Assembly (NCBI GenBank): GCA_020059605.1
Contig: JAGVBT010000105.1
Location: forward strand, 1 to 59,248
Reading direction: 5' to 3'
DNA length: 59,248 bases
Source of the DNA: Deltaproteobacteria bacterium
GTDB lineage: Bacteria > Desulfobacterota > BSN033 > UBA1163
Shown here: in pieces, positions 1 through 59,248 of the stretch
Position numbering within the stretch: position 1 is the stretch's first letter
Layout of the letters: every line of letters starts with the position of its first letter
The notes under the pieces: generated by a model
The model's database searches: none
The model's input: only the letters and a program-made list of their open reading frames with translations
What the model was told of the DNA's origin: nothing
Program-made: the position numbers and the translations under genes

Positions 1-301
1 GGGGGTTGCCATAAAAGGTTTAACAATGTCTTGCAACACGATTGTAAAAATTCACTTAGTTTTCAACTTGTTAACCTCCCCTCCCTTGATGGGAGGGGAG
101 GGTGAAAGGAACGCGTTTCGTCCACTCCCACCCTTACCCTCCCCCGTCGAAGGGGGAGGGGATAATCCCTTGATATCACTATAGTTCCCAATGGCCCCAG
201 TCTCACGTGTGATCCACAACCAGAGCTTTGCTGGGGGATACTTACTGAGACTTTTTACGAGACTATCATTATTCCATCATTCCAGTATTCCAAGCGAGTG
301 G
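1..301. repeat. Intergenic stretch with G/C-rich palindromic repeats
   Basis: No gene is seen here. Two neighbouring hairpin-like repeats of the type CCCTCCC-TTGATGG-GAGGGG (about 75-104) and CCCTCCCCCGTCGAAGGGGG (about 138-161) occupy it. A similar pair lies at about 3625-3730 between the 2Fe-2S and FAD subunit genes of the same operon, so this is a dispersed repeat family. The stretch follows the end of the molybdopterin-subunit gene and could act as a transcript 3' end, but it has no clear U-tract. Confidence 0.5.
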
Positions 302-2596
302 TTATTTCCTTTGATTTTTCAACTCCGCCAGCACTTTTTCGGGGGTGATGGGGAGGTCCTTGATCCTTACCCCTATCGCATCGTAGATGGCATTGGCTAT
401 GGCAGGGGCCGTGGGGACCAGGCCCGGCTCACCGATGCCTTTGGCGCCGAAAGGTCCGAACTGGTCGTCGGTTTCAATGACAATGGGCTCGATATTGGGG
501 ACATCCTTTGCTGTCAGCATCTTATAATCGAGAAAATTCGGATTCATCACCTTTCCGTTCTGTAAGATGAGCCTCTCGGTCAGGGCATAACCAATTCCCA
601 TGGTTGCTCCTCCGTAAACCTGGCCTTCAAGGAGCATGGGGTTGATCGCCCTGCCCACATCGTGGGCCGCGATATATTTCAGAATTTTGACCTGACCTGT
701 CTCTTTGTCCACTTCCACCTCAACCCCGTGCGTCCCATAGGCATAGGTGACCGAAAGATTTCCCTTGAATTCCCTATCGAGGTTTTCATTGGGAGGATCG
801 TAAAAATGTTCAGCCATCACCATTTTCCCGCCTGCGGCATAGTGGGCGGCCCTCAATATTTTTCCTAAGGGGGACTTCTTTTCCGGATCGTTCTTCGAGA
901 AGATGGTCCGATCACGTATGTCCAGATTTTCAGGACTTTCGCCGAGGGATTTGGCCGCCACCTCGAGAAGCTGTTCTTTCACTTTTTTTGCGGCGCCTCT
1001 GGCGGAATTTCCAGCCACAAAGGTCGTCCGGCTGGCGTGGGCTCCCACATCCCAGGGACAGATGTCCGTGTCGGTATGAGTGACGGCCACATCCTCTACT
1101 CTCACCCCGAGTTCTTCGGCGACGATCTGGGCAATGACCGTATCAGCTCCCTGCCCCATATCGGTCGCGCCGGTGATGATATTGACCGTTCCGAAGTCGT
1201 CCACCTTGATGATCGTCCCGCATCCGTCGGATTTATAGACCCGGGCCCCTCCGCCCACATGGATCATCGACGCCATCCCAATGCCTCTTCCATCTCTTCT
1301 CCCCCGGTTCTGCCGCCAGTCCAACTTTTGAGCTACGACATCGATGCATTCTCTCAGGCCGCAGGTGTTGATCTTGAAATTCTGCGGTGTGACTTCTCCG
1401 GGCGTATTGGCATTTCTCATTCTGAAGTCCAGTGGATCGATTCCGGCCATTTCAGCCAAAATATCGATCTGGGAGTCGATGGCAAAGGTGGCCTGAGGAT
1501 TTCCATATCCTCTCATGGCCTGTGACCAGGTATTGTTGGTATAGACACATTTGGCCACATACCTGACATTTGGGACTTTATATAGGGAAGAGATAGGCAT
1601 CATCATGACTGAAGGCGTAGTGGCTCCCCAGGAAGTATAGGCGCCATTGTCGAGCGTCATCCGGATGTCGCGGAATGTCAATGTCCCCTCTTTCGTGCAA
1701 CCCTGGGCAATCTGAATGATCGCGGGTTGTCTGGGCGAGGTTGCAAAGAACTCCTCTTCGCGAGAGAAGATAATCTTGACGGGTTTACGGGTCTTTTGGG
1801 CCAAGAGGATGGCAATGTATTCGTAAGCATAGGTGTCGAGTTTGCTCCCGAAGCCCCCGCCGATCATCGCCTTGATGACCCTGACTTTCTTGCCCTGCAA
1901 TCCCAGGGCAGAGAGGGCCTCCAGGTAATCTTTCTGTGCAAGGGAGGGGATCTGTGTATTACTGTACACCGTGAGATTATTTTTCAGGTCGAATTGAGCG
2001 ATGACCCCGCTTGTTCCCAGGCAGCAGTGGGTGACCCAGGTTACTTTAAAACGGTCTTCCGCGACGTAGGCTGAATTTTTTCGAGCTTCATCCACATCCC
2101 CAGCCACCAACCTCCAGGGGAGATTGAGCACATTGGTCGGTTTCTTCTCCTTCCCGCCCAAATGCTCTTCATGAACGAGAGGGGCTCCTTCTTTCATCGC
2201 CTCCTCAGGGTCAAATACCGCCGGAAGGATTTCATATTCGACCTTGATGAGGTCGATGGCCTCCCCGGCAATATCCGGGTCGATGGCTGCCACGGCGGCC
2301 ACCTCGTCGCGGCAGGACCGGACCTTATTGGCTTTGAGCGGAGGATGATCCTTGTAAAATCCGAATTTCATGGGAGGTGTGTTGTAACCCGTTAATACGG
2401 CCTTCACCCCTGGCAATCTCTCTGCTTCAGAGGTGTCGATCCTCAATATCTTCGCGTGGGGATGAGGACTATAGAGAATCTTTCCGTAGAGCATCCCCGG
2501 AAGTTTCAGGTCGTGAATATAGATGGCTTTGCCGGTGACTTTTTCCTCCGCATCCAACTTCGGAATTCGCTTACCAATGGCGATGTAGTCCTGCAT
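302..2596 (-). CDS. Xanthine dehydrogenase family, molybdopterin-binding large subunit
   Basis: Large catalytic subunit of a molybdenum hydroxylase, 764 residues, the usual size for separate large subunits (CoxL/XdhA/HcrA type). It would hydroxylate a carbon next to a nitrogen or carbonyl, using water as oxygen source. Visible family motifs are GGGFGSK, the QAMRGYGNPQ segment, a GATDMGQG segment and a C-terminal GAKGIGEPG that carries the catalytic glutamate. A GGAGG ribosome site lies about 5 bases before the ATG. It is the last gene of the operon dctP-dctQ-dctM-FAD subunit-2Fe-2S subunit-IVP gene-this gene. The substrate cannot be read from sequence; the dedicated TRAP importer suggests a carboxylated compound. 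Aldehyde oxidase, CO-dehydrogenase-like and 4-hydroxybenzoyl-CoA-reductase-like roles are alternatives. Confidence 0.93.
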   Translation of the reverse strand: MQDYIAIGKRIPKLDAEEKVTGKAIYIHDLKLPGMLYGKILYSPHPHAKILRIDTSEAERLPGVKAVLTGYNTPPMKFGFYKDHPPLKANKVRSCRDEVAAVAAIDPDIAGEAIDLIKVEYEILPAVFDPEEAMKEGAPLVHEEHLGGKEKKPTNVLNLPWRLVAGDVDEARKNSAYVAEDRFKVTWVTHCCLGTSGVIAQFDLKNNLTVYSNTQIPSLAQKDYLEALSALGLQGKKVRVIKAMIGGGFGSKLDTYAYEYIAILLAQKTRKPVKIIFSREEEFFATSPRQPAIIQIAQGCTKEGTLTFRDIRMTLDNGAYTSWGATTPSVMMMPISSLYKVPNVRYVAKCVYTNNTWSQAMRGYGNPQATFAIDSQIDILAEMAGIDPLDFRMRNANTPGEVTPQNFKINTCGLRECIDVVAQKLDWRQNRGRRDGRGIGMASMIHVGGGARVYKSDGCGTIIKVDDFGTVNIITGATDMGQGADTVIAQIVAEELGVRVEDVAVTHTDTDICPWDVGAHASRTTFVAGNSARGAAKKVKEQLLEVAAKSLGESPENLDIRDRTIFSKNDPEKKSPLGKILRAAHYAAGGKMVMAEHFYDPPNENLDREFKGNLSVTYAYGTHGVEVEVDKETGQVKILKYIAAHDVGRAINPMLLEGQVYGGATMGIGYALTERLILQNGKVMNPNFLDYKMLTAKDVPNIEPIVIETDDQFGPFGAKGIGEPGLVPTAPAIANAIYDAIGVRIKDLPITPEKVLAELKNQRK

Positions 2597-2604
2597 CTTT
2601 GCCT

Positions 2605-2718
2605 CCGTTTTTAATCACCAAACACCAATAATCAAACACCAGATAATAACCAATAATCAAACATCAATAATCAAACACTAAATAATAACTAAACACCCAA
2701 TAATAACCAAACACCAAA
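2605..2718. repeat. AT-rich word repeat, left arm beside the IVP gene
   Basis: The words CCAATAATCAAA, AATAACCAA and AAACACCA recur many times here. The same words in reverse complement occur at about 3061-3126, on the other side of the four-helix-bundle gene, so the two stretches form loose inverted arms around that gene. Confidence 0.7.
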
Positions 2719-2719
2719 A

Positions 2720-3085
2720 TTAAGAGGATTTATCGGCGATTGAAGAGAATATCTTCTTTAGTTCAAGAGCTTCCTTGAATAACAGGTTAATCTCATCTTT
2801 AAATTCTGGGTTTGCCTCGATTAAAAGTTCTAACCAGTAATGAGTTTCTTTAGCTTCTTTTCTGGTAATTTTGATTCGATGCTTGAAGTCTTTTTTACTT
2901 AAGGCATCATTAGCCTCACGATAATTTGCACCAATTGAACCACTTGCATCTATTAGTTGTCCGATGAGCTCATTATTGATCACATTTTTTGGTAGTTTTT
3001 TACAGAGTTTTATTACATTTTTTGCAAATTCTAAAGTTCGCTTTTCAAGATCAAAGCAATGTTTGGTTATTGGTGATTCAGTCAT
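2720..3085 (-). CDS. Four-helix-bundle protein, 23S rRNA intervening-sequence (IVP/S23) type
   Basis: A 121-residue protein with the family signature IGANYREA followed by LSKKDFKHRIKI and RKEAKETHYWLELL. These features define the four-helix-bundle family first found inside 23S rRNA intervening sequences and related to the Avd accessory protein of diversity-generating retroelements. Function is unsettled; the fold is a positively charged pentamer thought to bind nucleic acid. Here it is not in an rRNA gene: it sits between the 2Fe-2S and molybdopterin subunit genes of one operon, in the same direction, and is flanked by inverted AT-rich word repeats. No ribosome site is evident before the ATG, whose first codons lie inside the right-hand repeat arm. 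It looks like an insertion into the operon. Confidence 0.85.
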   Translation of the reverse strand: MTESPITKHCFDLEKRTLEFAKNVIKLCKKLPKNVINNELIGQLIDASGSIGANYREANDALSKKDFKHRIKITRKEAKETHYWLELLIEANPEFKDEINLLFKEALELKKIFSSIADKSS

Positions 3086-3126
3086 TGGTTATTATTTGAT
3101 TATTGGAATTTGGTTATTGGTTATTG
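3061..3126. repeat. AT-rich word repeat, right arm beside the IVP gene
   Basis: It contains TTTGATTATTGG and TTGGTTATT words, which are the reverse complement of words at 2605-2718. It overlaps the first codons of the four-helix-bundle gene. Confidence 0.65.
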
Positions 3127-3131
3127 CCTTT

Positions 3132-3596
3132 TCATTGTCCACTTACTTCTTTAATCGCCTGGATGATCTGGAGATAACCCGTACAACGGCATAGATTTCC
3201 GGCGATCCCGTGGCGGATCTCTTCCTCCGTCGGATTCTTATTTTCATCCAGAAGGGCTTTTGCAGAGAGGACCATTCCCGGCGTACAGAAACCGCACTGG
3301 ATGGCTCCATGCTCAACGAAGGCTTTCTGGATGGGGTGGAGATTGCCCTGGGCATCGGTGAGCCCCTCGATCGTTGTGACGCTTTTTTCCTCGACTTCGA
3401 GCGCTGGAAAGATACAGGAGTTAATCGTCTTTCCATCTACGAGGACCGTGCAGGCGCCGCATTCCCCCATGCCACACCCTTCCTTTGTTCCGGTCAGTTC
3501 GAGTTTATCCCTCAGAACCTGCAGTAGCGTGAGATGAGGTTCGATTTCAACTGATACAGTTTCGCCATTCAAGATAAAGTTGATGGTTTGTTTCAT
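3132..3596 (-). CDS. 2Fe-2S subunit of molybdenum hydroxylase
   Basis: Small iron-sulfur subunit (CoxS/XdhC/HcrC type), 154 residues from the ATG chosen here. It passes electrons from the molybdenum site to the FAD subunit through two 2Fe-2S clusters. The plant-ferredoxin cluster motif CGMGECGAC and later C are near residues 42-63, and the second cluster motif CGFCTPGM with CRCTGY is near residues 98-141. An upstream in-frame GTG at 3611 is possible, but the ATG at 3596 has a GGGAG site 8 bases upstream and fits the usual N-terminus. It lies downstream of the FAD subunit and is separated from the large subunit by the IVP insertion. Confidence 0.95.
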   Translation of the reverse strand: MKQTINFILNGETVSVEIEPHLTLLQVLRDKLELTGTKEGCGMGECGACTVLVDGKTINSCIFPALEVEEKSVTTIEGLTDAQGNLHPIQKAFVEHGAIQCGFCTPGMVLSAKALLDENKNPTEEEIRHGIAGNLCRCTGYLQIIQAIKEVSGQ

Positions 3597-3609
3597 GGTT
3601 AAATCTCCC

Positions 3610-3740
3610 ACTTAGAATTTTCCCCTCCCCTGGCGGGAGGGGATGAAGGGGAGGGGGCCAAAGGTTCTTATGCACCCCCACCCTCACCTCGGTTTCGAGT
3701 CGCAACGACCTCCCCCATCAAGGGGGAGGGAAATATTGTG
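3610..3740. repeat. G/C-rich palindromic repeats inside the operon
   Basis: Two inverted repeats of the type CCCCTCCCCTGGCGGGAGGGG and CCTCCCCCATCAAGGGGGAGG occupy the gap between the FAD and 2Fe-2S subunit genes. They resemble the pair in bases 60-165. They could form strong RNA hairpins within the operon transcript. Confidence 0.6.
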
Positions 3741-3753
3741 AATTTGTGAATTA

Positions 3754-4725
3754 CTACCATAACCTCACCGGAAACACCGTTTCCTCCGGCACTAAAACCC
3801 TTTCGATACACCTCATTGCCATTCGCTTGACCAGAACCCTGATCATATCCCTCCGGTACCAGGCTTCACCCCGAATGCTATCCCTTGGTTGAGCTTCTTT
3901 GGCAGCGGCCTCCGCAACCTCATCCAAGAGTTCGTCGCTGATCTTTTTTCCCCTTAAAAGGTTTTCAGCTTTGGTCGCCCTCATCGGCGTGGGGGCGGCG
4001 ACCCCCAGAGCAATCCTGACCTCCTTACAAACCACCTCCTCCCCTTCAAGGGAATGGAGCACGGTCGAAATGGGAGAGGCGGTGCAAAGGAGATCCGAAC
4101 AGGCGACCGTCGCCTTATCCAGGGAGAGGAGAACCGCGACACCCAGGATGGGAAGGTCAAGGGCGCCCCTTCTCTGGTGTTTCCAGTAGGCAGAGCCTGT
4201 GTTGGGAAGGGGGTGGGGAATGAGGATCTCCGTCAGTATTTCATCCTTCTGCAGAACCGTTTCTCCGGGGCCGGTAAAAAATTGCTCGGTGGGGATGGTC
4301 CTTTTCCCCTTCGCACTTTTCAGTTTGACCTGCGCACCCAGGGCAAGCAGGGGGGCGGCGGTGTCGGCCGAGGGGGCGGCCGTAACAATATTCCCTCCGA
4401 TCGTCGCCACGTTGCGGATCTGGACAGACCCAAGAACGTCGGCCGCATCCGTCAGGGCGGGGAATTGCTTCCTGATCATTTCGGACTTCTCAATCGCCCG
4501 ATGAGTCACCATCGGGCCAATCCGGAGCCCCCCGTTAAACTCTATCTGGTCCAACCCTGGGATCCCTTGAAGGGAGATAAGGACCTCCGGAGCCATCTTC
4601 TTCTGCTTGATCATGACAATGACATCCGTCCCTCCCGCGATGAGCCCGGCCCTGTTTCCATATTGATTGAGCAGGGCGAGAGCTTCATCAATGGAATGTG
4701 GTTTAAGGTAGTGAAACCGTTTCAT
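3754..4725 (-). CDS. FAD-binding subunit of molybdenum hydroxylase
   Basis: Medium subunit (CoxM/XdhB type), 323 residues, carrying the FAD that receives electrons from the 2Fe-2S subunit. The PCMH-type FAD motifs AGGTDVIV (near residue 31) and ATIGGNIVTAAPSAD (near residue 108) are present, and the CO-dehydrogenase flavoprotein C-terminal domain follows. The start at 4725 is preferred because AAAGGGAGG lies just upstream. An in-frame ATG at 4746 would overlap the stop of dctM by one base (TAATG) and is the alternative. The operon order links this enzyme to the upstream TRAP importer. Confidence 0.94.
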   Translation of the reverse strand: MKRFHYLKPHSIDEALALLNQYGNRAGLIAGGTDVIVMIKQKKMAPEVLISLQGIPGLDQIEFNGGLRIGPMVTHRAIEKSEMIRKQFPALTDAADVLGSVQIRNVATIGGNIVTAAPSADTAAPLLALGAQVKLKSAKGKRTIPTEQFFTGPGETVLQKDEILTEILIPHPLPNTGSAYWKHQRRGALDLPILGVAVLLSLDKATVACSDLLCTASPISTVLHSLEGEEVVCKEVRIALGVAAPTPMRATKAENLLRGKKISDELLDEVAEAAAKEAQPRDSIRGEAWYRRDMIRVLVKRMAMRCIERVLVPEETVFPVRLW

Positions 4726-4745
4726 GGAGACCTCCCTTTGAGTCA

Positions 4746-6041
4746 TTACCTGATTAAACGGGGTAAAAAGAGAACAAAGTTCGGAAAGATGATCATGAGG
4801 GCCATGGTGACGACATAAGCCGGAATAAACCAGAACACACCCTTAAAAACCGTTGAGAGAGGAATATCGTCAGCCATTCCCGAGACCACATAAGCGCAGA
4901 TGCCTACGGGAGGGGTAATGGCTCCGAGCGTTGTGACGACCGTAAGAATGCAGCCGAACCAGATCGGATCATACCCCAGGTTGATGGCCATGGGATAAAA
5001 AATAGGGATCGAAATGAGGAGGAAACCGAGGGCATCCATCACCATCCCGGCAATTGCATAAATGATCAGAATACAAACCATAATCATAAAGGGAGGGACC
5101 TGGAGTGTTGAGACCAAATCCACCGCCAAAAAGGGCAGACGGCTGATCGTTAAAAACCGGCCGAAAATCACGGCCCCCCAGACAATCACAATCACCATGC
5201 AGGTGACCTTCAATGCATCCACAATCGCGGAAACAAACCCTTTCCATTTAAGCTTTCTCCTGATCGGACCGGCGATGAGCAATGCAAAAAAGGCCCCCGC
5301 GGCTCCTGCCTCCGTGGGCGTGTAAGCCCCCGTATAAAGTCCTCCCATGACCAGGCCAAAGAGGATGATCATCTCGGTGGCCCCGGGAATGGACTTTATT
5401 TTATCGATGATCGTCACTTTCTCTCCCCCTGGACCCCACTCCGGATGTTTTACACAAAGGAGATAAATCGTCAGGCAGAAGAGAACCGTCATGAGGATTC
5501 CAGGGAGAGTCGAACCCCAGAAGAGTTTGCCAATGGACTGGCCGGTCTGTATCCCATAAACGATCAGGACAACGCTCGGAGGGATGACCACTCCCAGGGT
5601 TGAACCACAGGCGATTGAGCCGGCCGAAAGGGCTTTGTTGTAGTTGTACTTTTTCATCTCCGGAAGGGCGACGGTGGTCATGGTGGCTGCCGTGGCATTG
5701 TTGGAGCCACAGATGGCGGCAAACCCCGCACAGGCCATCACTGTGGCCATGGCAATTCCTCCCCGCGTCCGGCCAAACCACTTGTGGGCGGTTTGGTAAA
5801 GATTCCTGTTGACCCCTGAATGAAAACAGATCGTTCCCATCAGGATGAAAAGAGGAATGACGGTCAGGCTATAGGAGGAAAAAATCGCCCAGGTCTCCGT
5901 GCCGATCGTGGAAAGGGCTGAACTCAAACTCGTCACATACCAAATGCCAAAAAAACCAACCAATGCCATTGAAAAACCAACGGGCATCTGCAAGACGATC
6001 ATCACCACAAGAAGAACGAGTATCCCAACGAGACCTGCCAT
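4746..6041 (-). CDS. dctM: TRAP transporter large permease (DctM family)
   Basis: Large membrane subunit of a tripartite ATP-independent periplasmic importer, 431 residues with about 12 hydrophobic segments. It moves an organic acid inward using the sodium or proton gradient. Family motifs include the N-terminal MPVGFSMALVG, the CGSNNATAATM segment and GCGSTLGVVIPPS-type GVVIPPS. It starts one base after the stop of the small permease, and its stop overlaps a possible start of the FAD subunit, so the TRAP and hydroxylase genes are surely cotranscribed. Substrate unknown. Confidence 0.95.
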   Translation of the reverse strand: MAGLVGILVLLVVMIVLQMPVGFSMALVGFFGIWYVTSLSSALSTIGTETWAIFSSYSLTVIPLFILMGTICFHSGVNRNLYQTAHKWFGRTRGGIAMATVMACAGFAAICGSNNATAATMTTVALPEMKKYNYNKALSAGSIACGSTLGVVIPPSVVLIVYGIQTGQSIGKLFWGSTLPGILMTVLFCLTIYLLCVKHPEWGPGGEKVTIIDKIKSIPGATEMIILFGLVMGGLYTGAYTPTEAGAAGAFFALLIAGPIRRKLKWKGFVSAIVDALKVTCMVIVIVWGAVIFGRFLTISRLPFLAVDLVSTLQVPPFMIMVCILIIYAIAGMVMDALGFLLISIPIFYPMAINLGYDPIWFGCILTVVTTLGAITPPVGICAYVVSGMADDIPLSTVFKGVFWFIPAYVVTMALMIIFPNFVLFLPRLIR

Positions 6042-6548
6042 CTATCTCTCTCCTTTCCCAGGGAGAAGGGACTTCATAAAATCGATCAAAAGGGTAAAAG
6101 CAAGAAGAAGACAACAGAAGGCGACCAGATAAACAAAGGGATGATAGATGATCCTCAAGGTCTCCGATGTCTCCCCTCTTCTCCAGATCGTGGTGCCAAA
6201 CACAAACACCTGCCAGGCGACCAGGCCAAAGAAGATCGTGCAGAAAAAAGAACTAATGGCATTCATCACTCGCTTGGTCCGTTTTGAATATCGCGTGGAC
6301 AAAATGTCCACGGCGATGTGACTGCGTGCAATCTGCGTATAGCCCAGGCCGAAAGCTACGGTCAACGCGCCCATGAATCCAACCAGTTCATACGCCCCCT
6401 TCAGAGGGCTTCCCATGGGGCGCATCAACATATTGAGACAGGCAATGGCTGTCATGGTCAAAAGGGCAACACCGCCTGCCCAGACAAACCATTGGTTTAA
6501 TCGACGGCTCACGTTTTCAAGCATTTTTATCATGGAAAACCCCATCAT
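6042..6548 (-). CDS. dctQ: TRAP transporter small permease (DctQ family)
   Basis: Four-helix small membrane subunit of the TRAP importer, about 168 residues from the ATG chosen here. Hydrophobic helices are visible near residues 22-44, 56-78, 98-120 and 135-157. The motif AFGLGYTQIARSHIAVDIL is typical of DctQ proteins. A GGGAGG site lies about 7 bases upstream of the ATG at 6548; an ATG at 6593 is also open but would add a Pro/Gly-rich stretch unlike the family. It lies between the binding protein and the large permease with almost no spacing. Confidence 0.92.
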   Translation of the reverse strand: MMGFSMIKMLENVSRRLNQWFVWAGGVALLTMTAIACLNMLMRPMGSPLKGAYELVGFMGALTVAFGLGYTQIARSHIAVDILSTRYSKRTKRVMNAISSFFCTIFFGLVAWQVFVFGTTIWRRGETSETLRIIYHPFVYLVAFCCLLLAFTLLIDFMKSLLPGKGER

Positions 6549-6610
6549 CCCCCGCCCTCCCGATGAAAACGGGGGGTAGGGGATGATAAACATAAAAAGA
6601 GTTTGAGAAA

Positions 6611-7663
6611 TTATTTGGCGTATTCCTTGGTATATTTCTCTTTGAGATTCATGACATCATTGAGGATCGCCTTCGCTGGTATTCCCTTTGCTTCATAATC
6701 TGCCAGATACTTATCCATCATCGGATTGAGCAGGGCATACCACCTCGATAATTCATCTTTCGGAAGTTCAAGCATCTGGAAATCTTTGAAGGTTTCTTTC
6801 GACCACTTGAGCGCCGCGTTCACGTGATTATCCACATACTGTCCTGTCCAGATGGCCTGTTCCCTCCTCATGTCGTCGAACACCTTCTTCACATCATCCG
6901 GCAGGGAATTCCATTTGGCCTGGTTCATCACCACGGCAAACGAAACGACGAAGAGATTGACATTCGCTGTGACATAGCGGCAATATTCGGCGTATTTAAA
7001 ATCTTTTAATACTTCCATGGAGGAGACGTTCCCTTTGATGACGCCCTTCTGAAGGGCTTCGGGGACGTCCGATTGAGGCATGGCCACAGGCGCTGCTCCA
7101 AGAAGTCCAAGAATTTTCGCCCCCGTTCCGGATGCCCTCAGTTCGTAGCCTTTAAGGTCCGCCAGGTTCCGTACAGGTTTCATGGACATGATGTTTGCCG
7201 GCGGGCAGGTAAACATCGTAAGCACTTTTACCTTTTCGAATTCTTTGGGTTTGTATTTATCGACCAGTTCCCAGAGGACAAGGCTGGCGACCGTCGCGTT
7301 GGGCCATCCGAGGGGAAGATCCACAGCTTCAACCACCGGGAAGGCTCCGGGTTGATAGGAGGTCGCAAGATTACCGATATCCGCCGTTCCTGCGATAACC
7401 CCGTCAAACATGTTTTTCGGGTTGAGCAGGGTGCTGCCCGGGTAAGTATCGACTTTGACCTTTCCGGCAGTTCTTTTCTCCACCTCGGTTTTCCACCTTT
7501 CCATCTGAACGCATGGGAAGGTTGGGGCAGGGGGGAAGTTTGCGTAACTGAGCTTAATTTGGGCGTGGGCGGGGGTTATCAGTAAACTATTCCCGAGAAT
7601 GAGCGTCCCCAGAAGCCCGAATGACAAGAAAACGATCCAGATGAATAATGCCTTTTGTTTCAT
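6611..7663 (-). CDS. dctP: TRAP transporter solute-binding protein (DctP family)
   Basis: Periplasmic substrate-binding protein, about 350 residues, with a signal peptide (KQKALFIWIVFLSFGLLG then an Ala-His-Ala cleavage region). The segment around LADLKGYELRASG holds the conserved arginine that usually binds the substrate carboxylate in DctP proteins. The ATG at 7663 has AAGGAGG 5 bases upstream; the open frame extends further but without a sensible signal peptide. It is the first gene of the TRAP-molybdenum-hydroxylase operon. A promoter and a palindromic site shared with the GntR gene lie at 7699-7731, so substrate uptake is probably induced by the regulator encoded at 28775-29461. Confidence 0.95.
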   Translation of the reverse strand: MKQKALFIWIVFLSFGLLGTLILGNSLLITPAHAQIKLSYANFPPAPTFPCVQMERWKTEVEKRTAGKVKVDTYPGSTLLNPKNMFDGVIAGTADIGNLATSYQPGAFPVVEAVDLPLGWPNATVASLVLWELVDKYKPKEFEKVKVLTMFTCPPANIMSMKPVRNLADLKGYELRASGTGAKILGLLGAAPVAMPQSDVPEALQKGVIKGNVSSMEVLKDFKYAEYCRYVTANVNLFVVSFAVVMNQAKWNSLPDDVKKVFDDMRREQAIWTGQYVDNHVNAALKWSKETFKDFQMLELPKDELSRWYALLNPMMDKYLADYEAKGIPAKAILNDVMNLKEKYTKEYAK

Positions 7664-7698
7664 TTTTACCTCCTTCTCTTTTTTGATGCCGTCCATAG

Positions 7699-7731
7699 CG
7701 TAAACTGTATACAAAAAGGAAAATTTGTCAA
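7699..7731 (-). promoter_or_regulatory. Promoter and GntR-type operator of the TRAP-hydroxylase operon
   Basis: On the minus strand, TTGACA (7731-7726) and TACAGT (7709-7704) are 16 bases apart. The palindrome TGTATAC-A-GTTTACG (7713-7699, minus-strand reading) overlaps the -10 element. It matches, in one complete half and most of the other, the palindromes at 10703-10717 and 29486-29500. The match is seen directly; binding by the GntR protein is inference. Confidence 0.7.
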
Positions 7732-7775
7732 GCTTTTTATGCGACCGCTCCACCTCCTTTCTTTTTCCCAACTCC

Positions 7776-9071
7776 TCACGATTCTTCCCGGTGGTCGAAG
7801 ACCCGCTTGCTCTTCCGTTCCGATCTCGGGAGCGAACCGTAATCGACGATTTCCACCTTTCCGCTCACCAAAATCTGCTTCTTGATCTCTTCCTCGATGG
7901 CGCTGGCATGGATCGTATCTCCTGCCGGATCACCCCCTTCCTCCCTTTCAACCCTCACGGCCATGTAGTCTTTGCCATCCTCTTTCCGCTTTAGATGAAT
8001 CTGGTATTCGCTCCCCACGCCGTTTGAATGTGAGAGGATATAATCAATCTGACCGGGATAGATGTTGACGGCCCGGATGATAAACATATCGTCCGAACGG
8101 CCGAGAAGCCTGTCATGCATCGGCAAAACAGAGCCGCAGGAGCATCGTTTGGGAATGAGCCGGGTGAGATCGCGGGTGCGGTAGCGGATCAAGGGGGCGG
8201 CTTCCTTCCTCAGGGTGGTCACCACCATCTCACCGGTTTCCCCGGGTTGGACCGGCTCGAGCGTTTCGGGGTTGAGGAGCTCAAGGATATAATAATCGGC
8301 CCAGAAATGAATCCCCTCATGGTATGCGCAGTCAATGCCGGTTCCCGGGCCGTAAAGCTCGGTGAGACCCGTGATATCATAGACATGCTCCACCCCTAAA
8401 AGGTCTTTCATCCTGGTTCTCATGGCTTCACTTGAGCGCTCCGAACCCATGATCACCTTTTTAAGAGCGACCCGGTCTTTGAGGCCTCTCTTCTCAACCT
8501 CTTCTCCCATCAGCAGGGCCATCGAGGCAGTTGCACAGAGAACGGTTGATTGAAAGTCTTCCAGGAACTGGCATTGCATATCGATATTGCCCGGACCGAT
8601 GGGAATGGCCATGGCTCCCAATCGTTCGACGCCCAGTTGGAAGCCGACACCGGCTGTCCAGACACCGTAGCCTACAGCAATCTGGACCCTGTCCTTCGGG
8701 GTCAGGCCTGCCATCTCGTAACAGCGGGCAAACATGTTGGCCCAGTCATTGATATCTTTTTGAGTGTAGCAGAGAACTTTCCGCTTGCCCGTGGTTCCGG
8801 AAGAGGCGTGAATGCGAACGATTTTTTCGAAGGGAACCGATTTTAATGGAAAGGGATAACCTTCCTGAAGATCCTGGGCGGTGGTAAACGGAAGCTTGGA
8901 AATGTCTTTGAGGGACTTGATCTGTTTGGGTTTGACTCCCGCATCATCGAAACGCTTTTGATAAAACCCGGAATTCTTATAGGCATGGGTGACGGTTCTC
9001 TGCAGCCCTTCCAGTTGAATCCGTTTCAATTCTCTTTCTGTTCGGATCTTTGGCATAAAGCTTCTTCCCAT
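7776..9071 (-). CDS. Phenylacetate-CoA ligase family protein (PaaK-like)
   Basis: Adenylate-forming enzyme of 431 residues, the usual PaaK length. It would activate an aryl or aliphatic carboxylic acid to its CoA thioester with ATP. The P-loop motif HASSGTTGKRK is near residues 91-101, followed by the aromatic-rich YDITGLTELYGPG and the C-terminal RYRTRDLT and GRSDDMFIIRAVNIYP segments. The ATG has GGAGGA 6 bases upstream. A minus-strand promoter (TTGACT, 17 bases, TACCAT) lies at 9104-9132. Upstream on the same strand are the V4R and EamA genes. The neighbourhood (TRAP importers, hydroxylase) makes it a likely activator of the imported acid; whether that acid is aromatic is unknown. Confidence 0.93.
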   Translation of the reverse strand: MGRSFMPKIRTERELKRIQLEGLQRTVTHAYKNSGFYQKRFDDAGVKPKQIKSLKDISKLPFTTAQDLQEGYPFPLKSVPFEKIVRIHASSGTTGKRKVLCYTQKDINDWANMFARCYEMAGLTPKDRVQIAVGYGVWTAGVGFQLGVERLGAMAIPIGPGNIDMQCQFLEDFQSTVLCATASMALLMGEEVEKRGLKDRVALKKVIMGSERSSEAMRTRMKDLLGVEHVYDITGLTELYGPGTGIDCAYHEGIHFWADYYILELLNPETLEPVQPGETGEMVVTTLRKEAAPLIRYRTRDLTRLIPKRCSCGSVLPMHDRLLGRSDDMFIIRAVNIYPGQIDYILSHSNGVGSEYQIHLKRKEDGKDYMAVRVEREEGGDPAGDTIHASAIEEEIKKQILVSGKVEIVDYGSLPRSERKSKRVFDHREES

Positions 9072-9103
9072 GTTCTTTTCCTCCTTCCAGCTTTTCCGAT
9101 CTC

Positions 9104-9132
9104 ATGGTATTAAAAATAGAAAAAGTAGTCAA
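9104..9132 (-). promoter_or_regulatory. Sigma-70-like promoter for the PaaK-like gene
   Basis: Minus-strand TTGACT (9132-9127) and TACCAT (9109-9104) separated by 17 bases, ending about 33 bases upstream of the ATG. No copy of the GTATAC palindrome is present here. Confidence 0.5.
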
Positions 9133-9142
9133 GTGAAAATTC

Positions 9143-9643
9143 TCACATTAATTGGAACCCGCAATATTCATTCCCCATTGCCATGCAGGGCCATTCCTTC
9201 ACTTCAGCTTCATTTCCGAAGACGACCGAAGCCATTCCGGTCAGAACTCCCCGAATAAAATGGCAGACGGGTTTCGGCGAGGGACCATAGGCTTCTGCAA
9301 AAGGGGAGTGGTAGACCCTGACGGAGAATTTCCTTTTCATCAAATCAACCCCCTTCAATTCAAACCTTCCCCAGCCGATCTGAGGGCCCATTTCAATCAT
9401 AAAATGGACAATCTCCACCTCAGAAAAATGGAAGACCTCTCGATACCTTTTTGAAGAGAGGCTTCCTCCTTGGAATCCGCTCTCAAAGAGGATTCGATCG
9501 GCTCGATCCCCAAGCTCTTTTTCGATTTCCTTCTGAAAAGTTGCCAACACTTCGGGCCTGATAAGGAGATAGCGGACCTCTTTATAAAAAAGGCCTCCCT
9601 TTTCCGGAGTAAAAAAGAGGTTTGTTAGAATTTTATTGTCCAT
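9143..9643 (-). CDS. V4R-domain protein (predicted small-molecule binding)
   Basis: A 166-residue protein matching the V4R (4-vinyl reductase) domain, the fold of the ligand-binding region of XylR/DmpR-type aromatic regulators and of the bacteriochlorophyll protein BchJ. The C-terminal pattern RGVLTGMASVVFG, then E-W-PCMAMGNEYCGFQL, with two cysteines about nine residues apart, is the characteristic end of the domain. There is no DNA-binding domain, so it is more likely a ligand sensor or enzyme accessory than a regulator by itself. Its start overlaps the last 11 bases of the EamA gene, and AAGGAGG precedes it, implying a shared transcript. Exact role unknown. Confidence 0.8.
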   Translation of the reverse strand: MDNKILTNLFFTPEKGGLFYKEVRYLLIRPEVLATFQKEIEKELGDRADRILFESGFQGGSLSSKRYREVFHFSEVEIVHFMIEMGPQIGWGRFELKGVDLMKRKFSVRVYHSPFAEAYGPSPKPVCHFIRGVLTGMASVVFGNEAEVKEWPCMAMGNEYCGFQLM

Positions 9644-10598
9644 TTATTCTTTTCCTCCTTTTTGAGCTGAGAAATCCATGCTGGTTGACGGATATCAGGG
9701 CGACGGATCCTATCACCATCAATGCGGCGATGAAGATCCGAAAGGTCAACAGCTCTTCTGCAAGGAAATAACCGAGCAAAACGGCGACAATCGGGTTAAC
9801 GTAAGCATGGGTGGAGACAAGCGGGGTGGGGGCGGAGCGAAGCAGCCAGGTGTAAGCGGTGAATCCGATCCATGAACCGAATACGACCAGATAAAGCCAT
9901 CCCAACCAGGAAGAACCGGAGATTGAGAGCAGATTGAGGCGGCCCAATTCACCCGTGAGCGTTCCCAGGATAAGCAAACCCAATCCTCCGGCAAGCATCT
10001 CCATCCCTGTCCAAAGCAAAGCGGAGGGGGGAAGTTGCGCCTGACGGCTGTAGAGGGATCCGATGGACCATAAGAGGGAGGACAGGACCAGGACTCCCGC
10101 CCTTACGGGATCAATGGTTTCTCCCGGTCCCACGGATCGAAGGGGATTAATCAACATGACAATCCCCATAAAACCGAGCCCCACGCCAAGCATGGCCCAT
10201 CGATTGGGCTTTTGTCCGCCCGGGCGAAGCCTATCGATTAAAATCATCCAGAGCGGGGAGGTTCCTACCAGCAGGGCAGCGATTCCTGACGGTACCCACT
10301 GTTCCGCCCAGACCACTCCTCCATTTCCTCCCACCAATAAGAAGGCGCCGATCACCGCAGCGGACCTCCACTCCTCCAAGGTAGGCCGGGGATCTCCATA
10401 GGCTCGCCTGACAAGATAGAGCACGGAGCCGGCGATGAGAAAGCGGACGCCGGCCATTAAAAAAGGCGGCATGGTTTTGACGGCGAACCGAATGGCCAGA
10501 TAGGTGGAACCCCATACGATATAAACACCGATCATCGCAGACCAGATGAATAAGGGGGAGGGAGGACCGGATCTTCCGGGTGAGGGGGCGATCTGCAT
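9633..10598 (-). CDS. EamA/DMT family transporter (ten-helix)
   Basis: Drug/metabolite-type exporter, about 321 residues from the ATG at 10598, with ten hydrophobic segments in two EamA repeats. The first repeat starts at WSAMIGVYIVWGSTYLAIRF, and the second contains the STHAYVNPIVAVLLGYFLAEE motif typical of the RhaT/YedA group. A GTG at 10697 opens the same frame and would lie immediately after the shared operator, but the added residues are polar and unlike the family. It likely exports a metabolite or toxic intermediate of the pathway. Translationally coupled to the V4R gene. Confidence 0.88.
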   Translation of the reverse strand: MQIAPSPGRSGPPSPLFIWSAMIGVYIVWGSTYLAIRFAVKTMPPFLMAGVRFLIAGSVLYLVRRAYGDPRPTLEEWRSAAVIGAFLLVGGNGGVVWAEQWVPSGIAALLVGTSPLWMILIDRLRPGGQKPNRWAMLGVGLGFMGIVMLINPLRSVGPGETIDPVRAGVLVLSSLLWSIGSLYSRQAQLPPSALLWTGMEMLAGGLGLLILGTLTGELGRLNLLSISGSSWLGWLYLVVFGSWIGFTAYTWLLRSAPTPLVSTHAYVNPIVAVLLGYFLAEELLTFRIFIAALMVIGSVALISVNQHGFLSSKRRKRINGQ

Positions 10599-10661
10599 TT
10601 TTAATTTCTTCCGATGGAAATTTTCATCGGGAATCCTTTTTCGCTCTGTGAAGAAAAAGGC

Positions 10662-10690
10662 TTGACAACCTCTTTTGGACGATATATGAT
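10662..10690 (+). promoter_or_regulatory. Strong sigma-70-type promoter for the second TRAP operon
   Basis: TTGACA (10662-10667), a 17-base spacer and TATGAT (10685-10690). The expected start of transcription is near 10697, a few bases before the palindrome at 10703-10717, a position suited to repression. Confidence 0.75.
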
Positions 10691-10702
10691 GGGGCACCTT
10701 TT

Positions 10703-10717
10703 TGGATACAGTATACA
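10703..10717. promoter_or_regulatory. GntR-type operator between divergent EamA and TRAP genes
   Basis: The palindrome TGGATACAGTATACA is identical (as reverse complement) to the one in front of the GntR gene at 29486-29500, with further similarity on both flanks. It lies just downstream of the plus-strand promoter at 10662-10690. It also overlaps a possible minus-strand -10 (TATACT, 10715-10710) with TTGCTT at 10737-10732 as -35. It could therefore control both directions. Confidence 0.75.
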
Positions 10718-10877
10718 GAATTTTTTCAAGAAAGCAAGGAAGAAAGGAGGTGGCAGGAGAGCTTAATGTAAAACGACAAAGGAGTTTTGCTGTCGCTGTT
10801 TATGAAAACCTCCCTTATTCTATTTGACCGAAGATAGATTTCCAAATAGGGGAGGGGAAATGATCGAAAAGGAGGGA

Positions 10878-11855
10878 ATGATGAAAAAGGGACTCACTCT
10901 TTTATTGGGAATCGTGATCATAAGCTTTTTTTACACTTCGGCAGGTTTCGCACAGGTGATGGAACTCAAGGGCGTATCCTTTCTGCCGAAGAATCATCGT
11001 CTCTGTGCCATGATTCCCGTATGGGTAGACAAGGTCAATGCCGAAATGAAGGATGTTTTAAAGATCACGTGGGTCGGGGGACCGGAGGTCACCCCGCCTT
11101 TCGAGCAGCCCGAAGCCATCCGAAAGGGGATTTTGCAAATCGGGTTTATACCTGCGGCCTACTATATGGGCCTTCTTCCAGAGGCGGATGCGATCTCCCT
11201 TTCGAAATTCGATTTTAAAAAAGAGAGAGAGAAGGGGGGAGTCTGGGATTACTTCGTTGAAAGGCATAAAAAAATTAACATGATGATCCTGGGGACATGG
11301 CTCTATGATCCTTTTTTTCTATACGTGAAGAAACCTGTAAAAAATATTGAGGAACTGAAGGGCCTCAAGATGAGAACCGCAGCCAAATATGACAAGATGA
11401 TGTTAAAACTCGGCATGGTTCCGGTGACGGTGGCCTTTGGTGAGACCTACACCGCTCTCCAGCGAGGAGTGGTGGATGGGTTCGGATGGCCCACCATCGG
11501 GCCCCGAGAATGGGGTTGGCTTGAATTCTCCAAGTATGTCATCGATATTCCTTTCTATACAAGGCAGAACACTTTTTTTGCAATGAACCTTGATACCTGG
11601 AACAAATTGCCGAAATCCGCTCAGGATAAGCTTACGGAGATCACCGTCAAATACGAACCGGAGATGCAGGCCTATTTTGAGAAGGAGATCGAGAAAGAGA
11701 AAAAAGAGATGGAGAAACTTGGGTTGCAAAGGATAAAATTTTCGGCGGAGGATACCAAAAAATATATCGATTCGGCCAATTATTCATTTCTGGATGACCT
11801 GGAGAAGAAGGTGCCCGAAGAGGTCAAAGTAATCAAACGGTTGATGGGCTATTAA
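10878..11855 (+). CDS. dctP: TRAP transporter solute-binding protein (DctP family), second system
   Basis: Periplasmic binding protein, about 325 residues, with a signal peptide (KKGLTLLLGIVIISFF, cleavage near AGFAQ). The conserved LKGLKMRT segment holds the carboxylate-binding arginine, and DGFGWPTIGPREWGW lines the usual substrate region. Several starts are close together: 10860 and 10878/10881 each have a GGAGG-like site, 10878-10881 giving the best signal peptide. It is the first gene of dctP-dctQ-dctM on the plus strand, driven by the promoter at 10662-10690 with the GTATAC palindrome. Sequence differs clearly from the first DctP, so a different ligand is likely. Confidence 0.93.
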   Translation: MMKKGLTLLLGIVIISFFYTSAGFAQVMELKGVSFLPKNHRLCAMIPVWVDKVNAEMKDVLKITWVGGPEVTPPFEQPEAIRKGILQIGFIPAAYYMGLLPEADAISLSKFDFKKEREKGGVWDYFVERHKKINMMILGTWLYDPFFLYVKKPVKNIEELKGLKMRTAAKYDKMMLKLGMVPVTVAFGETYTALQRGVVDGFGWPTIGPREWGWLEFSKYVIDIPFYTRQNTFFAMNLDTWNKLPKSAQDKLTEITVKYEPEMQAYFEKEIEKEKKEMEKLGLQRIKFSAEDTKKYIDSANYSFLDDLEKKVPEEVKVIKRLMGY

Positions 11856-11874
11856 AAAATAGAATTTCGAAGCA

Positions 11875-11908
11875 CCTGCCTGCGCGAAGCCGCTTCGGCG
11901 AAGGCAGG
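11875..11908. repeat. REP-like hairpin repeat, copy 1
   Basis: A 34-base inverted repeat starting CCTGCCTGCGCGAAG and ending AAGGCAGG, with an internal GAAGC/GCTTC stem. A copy with one base difference lies at 59123-59156. It sits between dctP and dctQ of the second TRAP system and may lower downstream expression or mark mRNA processing. Confidence 0.7.
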
Positions 11909-11989
11909 CGAAATTCGGGCGAAGCTTCCCGAAGGGATCATTACGAAACAATTTCATTCCCGCATTGCGGGACAAATGTTCCAAACTTG

Positions 11990-12050
11990 TTTTGAATTTT
12001 TGTAATTCGAATTTGTTTCGGATTTCGATATTCGAATTTTGAGTTTGAGT
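11990..12050. repeat. Intergenic AT-rich repeat sharing a 22-base word (copy 1, inverted)
   Basis: Bases 12013-12034 are the exact reverse complement of 26418-26439 and of 28203-28224; the core reads ATATCGAAATCCGAAACA in those copies. The surroundings are made of GAATTT/CGAATT words. It separates dctP from dctQ. Confidence 0.75.
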
Positions 12051-12086
12051 GCTTATTGGGCTGGAATGAAAAAGGGGGGATGTTTG

Positions 12087-12614
12087 ATGCATCCCCCCAA
12101 GTTTAAGCGGCGGCAGAGGATGGAGCGATTTTTTAAGGTCCTTGAAAAGATTGTGTCCGTTATGTGTAAGGCTTTTATCTTTGTTGCCTCGCTTATGATG
12201 GCCGGCCTGGTTGTCATTGTCTGTATTGACCTGACCCTGAGGTATTTCTTTAATGCTCCCCTTCTATGGGGCACGGAGGTGACGGAGATCTTTCTCCTGT
12301 ATATCACCTTTCTGGGAACGGCCTGGGTCTTTAAAGAGAATGGCCATGTGATCGTGGATGTCTTTATCACCCACCTGGAAGGGAGGAGGAAGAAGATGTT
12401 AATGTCTGTCGTCTATCTCCTCGTTGCCATTGTTTCCATAGTCTTCATCTATTATGGTTTTTACGCCACTTTCGATCATTACCGTAGAGGGGTATTCAAT
12501 CCGACGATTCTGGAAACCCCGATTGCCCTCATTATTGTCATCATTCCCATCGGAAGCATTCCACTTTTTTTAGAGGTGCTGGTCAAAGGATGGAAACTTT
12601 TTAGACACTCTTAA
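12087..12614 (+). CDS. dctQ: TRAP transporter small permease (DctQ family), second system
   Basis: About 175 residues with four hydrophobic helices (roughly residues 24-46, 55-75, 98-120 and 142-164). The motif LRYFFNAPLLWGTEVTE and the GTAWVFKENGHVIVDV segment are typical of DctQ. The start at 12087 has a G-rich Shine-Dalgarno-like stretch 6 bases upstream; an ATG at 12120 is an alternative. The spacer before it contains a REP-like hairpin and AT-rich word repeats, so the operon may be differentially expressed. Confidence 0.9.
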   Translation: MHPPKFKRRQRMERFFKVLEKIVSVMCKAFIFVASLMMAGLVVIVCIDLTLRYFFNAPLLWGTEVTEIFLLYITFLGTAWVFKENGHVIVDVFITHLEGRRKKMLMSVVYLLVAIVSIVFIYYGFYATFDHYRRGVFNPTILETPIALIIVIIPIGSIPLFLEVLVKGWKLFRHS

Positions 12615-12654
12615 AATTCAAAATGCAAATTGCAAATTGCAAACTTCAAATCTG

Positions 12655-13965
12655 ATGGATTGGTTAACCCTATTCCTCATCATTCTTTCGTCGCTCATCG
12701 GCCTCTTCTTTTTGGGGGTTCCTGTCGCCTTCGCTTTCCTGTTTATTAACATCCTCTTCGCCTATCTCTTCTGGGGAGATGCAGGCCTGACCCAGCTCAT
12801 CTTAAGTGTCTTCAGGTCGATTACCTCTTTTTCACTCCTCCCCATACCACTTTTTCTGTTGATGGGAGAAGTCATGTTCTTATTTGGGATTGCTCAAAAC
12901 ATGATGGAAACCGTTGAAAAGTGGATGGGGAGATTGCCGGGACGGTTGGGCCTCCTGGCGGTTGGAGGGGGTGTTATCTTTGCCACCCTTTCCGGTTCTG
13001 CGATGGCAGGATGTGCCATGCTTGGGCAGACGCTCCTGCCGGAGATGGAGAAAAGGGGATATAAATATCAGATTACACTGGGTCCGATCATGGGATGCGG
13101 AACCCTTGCGGCCATGATTCCACCAAGTGCTCTTGGGGTATTGTTAGCCAGCCTCGCCCAGGTCTCCGTCGGTGATTTTCTCCTTTCCATCATCTTCCCG
13201 GGCTTGTTGATGGCCGCTCTCATTGCCATCTATATTGTGGTGAGATGTTGGTTAAACCCCCAGTTGGCGCCCGAGTATGAGGTGGAGAAGGTTCCACTGG
13301 GGAAAAAGCTGATACTGACCGGGAAATTCATTCTACCCCTTGGCCTGGTCATCTTTTCAGTGATCGGCCTCATCATCTTTGGAATAGCAACTCCGACTGA
13401 ATCTGCCGCGGTTGGAGCCTTGATCTGTTTTATCCTGGCTTTTATCTACAAAGGGATTCGGCCTGACATCGTTAAGAAATCGATTGTCAGCAGTGTTCGG
13501 ATCACAGTGATGATGTTCATGATCCTAACCGGAGCCACGGCTTTTTCTCAGCTCCTTGCCTATACGGGAGCCAGTTCCAATCTGGTCAATTTGGCGACAG
13601 GACTTCCCGTGCCCCCCATTGTGGTGGTCATCATCATGCAGTTTGTCCTGGTTCTCCTGGGGACCTTTATGGAACCCCTCTCGATTTTGATGGTGGCCCT
13701 CCCCATCTATATGCCGATCATCCGCCATCTGGGAATCGATCCGTTGGTTTTCTGTTCCGTATTGTTAATCAATATGGAGATGGCGACGATCTCCCCGCCG
13801 GATGGGTTGGTTCTCTACACGATGAAAGCAGTGGCTCCCCAATACAGCATGTCCCAGATCTATAAGGCCAGCATCCCTTTTATCGTCATCGACATCATCG
13901 CAATGGCCATCATCATGATCTTCCCCGGCATTGCCCTTTTTCTCCCTTCAATGGCAAGGAGGTAA
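12655..13965 (+). CDS. dctM: TRAP transporter large permease (DctM family), second system
   Basis: Membrane permease of about 436 residues and roughly 12 helices. Family signatures include GVPVAFAFLFINI near the N-terminus, LSGSAMAGCAMLGQTLLPEM, and AAMIPPSALGVL. The start at 12655 (ATG of MDWLTLF) is preferred; the frame opens at a TTG 18 bases earlier inside an AT-rich word repeat (CAAATTGCAAATTGC) that fills the gap after dctQ. It pairs with the binding protein at 10878. Confidence 0.94.
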   Translation: MDWLTLFLIILSSLIGLFFLGVPVAFAFLFINILFAYLFWGDAGLTQLILSVFRSITSFSLLPIPLFLLMGEVMFLFGIAQNMMETVEKWMGRLPGRLGLLAVGGGVIFATLSGSAMAGCAMLGQTLLPEMEKRGYKYQITLGPIMGCGTLAAMIPPSALGVLLASLAQVSVGDFLLSIIFPGLLMAALIAIYIVVRCWLNPQLAPEYEVEKVPLGKKLILTGKFILPLGLVIFSVIGLIIFGIATPTESAAVGALICFILAFIYKGIRPDIVKKSIVSSVRITVMMFMILTGATAFSQLLAYTGASSNLVNLATGLPVPPIVVVIIMQFVLVLLGTFMEPLSILMVALPIYMPIIRHLGIDPLVFCSVLLINMEMATISPPDGLVLYTMKAVAPQYSMSQIYKASIPFIVIDIIAMAIIMIFPGIALFLPSMARR

Positions 13966-14085
13966 CCGGCAAGGGAATCGGATTTTATCCAAAAGATAAA
14001 GGCGATCAAATGATTTGATGAAAGGGACAAGCGAATCACCGCATTAACCGAAATAAAAGATCGACCGGTTCGGCATGGAGGATAT

Positions 14086-14583
14086 ATGGACGAGAGGCTC
14101 AGAGAGGCTTTCCATCGGATCTATGAGGGCGAGGCCAAGGCCGCGCTCCGGCTAAAGGTATTTGCCAGGAAGGCGGAAGAGGAGGAACTGCCTCAGATGG
14201 CCAAGCTTTTTCGTGTGATCGCTTTCAGCGAAGAGATCCATGGGGAACGTGCGCTGCGGATGCTTCGGGAGATTAAAGATACCGATACGCATCTCAAGGA
14301 AAGCTTCCAGTCGGAAACCCGAGTGGCGGGGGTGGCTTATGAACAGTTCGTTGAACTCGCCGAGGCGATTGGGGATCCCCTTGCCGCCACCATCTTTTCC
14401 AATGCCAGGGACGTGGAGGATGCCCATGCCAAGCTATATAAAAAGGCGATCAACCACCTGATCGGAGAGCATGAGACCACTTATTATACCTGTCAGGTAT
14501 GCGGTTATGTGTCGGACGGAGTCTGCCCCGAGGCCTGTCCGGTCTGCTCCGCCCCCAGGGACCAGTTTGTGGAATTTAAATAA
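14086..14583 (+). CDS. Rubrerythrin family protein with C-terminal rubredoxin domain
   Basis: A 165-residue ferritin-like protein that reduces hydrogen peroxide in anaerobes. The di-iron domain (about residues 1-135) has the expected glutamates in EGEAKAALR, SEEIHGE, EQFVELAE and ARDVEDAH. The last 35 residues hold a short rubredoxin-like iron site, CQVCGY then CPVCSAP. The ATG has GGAGG 6 bases upstream. It lies 120 bases after the second TRAP large permease in the same direction and may be read through from it or have its own promoter; no clear one was seen. The presence of rubrerythrin supports an anaerobic lifestyle. Confidence 0.95.
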   Translation: MDERLREAFHRIYEGEAKAALRLKVFARKAEEEELPQMAKLFRVIAFSEEIHGERALRMLREIKDTDTHLKESFQSETRVAGVAYEQFVELAEAIGDPLAATIFSNARDVEDAHAKLYKKAINHLIGEHETTYYTCQVCGYVSDGVCPEACPVCSAPRDQFVEFK

Positions 14584-14726
14584 GAAATAAAGTTTGGCGG
14601 GAAGGGTAACGAGGCCCGTATCGTTATATAAAAGGCTACGTCAATCGTCCTTGAAATCTTTTGACCTAACCGTTACCAAATTGACCCAATAGGCTTCGTA
14701 GCCGTAGCCCTATCCCCTATGAGAGA

Positions 14727-16451
14727 TTATCCCAAACTACTCTGTGCCCTGAGTTTTTTGGTTGCCTCCGGATCGACCTTCAGGGTTTTTGGGTCGATGA
14801 TCACCCCGTAATCTTCTCTGGCTTTTGGGAGGCTGACATACCCTTCCAACACGTCCCTTTCAAGCCTCTCGGGATCACGCTCGAGCGGGTTTCCATAGCC
14901 CCCCCCTCCCGCTGCATCGATGGTGACGGCGTCGCCCGGTTTAAGCTGCGTTAGTCCGAAGGGATTTCCAGGAACGCCATTGATCAGGAATTGTGCTTTG
15001 ATCCCGGATTTCCCGCCAAAGAGTCCCTCCGGGGCATGGATATGCCTTCCTGCCTGGATTCCGAGATTAACGGGTGATAGAGGGGCGTACTGATCACCGG
15101 GAATTCTGAAAACCTCCCTTTGTCCAAGACCTCCCTTCATCTTTCCGGGACCGCCTGAGTCCGTGAGGAGTTCTCTTTTCTCAACGAGAAGGGGCGTATC
15201 ACTTTCAAATATTTCAACGGGGGTATTGGCACCATTTGCAGGAAAGATGTAAACATAGTTTCCGTCGCTGTTTGAGCTTGCCCCCATCCCGCCCCCCCTG
15301 ATGATCACGGAATGCCAGGGGCTGCCATCCCGTCTCTTGCCATAGAAAACATTCATCTGCGCGGGTGTCCCTCCGCCTGCAGCAATCACCCTGTCAGGGA
15401 GCACATCAGACATGGCCCTGTAAATGATCTCGGTGAGGAAGTGTCCGACGACCAGCCGTGCGGCAACGGCAGCAGGGAATCTACAGTTGACCACACTCCC
15501 CTCCGGGGCTTTAAGCCGGATGGGCACTGTGCAGCCGTCGTTGTTTGGAATATCCGGGCCGAACATACTCTTCATAGCCATAAAGACATACGCATAGGTG
15601 AAATTATAGACAACGTTCCCCCCCCAATTGACCTGGGCGGAAGATCCATCCAGGTCTACGATCAGATCGTTTCCTTTTACCTCAACGGCCGCCTTAATGA
15701 CCAGATCCTGCTGGCCCTTCATCTGTTCTATTTTGCCCTCGGCCCGGTACATGCCATCCGGGACTTTCCCGATCTCCTCTCTCATGCTTTTTTCCGTATG
15801 GCTTATAATTTCATTTCCCAGATCGCTGAGATTCTCCAGGCCGGTCTCCCTGAGCATTTGCCCTATCTTTTCAGAACAGACATGGTTAGCTGCGATCTGA
15901 GACCGGATGTCTCCGACCACCTCGTCCGGCGTTCTCACATTCCAGCGGATCATATCGAGGACGGACTGATTGAGCGCTCCCCCGTCGTAAAGCTTAACGA
16001 GGGGGATGAACATCCCTTCTTCAAAGACGTCATGGTTATCCGAGGAAACACGCCCTCCAATATCCGAGTGATGGAAGACGCAGGCGGTGAAAGCCACCAG
16101 TTTATCCGCATAGAAGATGGGACTCATGACACAGACATCATTGAGATGTCCGGCCAGGATCCAGGGATCGTTGGTGATGAAGACATCGCCTGGTTTGTAA
16201 GTTTCGGGAGGGAGTTTCTTCACGAGGTTTTTAATCCCAAGGGCCATGGCTCCGGATTGGCCCGGGGTGACAAACGTTCCCTGGGCGAGCTCCCGGCCCT
16301 GTTGGTCCGTGAACATGCAGGTATAGTCATGAGCATCCCTGAGCAGGCTCGAGAAGGCTGTCCTTGCGACTGCGCCGTCCGCTTCATCAACAATGGAGAT
16401 CAGTCTTCGCCATAATATTTCTAATGTGATCGGGTCAAAAGTTCGTCCCAT
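14727..16451 (-). CDS. Hydantoinase B/oxoprolinase family protein
   Basis: HyuB-type subunit, 574 residues from the ATG chosen. With HyuA it forms ATP-dependent enzymes such as N-methylhydantoinase, 5-oxoprolinase, acetone carboxylase and acetophenone carboxylase. Recognisable parts are DPITLEILWRRL at the N-terminus, ITNDPWILAGHLNDV and HHSDIGGR (likely metal or catalytic residues), and the glycine-rich AAGGGGYGNPLERDP near the C-terminus. The ATG at 16451 has GGAGG 6 bases upstream; longer frames are unlike the family. It is the last gene of the long minus-strand run. The acetone-carboxylase gamma subunit is absent, so a ring-opening amidohydrolase or a different carboxylase is more likely. 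The substrate is unknown. Confidence 0.92.
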   Translation of the reverse strand: MGRTFDPITLEILWRRLISIVDEADGAVARTAFSSLLRDAHDYTCMFTDQQGRELAQGTFVTPGQSGAMALGIKNLVKKLPPETYKPGDVFITNDPWILAGHLNDVCVMSPIFYADKLVAFTACVFHHSDIGGRVSSDNHDVFEEGMFIPLVKLYDGGALNQSVLDMIRWNVRTPDEVVGDIRSQIAANHVCSEKIGQMLRETGLENLSDLGNEIISHTEKSMREEIGKVPDGMYRAEGKIEQMKGQQDLVIKAAVEVKGNDLIVDLDGSSAQVNWGGNVVYNFTYAYVFMAMKSMFGPDIPNNDGCTVPIRLKAPEGSVVNCRFPAAVAARLVVGHFLTEIIYRAMSDVLPDRVIAAGGGTPAQMNVFYGKRRDGSPWHSVIIRGGGMGASSNSDGNYVYIFPANGANTPVEIFESDTPLLVEKRELLTDSGGPGKMKGGLGQREVFRIPGDQYAPLSPVNLGIQAGRHIHAPEGLFGGKSGIKAQFLINGVPGNPFGLTQLKPGDAVTIDAAGGGGYGNPLERDPERLERDVLEGYVSLPKAREDYGVIIDPKTLKVDPEATKKLRAQSSLG

Positions 16452-16535
16452 TTTTTCCTCCGTAAAAAACGAATTACACGAATGACAGCGAATCACACGA
16501 ATAAGTTTCATTCGTTCCATTCGTTATCATTCGGG

Positions 16536-18665
16536 TCATTCGCGTTCAAGATCAATCCAGAGAAATCCAAAGTCGTCCACGGAAATCGAAGCGTCCTCGC
16601 CGACCACAACCGTAGATTCTTTTTCTTCTATGATCGCAGGGCCTCGAAACGTTGCATGCGGAGAAAGTTTATACCGATCGTAGACGGTGTAAGGAATAAA
16701 TTCCATTGCCACTGGAGAATAAGCTGACCGTTTCCCCTTGATCGCTTCATCAAGAGACTGTCCCCTGGGTTCAATTCGGGGGAGACGCAAGAGACGTTCC
16801 GGAAGACTGGCCCTGAGTTTGAAATTGATGAATTCCACTTCAGAGTCAGGATAGGTCCTGCCGTACAACTTTTCATAGACCTCGTCAAAAAGGCGGCGGA
16901 TCTCCTGTTTCTTTATGCCGGTAAAATCTTTATCAGCGATTGGAACATTCGTTTCCGATCCCTGACCGACAAACCGCATATCGAGCGATCTTTCAAACCT
17001 GATTCGTCCGGAAGGGCTCGGCTGTTTCCCCCGGGGATTATTTTCCTCAGAAACTTCCTTCTGGAGAATTTGCACCGCCTCGGATTCGAGTTCTTTGAAA
17101 ATCTTATCGATCTCTTTAAAATCAGCAGAGGCCAGAGAGATTTTGTGACTTCTGAGAAGGTCAAAGGCTCGAGGAGCGGTGAAAAAGCCCAGAGCCGACC
17201 CCACCCCCGCATTGGGCGGGACAAGCAGGCGGGGCGCTCCCAGTTTCTTGGCCAATCCATAGGCATGGACCGGACCCGCGCCGCCGAAAGCAACAATCGT
17301 CACAATTTTCGGATTTCCTCCTTTCTCAGCGATATGGGTCTTGGCGGCAGCGGCCATTGTCTCATTGATGAGATCATGAATTCCCCAGATGGCTTGAATG
17401 GTTGGAACCCCGAGCGGTTTTGCGACCTTTTGTTCAACCCCGCGCCTGGCGGCTTCCCCGTCAAGTTTCATTTCACCACCCAGGAAGTAGTTCTCATCCA
17501 GATAACCCAGCAGAAGGTCGGCATCCGTGACACAAGGGTCCGTCCCTCCTATGCCATAACAGATCGGACCGGGGTCAGCCCCGGAGCTTTCAGGCCCGAC
17601 TTGAAGCGTTCCCATACGACTTACCTTTGCAATGCTTCCACCTCCTGCTCCAATCTCCATTAAATCAACGACTGGCACCTGAATGGTAAGTCCACTCCCT
17701 TTCATGAACCTCTGAACACGGCCGACCTCGAAGGTCGGGACCACACCGGCCACCCCTTTTTGGATCAAGCAAGACTTGGCTGTGGTGCCTCCCATGTCGA
17801 AGCAGAACATTTCTGAGATATTGAAGAGCTTGCCATAATATTGACCTGCAATGACCGCCGCCGTCGGGCCGGATTCAATGATTCTTACCGGAAACTCCGC
17901 TGCCGTTTCAACGGAGGTTACCCCCCCGCTGGAGAGCATGATAAAAAGTTTCCCTTTCGATCCAATGGCTTCAAGCCTTCCAGCCAGTTTCGAAAGATAT
18001 CTGCCTGTCAGGGGTTTCACGTAGGCGTTTGTCACCGTGGTGCTGGTCCTCTCGTATTCCTTAATCTGCGGAAGAACCCGGAAGGAGATGGAAACGGATA
18101 CTCCGGGCGCTTCCTTTTCAATGATTTCTTTGAACATCAGTTCGTGGGTTGGGTTTTCGAAAGAGTTGATCAGGCAGACGGCAATGGATTCCACTCCCAT
18201 CCCGGCGAGACTGCGGACGACCTGCCTGGCCTCCCCCGGATCCAAGGGCTTTAAAACGGTTCCATCGCTCCGGATCCTCTCATCCACCTCCAAGCGGAGA
18301 TGTCTCGGGATGAGGGGCTTGGGAAATTCCGCAAAGACATCATAAGTCGAATACCGGATGGACCTTCCGATTTCCAGGACGTCTCTGAAGCCTTTTGTGG
18401 TGATCAATCCCGTTTTGGCTCCCTTTCTCTCGATAATCGAATTAATCACCAGGGTTGTTCCATGGATCACTTCGTCCAGATTTTCAACAAACCCCGGCGT
18501 TTTTTTCTCCATTTCCTTGATTCCATGCTCAACGGCATCCGAAGGATCTCTGGGTGTGGTGAGGCACTTGTAAGTGACGATCTCCCCGGTTTGATCGTTC
18601 AGCAGGACAAAGTCGGTGAAGGTGCCTCCGATATCGCATCCCAACCGATAGAATTTGTCAGCCAT
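16536..18665 (-). CDS. Hydantoinase A/oxoprolinase family protein
   Basis: HyuA-type ATP-binding subunit, 709 residues, of the actin-like ATPase fold. The phosphate-1 motif DIGGTFTDF lies near residues 11-19, the HGTTLVINS segment near 80, the FDMGGTTAKS phosphate-2 motif near 280, and VAFGGAGPVHAYGLA in the C-terminal part. It phosphorylates the substrate so that the HyuB partner can act. The ATG at 18665 has GGAGG 6 bases upstream. The gap before it (18670-18715) is made of repeated GGATTCAAGGATTCGAGGG words. It lies between the acyl-CoA synthetase and HyuB, so both act on the same pathway. Confidence 0.94.
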   Translation of the reverse strand: MADKFYRLGCDIGGTFTDFVLLNDQTGEIVTYKCLTTPRDPSDAVEHGIKEMEKKTPGFVENLDEVIHGTTLVINSIIERKGAKTGLITTKGFRDVLEIGRSIRYSTYDVFAEFPKPLIPRHLRLEVDERIRSDGTVLKPLDPGEARQVVRSLAGMGVESIAVCLINSFENPTHELMFKEIIEKEAPGVSVSISFRVLPQIKEYERTSTTVTNAYVKPLTGRYLSKLAGRLEAIGSKGKLFIMLSSGGVTSVETAAEFPVRIIESGPTAAVIAGQYYGKLFNISEMFCFDMGGTTAKSCLIQKGVAGVVPTFEVGRVQRFMKGSGLTIQVPVVDLMEIGAGGGSIAKVSRMGTLQVGPESSGADPGPICYGIGGTDPCVTDADLLLGYLDENYFLGGEMKLDGEAARRGVEQKVAKPLGVPTIQAIWGIHDLINETMAAAAKTHIAEKGGNPKIVTIVAFGGAGPVHAYGLAKKLGAPRLLVPPNAGVGSALGFFTAPRAFDLLRSHKISLASADFKEIDKIFKELESEAVQILQKEVSEENNPRGKQPSPSGRIRFERSLDMRFVGQGSETNVPIADKDFTGIKKQEIRRLFDEVYEKLYGRTYPDSEVEFINFKLRASLPERLLRLPRIEPRGQSLDEAIKGKRSAYSPVAMEFIPYTVYDRYKLSPHATFRGPAIIEEKESTVVVGEDASISVDDFGFLWIDLERE

Positions 18666-18713
18666 GGAAACCTCCAATCATATAAGGATTCAAGGATTCG
18701 AGGGTTCATGGAT

Positions 18714-20276
18714 TCAAGTAACTTGCCCCCTAGGATCCTTGACCCCTCGAACCCTATTCATATGCCATTCTTTTAACATGAATTTCTGGATCTTCCCACT
18801 CGCTGTTTTGGGCAGTTCCTCGATGAACTCCACATATTTTGGAATCTTATATTTTCCCAACTTCCCCTGGAGAAATTTGAGGACGTCTCCCTCCGTCATT
18901 GTTTCACCCTGCTTGATGACAAGATAAGCTTTTCCCACTTCTCCCCATTTCTCATCCGGCACTCCAACCACTCCCACATCGAACACCTTCGTATGGCTGA
19001 ATAAGGCCTTTTCAATCTCGGCAGGATAGACATTTTCTCCACCGCTGATGTACATGTCTCTTTCCCGGTCCACAATATAGAAATAGCCCTCTTCGTCTTG
19101 TTTCGCCAGATCCCCGGTATAAAGCCAGCCGTTGTGGATGGTTTCGGCAGTGAGATCAGGCCGGTTCCAATATCCGTTCATCAGGGTGGGGCCCTTTACA
19201 ATGATCTCGCCCACCTCTCCCGGACCGACTTCTTTCCCCGCTTTATCTACGATCTTCACCTCGCCGTGGAAAACCGGGAGGCCCACCGAACCGATTTTCC
19301 GGGATGCATTCTCCGGAGAAAGAAAGGCGATGGTGGAGGCTTCGGTCTGACCGAAGATCTGGGAGATCACGATTCCCTTTTTATCATATTCTCTTAACAT
19401 CGTCACGGAAATCCGTTCTCCTCCCGTGAAGTAACACCGGACGGAACTAAGGTCGTGCCGGTCGAGATCGCATTGCTGTAAAATGAACTGGTAGACCGTG
19501 GCCGCCAACTCGAGGATGGTCACCCGATGTCGCTCCACCGTCTCAAGGATCTCCAAGGGCCGAAACCGTTTCTTCAGGATCAGCGTTCCTCCTTTATAAA
19601 GGACAGGCATGGCTTCGACCAGGAGGCCTCCCGAATGAAACATCGGTCGTGAAACCATCATGATGTCTTTGGAGGTGAGATTGTAGACGATATCGGCATT
19701 CAGGACATTGAAGAAGGTCTTTCGATGAGAGAGGACCGCTCCCTTTGGAACTCCCGTTGTTCCGGAGGTATACATGATGATGTGAGGATCTTCATCGCCC
19801 ACCGGATCCTGGAGGGACGGTTCATCGAAGGAATTCTCTTGAAGGGCTTTATCATAATCGGTGGCCCAGTCCGGACAAGGACGTCCCACGACAAGGTAAT
19901 TTCCATTGGACAGCGTTAAATCCGAGCGGATCGACGCCACCACCGACTCAAACTCCGGTTCGAAGATGAGACAGCGGGAACCACTGTCCCGCAGGATGAA
20001 TTCAAGTTCCGGGCTGGCCAGTCTCCAGTTCAGCGGGACGAGGATGGCACCGATCTTCGAAAGGGCGAAAAAGATCTCGAGGTATTGGTGGCAGTTATGG
20101 AGCAGAACAGCAACCCGGTCCCCCTTCGTTATGCCGCTTTCCAAAAGGAGATGGCAGAGCTGATGGGTGCGCTGATTGACTTCCTGATAGGTGAACGGAC
20201 GGTCCTCAAAAACCAGGGCATGCTTATGAGGTTGCAGAAGACTCCATTTTTTGATCCACTCACCGATGTTAATCAT
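18714..20276 (-). CDS. Acyl-CoA synthetase (AMP-binding, long/medium-chain type)
   Basis: Adenylate-forming CoA ligase of 520 residues. Core motifs in order: MYTSGTTGVPKGAVLSHR (ATP binding, near residue 167), QIFGQTEAS, GWLYTGDLAKQDEEGY, the hinge DRERDMYISGGENVYP and the catalytic lysine in PKTASGKIQK near residue 502. It would convert an imported carboxylic acid to acyl-CoA. Its ATG overlaps the stop of the TAXI permease (ATGA), so uptake and activation are translationally coupled. Substrate chain or ring structure cannot be read. The PaaK-like ligase at 7776 provides a second activation step in the same region. Confidence 0.95.
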   Translation of the reverse strand: MINIGEWIKKWSLLQPHKHALVFEDRPFTYQEVNQRTHQLCHLLLESGITKGDRVAVLLHNCHQYLEIFFALSKIGAILVPLNWRLASPELEFILRDSGSRCLIFEPEFESVVASIRSDLTLSNGNYLVVGRPCPDWATDYDKALQENSFDEPSLQDPVGDEDPHIIMYTSGTTGVPKGAVLSHRKTFFNVLNADIVYNLTSKDIMMVSRPMFHSGGLLVEAMPVLYKGGTLILKKRFRPLEILETVERHRVTILELAATVYQFILQQCDLDRHDLSSVRCYFTGGERISVTMLREYDKKGIVISQIFGQTEASTIAFLSPENASRKIGSVGLPVFHGEVKIVDKAGKEVGPGEVGEIIVKGPTLMNGYWNRPDLTAETIHNGWLYTGDLAKQDEEGYFYIVDRERDMYISGGENVYPAEIEKALFSHTKVFDVGVVGVPDEKWGEVGKAYLVIKQGETMTEGDVLKFLQGKLGKYKIPKYVEFIEELPKTASGKIQKFMLKEWHMNRVRGVKDPRGQVT

Positions 20277-22219
20277 TTCCGTTCTCCGCCCAGGGGGGTT
20301 TTAAGTTTCAACTGAATGACCAGGAAGGGCAAAAACAGAGCCAGACCGATGAGGTCCGACTGCCATCCCGGTTTAATAAGCAAAAGAGACATGCCGAGCA
20401 GATACCCTCTTTTGGGATAGCTTAAATCCCCCCAAAACCACCCCTGGATTGCCGCCGACAAGGTCATTGTCCCAAGAAGTCCTGTGATAAGCGCAAAGAG
20501 GATATCGGAAGGGTTTCCCTCTAAGATAAGAGGCGGGCCGTAAACGAACATGTATGGAACGATAAAACCTGCGATGGCAAATTTCATTGAAAGCCAGGCG
20601 ACGTCCCATACCCTTGCATTGGCGATTGCGGCTGCGGCATAAGAGGCCACGGCCAGAGGCGGCGTTAAGGGGGAGAGGCACGCGAAATAGAAGATGAAGA
20701 GGTGGGCCCCGATAGGATGGACTCCCATTTTGATCAGGGCGGAAGGAAGGACAGAGGCCGATATCGCATAGGCCGCCGTGGTCGGCATGCCCATTCCGAG
20801 AACGATGGCAATGACCATAGACAGGATGAGGGCGATAAAAAGATGCCCCTTCGAATAGCTCATGATGATCATGGCGAACTTCATCCCGAGGCCGGTCTGA
20901 GAGATGACTCCGACGATGATTCCTGCGGCGGCGCAGGTGGCTACGATCTCCATGGCGCTTCTCGGACCGTAGGAAAGGGTCCGGATGACCTTTTTGAGGC
21001 CAAGCCGTGTTTCGTTCCGGAACCAGCTTAAGCCGATCAATATGATCGTCGCCCACATGGCCGATCGGAAGGGGGACAACTGGACGAACATGAGACAGTA
21101 AAGAAGAACCAGCAGGGGAATGAGAAGATAACCTTTTTCTTTAAGCAGGCGGTTAAACACCGGCAATTCTTTTTTGGGCATTCCCAGCAGGCCCATTCTG
21201 GCCGAATAGAGATCAATCATCCAGTAAGCGGCGCTGTAATAGAGGAGCGCAGGGATGATGGCCGCCAATGCCACTTTAGGATAGGGGATCCCCAGAATCT
21301 CCGCCATGAGAAAAGCGCCGGCCCCCATGACAGGAGGAACGATTTGACCTCCCGCAGAATTCATGGCTTCTATGGCTCCGGCAATCGTCGGTTTAAAGCC
21401 GCTGGCCTTCATGAGTGGGATGTTAAACACGCCATCGACCACCACATTGGCGACGGAAGAACCGGAGGCGGTTCCGATCATGGCGCTCGAGACGATGGAG
21501 ACCTTGGCAGGCCCCCCCCGGCGTCCTCCTGCGATGGAGCGTGCGAAGTCGACGAAAAAACGTCCGGCCCCGGATGTCTCCAGAAAGGCCCCGAAGAGGA
21601 TAAAGAGGAAGATGTAATGCGCAGAGGCGAACACCGGGATGCTCAATATTCCATCGAGGCTGAAAAGGTAGGTGAGCATCCGGGGCCAGCTATAACCCTT
21701 ATGCTGGAGAATGCCCGGCATATATTGGCCGAAGTATCCGTAAAGAATGAAGAGGAGGGCGATGATCGTCAGGGGCAGGCCGGTTGTCCTTCGCGCCATC
21801 TCGAGGATGCCGATGATGAAGATGAGCGAAAAAACCGCATCGAGCAGGTTCGGCGTGACCCCCACGCGGAAGATCCATGTCTCAAATTCGATAAAAAGAT
21901 AAAGGACAGGGAGGATGAGGGAACCGATGAGCAGATAGTCCACCATGTGGAGGTTTTCCCTCGGGCTCCTCTTCCATCCCGGTACAAGGGAAAAGACCAA
22001 AATTCCCCCGAAGATGACATGGATGCTCCTGAAAAACCAGGGGTCAATCGGCCTGAAGATCAGGACGATGACATGGAAGAGGCTCATGAGAAGCCCCACC
22101 GCGGCGATTGCTGTCCCCAGCGGACCTTTCAAGTCTCTCTTTTGAGAAATCTCGACGTCCTTAATCTTCTCCAGCTTTTTATTTAGAGCCGGCCCCGTTT
22201 CATCCATCGAATGGTTCAT
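20273..22219 (-). CDS. TRAP transporter fused permease (4TM/12TM, TAXI type)
   Basis: Fusion of DctQ-like (first about 160 residues) and DctM-like permease domains, 648 residues, the usual size for TAXI-family TRAP permeases. DctM-part signatures include GGRRGGPAKVSIVSSAMIGTAS, SGSSVANVVVDG and NSAGGQIVPPVMGAGAFL. It imports the ligand bound by the TAXI protein encoded 30 bases upstream. Its stop overlaps the start of the acyl-CoA synthetase. An organic acid substrate is implied by this coupling. Confidence 0.95.
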   Translation of the reverse strand: MNHSMDETGPALNKKLEKIKDVEISQKRDLKGPLGTAIAAVGLLMSLFHVIVLIFRPIDPWFFRSIHVIFGGILVFSLVPGWKRSPRENLHMVDYLLIGSLILPVLYLFIEFETWIFRVGVTPNLLDAVFSLIFIIGILEMARRTTGLPLTIIALLFILYGYFGQYMPGILQHKGYSWPRMLTYLFSLDGILSIPVFASAHYIFLFILFGAFLETSGAGRFFVDFARSIAGGRRGGPAKVSIVSSAMIGTASGSSVANVVVDGVFNIPLMKASGFKPTIAGAIEAMNSAGGQIVPPVMGAGAFLMAEILGIPYPKVALAAIIPALLYYSAAYWMIDLYSARMGLLGMPKKELPVFNRLLKEKGYLLIPLLVLLYCLMFVQLSPFRSAMWATIILIGLSWFRNETRLGLKKVIRTLSYGPRSAMEIVATCAAAGIIVGVISQTGLGMKFAMIIMSYSKGHLFIALILSMVIAIVLGMGMPTTAAYAISASVLPSALIKMGVHPIGAHLFIFYFACLSPLTPPLAVASYAAAAIANARVWDVAWLSMKFAIAGFIVPYMFVYGPPLILEGNPSDILFALITGLLGTMTLSAAIQGWFWGDLSYPKRGYLLGMSLLLIKPGWQSDLIGLALFLPFLVIQLKLKTPLGGERK

Positions 22220-22248
22220 TGGTCCTCTTCCGCCATCGGAGTCCGTTT

Positions 22249-23241
22249 TTATTGCGCCGAGAGCAGTTTCTCAGGCAAAGCCATGCCTTTCTCCTTGTAA
22301 TATTTAACGGCTCCCGGATGGAGCGGGAGAGGGCTGTAAATGATATTTTCCGGCCTTGACTCCCTTGCCGATTTATGGGTGGAGATCATGATCTCCGGAT
22401 TTTCATAGACCTTTTTCACCACTTCATAAATGAAATCCTCCGGGAGATCCTTATGCGTAATGAAAAAACTCCAGAACGTTAAGGTTTCAATGTCCATATC
22501 CTTGTTTATTTTATACGTTCCCTTGGAGACTGTCCCCGGCGAGAGGAAAGGAAATTTTTCAGTGACCCTGGCCATTTCTATTTTAGATAAGCCGAGGATA
22601 TTGATCTCGTGGGTGGTCTCGATCTCGCTGATGATGGCCCACGGCAGTCCCACTGATTGGGCATTGGCGTCCAGCAAACCGTCTTTGAGCTGTGAATTCA
22701 GGTCGGACGAGCTGGCGTTGACCATTCGAGCAGGTTTGATTTCGAAAATTTCGAGGATCCTGGGCCAGAGCATGGCAGAGGTCCCGCCCACGGGGCCGAC
22801 CCCCAGGCTTTTTCCCGCAAGGTCCCGGACCGTTTTGATCCCCGATTTTTTGAGCGCATAAATTTGGAAATAGGTATTGAACATGGGGAAGATGATCCGG
22901 ATGTCCTGGTGCTTTTTCCCTTTTGCCCATCCCAGGCCGTGCCAACCGTCATAAACGGCCGGGGCGCTCACTCCGCCCAGGGTGGCTTCTTTCCCATTGA
23001 CCAGTTGTGTATTATGGACGGGCCCTCCCGTCGCCTCCACGGAAGCGGCGATTCCCATTTTTTCATGAAGCACTTTTGCCACCCCCCCGGCATAAACGTA
23101 CCCTGTTCCTCCGATGGGCGCCCCTCCGATGGTGACAATCCTGGGCCAGTCCTTCCTGTCCTTCGATTGGGCTTGAACTCCATGCACGGACAAAACCATT
23201 GCCAGAACAAAAAAGATCCCTGTTTTAAAAAACGCTTTCAT
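22249..23241 (-). CDS. TAXI family TRAP solute-binding protein
   Basis: Periplasmic binding protein, 330 residues, with signal peptide (FFKTGIFFVLAMVLSVHG, cleavage near VQAQS). The TAXI signature region near residue 38 reads IGGAPIGGTGYVYAGGVAKVL, close to the family pattern GTGG-x-x-Y-P, but the usual Tyr-Tyr-Pro is Tyr-Val-Tyr here. The LAGKSLGVGPVGGTS and LHPGAVKYYKEKG segments are typical of the family. ATG has an AGGAGG site. It is followed by its fused permease. Confidence 0.93.
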   Translation of the reverse strand: MKAFFKTGIFFVLAMVLSVHGVQAQSKDRKDWPRIVTIGGAPIGGTGYVYAGGVAKVLHEKMGIAASVEATGGPVHNTQLVNGKEATLGGVSAPAVYDGWHGLGWAKGKKHQDIRIIFPMFNTYFQIYALKKSGIKTVRDLAGKSLGVGPVGGTSAMLWPRILEIFEIKPARMVNASSSDLNSQLKDGLLDANAQSVGLPWAIISEIETTHEINILGLSKIEMARVTEKFPFLSPGTVSKGTYKINKDMDIETLTFWSFFITHKDLPEDFIYEVVKKVYENPEIMISTHKSARESRPENIIYSPLPLHPGAVKYYKEKGMALPEKLLSAQ

Positions 23242-23289
23242 CGCAACACCTCCTGTTGATTCAGTGATTTTTCCTTTCTTGGATCAGGG

Positions 23290-23721
23290 CTACAGGATGA
23301 GGATGACGCCGATGATGATCAGCAGGGTCCCCCCCACCATGCGTTTACTGATTTCCTCTGCCTCTTTTGACCAGAAGCGGGAGAAGATGATCGTGAATAA
23401 AGGATAAGTGCATGACACTGGGACAACGATGGAAATCTCTCCCAAAGCGACGGCCCAATAGAGCGCGAACATGGCGACGGTGTTGGCGATGCCTCCCAGG
23501 ATGATTAAGAGAAATATTCTCCCCCGGATTAAAAATAAATCTTTCCAGAAATCTTTTCCCGTCATGACGACGAGGTTCAGCAGCAAACCCGTCCCGGCAG
23601 CTATGGCAATGCCGTAGAAGGCGTCCCGCCCTCCCCAAAAGCCGAATTTCATGAAGATCGGAGCGATCCCGAAACATAGACCGCTTGAAACGGCTTTGAT
23701 CTCTCCCCGGCAGGAGATCAT
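23290..23721 (-). CDS. Half-size EamA/DMT transporter, second subunit
   Basis: A 143-residue membrane protein with about five hydrophobic helices corresponding to one EamA repeat. The segment EISIVVPVSCTYPLFTIIFSR matches the end of a typical EamA unit. Its start overlaps the stop of the preceding half-size partner by four bases (ATGA). The two together equal one ten-helix DMT transporter, so they likely form a heterodimer. Function could be export of a pathway metabolite or uptake of a small acid. Confidence 0.85.
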   Translation of the reverse strand: MISCRGEIKAVSSGLCFGIAPIFMKFGFWGGRDAFYGIAIAAGTGLLLNLVVMTGKDFWKDLFLIRGRIFLLIILGGIANTVAMFALYWAVALGEISIVVPVSCTYPLFTIIFSRFWSKEAEEISKRMVGGTLLIIIGVILIL

Positions 23722-24146
23722 CCTCGCCTCCTGACAAACAGGAGATACATCCCCAGCAGCGTCAATCCGATCCCAAGATACCTTTTCATTGAAAGCCGTT
23801 CTTCCAGTAGCAAAAAGGCAAACAAGAGGGATGCGACCGGGTAGGAGGAGCTGATGGCGGTTGCTTTCGTCGGTCCAATCATTCGAATACTGTCATAGTA
23901 AAGCCACCTGCCCAGAAAATAGTTAAAGGCTCCGGCAATCATGAAGTGGATGAAGCTTGGATCATCCACTCCTTTAAAGAAAGTCAAGCGCCCGCTGAAA
24001 GCCATCCAGAGAAAGACAGTAAGGCAATTGATCAGGAGGGTAAGGAAAACCACATGGCGAATATCCGCCTTCGCCATGCTTGCTTTTAAGAAAAGCGCTT
24101 GTCCACCCCAGGCCATGGCGCAGATGAGAGAAAGAAAAACGGGCAT
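23718..24146 (-). CDS. Half-size EamA/DMT transporter, first subunit
   Basis: A 142-residue membrane protein with about five helices, one EamA repeat. It begins with the family-like SLICAMAWGGQALFLKAS and ends with the typical SSSYPVASLLFAFLLLEERLS, then a final helix. It is encoded just before the second half and overlaps it. It is preceded by a 220-base spacer that holds a MITE-like element and may contain the promoter. Both halves together resemble a split EamA protein rather than a degraded gene, as both frames are intact. Confidence 0.85.
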   Translation of the reverse strand: MPVFLSLICAMAWGGQALFLKASMAKADIRHVVFLTLLINCLTVFLWMAFSGRLTFFKGVDDPSFIHFMIAGAFNYFLGRWLYYDSIRMIGPTKATAISSSYPVASLLFAFLLLEERLSMKRYLGIGLTLLGMYLLFVRRRG

Positions 24147-24224
24147 TTTATCCGTTCGCAGGAAACCAATTTTCTTCTAACGGCTTTTTCTCCACTTTGT
24201 TCCAACCGGATTCAACCGGAAAGA

Positions 24225-24371
24225 TTAATTAGAGTCCGTTTATAAATGCACTTTTTCTGTCATGCCGGACTTGATCCGGCATCCAGAATGTCTTGAAATT
24301 ACTGGATTCCGGCCTTCGCCGGAATGACGACCTTTTGGAAAATCCTTAGTTTATGGACAGACTCTAATTAA
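24225..24371. repeat. MITE-like element with 22-base terminal inverted repeats
   Basis: The ends 24225-24246 and 24350-24371 form an inverted repeat matching at 19 of 22 positions and start with TTAATTAGAGTC. Inside are two hairpins: ATGCCGGA-cttga-TCCGGCAT and ATTCCGG-ccttcg-CCGGAAT. A GTCAT/ATGAC pair encloses them. There is no coding capacity. The right end supplies the TAA stop of the downstream-encoded dehydrogenase/hydratase gene, consistent with insertion at the gene's 3' end. Confidence 0.7.
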
Positions 24372-26389
24372 TTGTGGACAAAAGGTGCGTTGGCCCTGGG
24401 GCCGTTTTTTAAGAAGTTTTCGATTCCGATTTTCATGTCCTGGGCCAGCAGGCATCCCCCGAAGATTTTGGCCTCCAGCTTCAAGCCATCTTCCAGCGTC
24501 ATTCCGGCGCCCTCTAATATCGCCCGTTGTAACAATGCGTCGATCTTTCGACTCAGGTGTCCGATATCCACCTCCGGCAGGGAGGAGGGCACGGGAATGG
24601 GTCCCTTGGGAATGGGCGATGGTTTTGCCTGGCCGGATAGAATTTGTTTCACCCAATCGATGGCCCTTGAGATCAGGTCTCCTTCGACCTCTTCCTGGAT
24701 TAACCCCATCTCTTTGGCCTGGGCCGACGAGATGGGATTTCCGCTCCGGAGAATGGGCCAGGCCTTTTCCACTCCGATCAACCTCGGGAGCCTCTGAGTG
24801 CCTCCGTTTCCAGGGATGATGCCGAGCCTGGGTTCGGGCTGGGCTGCGAAAGCCTTCTGCCCCTTTGCTGCAATACGGACGGTGCAAGACATGGCCATCT
24901 CGTTGCCTCCGCCAAAGGCCAGTCCGTTGAGCGCACAGACGACCGGCTTTCCGAGATTCTCGATCAGATTTAGAACGGACATGCTCTTCAGACAGAAGGC
25001 TTCGGCTTCTTCCGGTGTCTTTTGAGCGGCCAGCATTCCGATGTCGGCTCCCGACACAAAGGCCCTCGTTCCGAAACCGGTCAGCACCGCGCCTTTTATT
25101 TTGGGGTCCCCCTGAAGGTTCTCAAAGATCTCCCGCAATTGTTCAAAGACATCCGCATTCAGGGCGTTTAGAACCTTTGGCCTGCGGATTTTCACAATGG
25201 CCACGTCGCCGTTGTCCTCTCTGAAGACAACCGGAATCTTCCAGGGCCGCCCCGAGGCCGCCTGCTTGACGAGGAGCCCGGCCACTTTGAACCCGGGATT
25301 CTCTTTGGCATAGGCCTCGACTAACTCAAGGGCTTTCTTAACCCCCATCTTGTTCATCATGGCGAAGGGAGGATTCAGAACCAATCCGGTATCCATGGCC
25401 AGCTCCAGATCTCCGATATTGGAGATCCCGCTTTCAACAATTTCACAGACCATTCCGAAATAGGCTCCGATGACCCGGTTCGAAACCGCTTCAACCATCT
25501 CGGGAGGCGTGGGAACCGTTTCCCCCTTGACGGCGGTTTCCCAGGGTTTTCCGGACTTCACCTGATCATCCAGAATCTTGGGGGAGCGATACCAGGGCAT
25601 GATCTTTGAATTCATTTCCGAAAGCCCATGCTGGGTGATGGGATTTCCGCCGGCAAGGTTATGAGCGGTGAACGGCCCCACTCCCATCCCAAGGGCTTTC
25701 TGAACGATCACATCCGCCTGCTTGACACTGGCCAATCCTTTTTCGACGGTTAATGCCGTTGCTTCAAGGAGGCCCTCGAAGATGGGATCGACCGCATAAC
25801 CATATCGGCTCTTCACCTTGATCGGGGCCTTGCCGATGAATTCGTACAGCTTCATCAAATATTCCGTCAGGGCGGGATGGGTCTCTTTTCCGGGAACGAT
25901 CTCGACCAGGATGTTTCTCTCGGCGGGGTAAAAATAGTGGATGACCAGGCACCGGCTTTTTTCTTTCATTTTTTGAAAAATGACCTCCGGCTCCATGTGC
26001 GAGGAGTTGGAAGCGAAGATTGCCGTGTCCGGACAGGATTCCTGGCACTGATCAAAAATCTTATGCTTGACATCCTCCCTTTCGAATGCGGCCTCGATGA
26101 CCAGGTCCGCATCGGCAATTTTTCCATAATCAGTGGTGAAGAGTATGTTTTTATAGATGGCCTCGGCCGCATCCTTCTTGAAGATCCCTTTCTCTGCGGC
26201 CTTGGCCATCTTCGCTTCAGCCTTCTTTGATCCTGCATCGAGAGCCGCCTGGAGGATATCAACCACGACCACCGGCACTCCATAAGCGTGAAGGTTCTGG
26301 CTGAAGTGAAGCGCAATGTCAGGGCCAATGTTTCCCGACCCAATCACCCCGATCTTCCGAATCGTCCGACCAAACCGTGTAAATGGCAT
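24368..26389 (-). CDS. 3-hydroxyacyl-CoA dehydrogenase / enoyl-CoA hydratase fusion
   Basis: Bifunctional beta-oxidation enzyme of 673 residues. The NAD-dependent dehydrogenase comes first (residues about 10-375, nucleotide motif GVIGSGNIG, catalytic histidine in VIHYFYPAE). The crotonase domain follows (about 390-640, oxyanion-hole FVSGADIG, catalytic glutamates in GGGNEMAMSC and QPEPRLGIIPG). This order is opposite to FadB/FadJ and like that of crotonyl-CoA hydratase/3-hydroxybutyryl-CoA dehydrogenase fusions in archaea. The ATG has GAGGAGG just upstream. It hydrates and then oxidises an enoyl-CoA. The stop codon falls within the right end of a MITE-like repeat. The mutase genes upstream place it in a carbon-skeleton pathway. 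Confidence 0.94.
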   Translation of the reverse strand: MPFTRFGRTIRKIGVIGSGNIGPDIALHFSQNLHAYGVPVVVVDILQAALDAGSKKAEAKMAKAAEKGIFKKDAAEAIYKNILFTTDYGKIADADLVIEAAFEREDVKHKIFDQCQESCPDTAIFASNSSHMEPEVIFQKMKEKSRCLVIHYFYPAERNILVEIVPGKETHPALTEYLMKLYEFIGKAPIKVKSRYGYAVDPIFEGLLEATALTVEKGLASVKQADVIVQKALGMGVGPFTAHNLAGGNPITQHGLSEMNSKIMPWYRSPKILDDQVKSGKPWETAVKGETVPTPPEMVEAVSNRVIGAYFGMVCEIVESGISNIGDLELAMDTGLVLNPPFAMMNKMGVKKALELVEAYAKENPGFKVAGLLVKQAASGRPWKIPVVFREDNGDVAIVKIRRPKVLNALNADVFEQLREIFENLQGDPKIKGAVLTGFGTRAFVSGADIGMLAAQKTPEEAEAFCLKSMSVLNLIENLGKPVVCALNGLAFGGGNEMAMSCTVRIAAKGQKAFAAQPEPRLGIIPGNGGTQRLPRLIGVEKAWPILRSGNPISSAQAKEMGLIQEEVEGDLISRAIDWVKQILSGQAKPSPIPKGPIPVPSSLPEVDIGHLSRKIDALLQRAILEGAGMTLEDGLKLEAKIFGGCLLAQDMKIGIENFLKNGPRANAPFVHN

Positions 26390-26402
26390 AATACACCTCC
26401 TC

Positions 26403-26545
26403 TAAAAATTCGAATGTCGAATATCGAAATCCGAAACAAGCTCGAATGCTCAAAATTCAAATATCTTAAAATATTTTCGTTTTGAACATTTGGAATTCGG
26501 TAATTTTACCTTGTTTCGAATTTCGTGCTTCGGATTTCGAATTTT
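26403..26545. repeat. Intergenic AT-rich repeat sharing a 22-base word (copy 2)
   Basis: Bases 26418-26439 are identical to 28203-28224 and, reversed, to 12013-12034. The far end (about 26508-26545) holds the inverted words TTGTTTCGAATTTCG and CTTCGGATTTCGAATTTT, so the whole spacer can fold into a long AT-rich hairpin. It separates the mutase from the dehydrogenase/hydratase gene. Confidence 0.75.
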
Positions 26546-26549
26546 CCAT

Positions 26550-28178
26550 CTAAAAGATGGATGGTTCTTTAAATTCTCCGTATACGTCTTTAAAAACTTT
26601 GGTCATCTCCCCAACCGTGGCATAGGCTTTACAGCATTCCAGAAGGCAGGGCATTACATTCTTCTCTGTTTTTGCCGCATGCTCAAGGTCTTTCAGTCGT
26701 TCGGTGACCTTCCGATTGTCCCTCTCACGCCTCACTTCCTTCGTGCGCCGAATTTGCTGTTTTGCGGATTCCAGCCGGTATTCATGAAGTTCGACCTCCA
26801 TCTCTTCGCCTTCGGTATATTTGTTGACGCCCACCTTGATCAATTCCCCCTTCTGGACCCCTTTCTCAAATTCGTAAGCCTGCCTTGCCACCTCTCTTTG
26901 GACATAGCCGGTTTCCACCGCCTTGATCATTCCTCCCATTTCATCGACCCGTTTCATCTCCTCAACGATTCTCTCTTCCATCTGTTTGGTCAGGGTTTCG
27001 ATGAAATAAGAGCCTGCCAGGGGGTCGACCGTATCGCGCAACCCCATCTCTTCCATCAGGATCTGAAAGGTCCTGAGAGAGAGGAGAGCTGCCTTCGGAG
27101 TGGGGATGGTGTAGGCTTCATCAAAGGAGCAGAGGGCCGTGGTCTGTGCGCCGCCCAGGGCGGCGGCAAGGGCATAATAGGCCCCCCGAATGATATTGTT
27201 CTCGGGCTGGGCCTTGGTCATGCCGTATCCGCCGCCTCCAAAGATCCCCCGAAGGAGAAGCGACCGGTTGTCCCTCGCTCCATAGCGGTCTTTCAGATTG
27301 ATGGCCCAGAGCTTTCTGGCGGCGCGGAATTTTGCCGTCTGTTCCCATAAATTGCCGAAAACATTGATGTTGAAGGTGAAGCTCCTGACGAAATCGTCGA
27401 CCGCGTGGCCCCGGCGGAGAACCTCTTCAATGTAAGTGTTGGCAATCTGAATGGCGTAGGCAATTTCCTGGACTGGAGAGCAGCCCGATTCGCGAATGTG
27501 GTATCCGCAAACGCTCACCGGGTTGGTCCGGGGAAGTTCCTTCATCGAGTATTCGATCGTATCCCCGATGAGCCGGACGGCAGGCCTGACGGGGAAAATC
27601 CAAGCTCCCCGGCCGATCATCTCTTTGAGGATATCGTTTTGAGGAGTGGCGCTCACCCTCTCTTTTTTAAATCCAAATTTTTCAGCTGTAGCCTGAAACA
27701 TGGCAAGCATGATGCTGGCCACTGCATTGATGGTGAGGCCGACCCCAATCCGGTCAAGGGGGATATCCTTGAACGCAACTTCGAAATCCCTCAGAGAGTC
27801 AACGGCCATTCCGACCCGTCCGACCTCGCCCTCCGCCAGAGGATCATCGGAATCAAGCCCCATCTGCGTGGGCAAATCGAAGGCGACATTCAGACCGGTC
27901 TGGCCATGGGAGATCATCAGCTTGAACCGTTCGTTGGTCTCTTCCGGCGCTCCGAATCCGGTATACTGGCGGGTGGTCCATTCCCGGCTCCGGTACCCCA
28001 TGGGGTGAATCCCCCTTGTAAAGGGATATTCACCGGGATAGGCCAGATCCTTAGCGGGATCGAACCCGACCTCCTCCAGGTCTCCCTGGGTATAGACCGG
28101 TTTGATATGGATGCCCGACTGGAGGATGACATCCAGAATCTCGTCCTTTTCATTCTTGACATACTTTGCAACACCCAT
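26550..28178 (-). CDS. Methylmalonyl-CoA mutase family, large (substrate-binding) subunit
   Basis: TIM-barrel subunit of an adenosylcobalamin-dependent acyl-CoA mutase, 542 residues, without the B12 domain, which is encoded separately just upstream. It rearranges the carbon skeleton of an acyl-CoA through radical chemistry. Motifs include YPFTRGIHPMGYR, TTRQYTGFG (Tyr72), GLNVAFDLPTQMG, NDILKEMIGRGAWIFP (Arg190) and GYHIRESG. From family knowledge, Tyr and Arg at the positions of Tyr72 and Arg190 are those of methylmalonyl-CoA mutase, unlike Phe/Gln in isobutyryl-CoA mutase or Ile/Gln in 2-hydroxyisobutyryl-CoA mutase; the alignment is by eye. No MeaB/ArgK chaperone is seen in the window. Confidence 0.93.
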   Translation of the reverse strand: MGVAKYVKNEKDEILDVILQSGIHIKPVYTQGDLEEVGFDPAKDLAYPGEYPFTRGIHPMGYRSREWTTRQYTGFGAPEETNERFKLMISHGQTGLNVAFDLPTQMGLDSDDPLAEGEVGRVGMAVDSLRDFEVAFKDIPLDRIGVGLTINAVASIMLAMFQATAEKFGFKKERVSATPQNDILKEMIGRGAWIFPVRPAVRLIGDTIEYSMKELPRTNPVSVCGYHIRESGCSPVQEIAYAIQIANTYIEEVLRRGHAVDDFVRSFTFNINVFGNLWEQTAKFRAARKLWAINLKDRYGARDNRSLLLRGIFGGGGYGMTKAQPENNIIRGAYYALAAALGGAQTTALCSFDEAYTIPTPKAALLSLRTFQILMEEMGLRDTVDPLAGSYFIETLTKQMEERIVEEMKRVDEMGGMIKAVETGYVQREVARQAYEFEKGVQKGELIKVGVNKYTEGEEMEVELHEYRLESAKQQIRRTKEVRRERDNRKVTERLKDLEHAAKTEKNVMPCLLECCKAYATVGEMTKVFKDVYGEFKEPSIF

Positions 28179-28184
28179 CTCACA

Positions 28185-28328
28185 CTCCTTAAATCCGAAA
28201 TCCGAATATCGAAATCCGAAACAAATTCAAATTTTTAAATCTCAAAACCAATTCAATCGTTTGGACTATTTGAATTTTGGGCATGGGTGCTTGTTTCGGA
28301 TTTTATGCTTCGGATTTAGAGTTTTCCC
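28185..28328. repeat. Intergenic AT-rich repeat sharing a 22-base word (copy 3)
   Basis: Left arm 28189-28227 contains the word ATATCGAAATCCGAAACA. The right arm, about 28290-28328, carries its inverted form (TTGTTTCGGATTT, then CTTCGGATTTAGAG). The spacer lies between the B12-binding and mutase genes and can fold on itself. Confidence 0.75.
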
Positions 28329-28330
28329 GA

Positions 28331-28732
28331 TTATGATCGGGGTTTAATGTTTTCTTTGATCCATCGGATCGATTCGTCAAAAGGGGTTCCCCCCGGAAAG
28401 ATGCCATGGATGCCGATGTTTTGAAGGAGGGGAATGTCCCTCTTGGGAATGACCCCGCCCACTGCCAGCAGGACATCGTCGATTTTCATCTCTTTCATCT
28501 TTTTCGTCAGCTTTTCACAGATGGGCAGGTGGGCGCCGGACATGATGGAAAGGCCAATCACATCCACGTCCTCCTGAATGGCCGTATGGATGATCTGGTC
28601 GACGGTTTGATGAAGGCCCGTGTAAATGACCTCCATGCCGGCATCACGCAGGGCCTGTGCCACCACCTTCGCTCCGCGATCATGACCATCTAAACCGGGC
28701 TTTGCCACCAGAATGCGAATCTTCTTTTCCAC
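28331..28732 (-). CDS. Cobalamin-binding subunit of acyl-CoA mutase
   Basis: A 133-residue B12-binding domain protein, the stand-alone small partner of the mutase large subunit. The motif DGHDRG (DxHxxG, residues about 15-20) supplies the histidine that coordinates cobalt in the base-off/His-on mode. The SIMSGAHLP and GGVIPKRD segments are typical of mutase small domains. It has an ATG 24 bases inside the GntR-led gene run and lies directly before the mutase large subunit. Two-subunit arrangement as in isobutyryl- and 2-hydroxyisobutyryl-CoA mutases and archaeal methylmalonyl-CoA mutases. Confidence 0.95.
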   Translation of the reverse strand: MEKKIRILVAKPGLDGHDRGAKVVAQALRDAGMEVIYTGLHQTVDQIIHTAIQEDVDVIGLSIMSGAHLPICEKLTKKMKEMKIDDVLLAVGGVIPKRDIPLLQNIGIHGIFPGGTPFDESIRWIKENIKPRS

Positions 28733-28738
28733 TTGATC

Positions 28739-28774
28739 TCCTCAATCTTCAATCTAAAATCTTCAATCTGAAAT
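28739..28774. repeat. Short word repeat between GntR and B12-binding genes
   Basis: The word TCAATCT is repeated with variations (CAATCTTCAATCTAAAATC and onwards). Similar low-complexity word repeats fill several other short spacers in this window. Confidence 0.5.
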
Positions 28775-29461
28775 CTATGGGACCATCCTTCCTTCGTCGA
28801 TTTCCTTGAGGACAATCTCCTTTCCTCTTTCCAGATGAGTTCGAACCAGTTTCTCCACCAGCCTGGGGTTTCTTTTCTTCATGGCTTCGAGCATTTGCCG
28901 ATGGTCGGAGATCGAGGTTTTAAAGCCGCTCGGCGTATGGAGCAGGGCGAGGCGGTAGCGGTAAAAATAGTCGCGGAAGTTGTTGATCATCTCGATCAAC
29001 TTCTTACTCTTGCAGGATTTGTAGAGAAGGTCATGAAATTCCGTATAGAGTTGAACGGCCTTTTCCCCATCCCCCTTTCCCAGGGCGCTTTCGGATTCGC
29101 TGACTTTTTTTTCGAGGGCGTCAATCTTATCCGGGGGAATATGAACGGCAGCCAGATAAGCCGCATAGCTTTCCAGGGCGATGCGAATGCCGAAGATCTC
29201 TTCCACGTCCTCCTTCGTGAATTCCCTGACGGCAAACCCTCCTTTCGGAAGCCTTGAAACAAGATCGTCCCGTTCCAGTTTGTGAAAGGCTTCCCTGACC
29301 GGAGTGCGGCTGATTCCGATCTGGTGGGCCAGCGTTTCCTCGATCAACCGTTGCCCCCCTTTCAATTTCCCATGCAGAATGGACTTCTTTAATGAATCGT
29401 AGACCACTTCCCGAAGGGACTTCCTCTTTCCTATCTTGACCGCTCCGAATAGGTTTTCCAC
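28775..29461 (-). CDS. GntR family transcriptional regulator, FCD (FadR) subfamily
   Basis: Regulator of 228 residues. The winged helix (about residues 15-80) carries the GntR signature EETLAHQIGISRTPVREAFHKLERDDLV. The FCD ligand-binding domain (about 90-220) keeps histidines in EFHDLL, SDHRQML and RTHLERG that normally bind a metal and a carboxylate ligand. The start is GTG with AAAGGAG 7 bases upstream. It is the first gene of a run of eleven minus-strand genes that ends with HyuB. The palindrome TGTATACTGTATCCA in its own promoter also occurs at 10703-10717 and, in variant form, at 7699-7713, so it likely represses itself, two TRAP operons and the hydroxylase until a substrate or acyl-CoA appears. 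Confidence 0.93.
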   Translation of the reverse strand: MENLFGAVKIGKRKSLREVVYDSLKKSILHGKLKGGQRLIEETLAHQIGISRTPVREAFHKLERDDLVSRLPKGGFAVREFTKEDVEEIFGIRIALESYAAYLAAVHIPPDKIDALEKKVSESESALGKGDGEKAVQLYTEFHDLLYKSCKSKKLIEMINNFRDYFYRYRLALLHTPSGFKTSISDHRQMLEAMKKRNPRLVEKLVRTHLERGKEIVLKEIDEGRMVP

Positions 29462-29485
29462 GGCAGGCTCCTTTCCCCCTCATTT

Positions 29486-29500
29486 TGTATACTGTATCCA
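29486..29500. promoter_or_regulatory. GntR autoregulatory operator
   Basis: TGTATACTGTATCCA, a 7-1-7 palindrome, lies between the -10 element and the GTG start of the GntR gene. The same 15 bases, inverted, are at 10703-10717. The repeat, spacing after the promoter and GntR-like symmetry are seen directly; binding is inferred. Confidence 0.78.
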
Positions 29501-29510
29501 GAATAAACTT

Positions 29511-29539
29511 CTTATACGCCAAGGGTGGGAGCTTGTCAA
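29511..29539 (-). promoter_or_regulatory. Sigma-70-type promoter of the GntR-led operon
   Basis: Minus-strand TTGACA (29539-29534), 17-base spacer, TATAAG (29516-29511). The operator starts 10 bases past the -10 element, matching the arrangement at 10662-10717 (12 bases). Confidence 0.75.
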
Positions 29540-29600
29540 GATTTATTTCATTTGTGTCATTTTGTTTCCAGGTTTGGAAAAAACAAGGGAAAAAGATCGG

Positions 29601-29630
29601 TTGACAATGGGGGTCTTTTGTGTGTAACAA
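29601..29630 (+). promoter_or_regulatory. Putative promoter of the selenoglutaredoxin gene
   Basis: TTGACA (29601-29606) and TAACAA (29625-29630) with an 18-base spacer, 48 bases before the ATG. The -10 match is moderate. Confidence 0.5.
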
Positions 29631-29677
29631 TAAAATAGCAATTTATCCCATCCGCGATCAGGAAAGGAGGATCGATC

Positions 29678-29941
29678 ATGGCAGCAGAAGAGATTAAAGT
29701 TTATTCTACCCCCACCTGACCCTATTGTAAAATGGCGAAAGAGTATCTTTCGCAGAAAGGCTACGCATTTACGGAATATGATGTGACCAAAGATCGTGCC
29801 GCGCTGGACGAGATGGTGAAGATTTCAGGCGCGCGGAGCGTTCCGGTGATCGCCGCCTGCAACGAAGTGATGGTTGGGTTCGAAAAAAACAAACTGGAAC
29901 AGATGCTCAGCTGTATCCAGCAGCGGTCGGAAGTGAAATAA
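29678..29941 (+). CDS. Glutaredoxin-like selenoprotein (in-frame UGA read as selenocysteine)
   Basis: The frame from ATG 29678 (GGAAAGGAGG 8 bases upstream) to TAA 29941 encodes 87 residues with one internal TGA at 29717-29719. Read as selenocysteine (U14), the protein begins AAEEIKVYSTPT-U-PYCKMAKEYL, so UPYC replaces the glutaredoxin CPYC motif. The rest matches the family, including SGARSVPVIAACNEVMVGF with the cis-proline. The Cys17 partner is kept. A perfect 8-base-pair hairpin begins 15 bases after the UGA with a G in its three-base loop, as expected for a bacterial SECIS. It probably acts as a cytosolic thiol-disulfide reductant. A pseudogene is unlikely given the intact downstream frame. 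Standard gene callers would report only the part from 29732. Confidence 0.88.
29735..29753 (+). promoter_or_regulatory. SECIS-like hairpin within the glutaredoxin reading frame
   Basis: GCGAAAGA-GTA-TCTTTCGC: eight perfect base pairs and a GTA loop. It begins 16 bases after the last base of the UGA, placing the loop G 24 bases after it, close to the geometry of the formate dehydrogenase SECIS. It codes for residues 20-26 at the same time. Confidence 0.85.
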
Positions 29942-30042
29942 AAGGGTGAAGGCTACAAAAAAAGAAAATGTAACCCATCACCCCATTGCAGCCGCCGGCC
30001 CAGAGGGCCTCTGGCCCGGAGGGAGCAGCAAAGCATTATTTC

Positions 30043-30194
30043 TAATGTTGTGCGTCAATAATCACTTTACAATCCGTTCGTGGTTCGCTCAGGACAGGCT
30101 TGTCGAACCATGAACGGAATCCCGCGACATAGTTCACCCTTCGACAGGCTCAGGGTGAACGGGGCATGTAAAGAAGCGTTGACGCACCACACTA
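30043..30194. repeat. MITE-like element with terminal inverted repeats and TA ends
   Basis: Left end 30046-30071 and right end 30167-30191 are imperfect inverted repeats built around GTGCGTCAA and CTTTACA, with TA at both outer borders (30043-30044, 30193-30194), as for Tc1/IS630-type targets. Inside are inverted repeats of the GTTCGACAGGCTC type (TTCATGGTTCG-like and TTCACCCTTCGACAGGCTCAGGGTGAA). The whole gap 29942-30289 holds this element plus a G/C-rich hairpin (GGCCCAGAGGGCCTCTGGCC, 29998-30017) and no gene. Confidence 0.65.
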
Positions 30195-30289
30195 AAGGGG
30201 GAATGTCCATTTCCATTTAACGAAACCGGCTTCATCCCCCTGACCGTTGGGCAAAAAACTCTTATTTTCCGGAGGGCATCTCAACCCCC

Positions 30290-31069
30290 ATGCGGATCGC
30301 CTTGGATAGAATCAAAGGAATCATCGGTCAACTTCAGGACTTTTACCTTCTCTCCTTTCACGGCCTGGTGGGGACACTGAGACGGCCCTTCTATTCGAAA
30401 GACCTGATCGAACAGATGAACTATGCGGGCTTCGGCTCTCTCTTGGTCATCCTGCTCATCTCGCTTTTCATCGGCATGGCTCTCTCCCTGCAGCTCTCGG
30501 CCGAGCTTTCAAGACTCGGATTGAAGATGTATACGGGAAAAGTGGTGGGCATCTCCATCATCAGAGAGATCGGACCGGTTCTCATTGCGGTTGTCTTTGC
30601 GGGAAGGGTGGGGTCGGGGATGGCCTCCGAGCTGGGATCGATGGTGCTGGGGCACCAGGTCGATACCCTGCGGGTCTTTGGCGTCGATCCCGTCAAGAAG
30701 CTGGTGACCCCAAGGATCCTGAGCGCCGTGGCCATGCTCCCTGTTTTGACCATCATCGGCGATGCCGTTGCCCTCTTTGGCGCTTACTATATCGCCGTCT
30801 TTGTGAGCCACCAGAGCGGGACCTTTTTCTGGAGTTCGATACGGGATATTTTAACTTATGAAAACATCCTGGCCGGATCCATCAAGCCCTTTATCTTCGG
30901 TTATCTGATCGCCTGCATCAGTTGTTATATGGGACTCTCCACAAAGGGAGGGGCGGTCGGACTGAGACGGACGACGACCCAAGCCGTGGTCCTTTCCTTT
31001 ATTGCCATCATCGTCGCCGATTTCATCATGACCAGGGTGTTACTCTATATTCTGGGGTTTACCCTATGA
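30290..31069 (+). CDS. mlaE: MlaE-type ABC transporter permease
   Basis: Inner-membrane permease of the Mla phospholipid (or related MCE) transport system, 259 residues, about five or six helices. The conserved central region GPVLIAVVFAGRVGSGMASELGSM matches the MlaE/TRIC-like signature. It interacts with the ATPase encoded next, whose ATG overlaps its stop by four bases. The start is at ATG 30290 with a GGAGG rather far upstream (14 bases), so the start is less certain. The operon continues with MlaF and an MCE protein; MlaB and MlaC are absent. Confidence 0.93.
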   Translation: MRIALDRIKGIIGQLQDFYLLSFHGLVGTLRRPFYSKDLIEQMNYAGFGSLLVILLISLFIGMALSLQLSAELSRLGLKMYTGKVVGISIIREIGPVLIAVVFAGRVGSGMASELGSMVLGHQVDTLRVFGVDPVKKLVTPRILSAVAMLPVLTIIGDAVALFGAYYIAVFVSHQSGTFFWSSIRDILTYENILAGSIKPFIFGYLIACISCYMGLSTKGGAVGLRRTTTQAVVLSFIAIIVADFIMTRVLLYILGFTL

Positions 31070-31803
31070 TCGAATTTGACCGGGTCTCCTTTTCTTACGG
31101 AAACCGTCTCGTCCTCCATGAGTTAAGCTTCTCCGTTCATGAAGACGAAAGGACGGCCATCCTCGGCGGAAGCGGAGATGGAAAGACAACCATCCTGAAA
31201 CTGATTGTCGGCCTGCTGAGGCCTGACTCCGGAAGAATCCTGATCAACGGGGCGGACATCACCGAAAAAGCGGAGGATGAACTGCGGGATATCCGGATCA
31301 AATTCAGCATCGTCTTCCAGGAAGGAGCGCTTTTCGATTCTTTAAGCGTGAAGGAGAATGTGGCGTTTCCCCTCAGGGAATATACCCGCATGACCGAAGA
31401 GGAGATCGACCGGAAAGTAAGGGAACTGCTGAGAAGGGTGGGGTTGGAAGAGGCGATCGGACACATGCCGGAGGAGCTCAGCGGCGGGATGCATCGGAGA
31501 GTGGCCATCATGAGATCGATGGCCGCCTTTGAACCGAAGATGTTCCTCTATGATGAACCCACCTCGGGCCTCGATCCCGTCAGCGCGGATGTGATCTGCA
31601 AATTGATCCTCGACCTCTCCGGGCAGGGGAGGGGGTATATCATCGTGACCCATAAGGTCTTTGATGCCTTCCGGCTGGCAAACCGGTTCATGTTTTTAAA
31701 GGGAGGGAAGATCGTCTTTGACGGGGATAGGCCGGCCCTGCTCGGTTCAACCATTCCCGAGATCCGGATCTTTCTCAGGGAGCTGAATCTGGATCGGAAT
31801 TGA
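31066..31803 (+). CDS. mlaF: MlaF-type ABC transporter ATP-binding protein
   Basis: Cytoplasmic ATPase of the MCE lipid transporter, 245 residues. The Walker A motif GGSGDGKTT (near residue 37), the signature LSGGMHRRVAIMRS (near 139) and Walker B FLYDEPTSGLDP (near 163) are intact. The start overlaps the permease stop (ATGA), and a longer open frame upstream is only a reading-frame extension. Energy from ATP moves lipid between the MCE protein in the periplasm and the inner membrane. Confidence 0.95.
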   Translation: MIEFDRVSFSYGNRLVLHELSFSVHEDERTAILGGSGDGKTTILKLIVGLLRPDSGRILINGADITEKAEDELRDIRIKFSIVFQEGALFDSLSVKENVAFPLREYTRMTEEEIDRKVRELLRRVGLEEAIGHMPEELSGGMHRRVAIMRSMAAFEPKMFLYDEPTSGLDPVSADVICKLILDLSGQGRGYIIVTHKVFDAFRLANRFMFLKGGKIVFDGDRPALLGSTIPEIRIFLRELNLDRN

Positions 31804-31830
31804 TGAAATACCGGTTTACGGAGGAGAGAG

Positions 31831-33027
31831 ATGTTTGACATGCAAAAGCAGATGAGGTGGTCCAAATTGAAGGTGGGCCTGGTGATCACCCTTGCCCTTC
31901 TGGTGCTCCTGGTGACGATCTTTTTCGCGGGCGGGGTTGAGAAGATCTTCTCGCCGATGATCGAACTGAAGGTGCAATTTCAGGATGTGAGGGGATTGCG
32001 GAAAGGGGCGCCTGTCTGGATTTTCGGAACGGAGGTGGGGGCCGTCAAAGAGATACAATTAGACCGAACCCTCGGGGCGGTGGTGACGATTTCGATCAAC
32101 AGGAACGTTCAGGGGTTTATTCGGAAGGATGCCCGGGCAAGCATTCTGACCATGGGCCTTCTGGGCGATAAATATATCGAGCTTGGCACGGGGTCTTTGC
32201 AAGCAGGGCCGATTGAACAGGAAGAAATGATCAAGGGTTCGGTTCCCGTTGAGATTTCGGAGATCATGGAGACCGCGGGGGTCTCCATCGGAAAGATAGG
32301 CGAGTTCATTGAGAAACTCGATAGCCTCTTGCTGAGGATAGAGAAAGGAGAGGGGACGGTGGCCAAATTTCTCACCGACCCCTCCGTCTATGAGAACCTC
32401 AACCATGGCGTCAAAACCTTATCTCTCACCCTGGAAGAGATCAAGAACTCCAGAGGGACGATTAAGATGCTGCTGGAAGACCCCTCGCTATACCAAAAAA
32501 CGGTCTCCGCCGTTTCGTCCCTTGAGGAGTTCGCCAAAAGAATCAACGAGAGTCCCGGAACGCTAAAAAAACTGGTGGAAGACCCTTCGCTCTACCAGGG
32601 AATGGTTTCCGCCGTCTCCTCCATCGAAGCCTTGGCAAAAAAGACCGACGAATCCGTGGAGGAAATCACCAGAAAGGTGATCGAAAGCCAGGGGACGCTC
32701 AAACGTTTGCTGGAAGATCCTTCGCTCTATGAAAAGGCGCTCTCGGCTGTTTCATCGATAGAAGAGTTTGGGAAGAAATTGAATGAGGAGTCCGGGACAT
32801 TGAAAAAACTGATTGAAGATCCGCAATTGTACGAGAACCTGAATCAGGGATTGACCCAGGTTTCTTCCATCCTGAGAAGGATCGATCAGGGGGAAGGGTT
32901 GGCAGGAGCCCTGCTCCATGACAAGGAACTTGTGGATGAATTAAAAGGGACAATTGCGGAGCTGAAGGAGTTGATGAAAGACATCAAGGGTCATCCCAAA
33001 AAATATTTTAAATTCAGTATCTTTTAA
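31831..33027 (+). CDS. mlaD: MlaD family MCE-domain protein with C-terminal repeats
   Basis: Membrane-anchored periplasmic lipid-binding protein, 398 residues. One helix (about residues 14-33) is followed by the MCE domain (about 42-120, VQFQDVRGLRKGAPVWIFG and GLLGDKYIELG). The remainder holds about six units of some 34 residues beginning GTxKxLxEDPSLY and containing SAVSSIEEF, expected to be helical and to form a tunnel or extended stalk as in other MCE proteins. Repeat units 2 to 5 are the most alike. Last gene of the mlaEFD operon. Confidence 0.92.
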   Translation: MFDMQKQMRWSKLKVGLVITLALLVLLVTIFFAGGVEKIFSPMIELKVQFQDVRGLRKGAPVWIFGTEVGAVKEIQLDRTLGAVVTISINRNVQGFIRKDARASILTMGLLGDKYIELGTGSLQAGPIEQEEMIKGSVPVEISEIMETAGVSIGKIGEFIEKLDSLLLRIEKGEGTVAKFLTDPSVYENLNHGVKTLSLTLEEIKNSRGTIKMLLEDPSLYQKTVSAVSSLEEFAKRINESPGTLKKLVEDPSLYQGMVSAVSSIEALAKKTDESVEEITRKVIESQGTLKRLLEDPSLYEKALSAVSSIEEFGKKLNEESGTLKKLIEDPQLYENLNQGLTQVSSILRRIDQGEGLAGALLHDKELVDELKGTIAELKELMKDIKGHPKKYFKFSIF

Positions 33028-33048
33028 GGGAATTGATTCCCTCACTGC

Positions 33049-33072
33049 AGGGGCGATTCATGAATCGCCCCT
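33049..33072. repeat. Perfect 24-base palindrome between convergent genes
   Basis: AGGGGCGATTCA followed by its exact reverse complement. It lies 22 bases after the mlaD stop and contains the stop codon of the convergently transcribed cyclase gene (33058-33060). It may end transcripts from both sides, although no T-run follows. Confidence 0.75.
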
Positions 33073-34440
33073 ATCCACCACCTCATAAATCGTCAGAGGC
33101 GAGGAGTGGCCCTTGACGAAAGCTTCTCCCAAACTCCGCAAAGGATAAGGGTGCCCTTTGGGTAACCCATCGGCAACCTGTTGCGAGATCAACATCTCCA
33201 CCCCGAGGGTTTTTGTTAACTCTTCCATGCGCTTGGCCAAATTGACGGTGAGGCCCAAAACCGTCGAATCCATCCGTTCGGAGGAGCCGATCGTTCCAAT
33301 GATGACCGGCCCGGTGTGGAGGCCGATCCCGATTTGAATCGTTTTGCCTGCCGAAGTCTCCTCCCGGGTATTAAAAGCCCTGACCGCCCTTCGCATCTCC
33401 ATTCCGCAGGCCACCGCCGTCCGGGCAGAATCCTTCCCTTCAAAAATGCATATGACCGCATCTCCCAAAAATTTGTCGACCACCCCCTGTTTCGCATTCA
33501 CCACACGGACGATTTGTTCATAAAGTCGATTGACCAGGGTGATCAATTGTTCCGGACGGAGACGTTCCGATAAAGCGGTAAATCCATGGATATCGCAACA
33601 GAGAATGGTTGCCCACTGTTGATCGGCCTGGCCCGGATGAATCGATCCCAGTCCCCGGGCGGCGATGCGGCGGAGATAAGCCGGGGGCACAAATTTCTCA
33701 AAGGCATCCCGGGCCTCCCGAATGGCCAGTTCAAGCGACCGGAAATGGAGGCCCACGGCAATGGTCAGGAAGATCGAAAGCCAGAATGAGGCGAACCATA
33801 AAATCTGGCCGTCAATGGGAACCAAAAAACCTGCGGAACGGAGGGCGTCATGAAGCCCGCCCAGAAACCAGAAGGCCATTCCGATGGCGAAAGGAAGGAG
33901 ATAGATGGGACCTTGAAGCCTGGCCCGCCGTAATTGGTGAACCGTTAGAACGAAGTAGAAAAGACAGATGAGAATAGTATAGGAATGGATCAATGGCCTG
34001 AGGACCTTGGACTGGGGCCTGAGGATACCCGAAGCCACTTCGTGAGGGACAAGGGGAAGTCCCAGAAACCAGGGACCCTGTCCCAGAAGGGCCAACCCGG
34101 CAAGAAGAAGGCTGATTCCGATCATGGCTCTGGAGAGCGGTCCAAGCGGACGGTTTGAGAGGGAGGCGCTGAACCAGGTCCAGCTGGCCGGCAGGAGGGC
34201 CAAGGCGGCCAGATCGATCCGGTATCCCAACAGAATGGAGGAAGGGGACCTTTGAAATCCGTAGATCATCCAGCCCAGAAAGAAAAGAGTGGAGAGAAGA
34301 TAAAAGAGAAGGAGACTTCTCAAAGGACGGTACGAATGATAGAAGAGCAACGTGACCAGGCATAAAATCGCCATGGCCGCATTGGCGATAAATGCGATGA
34401 AGGGCCCTACGCTGTAATGAGGGATCAGATTGGGCAGCAT
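33058..34440 (-). CDS. Membrane-bound class III adenylate/guanylate cyclase
   Basis: Protein of 460 residues: an N-terminal seven-helix membrane region (about residues 10-225, resembling the 7TM region of sensor histidine kinases) followed by a class III cyclase domain (about 260-455). Catalytic features are CCDIHGFTALSERL (metal-binding Asp), VDKFLGDAVICIFEG and MDSTVLGLTVNLAKRME. Lysine in DKFLG and aspartate in MDST are the residues usually seen in adenylate cyclases, so cAMP is more likely than cGMP. It probably senses a membrane or extracellular signal. It converges on the mla operon and is followed upstream by the MBL-fold gene. Confidence 0.9.
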   Translation of the reverse strand: MLPNLIPHYSVGPFIAFIANAAMAILCLVTLLFYHSYRPLRSLLLFYLLSTLFFLGWMIYGFQRSPSSILLGYRIDLAALALLPASWTWFSASLSNRPLGPLSRAMIGISLLLAGLALLGQGPWFLGLPLVPHEVASGILRPQSKVLRPLIHSYTILICLFYFVLTVHQLRRARLQGPIYLLPFAIGMAFWFLGGLHDALRSAGFLVPIDGQILWFASFWLSIFLTIAVGLHFRSLELAIREARDAFEKFVPPAYLRRIAARGLGSIHPGQADQQWATILCCDIHGFTALSERLRPEQLITLVNRLYEQIVRVVNAKQGVVDKFLGDAVICIFEGKDSARTAVACGMEMRRAVRAFNTREETSAGKTIQIGIGLHTGPVIIGTIGSSERMDSTVLGLTVNLAKRMEELTKTLGVEMLISQQVADGLPKGHPYPLRSLGEAFVKGHSSPLTIYEVVDRGDS

Positions 34441-34463
34441 CCGAAAAACGTTAGGATCAAAAA

Positions 34464-35432
34464 TTAGCCTTCTAACGAATAAAAATCCTTCGTTCCTTTT
34501 TCTTTTACCCTGACCCTTCCCGCCTCCCTTAAAATCTCTAAATGGCCGACGGCCTCGGAGACGCCCAGGAAGATTTCGAAAGGAGGGACTCCCGGGAAAA
34601 GATCCATGGCAATTTCATAGGGCGTCTTTTCTCCCGGAGAGAGAAGGGAAAGGACCTGATTCATTCGTTCCTGATGATGGGTAAGGATCTTCCGAATCAA
34701 ACCTTGGGGATCGTGGACCTCTTCTCCGTGGCCGGGGAGGAGGAGGTTGATCTCCAGCCCTTCAACCTTTTGCAGGGAGGACAGATACTCCTTGAGACCC
34801 GGGTACCGGAGGGGAGATGGGTTGTCCGGAATATTGAGGACGGGATTGGGGGTAATGTCTTTCAACAGGTGGTCGCCGGTGAAGAGGGTTTTTCCCTCGG
34901 GCCAGTGGAAACAGACCAGCCCGGAGCTGTGGCCGGGGCAGTGAATCGTTTTCCATGTCATGGAAGCAAAGGGGATGGAATCTCCATCCTCCAGGAAGAA
35001 TGCCTCGCTTAGGGAGTCGGCCATCTTCTGGGCGGACTCGATAAAACGGATGGCTTGATTGACCAGGGTTTCCGGGACGCCGTTTCTCAAGAGGATCGAT
35101 TTCAAAGAACCGAAGGAGTGAATGATCGAACGAATCTTTCCATAGTCCTTCGGGTGAATATAGATGGGAGCGCCGGAGAGGGAGGATATCTTCTGGGCCT
35201 GTCCATAATGGTCGATATGGCCGTGGGTGATCAGGATTCGTTCGATTGATGAAATCGAAAACCCTAAATGCTCCAGTGCTTTTTGCAGCTCCTCAAAGGA
35301 GGCATCGGTCTTTATTCCCGTATCAACGAGCGTCCGCGGCCTTTCATCAATCAGGAAAACATTGGTCGTCTTCATGGGGAAGGGGATGGGAAGTTCGATC
35401 TTATAGATGTTGTCGAAGAATTTTTGGATCAA
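34464..35432 (-). CDS. Metallo-beta-lactamase-fold hydrolase
   Basis: Protein of 322 residues with the binuclear zinc motifs ITHGHIDHYGQA (HxHxDH, near residue 70), CPGHSSG, FTGDHLL and LLPGHGEEV. The C-terminal 80 residues form a winged-helix-like region, as in LACTB2-type and related hydrolases. Substrate not defined; glyoxalase II-like thioesters, acyl-CoA or RNA are possible. It ends 23 bases before the cyclase start, so they may be cotranscribed. Confidence 0.88.
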   Translation of the reverse strand: MIQKFFDNIYKIELPIPFPMKTTNVFLIDERPRTLVDTGIKTDASFEELQKALEHLGFSISSIERILITHGHIDHYGQAQKISSLSGAPIYIHPKDYGKIRSIIHSFGSLKSILLRNGVPETLVNQAIRFIESAQKMADSLSEAFFLEDGDSIPFASMTWKTIHCPGHSSGLVCFHWPEGKTLFTGDHLLKDITPNPVLNIPDNPSPLRYPGLKEYLSSLQKVEGLEINLLLPGHGEEVHDPQGLIRKILTHHQERMNQVLSLLSPGEKTPYEIAMDLFPGVPPFEIFLGVSEAVGHLEILREAGRVRVKEKGTKDFYSLEG

Positions 35433-35643
35433 TTCTCTCCTCTTTCCCAGAGCGGTTTTCCATCAGCGGCGATGGATATCTTGAAGGATGAAAGCGCTTT
35501 CTTACAGGAATCCAATGGAGAATCCTATTCCTTTTTTTTGGGATTGTCAATTTTTTCGAACACGTTTTAGCCGGCAAGCGGTCCGTCCCGCCCAAAGCGG
35601 GACAGGCGGGGCCAAGTGGGGCAAAATTTTGTTAAATTTTTGC

Positions 35644-35696
35644 TTGACAGCACAAAATATTGTGTTAACTTGTTCGTTATGACATAAATATTGTGC
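35644..35696 (+). promoter_or_regulatory. Promoter and two NrdR boxes of the ribonucleotide reductase gene
   Basis: Two 16-base boxes, GCACAAAATATTGTGT (35650-35665) and GACATAAATATTGTGC (35681-35696), start exactly 31 bases apart, the three-helical-turn spacing of NrdR sites (consensus acaCwAtATaTwGtgt). A TTGACA at 35644-35649 abuts the first box, with a weak -10 (TAACTT) 16 bases later, so NrdR binding would block RNA polymerase. Confidence 0.85.
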
Positions 35697-35743
35697 CTGC
35701 CCGGACCTGACCGTTGCCGGCAGGGTGGACAGAGAGGGGAGGA

Positions 35744-38041
35744 ATGCACGTGGTTGATCTGACACCGAATGCCATCACCGTACTTCAGAAACGGTACCTG
35801 TTAAAGGATCTTCAGGGGAATATCGTAGAAACCCCGGAAGATCTCTTCCGGCGGGTTGCCGGAAATATTGCCGGGGCAGACCGGGTCTATGACCCTTCGG
35901 TCGATCTTGCTTCGATCGGGGACGAGTTCTATGACCTCATGGCCTCGCTCGACTTTCTTCCGAACTCCCCAACCCTGATGAATGCGGGCAGGGAACTCCA
36001 GCAACTCTCCGCCTGTTTCGTTCTCCCGGTGGGGGATTCGATGGAGGAGATCTTTGATGCAGTCAAACAGATGGCGCTGATTCAGAAGAGCGGAGGCGGA
36101 ACGGGATTTGCCTTTTCCAGGCTCAGGCCGAAGAATGATGTGGTCGGATCCACCAAGGGAGTTTCGAGCGGTCCGGTCTCGTTCATGAGCGTCTTCGACA
36201 ACGCCACGGAGGCGATCAAGCAGGGAGGAACCCGGAGAGGGGCCAACATGGGCATCCTGCGGGTGGATCATCCGGACATCCTCGATTTTATTAAATGCAA
36301 GGACGAGGATCACCATTTCAATAATTTTAATATCTCTGTGGCCGCAACGAAGGAATTTATGGAGGCCGTTGAAAAGGGTGAAAAATATCCCCTCCGGAAT
36401 CCGAGGACAAAGGAGATCGTTGGTCTTCTTGATGCCAGAGAAGTTTTTGAGAAGATGGTCTACTATGCCTGGAAGAACGGGGATCCGGGGATCATTTTCA
36501 TCGATCGGATCAACGGGGATAACCCCACGCCCCAGGTGGGCGACGTCGAGAGCACGAACCCCTGTGGCGAACAACCACTGCTCCCTTACGAATCCTGCAA
36601 CCTCGGCTCCATCAATCTCTCCCATATGGTGAAGGGCGGAGAGGTCGATTGGGAGAGGCTGGGTTCGGTCACGGAGAAGGCGGTCCATTTTCTGGACAAT
36701 GTGATCGACCTGAACCGCTATACCCTGCCCCAGATTGAGGCGATGACCAAGGCCAACCGGAAGATCGGGCTGGGAGTGATGGGTTTCGCCGACCTTTTGA
36801 TTCAGATGGGAATTCCTTATGACCATCCGGAGGCCTTTGCCACAGGGGAAAAGGTCATGGCTTTCATCCAGCAGAGGGGAAAAAATGCGTCTCGCGAACT
36901 GGCTTTGAAGAGAGGGTCTTTCCCCAATTTCAGTGCCAGTGCCCTGAAAGGCCGATGGGATGCGATGAGGAATGCAACGGTAACAACGATTGCTCCCGCC
37001 GGGACCATTTCCATCATTGCAGGAACTTCCTCCGGGATTGAACCGCCCTTTGCGCTGGCCTTTGTCCGTCATGTCCTGGATGGGAAAGAACTTCTCGAGA
37101 TCAATCCCTTCTTGGAAGCGATGGCCAGAGAGGAAGGGTTCTATACGGAAGAACTGATGCGAAAGATTGCTCAACTGGGCCATGTCCAGGGTTTCGAGGA
37201 AGTCCCGGAAAGGATCCGGCATCTTTTTGTCACGGCCCACGATATTTCTCCCCGGGACCATATCCGGATGCAGGCCGCTTTCCAGAAATATACCGACAAC
37301 GCGGTTTCGAAGACGGTTAACTTTTCTCATGAGGCCACGGTGGACGATGTGGGCGAGGTTTATCAGCTGGCCTATCAACTGGGTTGCAAAGGGGTGACGA
37401 TTTACAGGGACAGAAGCCGGGGGAAGCAGGTTCTCTATAAAGGGTTGGGCGATTTGGAAAGTGACCGGGCAGGGACCATGGAAGACCTGTCGAAAATGGA
37501 GAAAAAACCAAGGGCTCGCCGGGATGTGATCCATGGCTCCACCTGGAAGATCCGGACCGGGTGCGGGAACCTTTATGTGACGGTCAATGAGGACGAGGAT
37601 GGGCAGCTCTTTGAGATCTTCAATCAGATAGGAAAGGCCGGGGGGTGTGCGGCCTCCCAATCGGAGGCGATCGGTCGCCTCGTCTCCCTCGCTTTTCGAT
37701 CGAGCATCGAACCGGAGGACATCATCCGGCAGTTGAAAGGGATCAGTTGTCATATGCCGGTCTGGCATCAGAGCGGAAAGGTCCTCTCCTGTTCGGATGC
37801 TATGGCGAAGGCCATCGAATGGCATATTCAGAAGATGAGGGCGCAGAGAATCGGCGCATTAGGGAGGGAGGCGTTATCAACCCCTCCGGAAATGGATGTG
37901 TCTCGAGGCCGGGAGAGCAAAAAAACTCCGCAGGGAATGAGCGGGGTCTTCTTCAGAGGCGCCTGTCCCGAGTGCGGAGGCCCTCTCCTTTTTGAAGAGG
38001 GCTGTGTGAAGTGTTTTTGCGGCTATTCGGACTGCGGGTAG
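35744..38041 (+). CDS. nrdJ: Adenosylcobalamin-dependent (class II) ribonucleoside-diphosphate reductase
   Basis: Enzyme of about 765 residues that makes deoxyribonucleotides with a B12-generated radical, so it works without oxygen. Motifs: SACFVLPVGDSMEEIF, KSGGGTGFAFSRLR, KQGGTRRGANMG, the active-site NPCGEQPLLPYESCNLGS, and APAGTISIIAGTSSGIEP. The tail has a cysteine cluster (CPECGGPLL, then C-x-C and C) that binds zinc and relays thiols. ATG 35744 is preferred; a frame extension to 35714 lies in a repeat. The protein has no ATP cone at the N-terminus that could be recognised. Two NrdR boxes precede it. A cobalamin riboswitch was not seen. Confidence 0.95.
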   Translation: MHVVDLTPNAITVLQKRYLLKDLQGNIVETPEDLFRRVAGNIAGADRVYDPSVDLASIGDEFYDLMASLDFLPNSPTLMNAGRELQQLSACFVLPVGDSMEEIFDAVKQMALIQKSGGGTGFAFSRLRPKNDVVGSTKGVSSGPVSFMSVFDNATEAIKQGGTRRGANMGILRVDHPDILDFIKCKDEDHHFNNFNISVAATKEFMEAVEKGEKYPLRNPRTKEIVGLLDAREVFEKMVYYAWKNGDPGIIFIDRINGDNPTPQVGDVESTNPCGEQPLLPYESCNLGSINLSHMVKGGEVDWERLGSVTEKAVHFLDNVIDLNRYTLPQIEAMTKANRKIGLGVMGFADLLIQMGIPYDHPEAFATGEKVMAFIQQRGKNASRELALKRGSFPNFSASALKGRWDAMRNATVTTIAPAGTISIIAGTSSGIEPPFALAFVRHVLDGKELLEINPFLEAMAREEGFYTEELMRKIAQLGHVQGFEEVPERIRHLFVTAHDISPRDHIRMQAAFQKYTDNAVSKTVNFSHEATVDDVGEVYQLAYQLGCKGVTIYRDRSRGKQVLYKGLGDLESDRAGTMEDLSKMEKKPRARRDVIHGSTWKIRTGCGNLYVTVNEDEDGQLFEIFNQIGKAGGCAASQSEAIGRLVSLAFRSSIEPEDIIRQLKGISCHMPVWHQSGKVLSCSDAMAKAIEWHIQKMRAQRIGALGREALSTPPEMDVSRGRESKKTPQGMSGVFFRGACPECGGPLLFEEGCVKCFCGYSDCG

Positions 38042-38157
38042 GATGGTTTGGCGCATCGGGCATAGAATATTTAACCATTGCATCTTTCTTCCCCGCCATA
38101 AAATCTCTTCTGTCAACCAGACACAATCGCAGACTGGATCGTCTGGAAAAAATTTTC

Positions 38158-38186
38158 TGGACAAATTTTTTTTTTGAGGGATAATT
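38158..38186 (+). promoter_or_regulatory. Putative promoter of the DUF3108 gene
   Basis: TGGACA (38158-38163) and ATAATT (38181-38186) are 17 bases apart, with a ten-T tract in the spacer. Moderately convincing. Confidence 0.45.
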
Positions 38187-38216
38187 AAATACTGAGGCAA
38201 AATTAAGGGAGCAGCA

Positions 38217-38999
38217 TTGAGAATGAAACCTCTCTTCATTGTCATGTTGATTTTGATGTTCGGGGCGCCGGCCCATAGCGATGGGCAGGGGCTGGTCCGG
38301 GAGCCTGAAAACGGATCCGAAAAAACTTTCTATTACTCAGCAAAGAAGCTTGGCATTCCTATCCTCAAAGCGACGATCAGAATCGGAAACGGATATTCGG
38401 AACAGGGAAAGAATCTCTATAAGATTGAAGCTCAGGTGATCTCCCTAAAAATTCCCGGATTCATGTTCCGGATGAATAACCGCTTCACTTCTTTCATTGA
38501 GATGGATTCCTTTTCTCCGCTGAGATATGTGAAGCAGATCGATCAGGAGGGCCTTCTCCTCCAGAAAAAAAATTATTCGCAGATCGTCACCTTCGACTCC
38601 GTTCACCATGTGGCGGTTGTGGAGAAAAAAGAAACGGGAGAAAAAAACGAGGTTTTCCTTCCCCCTTCTACCTACGATCCCCTCGCCCTGTTTGCCCGGT
38701 ACCTTTTAAAAGAGGACGTTTCTCCGGATCAAGAGATCCGGATGTCGATCTACGACGGGGTGAAGTTTCGTGAGATGGTCTTCCATTCGAAAAGGGCGAG
38801 AGTGAAATCGAAGATGCTGGGCGAGATAGATGCCTTCTGTCTCGAATCGATCACCGCCTTCTCCAGCTTCGGAGAAAAAGAAGGGAACATACGCATCTGG
38901 TATACGGCAAACGGGCATAAGGTCCCGATCTTCCTGGAACTGGATCTTCCGGGAGGGATGGTGAAGTTCGAGTTGGAGGAGATGAAAGAAGAGTCATGA
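38217..38999 (+). CDS. Exported DUF3108 domain-containing protein
   Basis: Protein of about 260 residues with a signal peptide (KPLFIVMLILMFGAPAHS) followed by the DUF3108 region (KTFYYSAKKLGIPILKATIRI, RYVKQIDQEGLL and PPSTYDPLALFARYLL). Members are predicted periplasmic beta-rich proteins of unknown function. The TTG at 38217 has AGGGAG 5 bases upstream; the ATG at 38223 is the alternative start. It stands alone between nrdJ and a repeat-rich spacer. Confidence 0.85.
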   Translation: MRMKPLFIVMLILMFGAPAHSDGQGLVREPENGSEKTFYYSAKKLGIPILKATIRIGNGYSEQGKNLYKIEAQVISLKIPGFMFRMNNRFTSFIEMDSFSPLRYVKQIDQEGLLLQKKNYSQIVTFDSVHHVAVVEKKETGEKNEVFLPPSTYDPLALFARYLLKEDVSPDQEIRMSIYDGVKFREMVFHSKRARVKSKMLGEIDAFCLESITAFSSFGEKEGNIRIWYTANGHKVPIFLELDLPGGMVKFELEEMKEES

Positions 39000-39230
39000 A
39001 AATGATCGATGGGTCAGGGCTAAGGTGAGGAGGCCGGTTTCGGTTAGGGTCAAATGGAGTAAGGTTAATGGGTTAAGGTGACGGTGACGAAGCCCGTTTC
39101 GTCATTCGGTAATGGCTATGTAAAAAGCATTAAAAGACGAAAAACGCAGCCTTTTATTAACCATACGGGCCTCCTTACCGTTACCTTTGGACGCATTTTC
39201 TGAGCAAATATTTTATAGAAGGAGGAGATC

Positions 39231-39398
39231 ATGGCGACAAAGAAGGTGATGAAGAAAGTTTCGAAGAAGGGTGTGAAGAAGGGTGATGCCTACAAGTGCA
39301 CCGTGTGCGGACTCGCGGTCACAGTGGATGAGGTTTGCGGATGCATGGATGTGTGCGATATCATCTGTTGTGAGAAACAGATGAAGGCCAAGAAATAG
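39231..39398 (+). CDS. Small cysteine-rich protein (55 residues)
   Basis: A short frame from ATG 39231 to TAG 39398, with GAAGGAGGAG just upstream. The first 18 residues are lysine-rich (TKKVMKKVSKKGVKKGD), and the rest holds a CTVCGL motif then CGCMDVCDIICCEKQ, giving seven cysteines in 30 residues. The CxxC...CC spacing suggests a metal site of rubredoxin or zinc-ribbon type. It lies 27 bases before the flavoprotein gene in the same direction, so the two are probably cotranscribed, and it may serve as an electron carrier or metal-binding partner. I do not recognise the family with certainty. Confidence 0.8.
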   Translation: MATKKVMKKVSKKGVKKGDAYKCTVCGLAVTVDEVCGCMDVCDIICCEKQMKAKK

Positions 39399-39425
39399 AT
39401 TCGGATCAATCCTTTTTAGAAGCCT

Positions 39426-41018
39426 ATGGAAGAACTTACCACGGACCTCCTGGTCATTGGAGCCGGTCTGGCCGGTATTACTGCGGCCCTGGAAGCCCAA
39501 AAGACAGGGGTGGACGTCCTCCTCACCGCCAAATTTGCCATTGGAGGGGGCACCAATACCTCTTTGTCGAACGGAGCCTTCTCCGTGTCCAACTCCCTTT
39601 TCTCCAGGGAGGATCATCTCAGGGAGACTTTAAATACCGGAAAAGGATTGAACCATCCCGGGATGGTAAAGACCCTGATCGAGAGAGGACCCGATGCGGT
39701 GGAGAGGTTGAAAGCCTTTGGAGTTCCATTCATTGAGAACCCGATGGGATATTTCATGGAGAGGCGGAAGGATTCGGCCTCATTGCCGGGATTTCTTCTG
39801 ACCCATCCATTGAAAGAGAGATTGAAAAACAGCTCCATCCGGACCCTTCCGGGTCTGACCATATTCGATCTGGTTGTAGAAAACGGAATCGTGTGTGGCG
39901 CCTTCGGTTTTTTTAACGATGCAAGACCCTGTCTCCTCCGATCGAAAACAGTCCTATTGGCGGCAGGCGGAGCAGGCGCCATCTACCGCAGAAATGACAA
40001 TCAAAGGAGTATCCTCGGTGATGGATACGCTCTGGCCCTCCGGGCAGGCCTTTCGCTTCTGGATCTTGAGTTTGTTCAGTTCTATCCCTTCGTGATGGCG
40101 GAGCCGGGGCTCCATTCCTTCATCCTCTTCCCTCCCTACCCGAAGGAAACCAGACTGCTGGATGAGAATGGGGATGATTTTTTGGAAAGGTTGGGTCTTG
40201 AAGGTGATTTGAACCGGGCCATCATCACACGGAGAGATTCGCTTTCCCTGGCCCTCTTTGAAGCATCCCGGAACGGAGATATCTATTTTGACCTGAGACA
40301 GGTTCCGGAGGAGAAATGGAACGATTATCCGCTCAATTTTCTGAGGCGGTCCAAGTTCCCTTTCCGGGATCGTCCCTTTCTGGCCTCGCCGGCGGTCCAT
40401 TTCTGCATGGGAGGAGTTGAGATTGATGATAAGGGAAGGACCGCCCTCCCGGGACTCTTTGCGGCGGGAGAGGTGGTCTGGGGGGTTCATGGGGCCAATC
40501 GCCTTGGAGGAAACGCCCTGACCGAATGCGCGGTCTTCGGGATCCTGGCCGGTGAATCCGCCGCAGAATATTCAAGAGAGAGAGAACAAACTCTTTTTCC
40601 CGAGGCAACGAAGAGAAGATGGGAGAGAAAGGCGGAAGGTTATCTTAAAAAGAGAAGGGGCGGCTTTGACCCTCCGTCGCATCTCCTCAAGGATTTGAAA
40701 AACCTGGCCTGGAGGTATGCCGGGCCGATTCGAGAAGGCAGCTCGTTGAAGGAGGGGCTCGAGCGGCTCGCATCCGTAGAGAAGAAAATCGAAAGGGTCT
40801 ACCCTGCCACCCTGAAGGACCTGTTCAGAAAGAGAGAACTGGAAAATGCGGCTCTTCTGTTCAAGGCAATCCTGAAGGGAAGCTTGGCCCGCCAAGAAAG
40901 CAGAGGCTCCTTCTTTCGACGGGATTTCCCGGATCAGAATGACGGGGAGTGGCTGAAAAATACATGCTACCATCTTGAGAAAGAGCGGATCCAGGTGACC
41001 CACCGCCCTCTTTCATAG
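39426..41018 (+). CDS. FAD-dependent oxidoreductase, fumarate reductase/L-aspartate oxidase type
   Basis: Flavoprotein of 530 residues. The dinucleotide-binding motif VIGAGLAGITAALEA lies near residues 10-24, GGGTNTSLSNGAFSVS near 40, and the C-terminal FAD segment LPGLFAAGEVVWGVHGANRLGGNALTEC near 325-352. The capping domain in the middle is shorter than in FrdA or NadB, and the usual HPT substrate motif is not evident. A short helical C-terminal domain follows. It could reduce an enoyl or fumarate-like compound or oxidise a carboxylic acid. It is preceded by the small Cys-rich gene. Gene-specific function unknown. Confidence 0.88.
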   Translation: MEELTTDLLVIGAGLAGITAALEAQKTGVDVLLTAKFAIGGGTNTSLSNGAFSVSNSLFSREDHLRETLNTGKGLNHPGMVKTLIERGPDAVERLKAFGVPFIENPMGYFMERRKDSASLPGFLLTHPLKERLKNSSIRTLPGLTIFDLVVENGIVCGAFGFFNDARPCLLRSKTVLLAAGGAGAIYRRNDNQRSILGDGYALALRAGLSLLDLEFVQFYPFVMAEPGLHSFILFPPYPKETRLLDENGDDFLERLGLEGDLNRAIITRRDSLSLALFEASRNGDIYFDLRQVPEEKWNDYPLNFLRRSKFPFRDRPFLASPAVHFCMGGVEIDDKGRTALPGLFAAGEVVWGVHGANRLGGNALTECAVFGILAGESAAEYSREREQTLFPEATKRRWERKAEGYLKKRRGGFDPPSHLLKDLKNLAWRYAGPIREGSSLKEGLERLASVEKKIERVYPATLKDLFRKRELENAALLFKAILKGSLARQESRGSFFRRDFPDQNDGEWLKNTCYHLEKERIQVTHRPLS

Positions 41019-41076
41019 AGAACTCGGGAAAAGTATGTTGATTTCTGGGCTTTTTCAGAAATCTCTCCTAATTTGC

Positions 41077-41105
41077 TTGACATTGATGGACAGGTTTTAT
41101 ATACA
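41077..41105 (+). promoter_or_regulatory. Strong sigma-70-type promoter of the second TAXI gene
   Basis: TTGACA (41077-41082), 17-base spacer, TATACA (41100-41105), 36 bases upstream of the ATG at 41142. Confidence 0.75.
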
Positions 41106-41141
41106 TTTAGACCATCATCCATATCGAAAGGAGGTCATATC

Positions 41142-42104
41142 ATGAAACGGTTCGTCATATTTGGTCTCATCGCTCTCTTCATACTTGGGTCTTCCACCGC
41201 GTGGGCCCAGAAGAAAGAGGTTCGATTGTCCATTGCCACCGGGGGAACAGGAGGGGTTTATTATCCAATGGGCGGCGGGATGGCAAATATCATCTCCAAA
41301 TATATCCCCTATGCCGAAGCGACCGCCGAGGTGACCACTGCTTCCGTAGATAATTGCCTTCTGGTAGGAAGGGGTAAGGCCGACCTGGCGCTCATCATGG
41401 CGGATGTGGGTTGGGATGCTTTCCAGGGGAAAGGCAAGTTTAAAGAAAAAGTTCCCCTGAGGACTTTGGCCGTCCTCTATCCGAATAACATGCATGTGGT
41501 GACATTGGAGGGCAAGGGAATAGAAAAGGTAAGCGACCTGAAAGGGAAAAGGATTTCCACAGGGGCTCCCGGAAGCGGGACAGAGGTGAAGGCGCTAAGA
41601 GTGCTTGAAGCCTATGGGCTGGATCCGGACAAGGATATGACCCGGGACAAACTTGGCGCTTCCGAATCCGCAGGCGCTTTAAAGGACCGGAAGATTGACG
41701 CCTATTTTTGGGACGGAGGCATTCCCACTGCCTCCGTGACCGATGTCGGGGCCACTCCCGGGATCAAGATGAAGCTGGTTGACCATGGGGACGCGATTCC
41801 GAAGATGAGGGAAAAGTATGGACCGCTCTATGTGAAAGGAGTCATCCCTGCCAAATCCTATCCGGGACAGGATGCGGACGTTTCCATTGCGGTGGTCTGG
41901 AACCTCCTTGTTTGCAACGAGAACATGAAAGGGGATGTCGCTTATGATATCGTGAAAACTCTCTTCGACCGTAAACCGGAACTGGTTACCGTCCACCGGG
42001 AGGCGGGTTGGCTCTCCCTGGAACCGCAGGTCGGTGGCTCACCCATCCCCGTCCATCCCGGAGCGATTCGCTATTTTACAGAGAAAGGGTTAAAGATTAA
42101 ATAA
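41142..42104 (+). CDS. TAXI family TRAP solute-binding protein, second system
   Basis: Periplasmic binding protein, 320 residues, with a signal peptide (KRFVIFGLIALFILGSSTAWA, processed before QKKEV). The TAXI hallmark TGGTGGVYYPMGG is near residue 32, followed by the typical GKRISTGAPGSGTEVKALR and VHPGAIRYFTEKG. The ATG at 41142 has AAAGGAGG 8 bases upstream. It is followed without gap by the DUF1850 gene, a frequent partner. Its probable permease is encoded 1.9 kb downstream at 44009, beyond a LarA-like gene on the other strand. Confidence 0.95.
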   Translation: MKRFVIFGLIALFILGSSTAWAQKKEVRLSIATGGTGGVYYPMGGGMANIISKYIPYAEATAEVTTASVDNCLLVGRGKADLALIMADVGWDAFQGKGKFKEKVPLRTLAVLYPNNMHVVTLEGKGIEKVSDLKGKRISTGAPGSGTEVKALRVLEAYGLDPDKDMTRDKLGASESAGALKDRKIDAYFWDGGIPTASVTDVGATPGIKMKLVDHGDAIPKMREKYGPLYVKGVIPAKSYPGQDADVSIAVVWNLLVCNENMKGDVAYDIVKTLFDRKPELVTVHREAGWLSLEPQVGGSPIPVHPGAIRYFTEKGLKIK

Positions 42105-42578
42105 TTGAAAAACAAGAGCTGGCCCCTCCTGACACTGATCATTGTCCTGCTTGTGCTGGGAGGGGTCTTCCTTTTTAAAAAAATCAATTTCCTCCAGCTT
42201 GAGAACCTGGACCGGAACAAGGTACTTCATATACGGGTCGCCCCTTCCGAACCTTTTTCCATGTTTTACATCCATTCCATCTATCTTGAGCCCGTGATCG
42301 AAGAATTCAGGATCGAAAAGGGAGCCATTCTCCTCGAAGGGGTGAGGACAAAGAGCTCCGGGGTGATGGAATATTACGGATTCGAGGATACGAAAGAGTT
42401 CCACCCCGTCACTCAGAGATTGGGCGCCATCTATTTTCGATGGGGAACCGGCGAGGGGCAGGGATTGATCGTAAGGGAGAGAAAGATCTACTTAAGCGAG
42501 ATCGGAGAGAGAGGGGACCGGATCCGATTGAGGATCATTTCCGTGCCTCTTGGATATTATCTTTTAAAACATTTTTAG
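42105..42578 (+). CDS. DUF1850 domain-containing protein
   Basis: Protein of 157 residues with an N-terminal membrane helix (WPLLTLIIVLLVLGGVFLF) and a small periplasmic domain. The motifs HSIYLEPVIEEFRIE and KSSGVMEYYGFED belong to DUF1850, a family almost always encoded with TAXI-TRAP transporters. It starts with TTG immediately after the stop of the TAXI gene. Role in transporter assembly or function is inferred from context only. Confidence 0.88.
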   Translation: MKNKSWPLLTLIIVLLVLGGVFLFKKINFLQLENLDRNKVLHIRVAPSEPFSMFYIHSIYLEPVIEEFRIEKGAILLEGVRTKSSGVMEYYGFEDTKEFHPVTQRLGAIYFRWGTGEGQGLIVRERKIYLSEIGERGDRIRLRIISVPLGYYLLKHF

Positions 42579-42607
42579 GTTCTTTCGGGTTTTTGTGGAT
42601 CCATCGA

Positions 42608-43897
42608 TTAATCCGAAAGATCCTTTTTTCTCAATCCGGAAAGTTCGATATCGAATAGATTTCCTCCTGGATCGAAACGCATAGGGTAGGCCCCCTCCAC
42701 AATCTCCAGGTCGGGCCTTTGAAGGAGTTCATCCAAGTAAGCCTCCGAAACTTCCACCTCGTCCAATTGCAGGGTGTTTCGGATGCGGATCACCCGGCTT
42801 CTCTCAGGCTGGATCAGGCCGAGGGAGTTCAAGGCGACGCTGATGGCCTCCCGGTCCGTTTCAAAATAGATGGGGATGGCGCCCTTCTCAAGGCTAATCG
42901 CCGTCATACAGTTCATGTAAGTCGCCGCATAATTGATCTTCTCAACCAGCCTCCTGGTGGTGAGATCGGCCAGACCGATTCCTATGGCATTGCCATTGGA
43001 TGAAGCTGTAAGATCCCGCACAAAGAGCCTTTTCACGCGGGTTGGATGAGAAAAGGTTCCGATGATGTCCCGATTTCGACCCGTGATGTTAGGATCCATT
43101 CCAACCCCGCTGATATCTTTTCCCATTTCATCCACGATCAGCAAATCGATATCATCAAAAGGGAGTTTGGGCATCATCGCTTTTGCCTGAGATAGAAGGT
43201 CTTTCTCTTTTGCCTCCATCTCTTCAGGCGTTAACCCAACGACTTTGGCTGTCTCATCGTAGCCATTCTCCACAATTCCCAGTCCAAAGAGAATAGGGGC
43301 ATTCTTCAAAACCACCCTGGCGGCATCCTCGATGATTTTTGGGAAACCATACTCGATGGCCGCCTTATGGTAGAGGTCTGCTCCCTTCTGCTTCCCCATG
43401 CCAATGGCCATCATCTTCATCAAGCCGCTCTCGATGGGCCCTTTGAACTTGGTATGGGGTTTGATGCGGTTAACCACGATGATATGGTCAGCCCGGATGG
43501 CATTCTGATCGACATGCACCGGAAGCCCTTCTCCTGTTTTGCCGATCTCCACAACTTCCATGGAAGAAAGGATTGGAGCGCCGATCACCTCTTCGATGAT
43601 CTGATAATGTTTGAGGAGATCGGTCTGGCCTTCGGCCGTGGCGCCTCCGTGGCTGCCCATAGCCGGAAAGAGGAAGGGTTTGGCCCCGAGGGAATTGAGG
43701 TATTCCACGATCGTCTTGAGGATCAGAGCAATGTGGGATATCCCACGGCTTCCAGCAGTAATCGCCACCCGATCGCCTAACCTGAGGGTTTCTCTCAGGG
43801 GCAGTTTAATGAGTTCGGCCCTGATAGCTTCACGAATATCTCCGACCGAAGTGCGGTCAAAGCCCTGACGGATACCAAACATTCTTGGAAACATCAT
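42608..43897 (-). CDS. LarA-like (lactate racemase domain, DUF2088) protein
   Basis: Protein of about 429 residues with the LarA N-terminal domain: GSRGISHIALILKTIVEYL, then FPAMGSHGGATAEGQ and VNRIKPHTKFKGPIESGLMKMMAIGMGKQKGA. Characterised LarA enzymes racemise 2-hydroxy acids with a nickel-pincer cofactor; many DUF2088 homologues have unknown substrates. The start near 43897 is chosen because the frame upstream crosses the promoter region; the ribosome site is weak. It lies between the binding protein and permease of a TAXI system but on the opposite strand, with its own promoter (TTGACA, 17 bases, TAGTAA at 43933-43905). Confidence 0.85.
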   Translation of the reverse strand: MMFPRMFGIRQGFDRTSVGDIREAIRAELIKLPLRETLRLGDRVAITAGSRGISHIALILKTIVEYLNSLGAKPFLFPAMGSHGGATAEGQTDLLKHYQIIEEVIGAPILSSMEVVEIGKTGEGLPVHVDQNAIRADHIIVVNRIKPHTKFKGPIESGLMKMMAIGMGKQKGADLYHKAAIEYGFPKIIEDAARVVLKNAPILFGLGIVENGYDETAKVVGLTPEEMEAKEKDLLSQAKAMMPKLPFDDIDLLIVDEMGKDISGVGMDPNITGRNRDIIGTFSHPTRVKRLFVRDLTASSNGNAIGIGLADLTTRRLVEKINYAATYMNCMTAISLEKGAIPIYFETDREAISVALNSLGLIQPERSRVIRIRNTLQLDEVEVSEAYLDELLQRPDLEIVEGAYPMRFDPGGNLFDIELSGLRKKDLSD

Positions 43898-43904
43898 AGA
43901 AATA

Positions 43905-43956
43905 TTACTATGATTTAAAGTTGAATTTGTCAATCCATTCCATTTTTTGATTGACA
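43905..43956. promoter_or_regulatory. Divergent promoters of LarA-like and TAXI permease genes
   Basis: Minus strand: TTGACA (43933-43928), 17-base spacer, TAGTAA (43910-43905). Plus strand: TTGACA (43951-43956) followed by an AT-rich stretch with no good -10 (TAAGGT at 17 bases). The two -35 elements are only 17 bases apart, so the genes may be jointly regulated. Confidence 0.55.
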
Positions 43957-44008
43957 TTAAAATAAAATTTATTTAAGGTTTAAGGGCTTTTGGACAGAGG
44001 AGTGAACG

Positions 44009-45952
44009 ATGGAAGAAGAAAAGAAAGACCGGTTCGAAGAACCAGTGATCTCAGAGGAGGCTCTCAGAGAGGCGGAGAAGTATATCGAAGAGGAGGAGGG
44101 TCCTTCCCGCAGGCTTACCGGAAAGATCGATATTTTTATCACCGCCGTGGCCGTGTTCATGTCGCTGATCCATCTTTATGCGGCGATCGGCATTATTATG
44201 ACCCAGGTGCTGAGAGGCATCCACGTCATGTTCGTCCTCTTTCTCTCCTTCCTGGTTTTCCCATCTTTCAAGCGATTCAAGAACCGGATCATCTGGTACG
44301 ATTACATCCTTGCTTTGCTTAGCATTGCCGTCATTGCATACATGTTTGTCGATTTCGATGACTTCATCTACCGGTCCGTCGTTCCGAATTCCTGGGATAT
44401 CGTCTTCGGGACAATCCTGATCCTTCTGGTCTTAGAGGCAACCCGCCGGACAACGGGCTGGATCATGCCTGTTGTGGTCATTGCTTTTATTATTTATGCG
44501 TTTATCGGACCGGAACTTCCAAAACCCTGGACCCACCGGGGTTATGACATTGATCGCCTGGTAGGCCACATGTATATGACCCTTGAGGGGATCTTCGGCG
44601 TTCCGATCGACGTTTCCTCCACGTTCATCATCCTCTTCACCATCTACGGCGCTTTTCTCGAGTTTTCCGGAGCAGGGAAATTCTTCATTGACTTTTCCTT
44701 TGCGGCCATGGGAGGGAAGCCAACCGGCGCTGGGCGGACCGTTACCCTGGCCTCGTTCCTGTTAGGGGGGCCTTCCGGCAGCGGTGTGGCCACAACCGTG
44801 ACCCTCGGATCGGTCGCTTATCCGATGCTGGCCAAGGCAGGCTACAGCAAGGACGCCGCAGGAGGTCTCCTCTCCGCGGGAGGGATCGGGGCCATCCTTT
44901 CGCCTCCCGTGCTTGGCGCTGCGGCTTTTCTCATTGCTGAATTCCTGAAGATCTCCTATCTCGATGTGATCATCATGGCCTGCATTCCGACCTGCCTTTA
45001 CTACTGGTCGATCTATTTGATGGTGGAAATTGACGCAAAGAAATTCGGGGTCAAAGATATTGCGGTGGACAAGACCTATAGCCTCTGGCAGCTTACCTAC
45101 CTTTACGGGTTTCACTTTATTTCTTTGATCGCCATTGTAGCGATCATGGTCCTTGGTTTCACCCCGATCATGGCAGTCTTCTGGGCAACGGTTGTGGCTT
45201 TTGCAGTCAGCTTTATCCGAAAAGAAACAGCCCTTACCCCTGGCAAACTGGTGAAAGCATTGAGAGGAGGTTCGATCGGTGTTTTAAGCGTTGCCTCCAC
45301 CTGCGCGGCGGCAGGGATCATCGTAGGCGTCGTTACCCTCACCGGTTTGGGGTTAAAGTTCAGCTCCATCATCATTGCCTATGCCGGCGGAAACCTATTG
45401 CTGACGGCGATCTATACGGCCCTGATCGTCTGGGTGATCGGTTTGGCCGTTCCGGTCACGGCTTCCTATATCATCTCCGCCGTGATCGCCGCGCCTGCAT
45501 TGATCCAGCTTGGGGTTCCGGACTTTGCCGCTCACATGTTTGTCTTCTACTATGCCATCCTTTCGGAGGTTTCTCCTCCCACGGCGCTCTCCTGTTTTGC
45601 CGCGGCCGCCCTGACCAAGGGGAACCCCTATAAGACCACGATGTACGCATGGAAATATACCCTGCCGGCGTTTATCGTGCCCTTCATGTTCACGCTTGAT
45701 CCCAGAGGCGTGGGGATTTTACTCAAAGGGCCGGTGACGGATGTGGTCTGGACAACGGTTACCGCCTTTCTCGGGATCGCCGCCCTGGCAGGAGGCGTGG
45801 AAAACTGGTTCTTTAAGAAGACAACCCTTTACGAGCGGATGATGCTCATTGCCGCAGGCCTCTTGCTGGTCTATTCGATCCCCCTTTACGATGCAATCGG
45901 TTTGGGCCTGATGGTCATCGTGATCATTTTACAGAAGTTGAGGAAAGAATGA
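44009..45952 (+). CDS. TRAP transporter fused permease (TAXI type), second system
   Basis: Fused DctQ-DctM permease of 647 residues. After a charged N-terminus, the first four helices (about residues 50-180) correspond to DctQ and the remainder to DctM. Signatures include GGKPTGAGRTVTLASFLLGG, PSGSGVATTVTLGSVAYPM, LLSAGGIGAILSPPVLGAAAFL and FYYAILSEVSPPTALSCFAAA. It resembles the permease at 20273 in layout but is clearly divergent. It probably serves the binding protein at 41142. The aminopeptidase gene starts 4 bases before its stop. Confidence 0.95.
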   Translation: MEEEKKDRFEEPVISEEALREAEKYIEEEEGPSRRLTGKIDIFITAVAVFMSLIHLYAAIGIIMTQVLRGIHVMFVLFLSFLVFPSFKRFKNRIIWYDYILALLSIAVIAYMFVDFDDFIYRSVVPNSWDIVFGTILILLVLEATRRTTGWIMPVVVIAFIIYAFIGPELPKPWTHRGYDIDRLVGHMYMTLEGIFGVPIDVSSTFIILFTIYGAFLEFSGAGKFFIDFSFAAMGGKPTGAGRTVTLASFLLGGPSGSGVATTVTLGSVAYPMLAKAGYSKDAAGGLLSAGGIGAILSPPVLGAAAFLIAEFLKISYLDVIIMACIPTCLYYWSIYLMVEIDAKKFGVKDIAVDKTYSLWQLTYLYGFHFISLIAIVAIMVLGFTPIMAVFWATVVAFAVSFIRKETALTPGKLVKALRGGSIGVLSVASTCAAAGIIVGVVTLTGLGLKFSSIIIAYAGGNLLLTAIYTALIVWVIGLAVPVTASYIISAVIAAPALIQLGVPDFAAHMFVFYYAILSEVSPPTALSCFAAAALTKGNPYKTTMYAWKYTLPAFIVPFMFTLDPRGVGILLKGPVTDVVWTTVTAFLGIAALAGGVENWFFKKTTLYERMMLIAAGLLLVYSIPLYDAIGLGLMVIVIILQKLRKE

Positions 45953-46992
45953 GAAGGGGCCCGCCGACCTTTCTGCTCCTTCTCTTCTTTCTCTTTCCCC
46001 TGACCGGCTGCGGAAATTTCCTCTACCTCTCGAAATTGGGATGGCACCAGTCCTTTATCACCTTTCAGAGCGTTCCTGTCCGGGAGGCGCTGAAAGAGGG
46101 GGACTTGGAGGATGAGGCAAAGGAGAAGATTCGCTTCATCCAGGAGGTGAAGCGATATGGCGAAGAGAGGCTGGGATTACGAAGGACAAGGAATTATACG
46201 AAATATTTCGAAGTGAAGAGGCCAGTCCTTTATCTCATCACCGCAAGCGAAAAAGATCGTTTCGAACCCCACCGATGGAATTTTCCCATCATCGGCAGGG
46301 TGACCTATAAGAGTTTTTTCACCCTGGAGGGGGTCCTGAAGGAAAAGAGGCTTCTGGAGAGAAAAGGTTATGACACCTATCTCCAGCAAGCGGCAGCCTA
46401 CAGCACCCTCGGATGGCTGAAGGACCCCATCTTTTCGACGATGCTCAAATGGGATGAGCCCACACTGGCCGACATCATTCTCCACGAGATGGTCCATGCC
46501 ACCGTCTATTTTAAAGGGGAGACCGATCTGAATGAACAGATGGCTACCTTCATCGGAAATCGGGGAGCCGTCGATTTTTTAAACGAGAAGTATGGCCCCG
46601 GTTCAAAGGAGGCGGCCCTGGCGATCGATTATCAGGGGGATGACCTGCTTTTTTCGAAATGGGTCGATCAGGCATACAAACGGTTATCAGAATTCTATGA
46701 TCAACCCGTTTCGCGAGAGGAGAAGGTGAGGGGAAGGGAGGAGATCTTTCAGTCGATTCAAAATGAATTCAGGGAGATGAAACATCGGTTTAAAACGGAC
46801 TGCTATAAAGGCGTCGAGGGGGTGGAATGGAACAACGCGGTAATCTTGGCTTACAGGCAGTACTTCCACCGTCTCGACCGCTGGGAATACCTCTATCATG
46901 CCAAAGGACGGGATCTGCGTAAAGTGGTCGAGTATCTCAAAGAGATAAAATCATCAGGCAACAAAAAAGCTTTAACTTCTTATTTGGAATGA
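45949..46992 (+). CDS. Putative lipoprotein aminopeptidase (PF10023 family)
   Basis: Protein of 347 residues with a lipoprotein signal (LLLFFLFPLTGCGNF, acylated at Cys21). The zinc-metallopeptidase motif HEMVHATVYF (HExxH, near residue 180) is followed by ETDLNEQMATFIGNRGA, in which the Glu-containing segment supplies the third ligand. This pattern is that of the putative aminopeptidase family PF10023. It is anchored in the envelope facing the periplasm. Its ATG overlaps the stop of the TAXI permease (ATGA), so it is translationally coupled to the transporter, a pairing with no obvious explanation. Confidence 0.87.
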   Translation: MRRGPPTFLLLLFFLFPLTGCGNFLYLSKLGWHQSFITFQSVPVREALKEGDLEDEAKEKIRFIQEVKRYGEERLGLRRTRNYTKYFEVKRPVLYLITASEKDRFEPHRWNFPIIGRVTYKSFFTLEGVLKEKRLLERKGYDTYLQQAAAYSTLGWLKDPIFSTMLKWDEPTLADIILHEMVHATVYFKGETDLNEQMATFIGNRGAVDFLNEKYGPGSKEAALAIDYQGDDLLFSKWVDQAYKRLSEFYDQPVSREEKVRGREEIFQSIQNEFREMKHRFKTDCYKGVEGVEWNNAVILAYRQYFHRLDRWEYLYHAKGRDLRKVVEYLKEIKSSGNKKALTSYLE

Positions 46993-47043
46993 TTATAAAA
47001 TTTTGCAATTTGAAATTTAAAATTTAAAATTTGAAATATTCTT
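46993..47043. repeat. AT-rich word repeat between convergent genes
   Basis: The words AAATTT and TTTGAAA are repeated (AATTTGAAATTTAAAATTT). It lies between the stops of the aminopeptidase and the inositol-phosphate synthase genes, so it may serve as a weak transcript boundary. Confidence 0.5.
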
Positions 47044-47045
47044 TA

Positions 47046-48158
47046 CTACCTCTCCCTCTTTCCTTCAATAAACTCCTCGACCATTAATTTGGCCTCGCTG
47101 TCCGGGAACTGGACGAGGGGGTGCTTCATTGCATAGGCGGAGATGGAGAGGAGAGGCCCACCAATTCCTCGGTTGCGAGCAATCTTGCAACACCGGATGG
47201 CGTCGATGGTGATCCCGCCGCTGTTGGGAGAATCCTCGACAGAAAGTCTCAGCTCGAGATTTAATGGGATCTCTCCGAATCCCCTTCCTTCCATGCGCAG
47301 GAAACAGACCTTGTTGTCGTTCTGCCAGGGGACATAGTCGGAAGGACCGATATGAATGTTCTCCGGTTCGAGAGGGACGCCAAGCTGGGACTGAATCGCC
47401 TCGGTTTTGGAGATCCGTTTGTTCGTCAGACGGCTCCGATTGAGCATGTTGAGGAAGTCCGTATTGCCGCCCGTGTTGATCTGGTAGGTCCGGTCCAGTT
47501 TCACTCCACGGTCCTCAAAGAGTTTGGCCAGGGCCCGGTGAATGATCGTGGCCCCCATCTGGGATTTCACATCATCCCCGACGGCAGGGATTCCTTTGTC
47601 TTCGAATCGTTTTGCCCACTGGGAGTCCGAGACGATGAAGCTGGGCATGCAGTTGATCAAGGTGACACCCGTGTTCAAGCAGGCTTCCGCATAGAAGCGG
47701 GTCGCCAGATCTGAACCCACGGGAAGGTAATTGAGGAGGATTTCTGTCCCTGATTCCTTGAGGACCTTTTCCACATGGGAGGGTTTCTCACTGGATACCA
47801 CAAAGGCCCGGTCTTCGGGAAAGTCCTTCATATGATCTGAAACGCCATCGAGGACTTCCCCCATGGAGACGATGACGCCCGAATCGTTGAAATGAGAAAA
47901 GATGGTCTTGGTGCAATTGGGTTTCGCGAAGATGGCCTCTCTAAGAGGTTTTGCCACTTTTCTCCGGTCGATATCGAACGCCGCTCCCACCTCGATATCC
48001 CAGGGCTTGTATCCTCCGAGATCCATGTGCATCAGGCCAAGGGGGCCACATTTTGGGTTTTTCCGACCGAGATCCCTATAGAATTCAATCCCCTGAATGA
48101 GAGCGCTGGCACAATTCCCGACACCTACGATGGCAATTCGGATCGAATTCTTCTTCAT
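47046..48158 (-). CDS. Inositol-3-phosphate synthase (myo-inositol-1-phosphate synthase)
   Basis: Enzyme of 370 residues that converts glucose 6-phosphate to 1L-myo-inositol 1-phosphate with NAD. The NAD-binding motif IVGVGNCASALIQGIEFY is near residue 10. LLNYLPVGSDLATRFYAEACLNTG, GDDVKSQMGATIIHRALA and NTGGNTDFLNMLNRSRLTNKRISKT are characteristic of the prokaryotic type. A strong promoter (TTGACA, 17 bases, TAGTAA) lies at 48236-48208, so it has its own transcript. Product use (phospholipid head groups, compatible solutes such as di-inositol phosphate, or mycothiol-like thiols) is not shown by neighbours. Confidence 0.95.
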   Translation of the reverse strand: MKKNSIRIAIVGVGNCASALIQGIEFYRDLGRKNPKCGPLGLMHMDLGGYKPWDIEVGAAFDIDRRKVAKPLREAIFAKPNCTKTIFSHFNDSGVIVSMGEVLDGVSDHMKDFPEDRAFVVSSEKPSHVEKVLKESGTEILLNYLPVGSDLATRFYAEACLNTGVTLINCMPSFIVSDSQWAKRFEDKGIPAVGDDVKSQMGATIIHRALAKLFEDRGVKLDRTYQINTGGNTDFLNMLNRSRLTNKRISKTEAIQSQLGVPLEPENIHIGPSDYVPWQNDNKVCFLRMEGRGFGEIPLNLELRLSVEDSPNSGGITIDAIRCCKIARNRGIGGPLLSISAYAMKHPLVQFPDSEAKLMVEEFIEGKRER

Positions 48159-48207
48159 AAAGGGTCAACCTTTCCCCAAAACGCCCCATCATTTTTACAA
48201 CTTAAAA

Positions 48208-48236
48208 TTACTATCTTATTTCATTTGGATTGTCAA
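48208..48236 (-). promoter_or_regulatory. Sigma-70-type promoter of the inositol-phosphate synthase gene
   Basis: Minus-strand TTGACA (48236-48231) and TAGTAA (48213-48208), 17-base spacer, 49 bases before the ATG at 48158. Confidence 0.7.
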
Positions 48237-48287
48237 GAAATTTGGGAGATTTTATGGCCGCAAAGCGGGAAGGTCCTGATTTAAAAC

Positions 48288-49787
48288 CTATTTCGTTTTA
48301 TAGAGGTTGTCGATCAAATCGACCAGATCGAAAAAATAGTCCTTAAAACGATCCCCCCGCTCCCGGTCGATCTGGTTGACAAAAAAGTGCCCCCTCTTGC
48401 TCTTATCGTTCAACCCGTCCGGTATGACGATGATCATCTTCTGTATTTCGCCGGCCAGGATAAGACCGTCGAGGGCTTTTTTTATCCAGGAATTGGCCAT
48501 GCCTTCAACGGACATATTGTAGCCTAAGAGGAGGTAGAGAACGGGATAAGAATCCGTAAGGCTCCTCGAATACCCCGGGGGAAGATAGATTCCAAATTTC
48601 ATTCTTTTCTTTAATGAAGGGCTGGTAAAGTAGGCGACCCCCATCCTGCTGGGATACCGGTATAGTTCGTAGGGGTCGGTTCCAAAGTCTCCCCCGGAGA
48701 AATGGTCAGAGACAAAACTGAAGAGAGTCGTGAAACGGTTGGCGACCACGATGGCCTCTTTGACTCCCTGTTTTGCCTGTTCAAAACTGAGCCCAATATT
48801 CTCCTTGTTAAACCCGACATGTCCGCCAGGATATCTGATGTAAACCCGTTTATCATGGAAGTGGGGGATCCTGGGGAAGTTCTCGGGAAAGCCATTTTCG
48901 ATCCTGACCGGAAGGCCCCGGCCGAGCACCGTCTGAACAAAATGTTCGGCATGGAGGTTAAACTGAAATTCATCTTCTGTGCCTGCATCGATATAGAGGT
49001 TAAGATTTTCGAGGAGTTCGAAAGACAAGGCCTCCGTACGGATCAGCGGGTCTTCAGCGAAGAAATGATCGTGATTGGGATTTTCCGTGAACATCCCGTC
49101 ACCCTCGCCATGGTCTCCCGATCCCGGCACGCCGTCCAGACCCACATCGGAAAAAGGTTCCCCCGGATCGAACATCCCATTTCCATTCAGATCGGTGAAG
49201 GGTTCATGAAACTGTTTCAAGACGGGTTCCCCCGAGCTTCTCTTCCTATTCCCGTCACGATCCAAAGCCAGTAAAACCTCCACCCAATCGCCCGGAGCGG
49301 GGTCTTCAAAGGTGATGACCGGCAGGATCCCATCCGGGTTAAACGTTCCATCCTTAAAATTCAAAAGGGTTGTAGGGACCCTCGCATTTCCAGCGTTAAT
49401 TCCCGGGGGATAATAGGTGGAGAGGGGATTATAATAGACAGGGTTCCCGAAGCTAATGGTAAGGTCCTTGAGCATATTGATCAGTGTGCCCCGGTTGGGG
49501 TAAGTTGCGGGCTTGTCGTAGTGTCCAAGCATATCGACTTCGATAAATTTAAGGAGGTAGGCCATATCGAGAGGGCCCCCGAGAGAGGCGATTGTGTTAA
49601 AAAAGTCAGGGCGCTCCAATCCAATATTCATCGCCCCGTATCCTCCCATTGAGACGCCCCCGATCGCCCTGAATTGAGGGCTCCCTTTGCCTTTCTTCCC
49701 CCCCCAGGGGATGGCCGATTGCGCCTCGGGAGAGAGGTGGCATAAACCCATGAGGATCGTTAAGAGGAAAGCTAATGTTTTCATCAT
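48288..49787 (-). CDS. Secreted alpha/beta-hydrolase (esterase D family), apparently circularly permuted
   Basis: Protein of 499 residues with a signal peptide (KTLAFLLTILMGLCHL). The nucleophile elbow GGVSMGGYGAMN (Ser46) comes first, then the acid loop YIDAGTEDEF (Asp268/Asp272), then the histidine loop YPGGHVGF (His323). Only after these comes the part that normally opens the esterase D fold: MKFGIYLPPGYS, YPVLYLLLGYN, MIIVIPDG and LVDLIDNLYKTK (residues 397-499). In usual members LIDxxYxT is directly followed by the nucleophile region, so the ends seem joined and a new start made. A region of about 175-240 holds aspartate-rich DRDGN and DLNGNG loops, likely calcium sites. An assembly or annotation artefact is unlikely because the frame is single and continuous. 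Confidence 0.8.
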   Translation of the reverse strand: MMKTLAFLLTILMGLCHLSPEAQSAIPWGGKKGKGSPQFRAIGGVSMGGYGAMNIGLERPDFFNTIASLGGPLDMAYLLKFIEVDMLGHYDKPATYPNRGTLINMLKDLTISFGNPVYYNPLSTYYPPGINAGNARVPTTLLNFKDGTFNPDGILPVITFEDPAPGDWVEVLLALDRDGNRKRSSGEPVLKQFHEPFTDLNGNGMFDPGEPFSDVGLDGVPGSGDHGEGDGMFTENPNHDHFFAEDPLIRTEALSFELLENLNLYIDAGTEDEFQFNLHAEHFVQTVLGRGLPVRIENGFPENFPRIPHFHDKRVYIRYPGGHVGFNKENIGLSFEQAKQGVKEAIVVANRFTTLFSFVSDHFSGGDFGTDPYELYRYPSRMGVAYFTSPSLKKRMKFGIYLPPGYSRSLTDSYPVLYLLLGYNMSVEGMANSWIKKALDGLILAGEIQKMIIVIPDGLNDKSKRGHFFVNQIDRERGDRFKDYFFDLVDLIDNLYKTK

Positions 49788-49836
49788 AAGCTCTATAATA
49801 ACATAAAAATAACCTAAGTTCTTCTTTTTTGCGAGC

Positions 49837-49964
49837 TCCCGATTTAGGATACGGTCTTTACGAGCGAAGCGAAGTCATCTCGTTTTTCGCGATGAGATTG
49901 CCACGCACCTTCCAAGCGCTCGCAATGACGGTCTGGGAGAGGGCTCCCTTTTTCTAAATCGGGA
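49837..49964. repeat. MITE-like element with short inverted ends
   Basis: The ends TCCCGATTTAG (49837-49847) and CTAAATCGGGA (49954-49964) form an 11-base perfect inverted repeat. The interior has GAGCGAAGCGAAGTCATCTCG-like sequence and GCACCTTCCAAGCGCTCGCAATGACGG, the type of dispersed repeat often seen beside genes in this group. No coding potential. It lies between divergently transcribed esterase and deoxyhypusine-synthase-family genes. Confidence 0.6.
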
Positions 49965-50051
49965 TTTGGGCCGAGGATTTTTTCTTGACTTCTTATTTTT
50001 AATCTGTTAATTTCCGCAAAAAATCAATCGTCCCCGCAGGGTGTTTCCCCG

Positions 50052-51101
50052 ATGAAAAAAAGAGGAAAATCGGCCTATCTTCACCAGCCCGTTCGGTCAC
50101 TCGACATGAAAAAGACCAGGAGCCTTTACGATCTGGTCCGGGCCTTTGAGCACACCTCGTTCCAGAGCCGGAATCTCTTTAAATGTTTTGAGGTGTTTCG
50201 GAAGATGCTCAGCGATCCGGCCTGCATCATTTTTATGGGGTTGTCCGGAGCCATGATCCCGGGCGGGATGAGAAAGGTGATCCGGGATATGATCGAGATG
50301 AAGTTGATCGATGTCCTCGTATCCACGGGCGCCAACATCTTCCATGACCTTTTTGAGAGCTTCGGGTATCGGCATTATGTCGGATCGGAAGAGGGGGATG
50401 ATGACGCCCTGCGAAAGCACCGGATCGTGCGGGTCTATGACGCCCTGATGGATGATCACGAGATCAACCAGGTCATCTACTTGCTTTCGAAAGTTTCGGA
50501 GGAGATGGAGGAGCAGGTGATTTCTTCAAGACGGTACCTGGAGGTCCTGGGACATCGAATCGACGATGATGGATCGATCCTGAAAACGGCCTCCCGCTGT
50601 GGCGTTCCCGTCTTTGTCCCGGCGCTCAGCGACAGTTCCATCGGCATCGGGCTGACCTTTCTCCATGCCCGGAAGAAGAATCCTTCGACAGGACTGATTA
50701 TCGACCAGATCCGGGACAGCTTTGAAATCGCCCAGTTGAAACGAATCGCCAAAACGACGGGAGCGATCTATATCGGAGGAGGGGTCCCGAAGAACTATAT
50801 CCAGCAGTTAGGACCGGTGAGCGAGCTTCTTTTCAGGAGGGAGAGCGGCCACCGGTTTGCCTTCCAGGTGACCACGGATGATCCCAAATGGGGTGGCCTC
50901 TCCGGTTGCACCTTTGAGGAGGCAAAATCCTGGGGTAAGATCGAGAAGGCATCGGCTTATGCGGCTGTCTATATGGATGCCACCGTGGCCCTTCCCCTGC
51001 TCGTGGGAGCCATCCTTCAAGCGGGAAAGATTTGCCGGGAGAGAAAAAGGCGCCGGTTTCAATGGGAAGGAGACCGCCTGAAAACTATCACACTTGCCTA
51101 A
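50052..51101 (+). CDS. Deoxyhypusine synthase family protein
   Basis: NAD-dependent enzyme of 349 residues. Family regions include FMGLSGAMIPGGMRKVI, a DVLVSTGANIFHDL segment, VPVFVPALSDSSIGIGL and the active-site GGGVPKNYIQQ containing the lysine that carries the aminobutyl group in deoxyhypusine synthase. Bacteria lack eIF5A, so such homologues more likely make a polyamine such as homospermidine or another modified amine; the real substrate is unknown. The ATG at 50052 has a poor ribosome site; an ATG at 50106 is the alternative. No polyamine genes are next to it. Confidence 0.88.
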   Translation: MKKRGKSAYLHQPVRSLDMKKTRSLYDLVRAFEHTSFQSRNLFKCFEVFRKMLSDPACIIFMGLSGAMIPGGMRKVIRDMIEMKLIDVLVSTGANIFHDLFESFGYRHYVGSEEGDDDALRKHRIVRVYDALMDDHEINQVIYLLSKVSEEMEEQVISSRRYLEVLGHRIDDDGSILKTASRCGVPVFVPALSDSSIGIGLTFLHARKKNPSTGLIIDQIRDSFEIAQLKRIAKTTGAIYIGGGVPKNYIQQLGPVSELLFRRESGHRFAFQVTTDDPKWGGLSGCTFEEAKSWGKIEKASAYAAVYMDATVALPLLVGAILQAGKICRERKRRRFQWEGDRLKTITLA

Positions 51102-51154
51102 CCATCCTCCGTTTCTATTCAAACTCTTCATTTTCTAAGCTCCTTTTTCCTATC

Positions 51155-51436
51155 AGGGTTCAAGGATTCAAGGGGTCAAGGGTCCCAGTAAGACATTAAA
51201 GAACATTACGTTGACCATTAAAGTCGTTGGTTTGAGGGTTAAAGCTAAGATGCCGGTGTTGTCAATGGGTTAGGTCATTGGGTTTAAAGATTTCACTTTA
51301 CCCATTCACTCTGCCTAAACTGGGTTCCTAACCCTTGTCTTTACCTAACCATATTCATTGGTTGAGGGTGGCCTTTAGGCCATGATCAATTTATTTTGAC
51401 TCACCGGAGTCCTTGAAACCTTGACCCCTTGAACCC
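51155..51436. repeat. Non-coding element with inverted GGTTCAAGG-word arms
   Basis: The arms at about 51155-51187 (AGGGTTCAAGGATTCAAGG, GGGTCAAGG) and 51405-51436 (CCTTGAAACCTTGACCCCTTG) are inverted copies of the same words. The 220 bases between contain GGTTAGG/CCTAACC-type segments that can also pair (for instance GGGTTAGGTCATTGGG with CCTAACCCTTG). This fills most of the 410-base gap 51102-51511. No reading frame of note was found inside. Confidence 0.55.
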
Positions 51437-51445
51437 AAAAAAGGG

Positions 51446-51473
51446 TTGAAAATGGCGTTACAATAGTTATATT
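51446..51473 (+). promoter_or_regulatory. Promoter of the ClpX-like gene
   Basis: TTGAAA (51446-51451) and TATATT (51468-51473) with a 16-base spacer, about 38 bases upstream of the ATG at 51512. Confidence 0.55.
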
Positions 51474-51511
51474 ATTTGTATAACTTGTCAAAAAAAAGGA
51501 GTTTAGGGGCG

Positions 51512-53299
51512 ATGAAAGATTCCGATTCAAAAATCCCTGACCAGAAGGAGCTGGAGAAGGAGCTCAATGAGTATTTGGGAAAGAAGTACGGAGACCGGAT
51601 CCGGCTGGTCGTTCCCATGCTCTTTCCCAAACCCCAGGCCGAAGAGGTCTCGAAAGAGGAAAAAGAGACCGGAGAGAAAAAGAGAAAAATCCAATTTGAC
51701 CTGAAGCCCGAGGAACTGGAGGCCTTCCTCAACGACTATATTATCCGGCAGGAAGAGGCCAAGGAAATCCTGGCCACCAAAATCTGCACCCACTTCAACC
51801 GGATCAAGTTCACCGAGATCACTCAGGGGAAGACACGGTATGAAGGGGTGGGCCATATCAAGAATAATATTCTGATGATCGGCCCCACCGGCGTGGGCAA
51901 GACCTACCTGATCAAATTGATCGCAAAAAAGATTGGCGTTCCTTTTGTCAAGGGGGACGCGACCAAGTTCAGCGAGACCGGTTATGTGGGGGGGGATGTA
52001 GAGGACCTCGTCCGCGATCTCGTTTATGAGGCCAATGGCGATATTGAGATGGCTCAGTACGGGATCATCTATATCGATGAGATCGATAAGATCGCCTCGT
52101 CCAACCACATCATCGGCCCGGATGTCTCAAGAACAGGAGTCCAGCGGGCTCTCCTCAAACCGATGGAAGAAACAGAGGTCGACCTCAAGGTTCCCCATGA
52201 CCCTATCTCACAGCTGGAGGCGATCGAACATTACCGCAGAACCGGAAAGAAGGAAAAGCGCACAATCAATACGAAACATATCCTTTTTATCATGAGCGGA
52301 GCCTTCAACGGCCTGGAGGAGATGGTGAAAAGGCGCCTGAACCGGGAGGGAATCGGTTTCGGAGCGGAGATCCGATCCAAAGATGAAAGAGCGGAATATC
52401 TCAAACAGGTAAGAGCGGAGGACCTCATCGCCTACGGGTTTGAGTCGGAATTCATTGGACGGCTTCCGGTCGATGCCATCTTTGAGAGACTGGAGATCAA
52501 TGACCTCTATGCGATTCTCAAGAATCCCAATAATCCCATCATCCTGGGGAAGAAGAAGGATTTCAAATCGTACGGGATCGACGTCCAGTTTGAAGAGGAT
52601 GCCCTTTACGAGTTGGCTGTGAAGGCGCATGAGGAGAAAACGGGTGCGAGGGGACTGGTCAGCGCCGTGGAGAAGGTGCTCCTCAAATTTGAGAAAAGGC
52701 TTCCTTCAACGGATATTCGCCAATTCGTCGTCACCCGCGAGGTGACCGAACATCCGGAACAGGAACTGGAACGATTGCTCCAGGACCCCATGCATCCCGA
52801 GAGGCTGGCCCGGTTTGAGAAACTTCTCTCACGGGAGAAGAGGGAGTTGAAGGAGTCGATCCTGAGCAGGGAAGGGGAGTTCCGCAGACGCTACGGCGTT
52901 GCCTTCCCGGAGAGCAGAATCGATCTGATCGTCCGCCGGATGGCCGAGAGGGGTTACGATGTCAACACCGTCTTTGAAGAGGCGGTGGAGGTTCAGCGGC
53001 AGGTCGAGGAATTTGAGAGAGATTTCCAGCGGAGAAATGGAATCCGGCTCCAGTTTAACGGAGAAGCAGTCGATCGGATCACGGAAATGGCCCTCGAAGA
53101 GGATATGAAGGGGGAAATGGTTTGCTCCCGTCTGTTAAAGGATTACGAGCATGGGATGAAACTGATCCGGGACAGAATGGGCCGGAAGGAGTTTGTGATT
53201 ACGAAGGAAGCAATCGATGATCCGGAAGGATATCTCAACCGGGTTATCCAGGAGGTCTACAGCCGGCGGTTCGAGCTGGAAGCCGAGGGTAACGGATAA
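51512..53299 (+). CDS. ClpX-like AAA+ ATPase without zinc finger, with duplicated C-terminal small domain
   Basis: AAA+ unfoldase of about 595 residues. Core motifs: GPTGVGKT (Walker A, residues 124-131), pore loop GYVG (157-160), YIDEIDK (Walker B, Asp189-Glu190), GIGFGAEI containing the IGF tripeptide (281-283) used by ClpX to dock on ClpP, and TGARGL (sensor 2). The N-terminal C4 zinc domain of ClpX is missing and is replaced by a charged segment. The RKH-loop region has a longer insert. The C-terminal 150 residues (about 513-585) resemble the small AAA+ domain (358-430): both have QF-x-x-(E/G)-(D/E)A, a helical stretch, then FV(V/I)T(R/K)E and a PE-x-x-L-x-R end. The start at 51512 follows an AGGGG site. 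Its stop overlaps the start of dnaJ by one base. Confidence 0.88.
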
Positions 53300-54219
53300 T
53301 GGCGAAAAGAGATTATTATGAAATTTTAGGCGTCAACAAGAACGCCAGTGACGAAGAGGTCAAACGGGCCTACCGGAAATTGGCGATGAAATATCATCCG
53401 GACCGGAATCCGAATAAGAAGGAGGCGGAGGAACGCTTCAAAGAGATTAACGAGGCCTATGCGGTTTTGAGCGACAAAGAGAAACGCAAACAATACGATA
53501 CCTTTGGCGCCGAAGGATTCCGACAACGCTTCACTCAGGAGGACATCTTCCGGGGATCCGATTTCGAGGAGATTCTTTCGGGTCTCTTTGGCGGAAGGGG
53601 GCGGCGGGAATTCAAGTTTGGGAGAGGAGGAGGCGGTTTTGATTTCGGAGATCTTTTCGGGGGTTCATACGCCTACCAGGGAACGGGCCGGATGCCTCAG
53701 AAGGGAGAAGACATCCTTTACGAATTGACGATTTCTCTCGAAGAGGCGGTTTCAGGCGGAGAGAAAAGAATTTCGTATCGGAAAAATGGCGAGGTGCAGG
53801 AAGTTTCCGTTAAGATCCCGAAGGGAATATCCGCCGGGAAAAAGCTGAGGCTCGCCGGCAAGGGGAGGGAGGGGAAAAAAGGCGGTCCCCCGGGAGATCT
53901 TTATCTCCAGATCTCCATACGGGAACATCCTGTCTTTGCCAGGGAGGGGGATGACCTGATTGTGGAGAAAGAGATTACTGTCTCAGAGGCCATTCTGGGA
54001 ACTTCCATCGAGGTTCCCACCCTTGAAGGAATCAAGCGAATCAAGGTTCCTCCGGGAACCCAGAGCCATACGAAAATGCGATTGAAAGGGCTCGGCATTC
54101 CCCGTCTTGAGAAAGAGGGCAGGGGGGACGAATATGTGAAACTGATCGTGAAAATTCCCCAAAGGGTAACGGATAAAGCAAAGCATCTGATCCAGGAACT
54201 TGCCGGAGAAGGCATCTAA
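53299..54219 (+). CDS. DnaJ/CbpA-type J-domain co-chaperone
   Basis: Type II J protein of 306 residues. J domain at residues 1-70 with [21 protein letters not shown] and the invariant HPD of [10 protein letters not shown] Gly/Phe-rich linker (about 85-130) follows, then two beta domains ending in a dimerisation region; there is no zinc-finger. The start overlaps the stop of the ClpX-like gene (TAATG). It would stimulate a DnaK partner not encoded in this window. The overlap suggests it delivers substrates to, or is produced in fixed ratio with, the ATPase. Confidence 0.94.
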
Positions 54220-54298
54220 ATGCACGGTTTTCAATCGTCCATTCCCAGTTTTCAATTCCTAACTTTTCACTCTTAACTCCTCGTTTTTTTTGCCTTCG

Positions 54299-54325
54299 TT
54301 GACTTTTCAATCGATCTGTTATAAA
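54299..54325 (+). promoter_or_regulatory. Possible promoter of the Lon-like protease gene
   Basis: TTGACT (54299-54304) and TATAAA (54320-54325) with a short 15-base spacer; 43 bases upstream of the ATG. Confidence 0.4.
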
Positions 54326-54368
54326 TAAGACCAGAAGAAATCGCTCTTGCCGAAGGAGGGGGAAACCC

Positions 54369-56873
54369 ATGGTGGAGAACAGGCATGAAGAAGTACCCGT
54401 GGAGAAATTGAGATGGCGATGCGATCCCGATTCATTCTCTTTTGAAACCACCGAATCGATCCAACCCTGCAGCGAGATCATCGGTCAGGACAGGGCCTTA
54501 GAGGCGATCCGGGTCGGGCTCGGGATTAACAGCATCGGGTATAACATCTTTGTCACCGGCCTGGCAGGGACAGGGCGTTTCACAACGATCAAGTCGGTTC
54601 TGAAAGAACTTGATGCCGCCGGAAAGATTCCCAATGATATCTGCTACGTGAATAACTTTAAAAATGTGGACATGCCCCATATGTTCAGCCTTCCCGCAGG
54701 CAAGGGAAATGATTTCAAAAAAGAGATGGAGACCCTGATCGAATCGCTCAAGAAGAAGATCCCCCTCATCTTTGAGAATGAGAACTACCTCAATAAGAAG
54801 AAGGAACTGGTGGAAGGATTCCGGAACAAGCAGGCCGAGATGTTCCGGGAGTTTGAAAAGAAAGTGAACAAGGAGGGCTTCGCCCTCGTTCAAATCCAGA
54901 TGGGACCCTATTCACGGCCTGGTATTTTTCCGATGGTAGAGGGAAACCCGGTCAACATTGAGCAGTTGGAAACAATGGCGGAAGAAGAAAAGTTTTCCCG
55001 GGAGGAGCTCGGAAAACTGAAGGAGAAACAGGCCGAACTCATCAACGAATTGGAAAGCCTCTTCAAGGAGACCCGGAAATCGGAGAAGGAAATCAAGGAT
55101 GAATTGTCCGCCCTCGATATGGAGGTGATCTCCCCGGTCATCAAAGATTCCATCGCGGACATCAAGGAGAGGTTTAATTTTCCTAAGATTCATCAGTACC
55201 TGAGCGATGTCCAGGAGGATATCCTGGCCAATCTTCATCGGTTCAGGGAAAAAGAGGAAGCCGGACCTTCACCTCTTCCCGGGCTTGTTCTTCCCCAACC
55301 GGTGGATGCCTTTACCGAATATCAGGTCAATGTCCTGGTGGACAACTCCGAGACCAAAGGGGCGCCCATCATCATAGAGATGACGCCAAATTACCGGAAC
55401 CTTTTCGGCACCATCGAACGGGTGGTGGAGCGCTCGGGCATATGGAAGACCGACTTCACCCATATCAAGGCAGGGTCTTTCTTAAGGGCCAATGGCGGGT
55501 ATTTGATCTTCAATGCACTCGATGGCCTTGTGGAGCCGGGGGTCTGGCCCGCCCTGAAACGGACCCTGAAGAACCAGGTGATGGAGGTTCAGACTTACGA
55601 TCCCTTCTATTTTTTTGCCACCAGCGCCCTTAAACCGGAGCCCATCGAATGCGATACGAAAGTCATCATGATCGGCGATTCTTATCTCTTCCATCTCCTC
55701 TTTAACCTGGATGACGACTTTAAAAAAGTATTTAAGATCAAGGCCGACTTTGATTCGGTGATGGAGAAGGACGACGCGAAGATCCTCCAGTATGCCTGCT
55801 TCATCCGGAAGATCTGCGACGAGGAGAAGTTAAAACCGTTTGATAAGACGGGCGTGGCCGCGGTCGTCGAGTATGGGACGGAAATTGCAGGAAGACAGAA
55901 AAAACTTTCGGCCCGTTTTCATGTCATCGCCGATATCCTCAGGGAGGCCAATTACTGGGCTTCGAAGGACGGGAGCGATGTGGTAAAGGAGAAACATGTG
56001 GATCTGGCGATCCAGAAGAAGGTCCACCGAGTGAATCTCATCGAGGAAAAAATACAGGAGATGATCGAGGACGGAACCATCATGATTGACTCGGATGGAA
56101 GAGTGGTAGGCCAGGTCAACGGCCTCTCCGTTTATAACCTTGGGGATTATTCCTTCGGAAAACCCTCGAGGATTACTGTCACGACCTCCCTGGGGAAGGC
56201 CGGGATCATCAATATCGAGAGGGAGGTGGAAATGAGCGGCCCCATCCATAATAAAGGGGTCTATATCCTTTCGGGATACCTCCGGGACCGGTATGCCCAG
56301 GACAAGCCGATCACCATGAGCGCCAGCATCTGTTTTGAGCAGTCTTACAGCGGGGTGGAAGGGGACAGCGCCTCCTCCACGGAACTGTATGCCCTTCTGT
56401 CGAGCCTTTCCGGTCTTCCCCTCCGGCAGGATATTGCCATCACGGGGTCCGTCAATCAAAAAGGGGAGATTCAACCCATCGGCGGGGTGAATGAGAAGGT
56501 CGAGGGGTTCTTCGAAGTTTGCAAGGCCAAGGGGTTAACGGGAAATCAGGGCGTGATGATTCCTCACCTCAATGTCGATGACCTGATGTTGAGGAAGGAT
56601 GTGGTGCAGGCGATTGCGGGAGGGAAGTTCCATGTCTACCCGGTCAAAACGATCGACCAAGGGATCGAGATTCTAACCGGTGTGAAGGCAGGGGAGAGGC
56701 TGGAAGACGGAGAATTTCCTAAAGACACGGTCAATGACCGGGTGGACAGGAGGCTTCAGGATTTGGGAAAGAAGATCAAAGAGTATGAGGGAGGCGGAGA
56801 GGAATCCAAGGAAAAGAAGAAAAAGAGAGGGAAAGCCTCTTGTAGAGTCGAGTCTCCGACCTGCAATGGGTAG
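54369..56873 (+). CDS. Lon-related ATP-binding protease (LonB/LonH group)
   Basis: Protein of 834 residues with an N-terminal AAA+ region and C-terminal Lon protease domain. The P-loop-like segment is TGLAGTGRFTT, with Arg70 where Walker A has lysine, a change characteristic of this Lon-related group (YcbZ-like). A coiled-coil region lies around residues 110-270. The Lon catalytic dyad is Ser667 (EGDSASST) and Lys710 (GVNEKVEGF), 43 residues apart as in E. coli Lon. GGYLIFNALDGLVEPGVW and NIEREVEMSGPIHNKGVYIL are also typical. AAGGAGGGGG precedes the ATG. It likely degrades damaged or regulatory proteins. It follows ClpX-like and DnaJ genes in the same direction. Confidence 0.92.
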   Translation: MVENRHEEVPVEKLRWRCDPDSFSFETTESIQPCSEIIGQDRALEAIRVGLGINSIGYNIFVTGLAGTGRFTTIKSVLKELDAAGKIPNDICYVNNFKNVDMPHMFSLPAGKGNDFKKEMETLIESLKKKIPLIFENENYLNKKKELVEGFRNKQAEMFREFEKKVNKEGFALVQIQMGPYSRPGIFPMVEGNPVNIEQLETMAEEEKFSREELGKLKEKQAELINELESLFKETRKSEKEIKDELSALDMEVISPVIKDSIADIKERFNFPKIHQYLSDVQEDILANLHRFREKEEAGPSPLPGLVLPQPVDAFTEYQVNVLVDNSETKGAPIIIEMTPNYRNLFGTIERVVERSGIWKTDFTHIKAGSFLRANGGYLIFNALDGLVEPGVWPALKRTLKNQVMEVQTYDPFYFFATSALKPEPIECDTKVIMIGDSYLFHLLFNLDDDFKKVFKIKADFDSVMEKDDAKILQYACFIRKICDEEKLKPFDKTGVAAVVEYGTEIAGRQKKLSARFHVIADILREANYWASKDGSDVVKEKHVDLAIQKKVHRVNLIEEKIQEMIEDGTIMIDSDGRVVGQVNGLSVYNLGDYSFGKPSRITVTTSLGKAGIINIEREVEMSGPIHNKGVYILSGYLRDRYAQDKPITMSASICFEQSYSGVEGDSASSTELYALLSSLSGLPLRQDIAITGSVNQKGEIQPIGGVNEKVEGFFEVCKAKGLTGNQGVMIPHLNVDDLMLRKDVVQAIAGGKFHVYPVKTIDQGIEILTGVKAGERLEDGEFPKDTVNDRVDRRLQDLGKKIKEYEGGGEESKEKKKKRGKASCRVESPTCNG

Positions 56874-57711
56874 GATCGTTCTCGATCTGGGGATTGAAAC
56901 GGGCAACGAAGTGATCCTCGAAGGGCCTCCTCTGGAGGCCCTTCGGTTTCATGGAGGTCGTGTGGGGAGTCTCATCACCCTGACCGATTCTCAAGGAAAG
57001 GACTTCAGAGGGAGGGTCCTTCGACTCTCCGGTGTGCAAGCAGCCGTTCTCATCTTTGATGCCTTTCCATCGTCAGCAGAATCCCATCTTGAGATTATTC
57101 TCCTCCAGGCCCTTCCCGAAAAGGAACGGATGGAACTGATCATCCAGAAAGCAACAGAACTGGGTGTCTCGGCCATCCTCCCTTTTAAATCCGAAAGGTC
57201 GATCTCACTCGAGGAAAGGGAATTCAAACAGAAGAAGGCCCACCGATGGCAGAAGATCGCTGTCAAAGCCGTTCAGCAGTCGAGGAGGGCACAGATTCCC
57301 CGAATCGAGTATTATCGCTCCTTTGAAGAGGCTCTGGGATATAGCCGTGAAGAAGGGTTGAAAATTCTTCTCTGGGAGAAAAAAGGAAAAAGTCTTAAAG
57401 AACTCCTAAAACGATATGTCGCCTTAAATCCCCCCTTCCGAAAGGGAGGGGAGCCTGCCTGCCGGACAGGCAGGGGGGGATTTGAGATTTATCCTTCAAC
57501 AAAGGTCTATGCCATGGTCGGACCGGAGGGAGGGTTTACCGAAGAAGAGGTAAGATCGGCAACAATTCAAGGATTCATTCCTGTTAAGATAGGCCAACGT
57601 ATTTTAAGAACCGAAACGGCTGCAATCACCCTCATTGGAATTCTCCAATATGAACTCGGCGACCTGGGCGAAATCCCTTTTATTCCCTCCTCCGATCTGC
57701 CGGAGAGGTAA
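56866..57711 (+). CDS. rsmE: 16S rRNA (uracil(1498)-N(3))-methyltransferase with in-frame repeat insertion
   Basis: SPOUT-fold methyltransferase of about 281 residues that methylates U1498 of 16S rRNA. An N-terminal PUA-like domain (residues 1-65) is followed by LQALPEKERMELIIQKATELGV and the knotted C-terminal segments MVGPEGGFTEEEV and LGQRILRTETAAI-like IGQRILRTETAA. The start at 56866 overlaps the Lon-like stop by 8 bases; a longer frame has a basic tail unlike the family. Between residues about 187 and 207 (nt 57425-57486) a palindromic intergenic-type repeat is inserted in frame. It adds about 20 residues in a loop without breaking the frame. Confidence 0.9.
   Translation: MGRIVLDLGIETGNEVILEGPPLEALRFHGGRVGSLITLTDSQGKDFRGRVLRLSGVQAAVLIFDAFPSSAESHLEIILLQALPEKERMELIIQKATELGVSAILPFKSERSISLEEREFKQKKAHRWQKIAVKAVQQSRRAQIPRIEYYRSFEEALGYSREEGLKILLWEKKGKSLKELLKRYVALNPPFRKGGEPACRTGRGGFEIYPSTKVYAMVGPEGGFTEEEVRSATIQGFIPVKIGQRILRTETAAITLIGILQYELGDLGEIPFIPSSDLPER
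57425..57486. repeat. Palindromic repeat inside the rsmE reading frame
   Basis: Starts TAAATCCCCCCTTCCG and ends with the inverted GGGGGGATTTGAG. In between is CCTGCCTGCCGGACAGGCAGG, itself an inverted repeat. The whole resembles dispersed intergenic repeats. It is translated in frame in the methyltransferase gene. Confidence 0.7.
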
Positions 57712-57813
57712 CCTTTATAGGTTACGTTTAACACTCACAAGTCGTTATCTTTAGGTCGAACTCAAAGCTGAGGATGATTGGTTAAAATCTTGAATAGAGG
57801 GTTCGCGGGGTTA

Positions 57814-58040
57814 TCAGCCCATACAAGAATGTATTGGGTAATCGGGGCCTGGATAGAAGGGAGGGATAGAGAATGGAACCTGGGAATCTGAATCATCGAT
57901 GGAAATCATGAGGGAGGGCGCCTTCACCTTGGGCGGAGGTCTGGCCATTATGTCCCCAAGGCCAAGGTGCTTGAGGATATTCTCGATCACCTCTTCGTCC
58001 TCGATAAAGCGAAGATTTTCATCATCTCTTCGTTTCAGGA
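57814..58040 (-). pseudogene. C-terminal fragment of a transposase
   Basis: On the minus strand an open stretch of about 75 codons with no start of its own ends at TGA 57816-57814. It reads RFIEDEEVIENILKHLGL, then RPPPKVKAPS, then IDDSDSQVPF and a Pro/Tyr-rich tail. This is the usual C-terminal end of transposases with the IExxEVIxKILKHLGLW motif found in IS91-like and related elements. The catalytic part is missing and the frame passes into the end of the cupin regulator. A remnant left by recombination. It occupies most of the 57712-58058 gap; a GTAACC-tttata-GGTTAC hairpin just after the rsmE stop may end that transcript. Confidence 0.7.
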
Positions 58041-58058
58041 GGCATTTACTTGTATCGC

Positions 58059-58745
58059 TCAGCTGATGAGCACTGCGAGGATCTTCGCAGGTTTGCCTCC
58101 GTGAGCTTTCAGCAGATGCATGCTCGTGGAATCGTAGTAGACAGAGTCGCCGGGTTTCAAGACATCTCTGGTGTCCTCTATGACGACTTCCATCTCGCCA
58201 TCCAGGACGTAGATGAACTCCTGTCCGTCGTGGGAAGAGGGCTCATCCGCTCCGGAGGGATGGAGTGTAACAATGAATGGCTCCATCGCCCGATCTTTCT
58301 TTCTGGCAGCCAGGGATTGGTATTCGTATCCGTAGCTTGCTTCCCTGGCTTTTCCAAATCGAGAATAAGTCTGACGCTGATCCGATTTCACGATGGTGAA
58401 CGACTCTTCGCCTGTAGATATGACATCCGCCATCCGAAGAGAAAGGGCCTTGCTGAGTTTTATTAGCTGCCCCAGAGGCAGTATAAACTCACCGGCTTCA
58501 AGTTGGACCAGCACGTCTCGTGCAATGCCGGTTCTTGTGGCCAACTCATCAAGAGAAAACCCGCGCTTTTCGCGGGTCGCGCGGAGCATATCCCCGTGGC
58601 TCACCGCCTTTTCCGCTTCCGCTTTCTCGCTGGCCTCTGCGACAGCGGCGGGGTCGGTGAGAAAGTCGTGTCCCTTGTCTTCCCCGTAGTCCGACGCTCT
58701 CTCTCGAAAGTCTTCGTAAGACATCACGTTTTTTTTCTCATCCAT
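58059..58745 (-). CDS. XRE-family regulator with C-terminal cupin domain
   Basis: Protein of 228 residues. An N-terminal helix-rich tail of about 50 residues is followed by a helix-turn-helix domain (GDMLRATREKRGFSLDELATRTGIARDVLVQLEAG, about 40-95) and a cupin sensor domain (about 140-225, HDGQEFIYVLDGEMEV, LKPGDSVYYDS, HLLKAHG). Such proteins (PuuR/SutR type) often repress polyamine, amino-acid or thiol metabolism genes. The ATG at 58745 has AAAGGATC 7 bases upstream. A TATAAT is present at 58841-58836 on the same strand with a weak -35. It is followed closely by the transposase fragment, so its original neighbours may have been lost. Confidence 0.92.
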   Translation of the reverse strand: MDEKKNVMSYEDFRERASDYGEDKGHDFLTDPAAVAEASEKAEAEKAVSHGDMLRATREKRGFSLDELATRTGIARDVLVQLEAGEFILPLGQLIKLSKALSLRMADVISTGEESFTIVKSDQRQTYSRFGKAREASYGYEYQSLAARKKDRAMEPFIVTLHPSGADEPSSHDGQEFIYVLDGEMEVVIEDTRDVLKPGDSVYYDSTSMHLLKAHGGKPAKILAVLIS

Positions 58746-59248
58746 GTTTGATCCTTTCAGCCGCTGGGTATGGCGCACGGTATCCTGGCGCAGTCCTTCA
58801 TGGATCTGGCGGGCCCACCTATGTTCCTGGCAATCATTATAAGATATCTGATTGTAATCTTCATCCTATGGCAAATCTCGATTTTGAGTGTTTCAGGAAG
58901 GGAGAGAGGTGATCGGGGGTGGTCCCAGAATAATTTTGTTCACTCTTTTCACTCATCTTTAGCTCCTATCGACTGATTCCGGTTTAAAACGACGATGACC
59001 CATCGCTTTTAATGAACTTATTATACCAAGCAGTGGGTTCCATAACAAGAGATAGTGTTTATCCAGATGTTGCATAAATCCTGATCATACGGGCATGGGC
59101 AAGCCATCCGGAAAGGCTTCGACCTGCCTGCGCGAAGCCGCTTCGGCAAAGGCAGGGGCGAACCCTTTCCGTATCAGCGCTTTCGTTTCGTTTCCCTGCC
59201 GGAATTCACTTTAGGTGAAATCCCCCGTTTCCCATAAAATTCTAAAAA
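58746..59248. other. Intergenic end of window with repeat remnants
   Basis: No convincing gene was found. A TATAAT (minus strand, 58841-58836) may belong to the regulator promoter. A second copy of the 34-base REP-like hairpin is at 59123-59156. The remaining sequence has no recognisable coding or structural signal. Confidence 0.5.
59123..59156. repeat. REP-like hairpin repeat, copy 2
   Basis: CCTGCCTGCGCGAAGCCGC onward to AAAGGCAGG; one base differs from the copy at 11875-11908. Imperfect hairpin with GAAGC/GCTTC and CCTGCC/GGCAGG pairing. Confidence 0.7.

Follow-up and report, generated by a model that had tools for sequence, protein, structure and literature searches.

The window analysed here, a stretch of 59,248 nucleotides representing contig C131 of a deltaproteobacterial genome (G000; 4.38 Mb in 167 contigs, 93.7% complete), carries a short gene that, taken as a whole, is best explained as a selenoprotein glutaredoxin of the UxxC type, with a probability of about 95%. 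The cell almost certainly reads its internal UGA as selenocysteine (Sec). Sequence comparison establishes a conserved UGA, a SECIS contrast between Sec and Cys homologues, family membership and the presence of selA, selB and selD, and from these results we infer Sec incorporation together with the catalysis, reductant and client proposed below. The initial annotation had read the gene as a selenocysteine glutaredoxin; its observation is confirmed and its interpretation supported.

29665..29670, + strand: AGGAGG ribosome-binding site, 7 nt 5' of the ATG at 29678
29678..29941, + strand: selenocysteine-containing glutaredoxin gene, 87 residues followed by a TAA stop
29717..29719, + strand: in-frame UGA, Sec14, predicted catalytic residue of UPYC (TGA in 50 of 93 homologues, Cys codons in 43 of 93)
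29726..29728, + strand: Cys17, resolving cysteine, invariant in the 24-row alignment A2
29735..29753, + strand: bacterial SECIS hairpin with an 8-bp stem and a GUA loop, fitting the four-rule bSECIS model and displaying the Sec-versus-Cys contrast
29840..29845, + strand: Val55-Pro56, substrate loop of the thioredoxin fold (columns V55 and P56 invariant in A2)
29858..29860, + strand: Cys61, extra cysteine of the subclade (a Cys at most five residues behind VPV/VPQ in 37 of 50 TGA rows and 5 of 43 Cys rows)
29912..29914, + strand: Cys79, extra cysteine of the subclade (any Cys behind VGF in 35 of 50 TGA rows and 6 of 43 Cys rows)

The forward frame from 29678 to 29941 is interrupted by a single UGA and otherwise open; with TGA rendered as U, its translation reads MAAEEIKVYSTPTUPYCKMAKEYLSQKGYAFTEYDVTKDRAALDEMVKISGARSVPVIAACNEVMVGFEKNKLEQMLSCIQQRSEVK. 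The in-frame T-UGA-PYC glutaredoxin motif initially described is present, the UGA sitting in the context S-T-P-T-U-P-Y-C where the catalytic Cys belongs, and the resolving Cys and downstream family features are kept as had been claimed. Both the [C/U]PxC motif and the VP loop of glutaredoxins are found in alignment A2, which comprises 24 hand-picked rows, and we take the Pro of this loop to be a cis-Pro. The protein scores 67.7 bits with Pfam PF00462 (cut-off 22.9) and, with C in place of U, 93 bits with NCBIfam TIGR02196 GlrX_YruB (cut-off 88.55) and 73.3 bits with NF041212 Uxx_star (cut-off 66), while missing the cut-offs of UXX-star families 1, 2 and 3 (NF041114, 55.7 of 72 bits; NF041211, 49.1 of 100; NF047338, 47.3 of 97). 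Its predicted structure is a thioredoxin fold of moderate confidence (mean pLDDT 74.5; the other four models, 49-65) whose top PDB matches are BC3987, presumably a Bacillus-type protein, and the dithiol glutaredoxin cGrx1 (7c10; 44% identity, TM 0.77 by query), the latter also being the best PDB match by sequence.

Mechanical ORF calling places the start at 29732 and loses the active-site motif, as had been anticipated for automatic calling, and the 69-residue piece so obtained still passes the PF00462 model, its score falling from 67.7 to 37.3 bits. A shorter product made from this ATG and devoid of an active site is nevertheless extremely improbable: four of 16 same-family rows (L032, L034, L035 and L037) have ATT or ATA in place of the internal ATG, the window has no ribosome site ahead of it, and selection acts on the codons upstream of the UGA. 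A GGAGG or AGGAG lies 5' of the start at 29678 or its counterpart in 19 of 23 homologue rows, by our own count. Purifying selection acts on both sides of the UGA, with synonymous and nonsynonymous single-base codon differences numbering 579 versus 122 upstream, 66 versus 12 in the hairpin codons and 3202 versus 373 in the remaining downstream codons (pairwise sums over the 16 rows L023-L038; neutral expectation, 75-79% nonsynonymous). This selection before and behind the codon, the Shine-Dalgarno sequence upstream and the occurrence of UGA at the same position in independent assemblies from several phyla also argue against the UGA being a true stop, in a pseudogene or through a sequencing error; UGA stops as a general rule, and TGA terminates three of the 11 window ORFs examined, but we see next to no chance that this reading is correct. 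Promoter and terminator scans returned one promoter-like site, on the opposite strand, and no terminator. A lone L31-leader match in an Rfam search (E<=1), at 16 bits and below the gathering score, was taken as chance.

The selenocysteine reading draws much of its weight from relatives of the gene. Matches at E<=0.001 turned up in 42 of the 59 genomes searched; many of these matches are distant glutaredoxins. TGA occupies the Sec14 codon in all 19 best-matching places (L023-L041; 67-99% identity), 18 of which lie in other genomes, and this recurrence dispels the doubt, raised by the initial annotation, that the codon might be a sequencing error. Within the window's own family, 16 of the 17 genomes searched hold the gene with its UGA; in the initial statement that selenoglutaredoxins are known in a few anaerobes but rare, "rare" is too strong for this lineage. 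The exception, G005 (same genus, 98% complete), gave no glutaredoxin match yet has a tRNA-Sec-like match, so the gene can be lost. For the alignment of Cys and Sec homologues that had been suggested, 30 loci (L023-L052) were combined with 80 of 187 confirmed relatives, and removal of 17 identical copies from these 110 rows left 93 distinct ones; the genome search had given more places than the 30 loci taken, and five weaker ones read besides all have TGA in the match. The Sec14 codon is TGA in 50 of the 93 rows, TGT in 24 and TGC in 19, and the Cys17 position holds Cys in 49 of the 50 TGA rows and in all 43 Cys rows.

Downstream of the UGA, the 8-bp perfect hairpin with a G-containing loop noted at the outset was found as described, with its 5' stem GCGAAAGA at 29735-29742, the loop GUA at 29743-29745 and its 3' stem UCUUUCGC at 29746-29753. 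The bSECIS model, as given in the excerpted text of a 2026 review (PMC13188914), asks for a loop of 3-9 nt with G in the first two loop positions, a stem of 4-16 bp, a UGA-to-loop distance of 16-37 nt and an MFE <= -7.5. The hairpin agrees with this model, and with the spacing claimed for it, in its GUA loop, its 8 bp, its distances of 15 nt from UGA to stem and 23 nt from UGA to loop, and its MFE of -8.6 when folded bare; with flanks the MFE is -10.0, a value equalled by 6 of 200 dinucleotide shuffles. When the 20 residues after the UGA were recoded synonymously, 261 of 20,000 recodings fitted the SECIS model and 120 of 20,000 had all eight pairs in place. Across the whole stretch, 119 TGA codons lie in a frame that stays open in either direction (author-chosen cut-offs of >=9 codons before and >=40 behind), six of which fit the hairpin model; a Cys/Ser/Thr/Sec-type motif neighbours two of the six, of which one is the glutaredoxin gene. 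The other, at 54498-55238 (-), combines a strong hairpin (-11.4) with open frames on both sides and is probably accidental. Taken alone, the hairpin is only moderately improbable; the strong evidence is the homologue comparison.

In that comparison, a strict rule with free placement of the hairpin was passed by 35 of 50 TGA rows and none of 43 Cys rows; all eight stem pairs were in place in 28 of 50 versus 0 of 43, and at least seven of them in 39 of 50 versus 2 of 43. GU opens the loop in 49 of 50 TGA rows versus 17 of 43 Cys rows, and codon choice in the stem follows the same division: Leu24 is CTT in 49 of 50 versus 11 of 43, residue 22 is GAG in 49 of 50 versus 17 of 43, and residue 25 is TCG in 40 of 50 versus 3 of 43. 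The strict rule is failed by 15 of the 50 TGA rows and, with the threshold at -5 kcal/mol, still by 10 of 50; L149, which has a different hairpin (-6.3), is one that misses it. Variation in the stem includes an A-U pair replacing G-C in L091 and L101 (GCA with TTG), at the cost of a Ser-to-Leu change, and a stem formed with Arg CGC in L139 and L147 (Chloroflexi). Two Cys rows, L104 and L105, form a hairpin of seven pairs (-3.1 and -3.4 kcal/mol, respectively), and these weak hairpins are perhaps remnants of a Sec ancestor left by a Sec-to-Cys change. The 93 homologues thereby show how strictly codon choice tracks the SECIS, down to Cys rows with a weak, possibly remnant hairpin.

Alignment A3 (the window plus all TGA rows of the 80 loci except L149, 43 of 44, with L145 entered six bases off) has 89.8% of its stem cells paired, a figure that drops to 35-70% when the 3' stem partners are slid by 1 to 3 columns. 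Covariation on A3 was weak, because the stem hardly varies: a double change occurs in 2 cells, a level reached by 25 of 500 shuffles, the paired fraction compares with a shuffled mean of 89.2% (36/500), and one covariation measure gave 500/500. With so weak a signal, covariation was dropped as proof of the stem. A tree of the 93 rows (81 columns) requires 11 Sec/Cys changes in its best form, two of which are forced by starred branches; a tree test of the association of Sec with the hairpin was set aside, as only two well-supported independent Sec/Cys contrasts are too few for a sign test. The case as read from these alignments is one of Sec/Cys contrast and codon choice.

Of the four genes that the initial annotation proposed to look for, three are present, each above its cut-off: selA (622 bits, C63), selB (372 bits, C123) and selD (392 bits, C150). 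The selD product (G000:C150:37026-37952 (+), L011) has a UGA at codon 11 of the matched stretch, in KKAGUAAK, and is thus predicted to be itself a selenoprotein. The fourth, selC, was not found in assembly G000 with the RF01852 model, a tRNA-Sec pattern, selC DNA with flanks, or tRNA DNA with relatives as control; RF01852 had scored 150 of 617 candidates, and selC was therefore sought again by the last three routes. The RF01852 match at the gathering score (47 bits) is tRNA-Ser(TGA) according to ARAGORN and was rejected as tRNA-Sec. The tRNA-Sec pattern matches 15 of 21 genomes, G000 not among them, and ARAGORN called tRNA-SeC at 10 of the 11 such loci given to it. Searched with the G007 tRNA-Sec, eight of nine same-genus genomes match, G000 and G004 being without a match; folK is present in the same eight of nine genomes, within 1 kb of selC and on the same contig each time, and was likewise not found in G000 or G004. 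We infer that selC and folK are both absent because one segment is missing, and the absence of selC is probably an assembly gap; its loss would be odd while selA, selB, selD and several UGA genes remain. The failure to see selC in the assembly would also suit decoding of the UGA as Trp or Gly, through an altered genetic code or a suppressor tRNA, a reading made very unlikely by the termination of 3 of the 11 window ORFs checked at UGA, by the Cys codons at this site in all 43 non-TGA homologues and by the presence of selA, selB and selD.

The selenoprotein reading is further supported by a second selenoprotein gene noticed in the same genome (G000:C91:7214-7402 (-), L150:1697-1912). It belongs to UXX-star family 1 (99.6 bits; cut-off 72), has its Sec at UPHT and carries a further UGA three codons before its final TGA (FGGT-U-SV). 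Genes with stops at both places also occur in G008, G012, G015 and G016, the second stop there not necessarily being UGA.

Returning to the selenoprotein glutaredoxin, ribosomes would start at the ATG at 29678, and SelB carrying Sec-tRNA would bind the hairpin behind the UGA at 29717 and insert Sec, as in the standard mechanism. Catalysis would be of the dithiol type: the selenolate of Sec14 may then attack a client protein at a disulfide or at an intermediate of sulfoxide repair, with Cys17 resolving the product into a Sec-Cys selenylsulfide, as suggested by cGrx1. The oxidised protein would be reduced by NAD(P)H via thioredoxin reductase (TrxR), directly or through another redoxin. Such recycling is likely, given the lack of a PF02955 match, the TrxR found in the genome and the TrxR neighbours seen elsewhere. 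The genome holds one TrxR-like match at E<=1e-20, on C148, 35% identical to the flavoprotein part of a fused query. In neighbourhoods read for 32 of the 80 loci and the window (hand-chosen, nearly all TGA rows), a TrxR-like gene adjoins the glutaredoxin gene in 9 of 32, none of them of the window's own family; neither the window nor the 10 own-family loci read has a TrxR neighbour (L070 offering only about 100 bases behind the gene). The TrxR-like flavoprotein lies 3' of the gene, on the same strand and within 160 nt, in L091, L092, L094, L097, L104 (a Cys row), L112, L118 and L149, and lies before it in L087. The flavoprotein opens with a CxxC-type glutaredoxin domain in L091, L094, L097, L104 and L118 and, judged by sequence, in L092 too; the five flavoproteins scanned have high AhpF and TrxR model scores that fall below the equivalog cut-offs. 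These neighbours, found in other lineages, suggest a route by which glutaredoxins of this kind could dispense with glutathione. Glutathione is named as the reductant of the Grx disulfide in the excerpted text of PMC7642778, as for glutaredoxins in general; for the present protein we think it an unlikely reductant in view of the TrxR neighbours elsewhere and of the glutathione synthetase model PF02955, the one model searched, which has no match in the 93.7% complete genome and matches 9 of 14 controls. At 26550-29461 (-), the window encodes methylmalonyl-CoA-mutase-like large and B12-binding subunits beside a GntR/FCD regulator, and relatives of these subunits and of the regulator lie upstream of the glutaredoxin gene in L073, L080, L082 and L083.

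Cys61 and Cys79 nearly always co-occur and mark a subclade that also holds the Cys-form rows L042, L095, L104, L105 and L106; in the count for Cys79, one of the six Cys rows (L132) has its Cys at another position, and two TGA rows have no tail to test. Predicted secondary structure puts Cys61 in the turn between beta3 and beta4 and Cys79 within the final helix; judging by the fold, both would be far from the active site, and the pair may form a structural disulfide, bind a metal or act as a second redox couple. We tentatively raise the possibility of a distinct, mostly deltaproteobacterial four-chalcogen subfamily (Sec14, Cys17, Cys61 and Cys79), in which the two additional conserved cysteines, on the opposite side of the fold, would form a second redox or metal site and the protein would serve as a selenol relay independent of glutathione, drawing its electrons from thioredoxin reductase or, in some lineages, from a glutaredoxin-TrxR fusion encoded next to it. 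The extra cysteines might also befit a selenoprotein that binds metals or metalloids, or acts as another Uxx-star protein, rather than as a disulfide reductase of the glutaredoxin type; the Uxx-star subfamily model is passed, and in the excerpt of PMC13188914 the Sec of UXX-star proteins may ligate a metal or encounter substrates not yet known. The chance of such a role is small, considering that UPYC and the resolving Cys17 are kept, that the best score, above cut-off, is with the YruB glutaredoxin model while the cut-offs of UXX-star families 1, 2 and 3 are failed, and that TrxR neighbours occur in other clades.

The closest characterised relative of the glutaredoxin described here is cGrx1 of Clostridium oremlandii (PDB 7c10, 7c12), according to the excerpted text of PMC7642778 a native selenoprotein with Sec in U-P-x-C; it has the same fold and an 84-residue chain. 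It differs in coming from another phylum and in having Asp at the place of Cys61, with Cys79 just beyond the aligned stretch; a selenoprotein MsrA, of which cGrx1 is the proposed reductant, is its proposed client (PMC7642778, same excerpt). TIGR02196 and NF041212, whose cut-offs are both passed, cover wider groups, the present clade having the extra Cys61 and Cys79. Sec-containing glutaredoxins (UxxC, PF00462) are listed as a selenoprotein family in tables of PMC13188914 and PMC9312934, and appear, in the excerpt of PMC1088965, as a new family of ten sequences in the 2005 Sargasso Sea survey; from these the gene shows no difference in kind. A well-supported selenoprotein gene, whose active site mechanical ORF calling cuts off, is thus added to a kind already modelled in NCBIfam (YruB, Uxx-star), new as a member and ordinary for its bacterial group.
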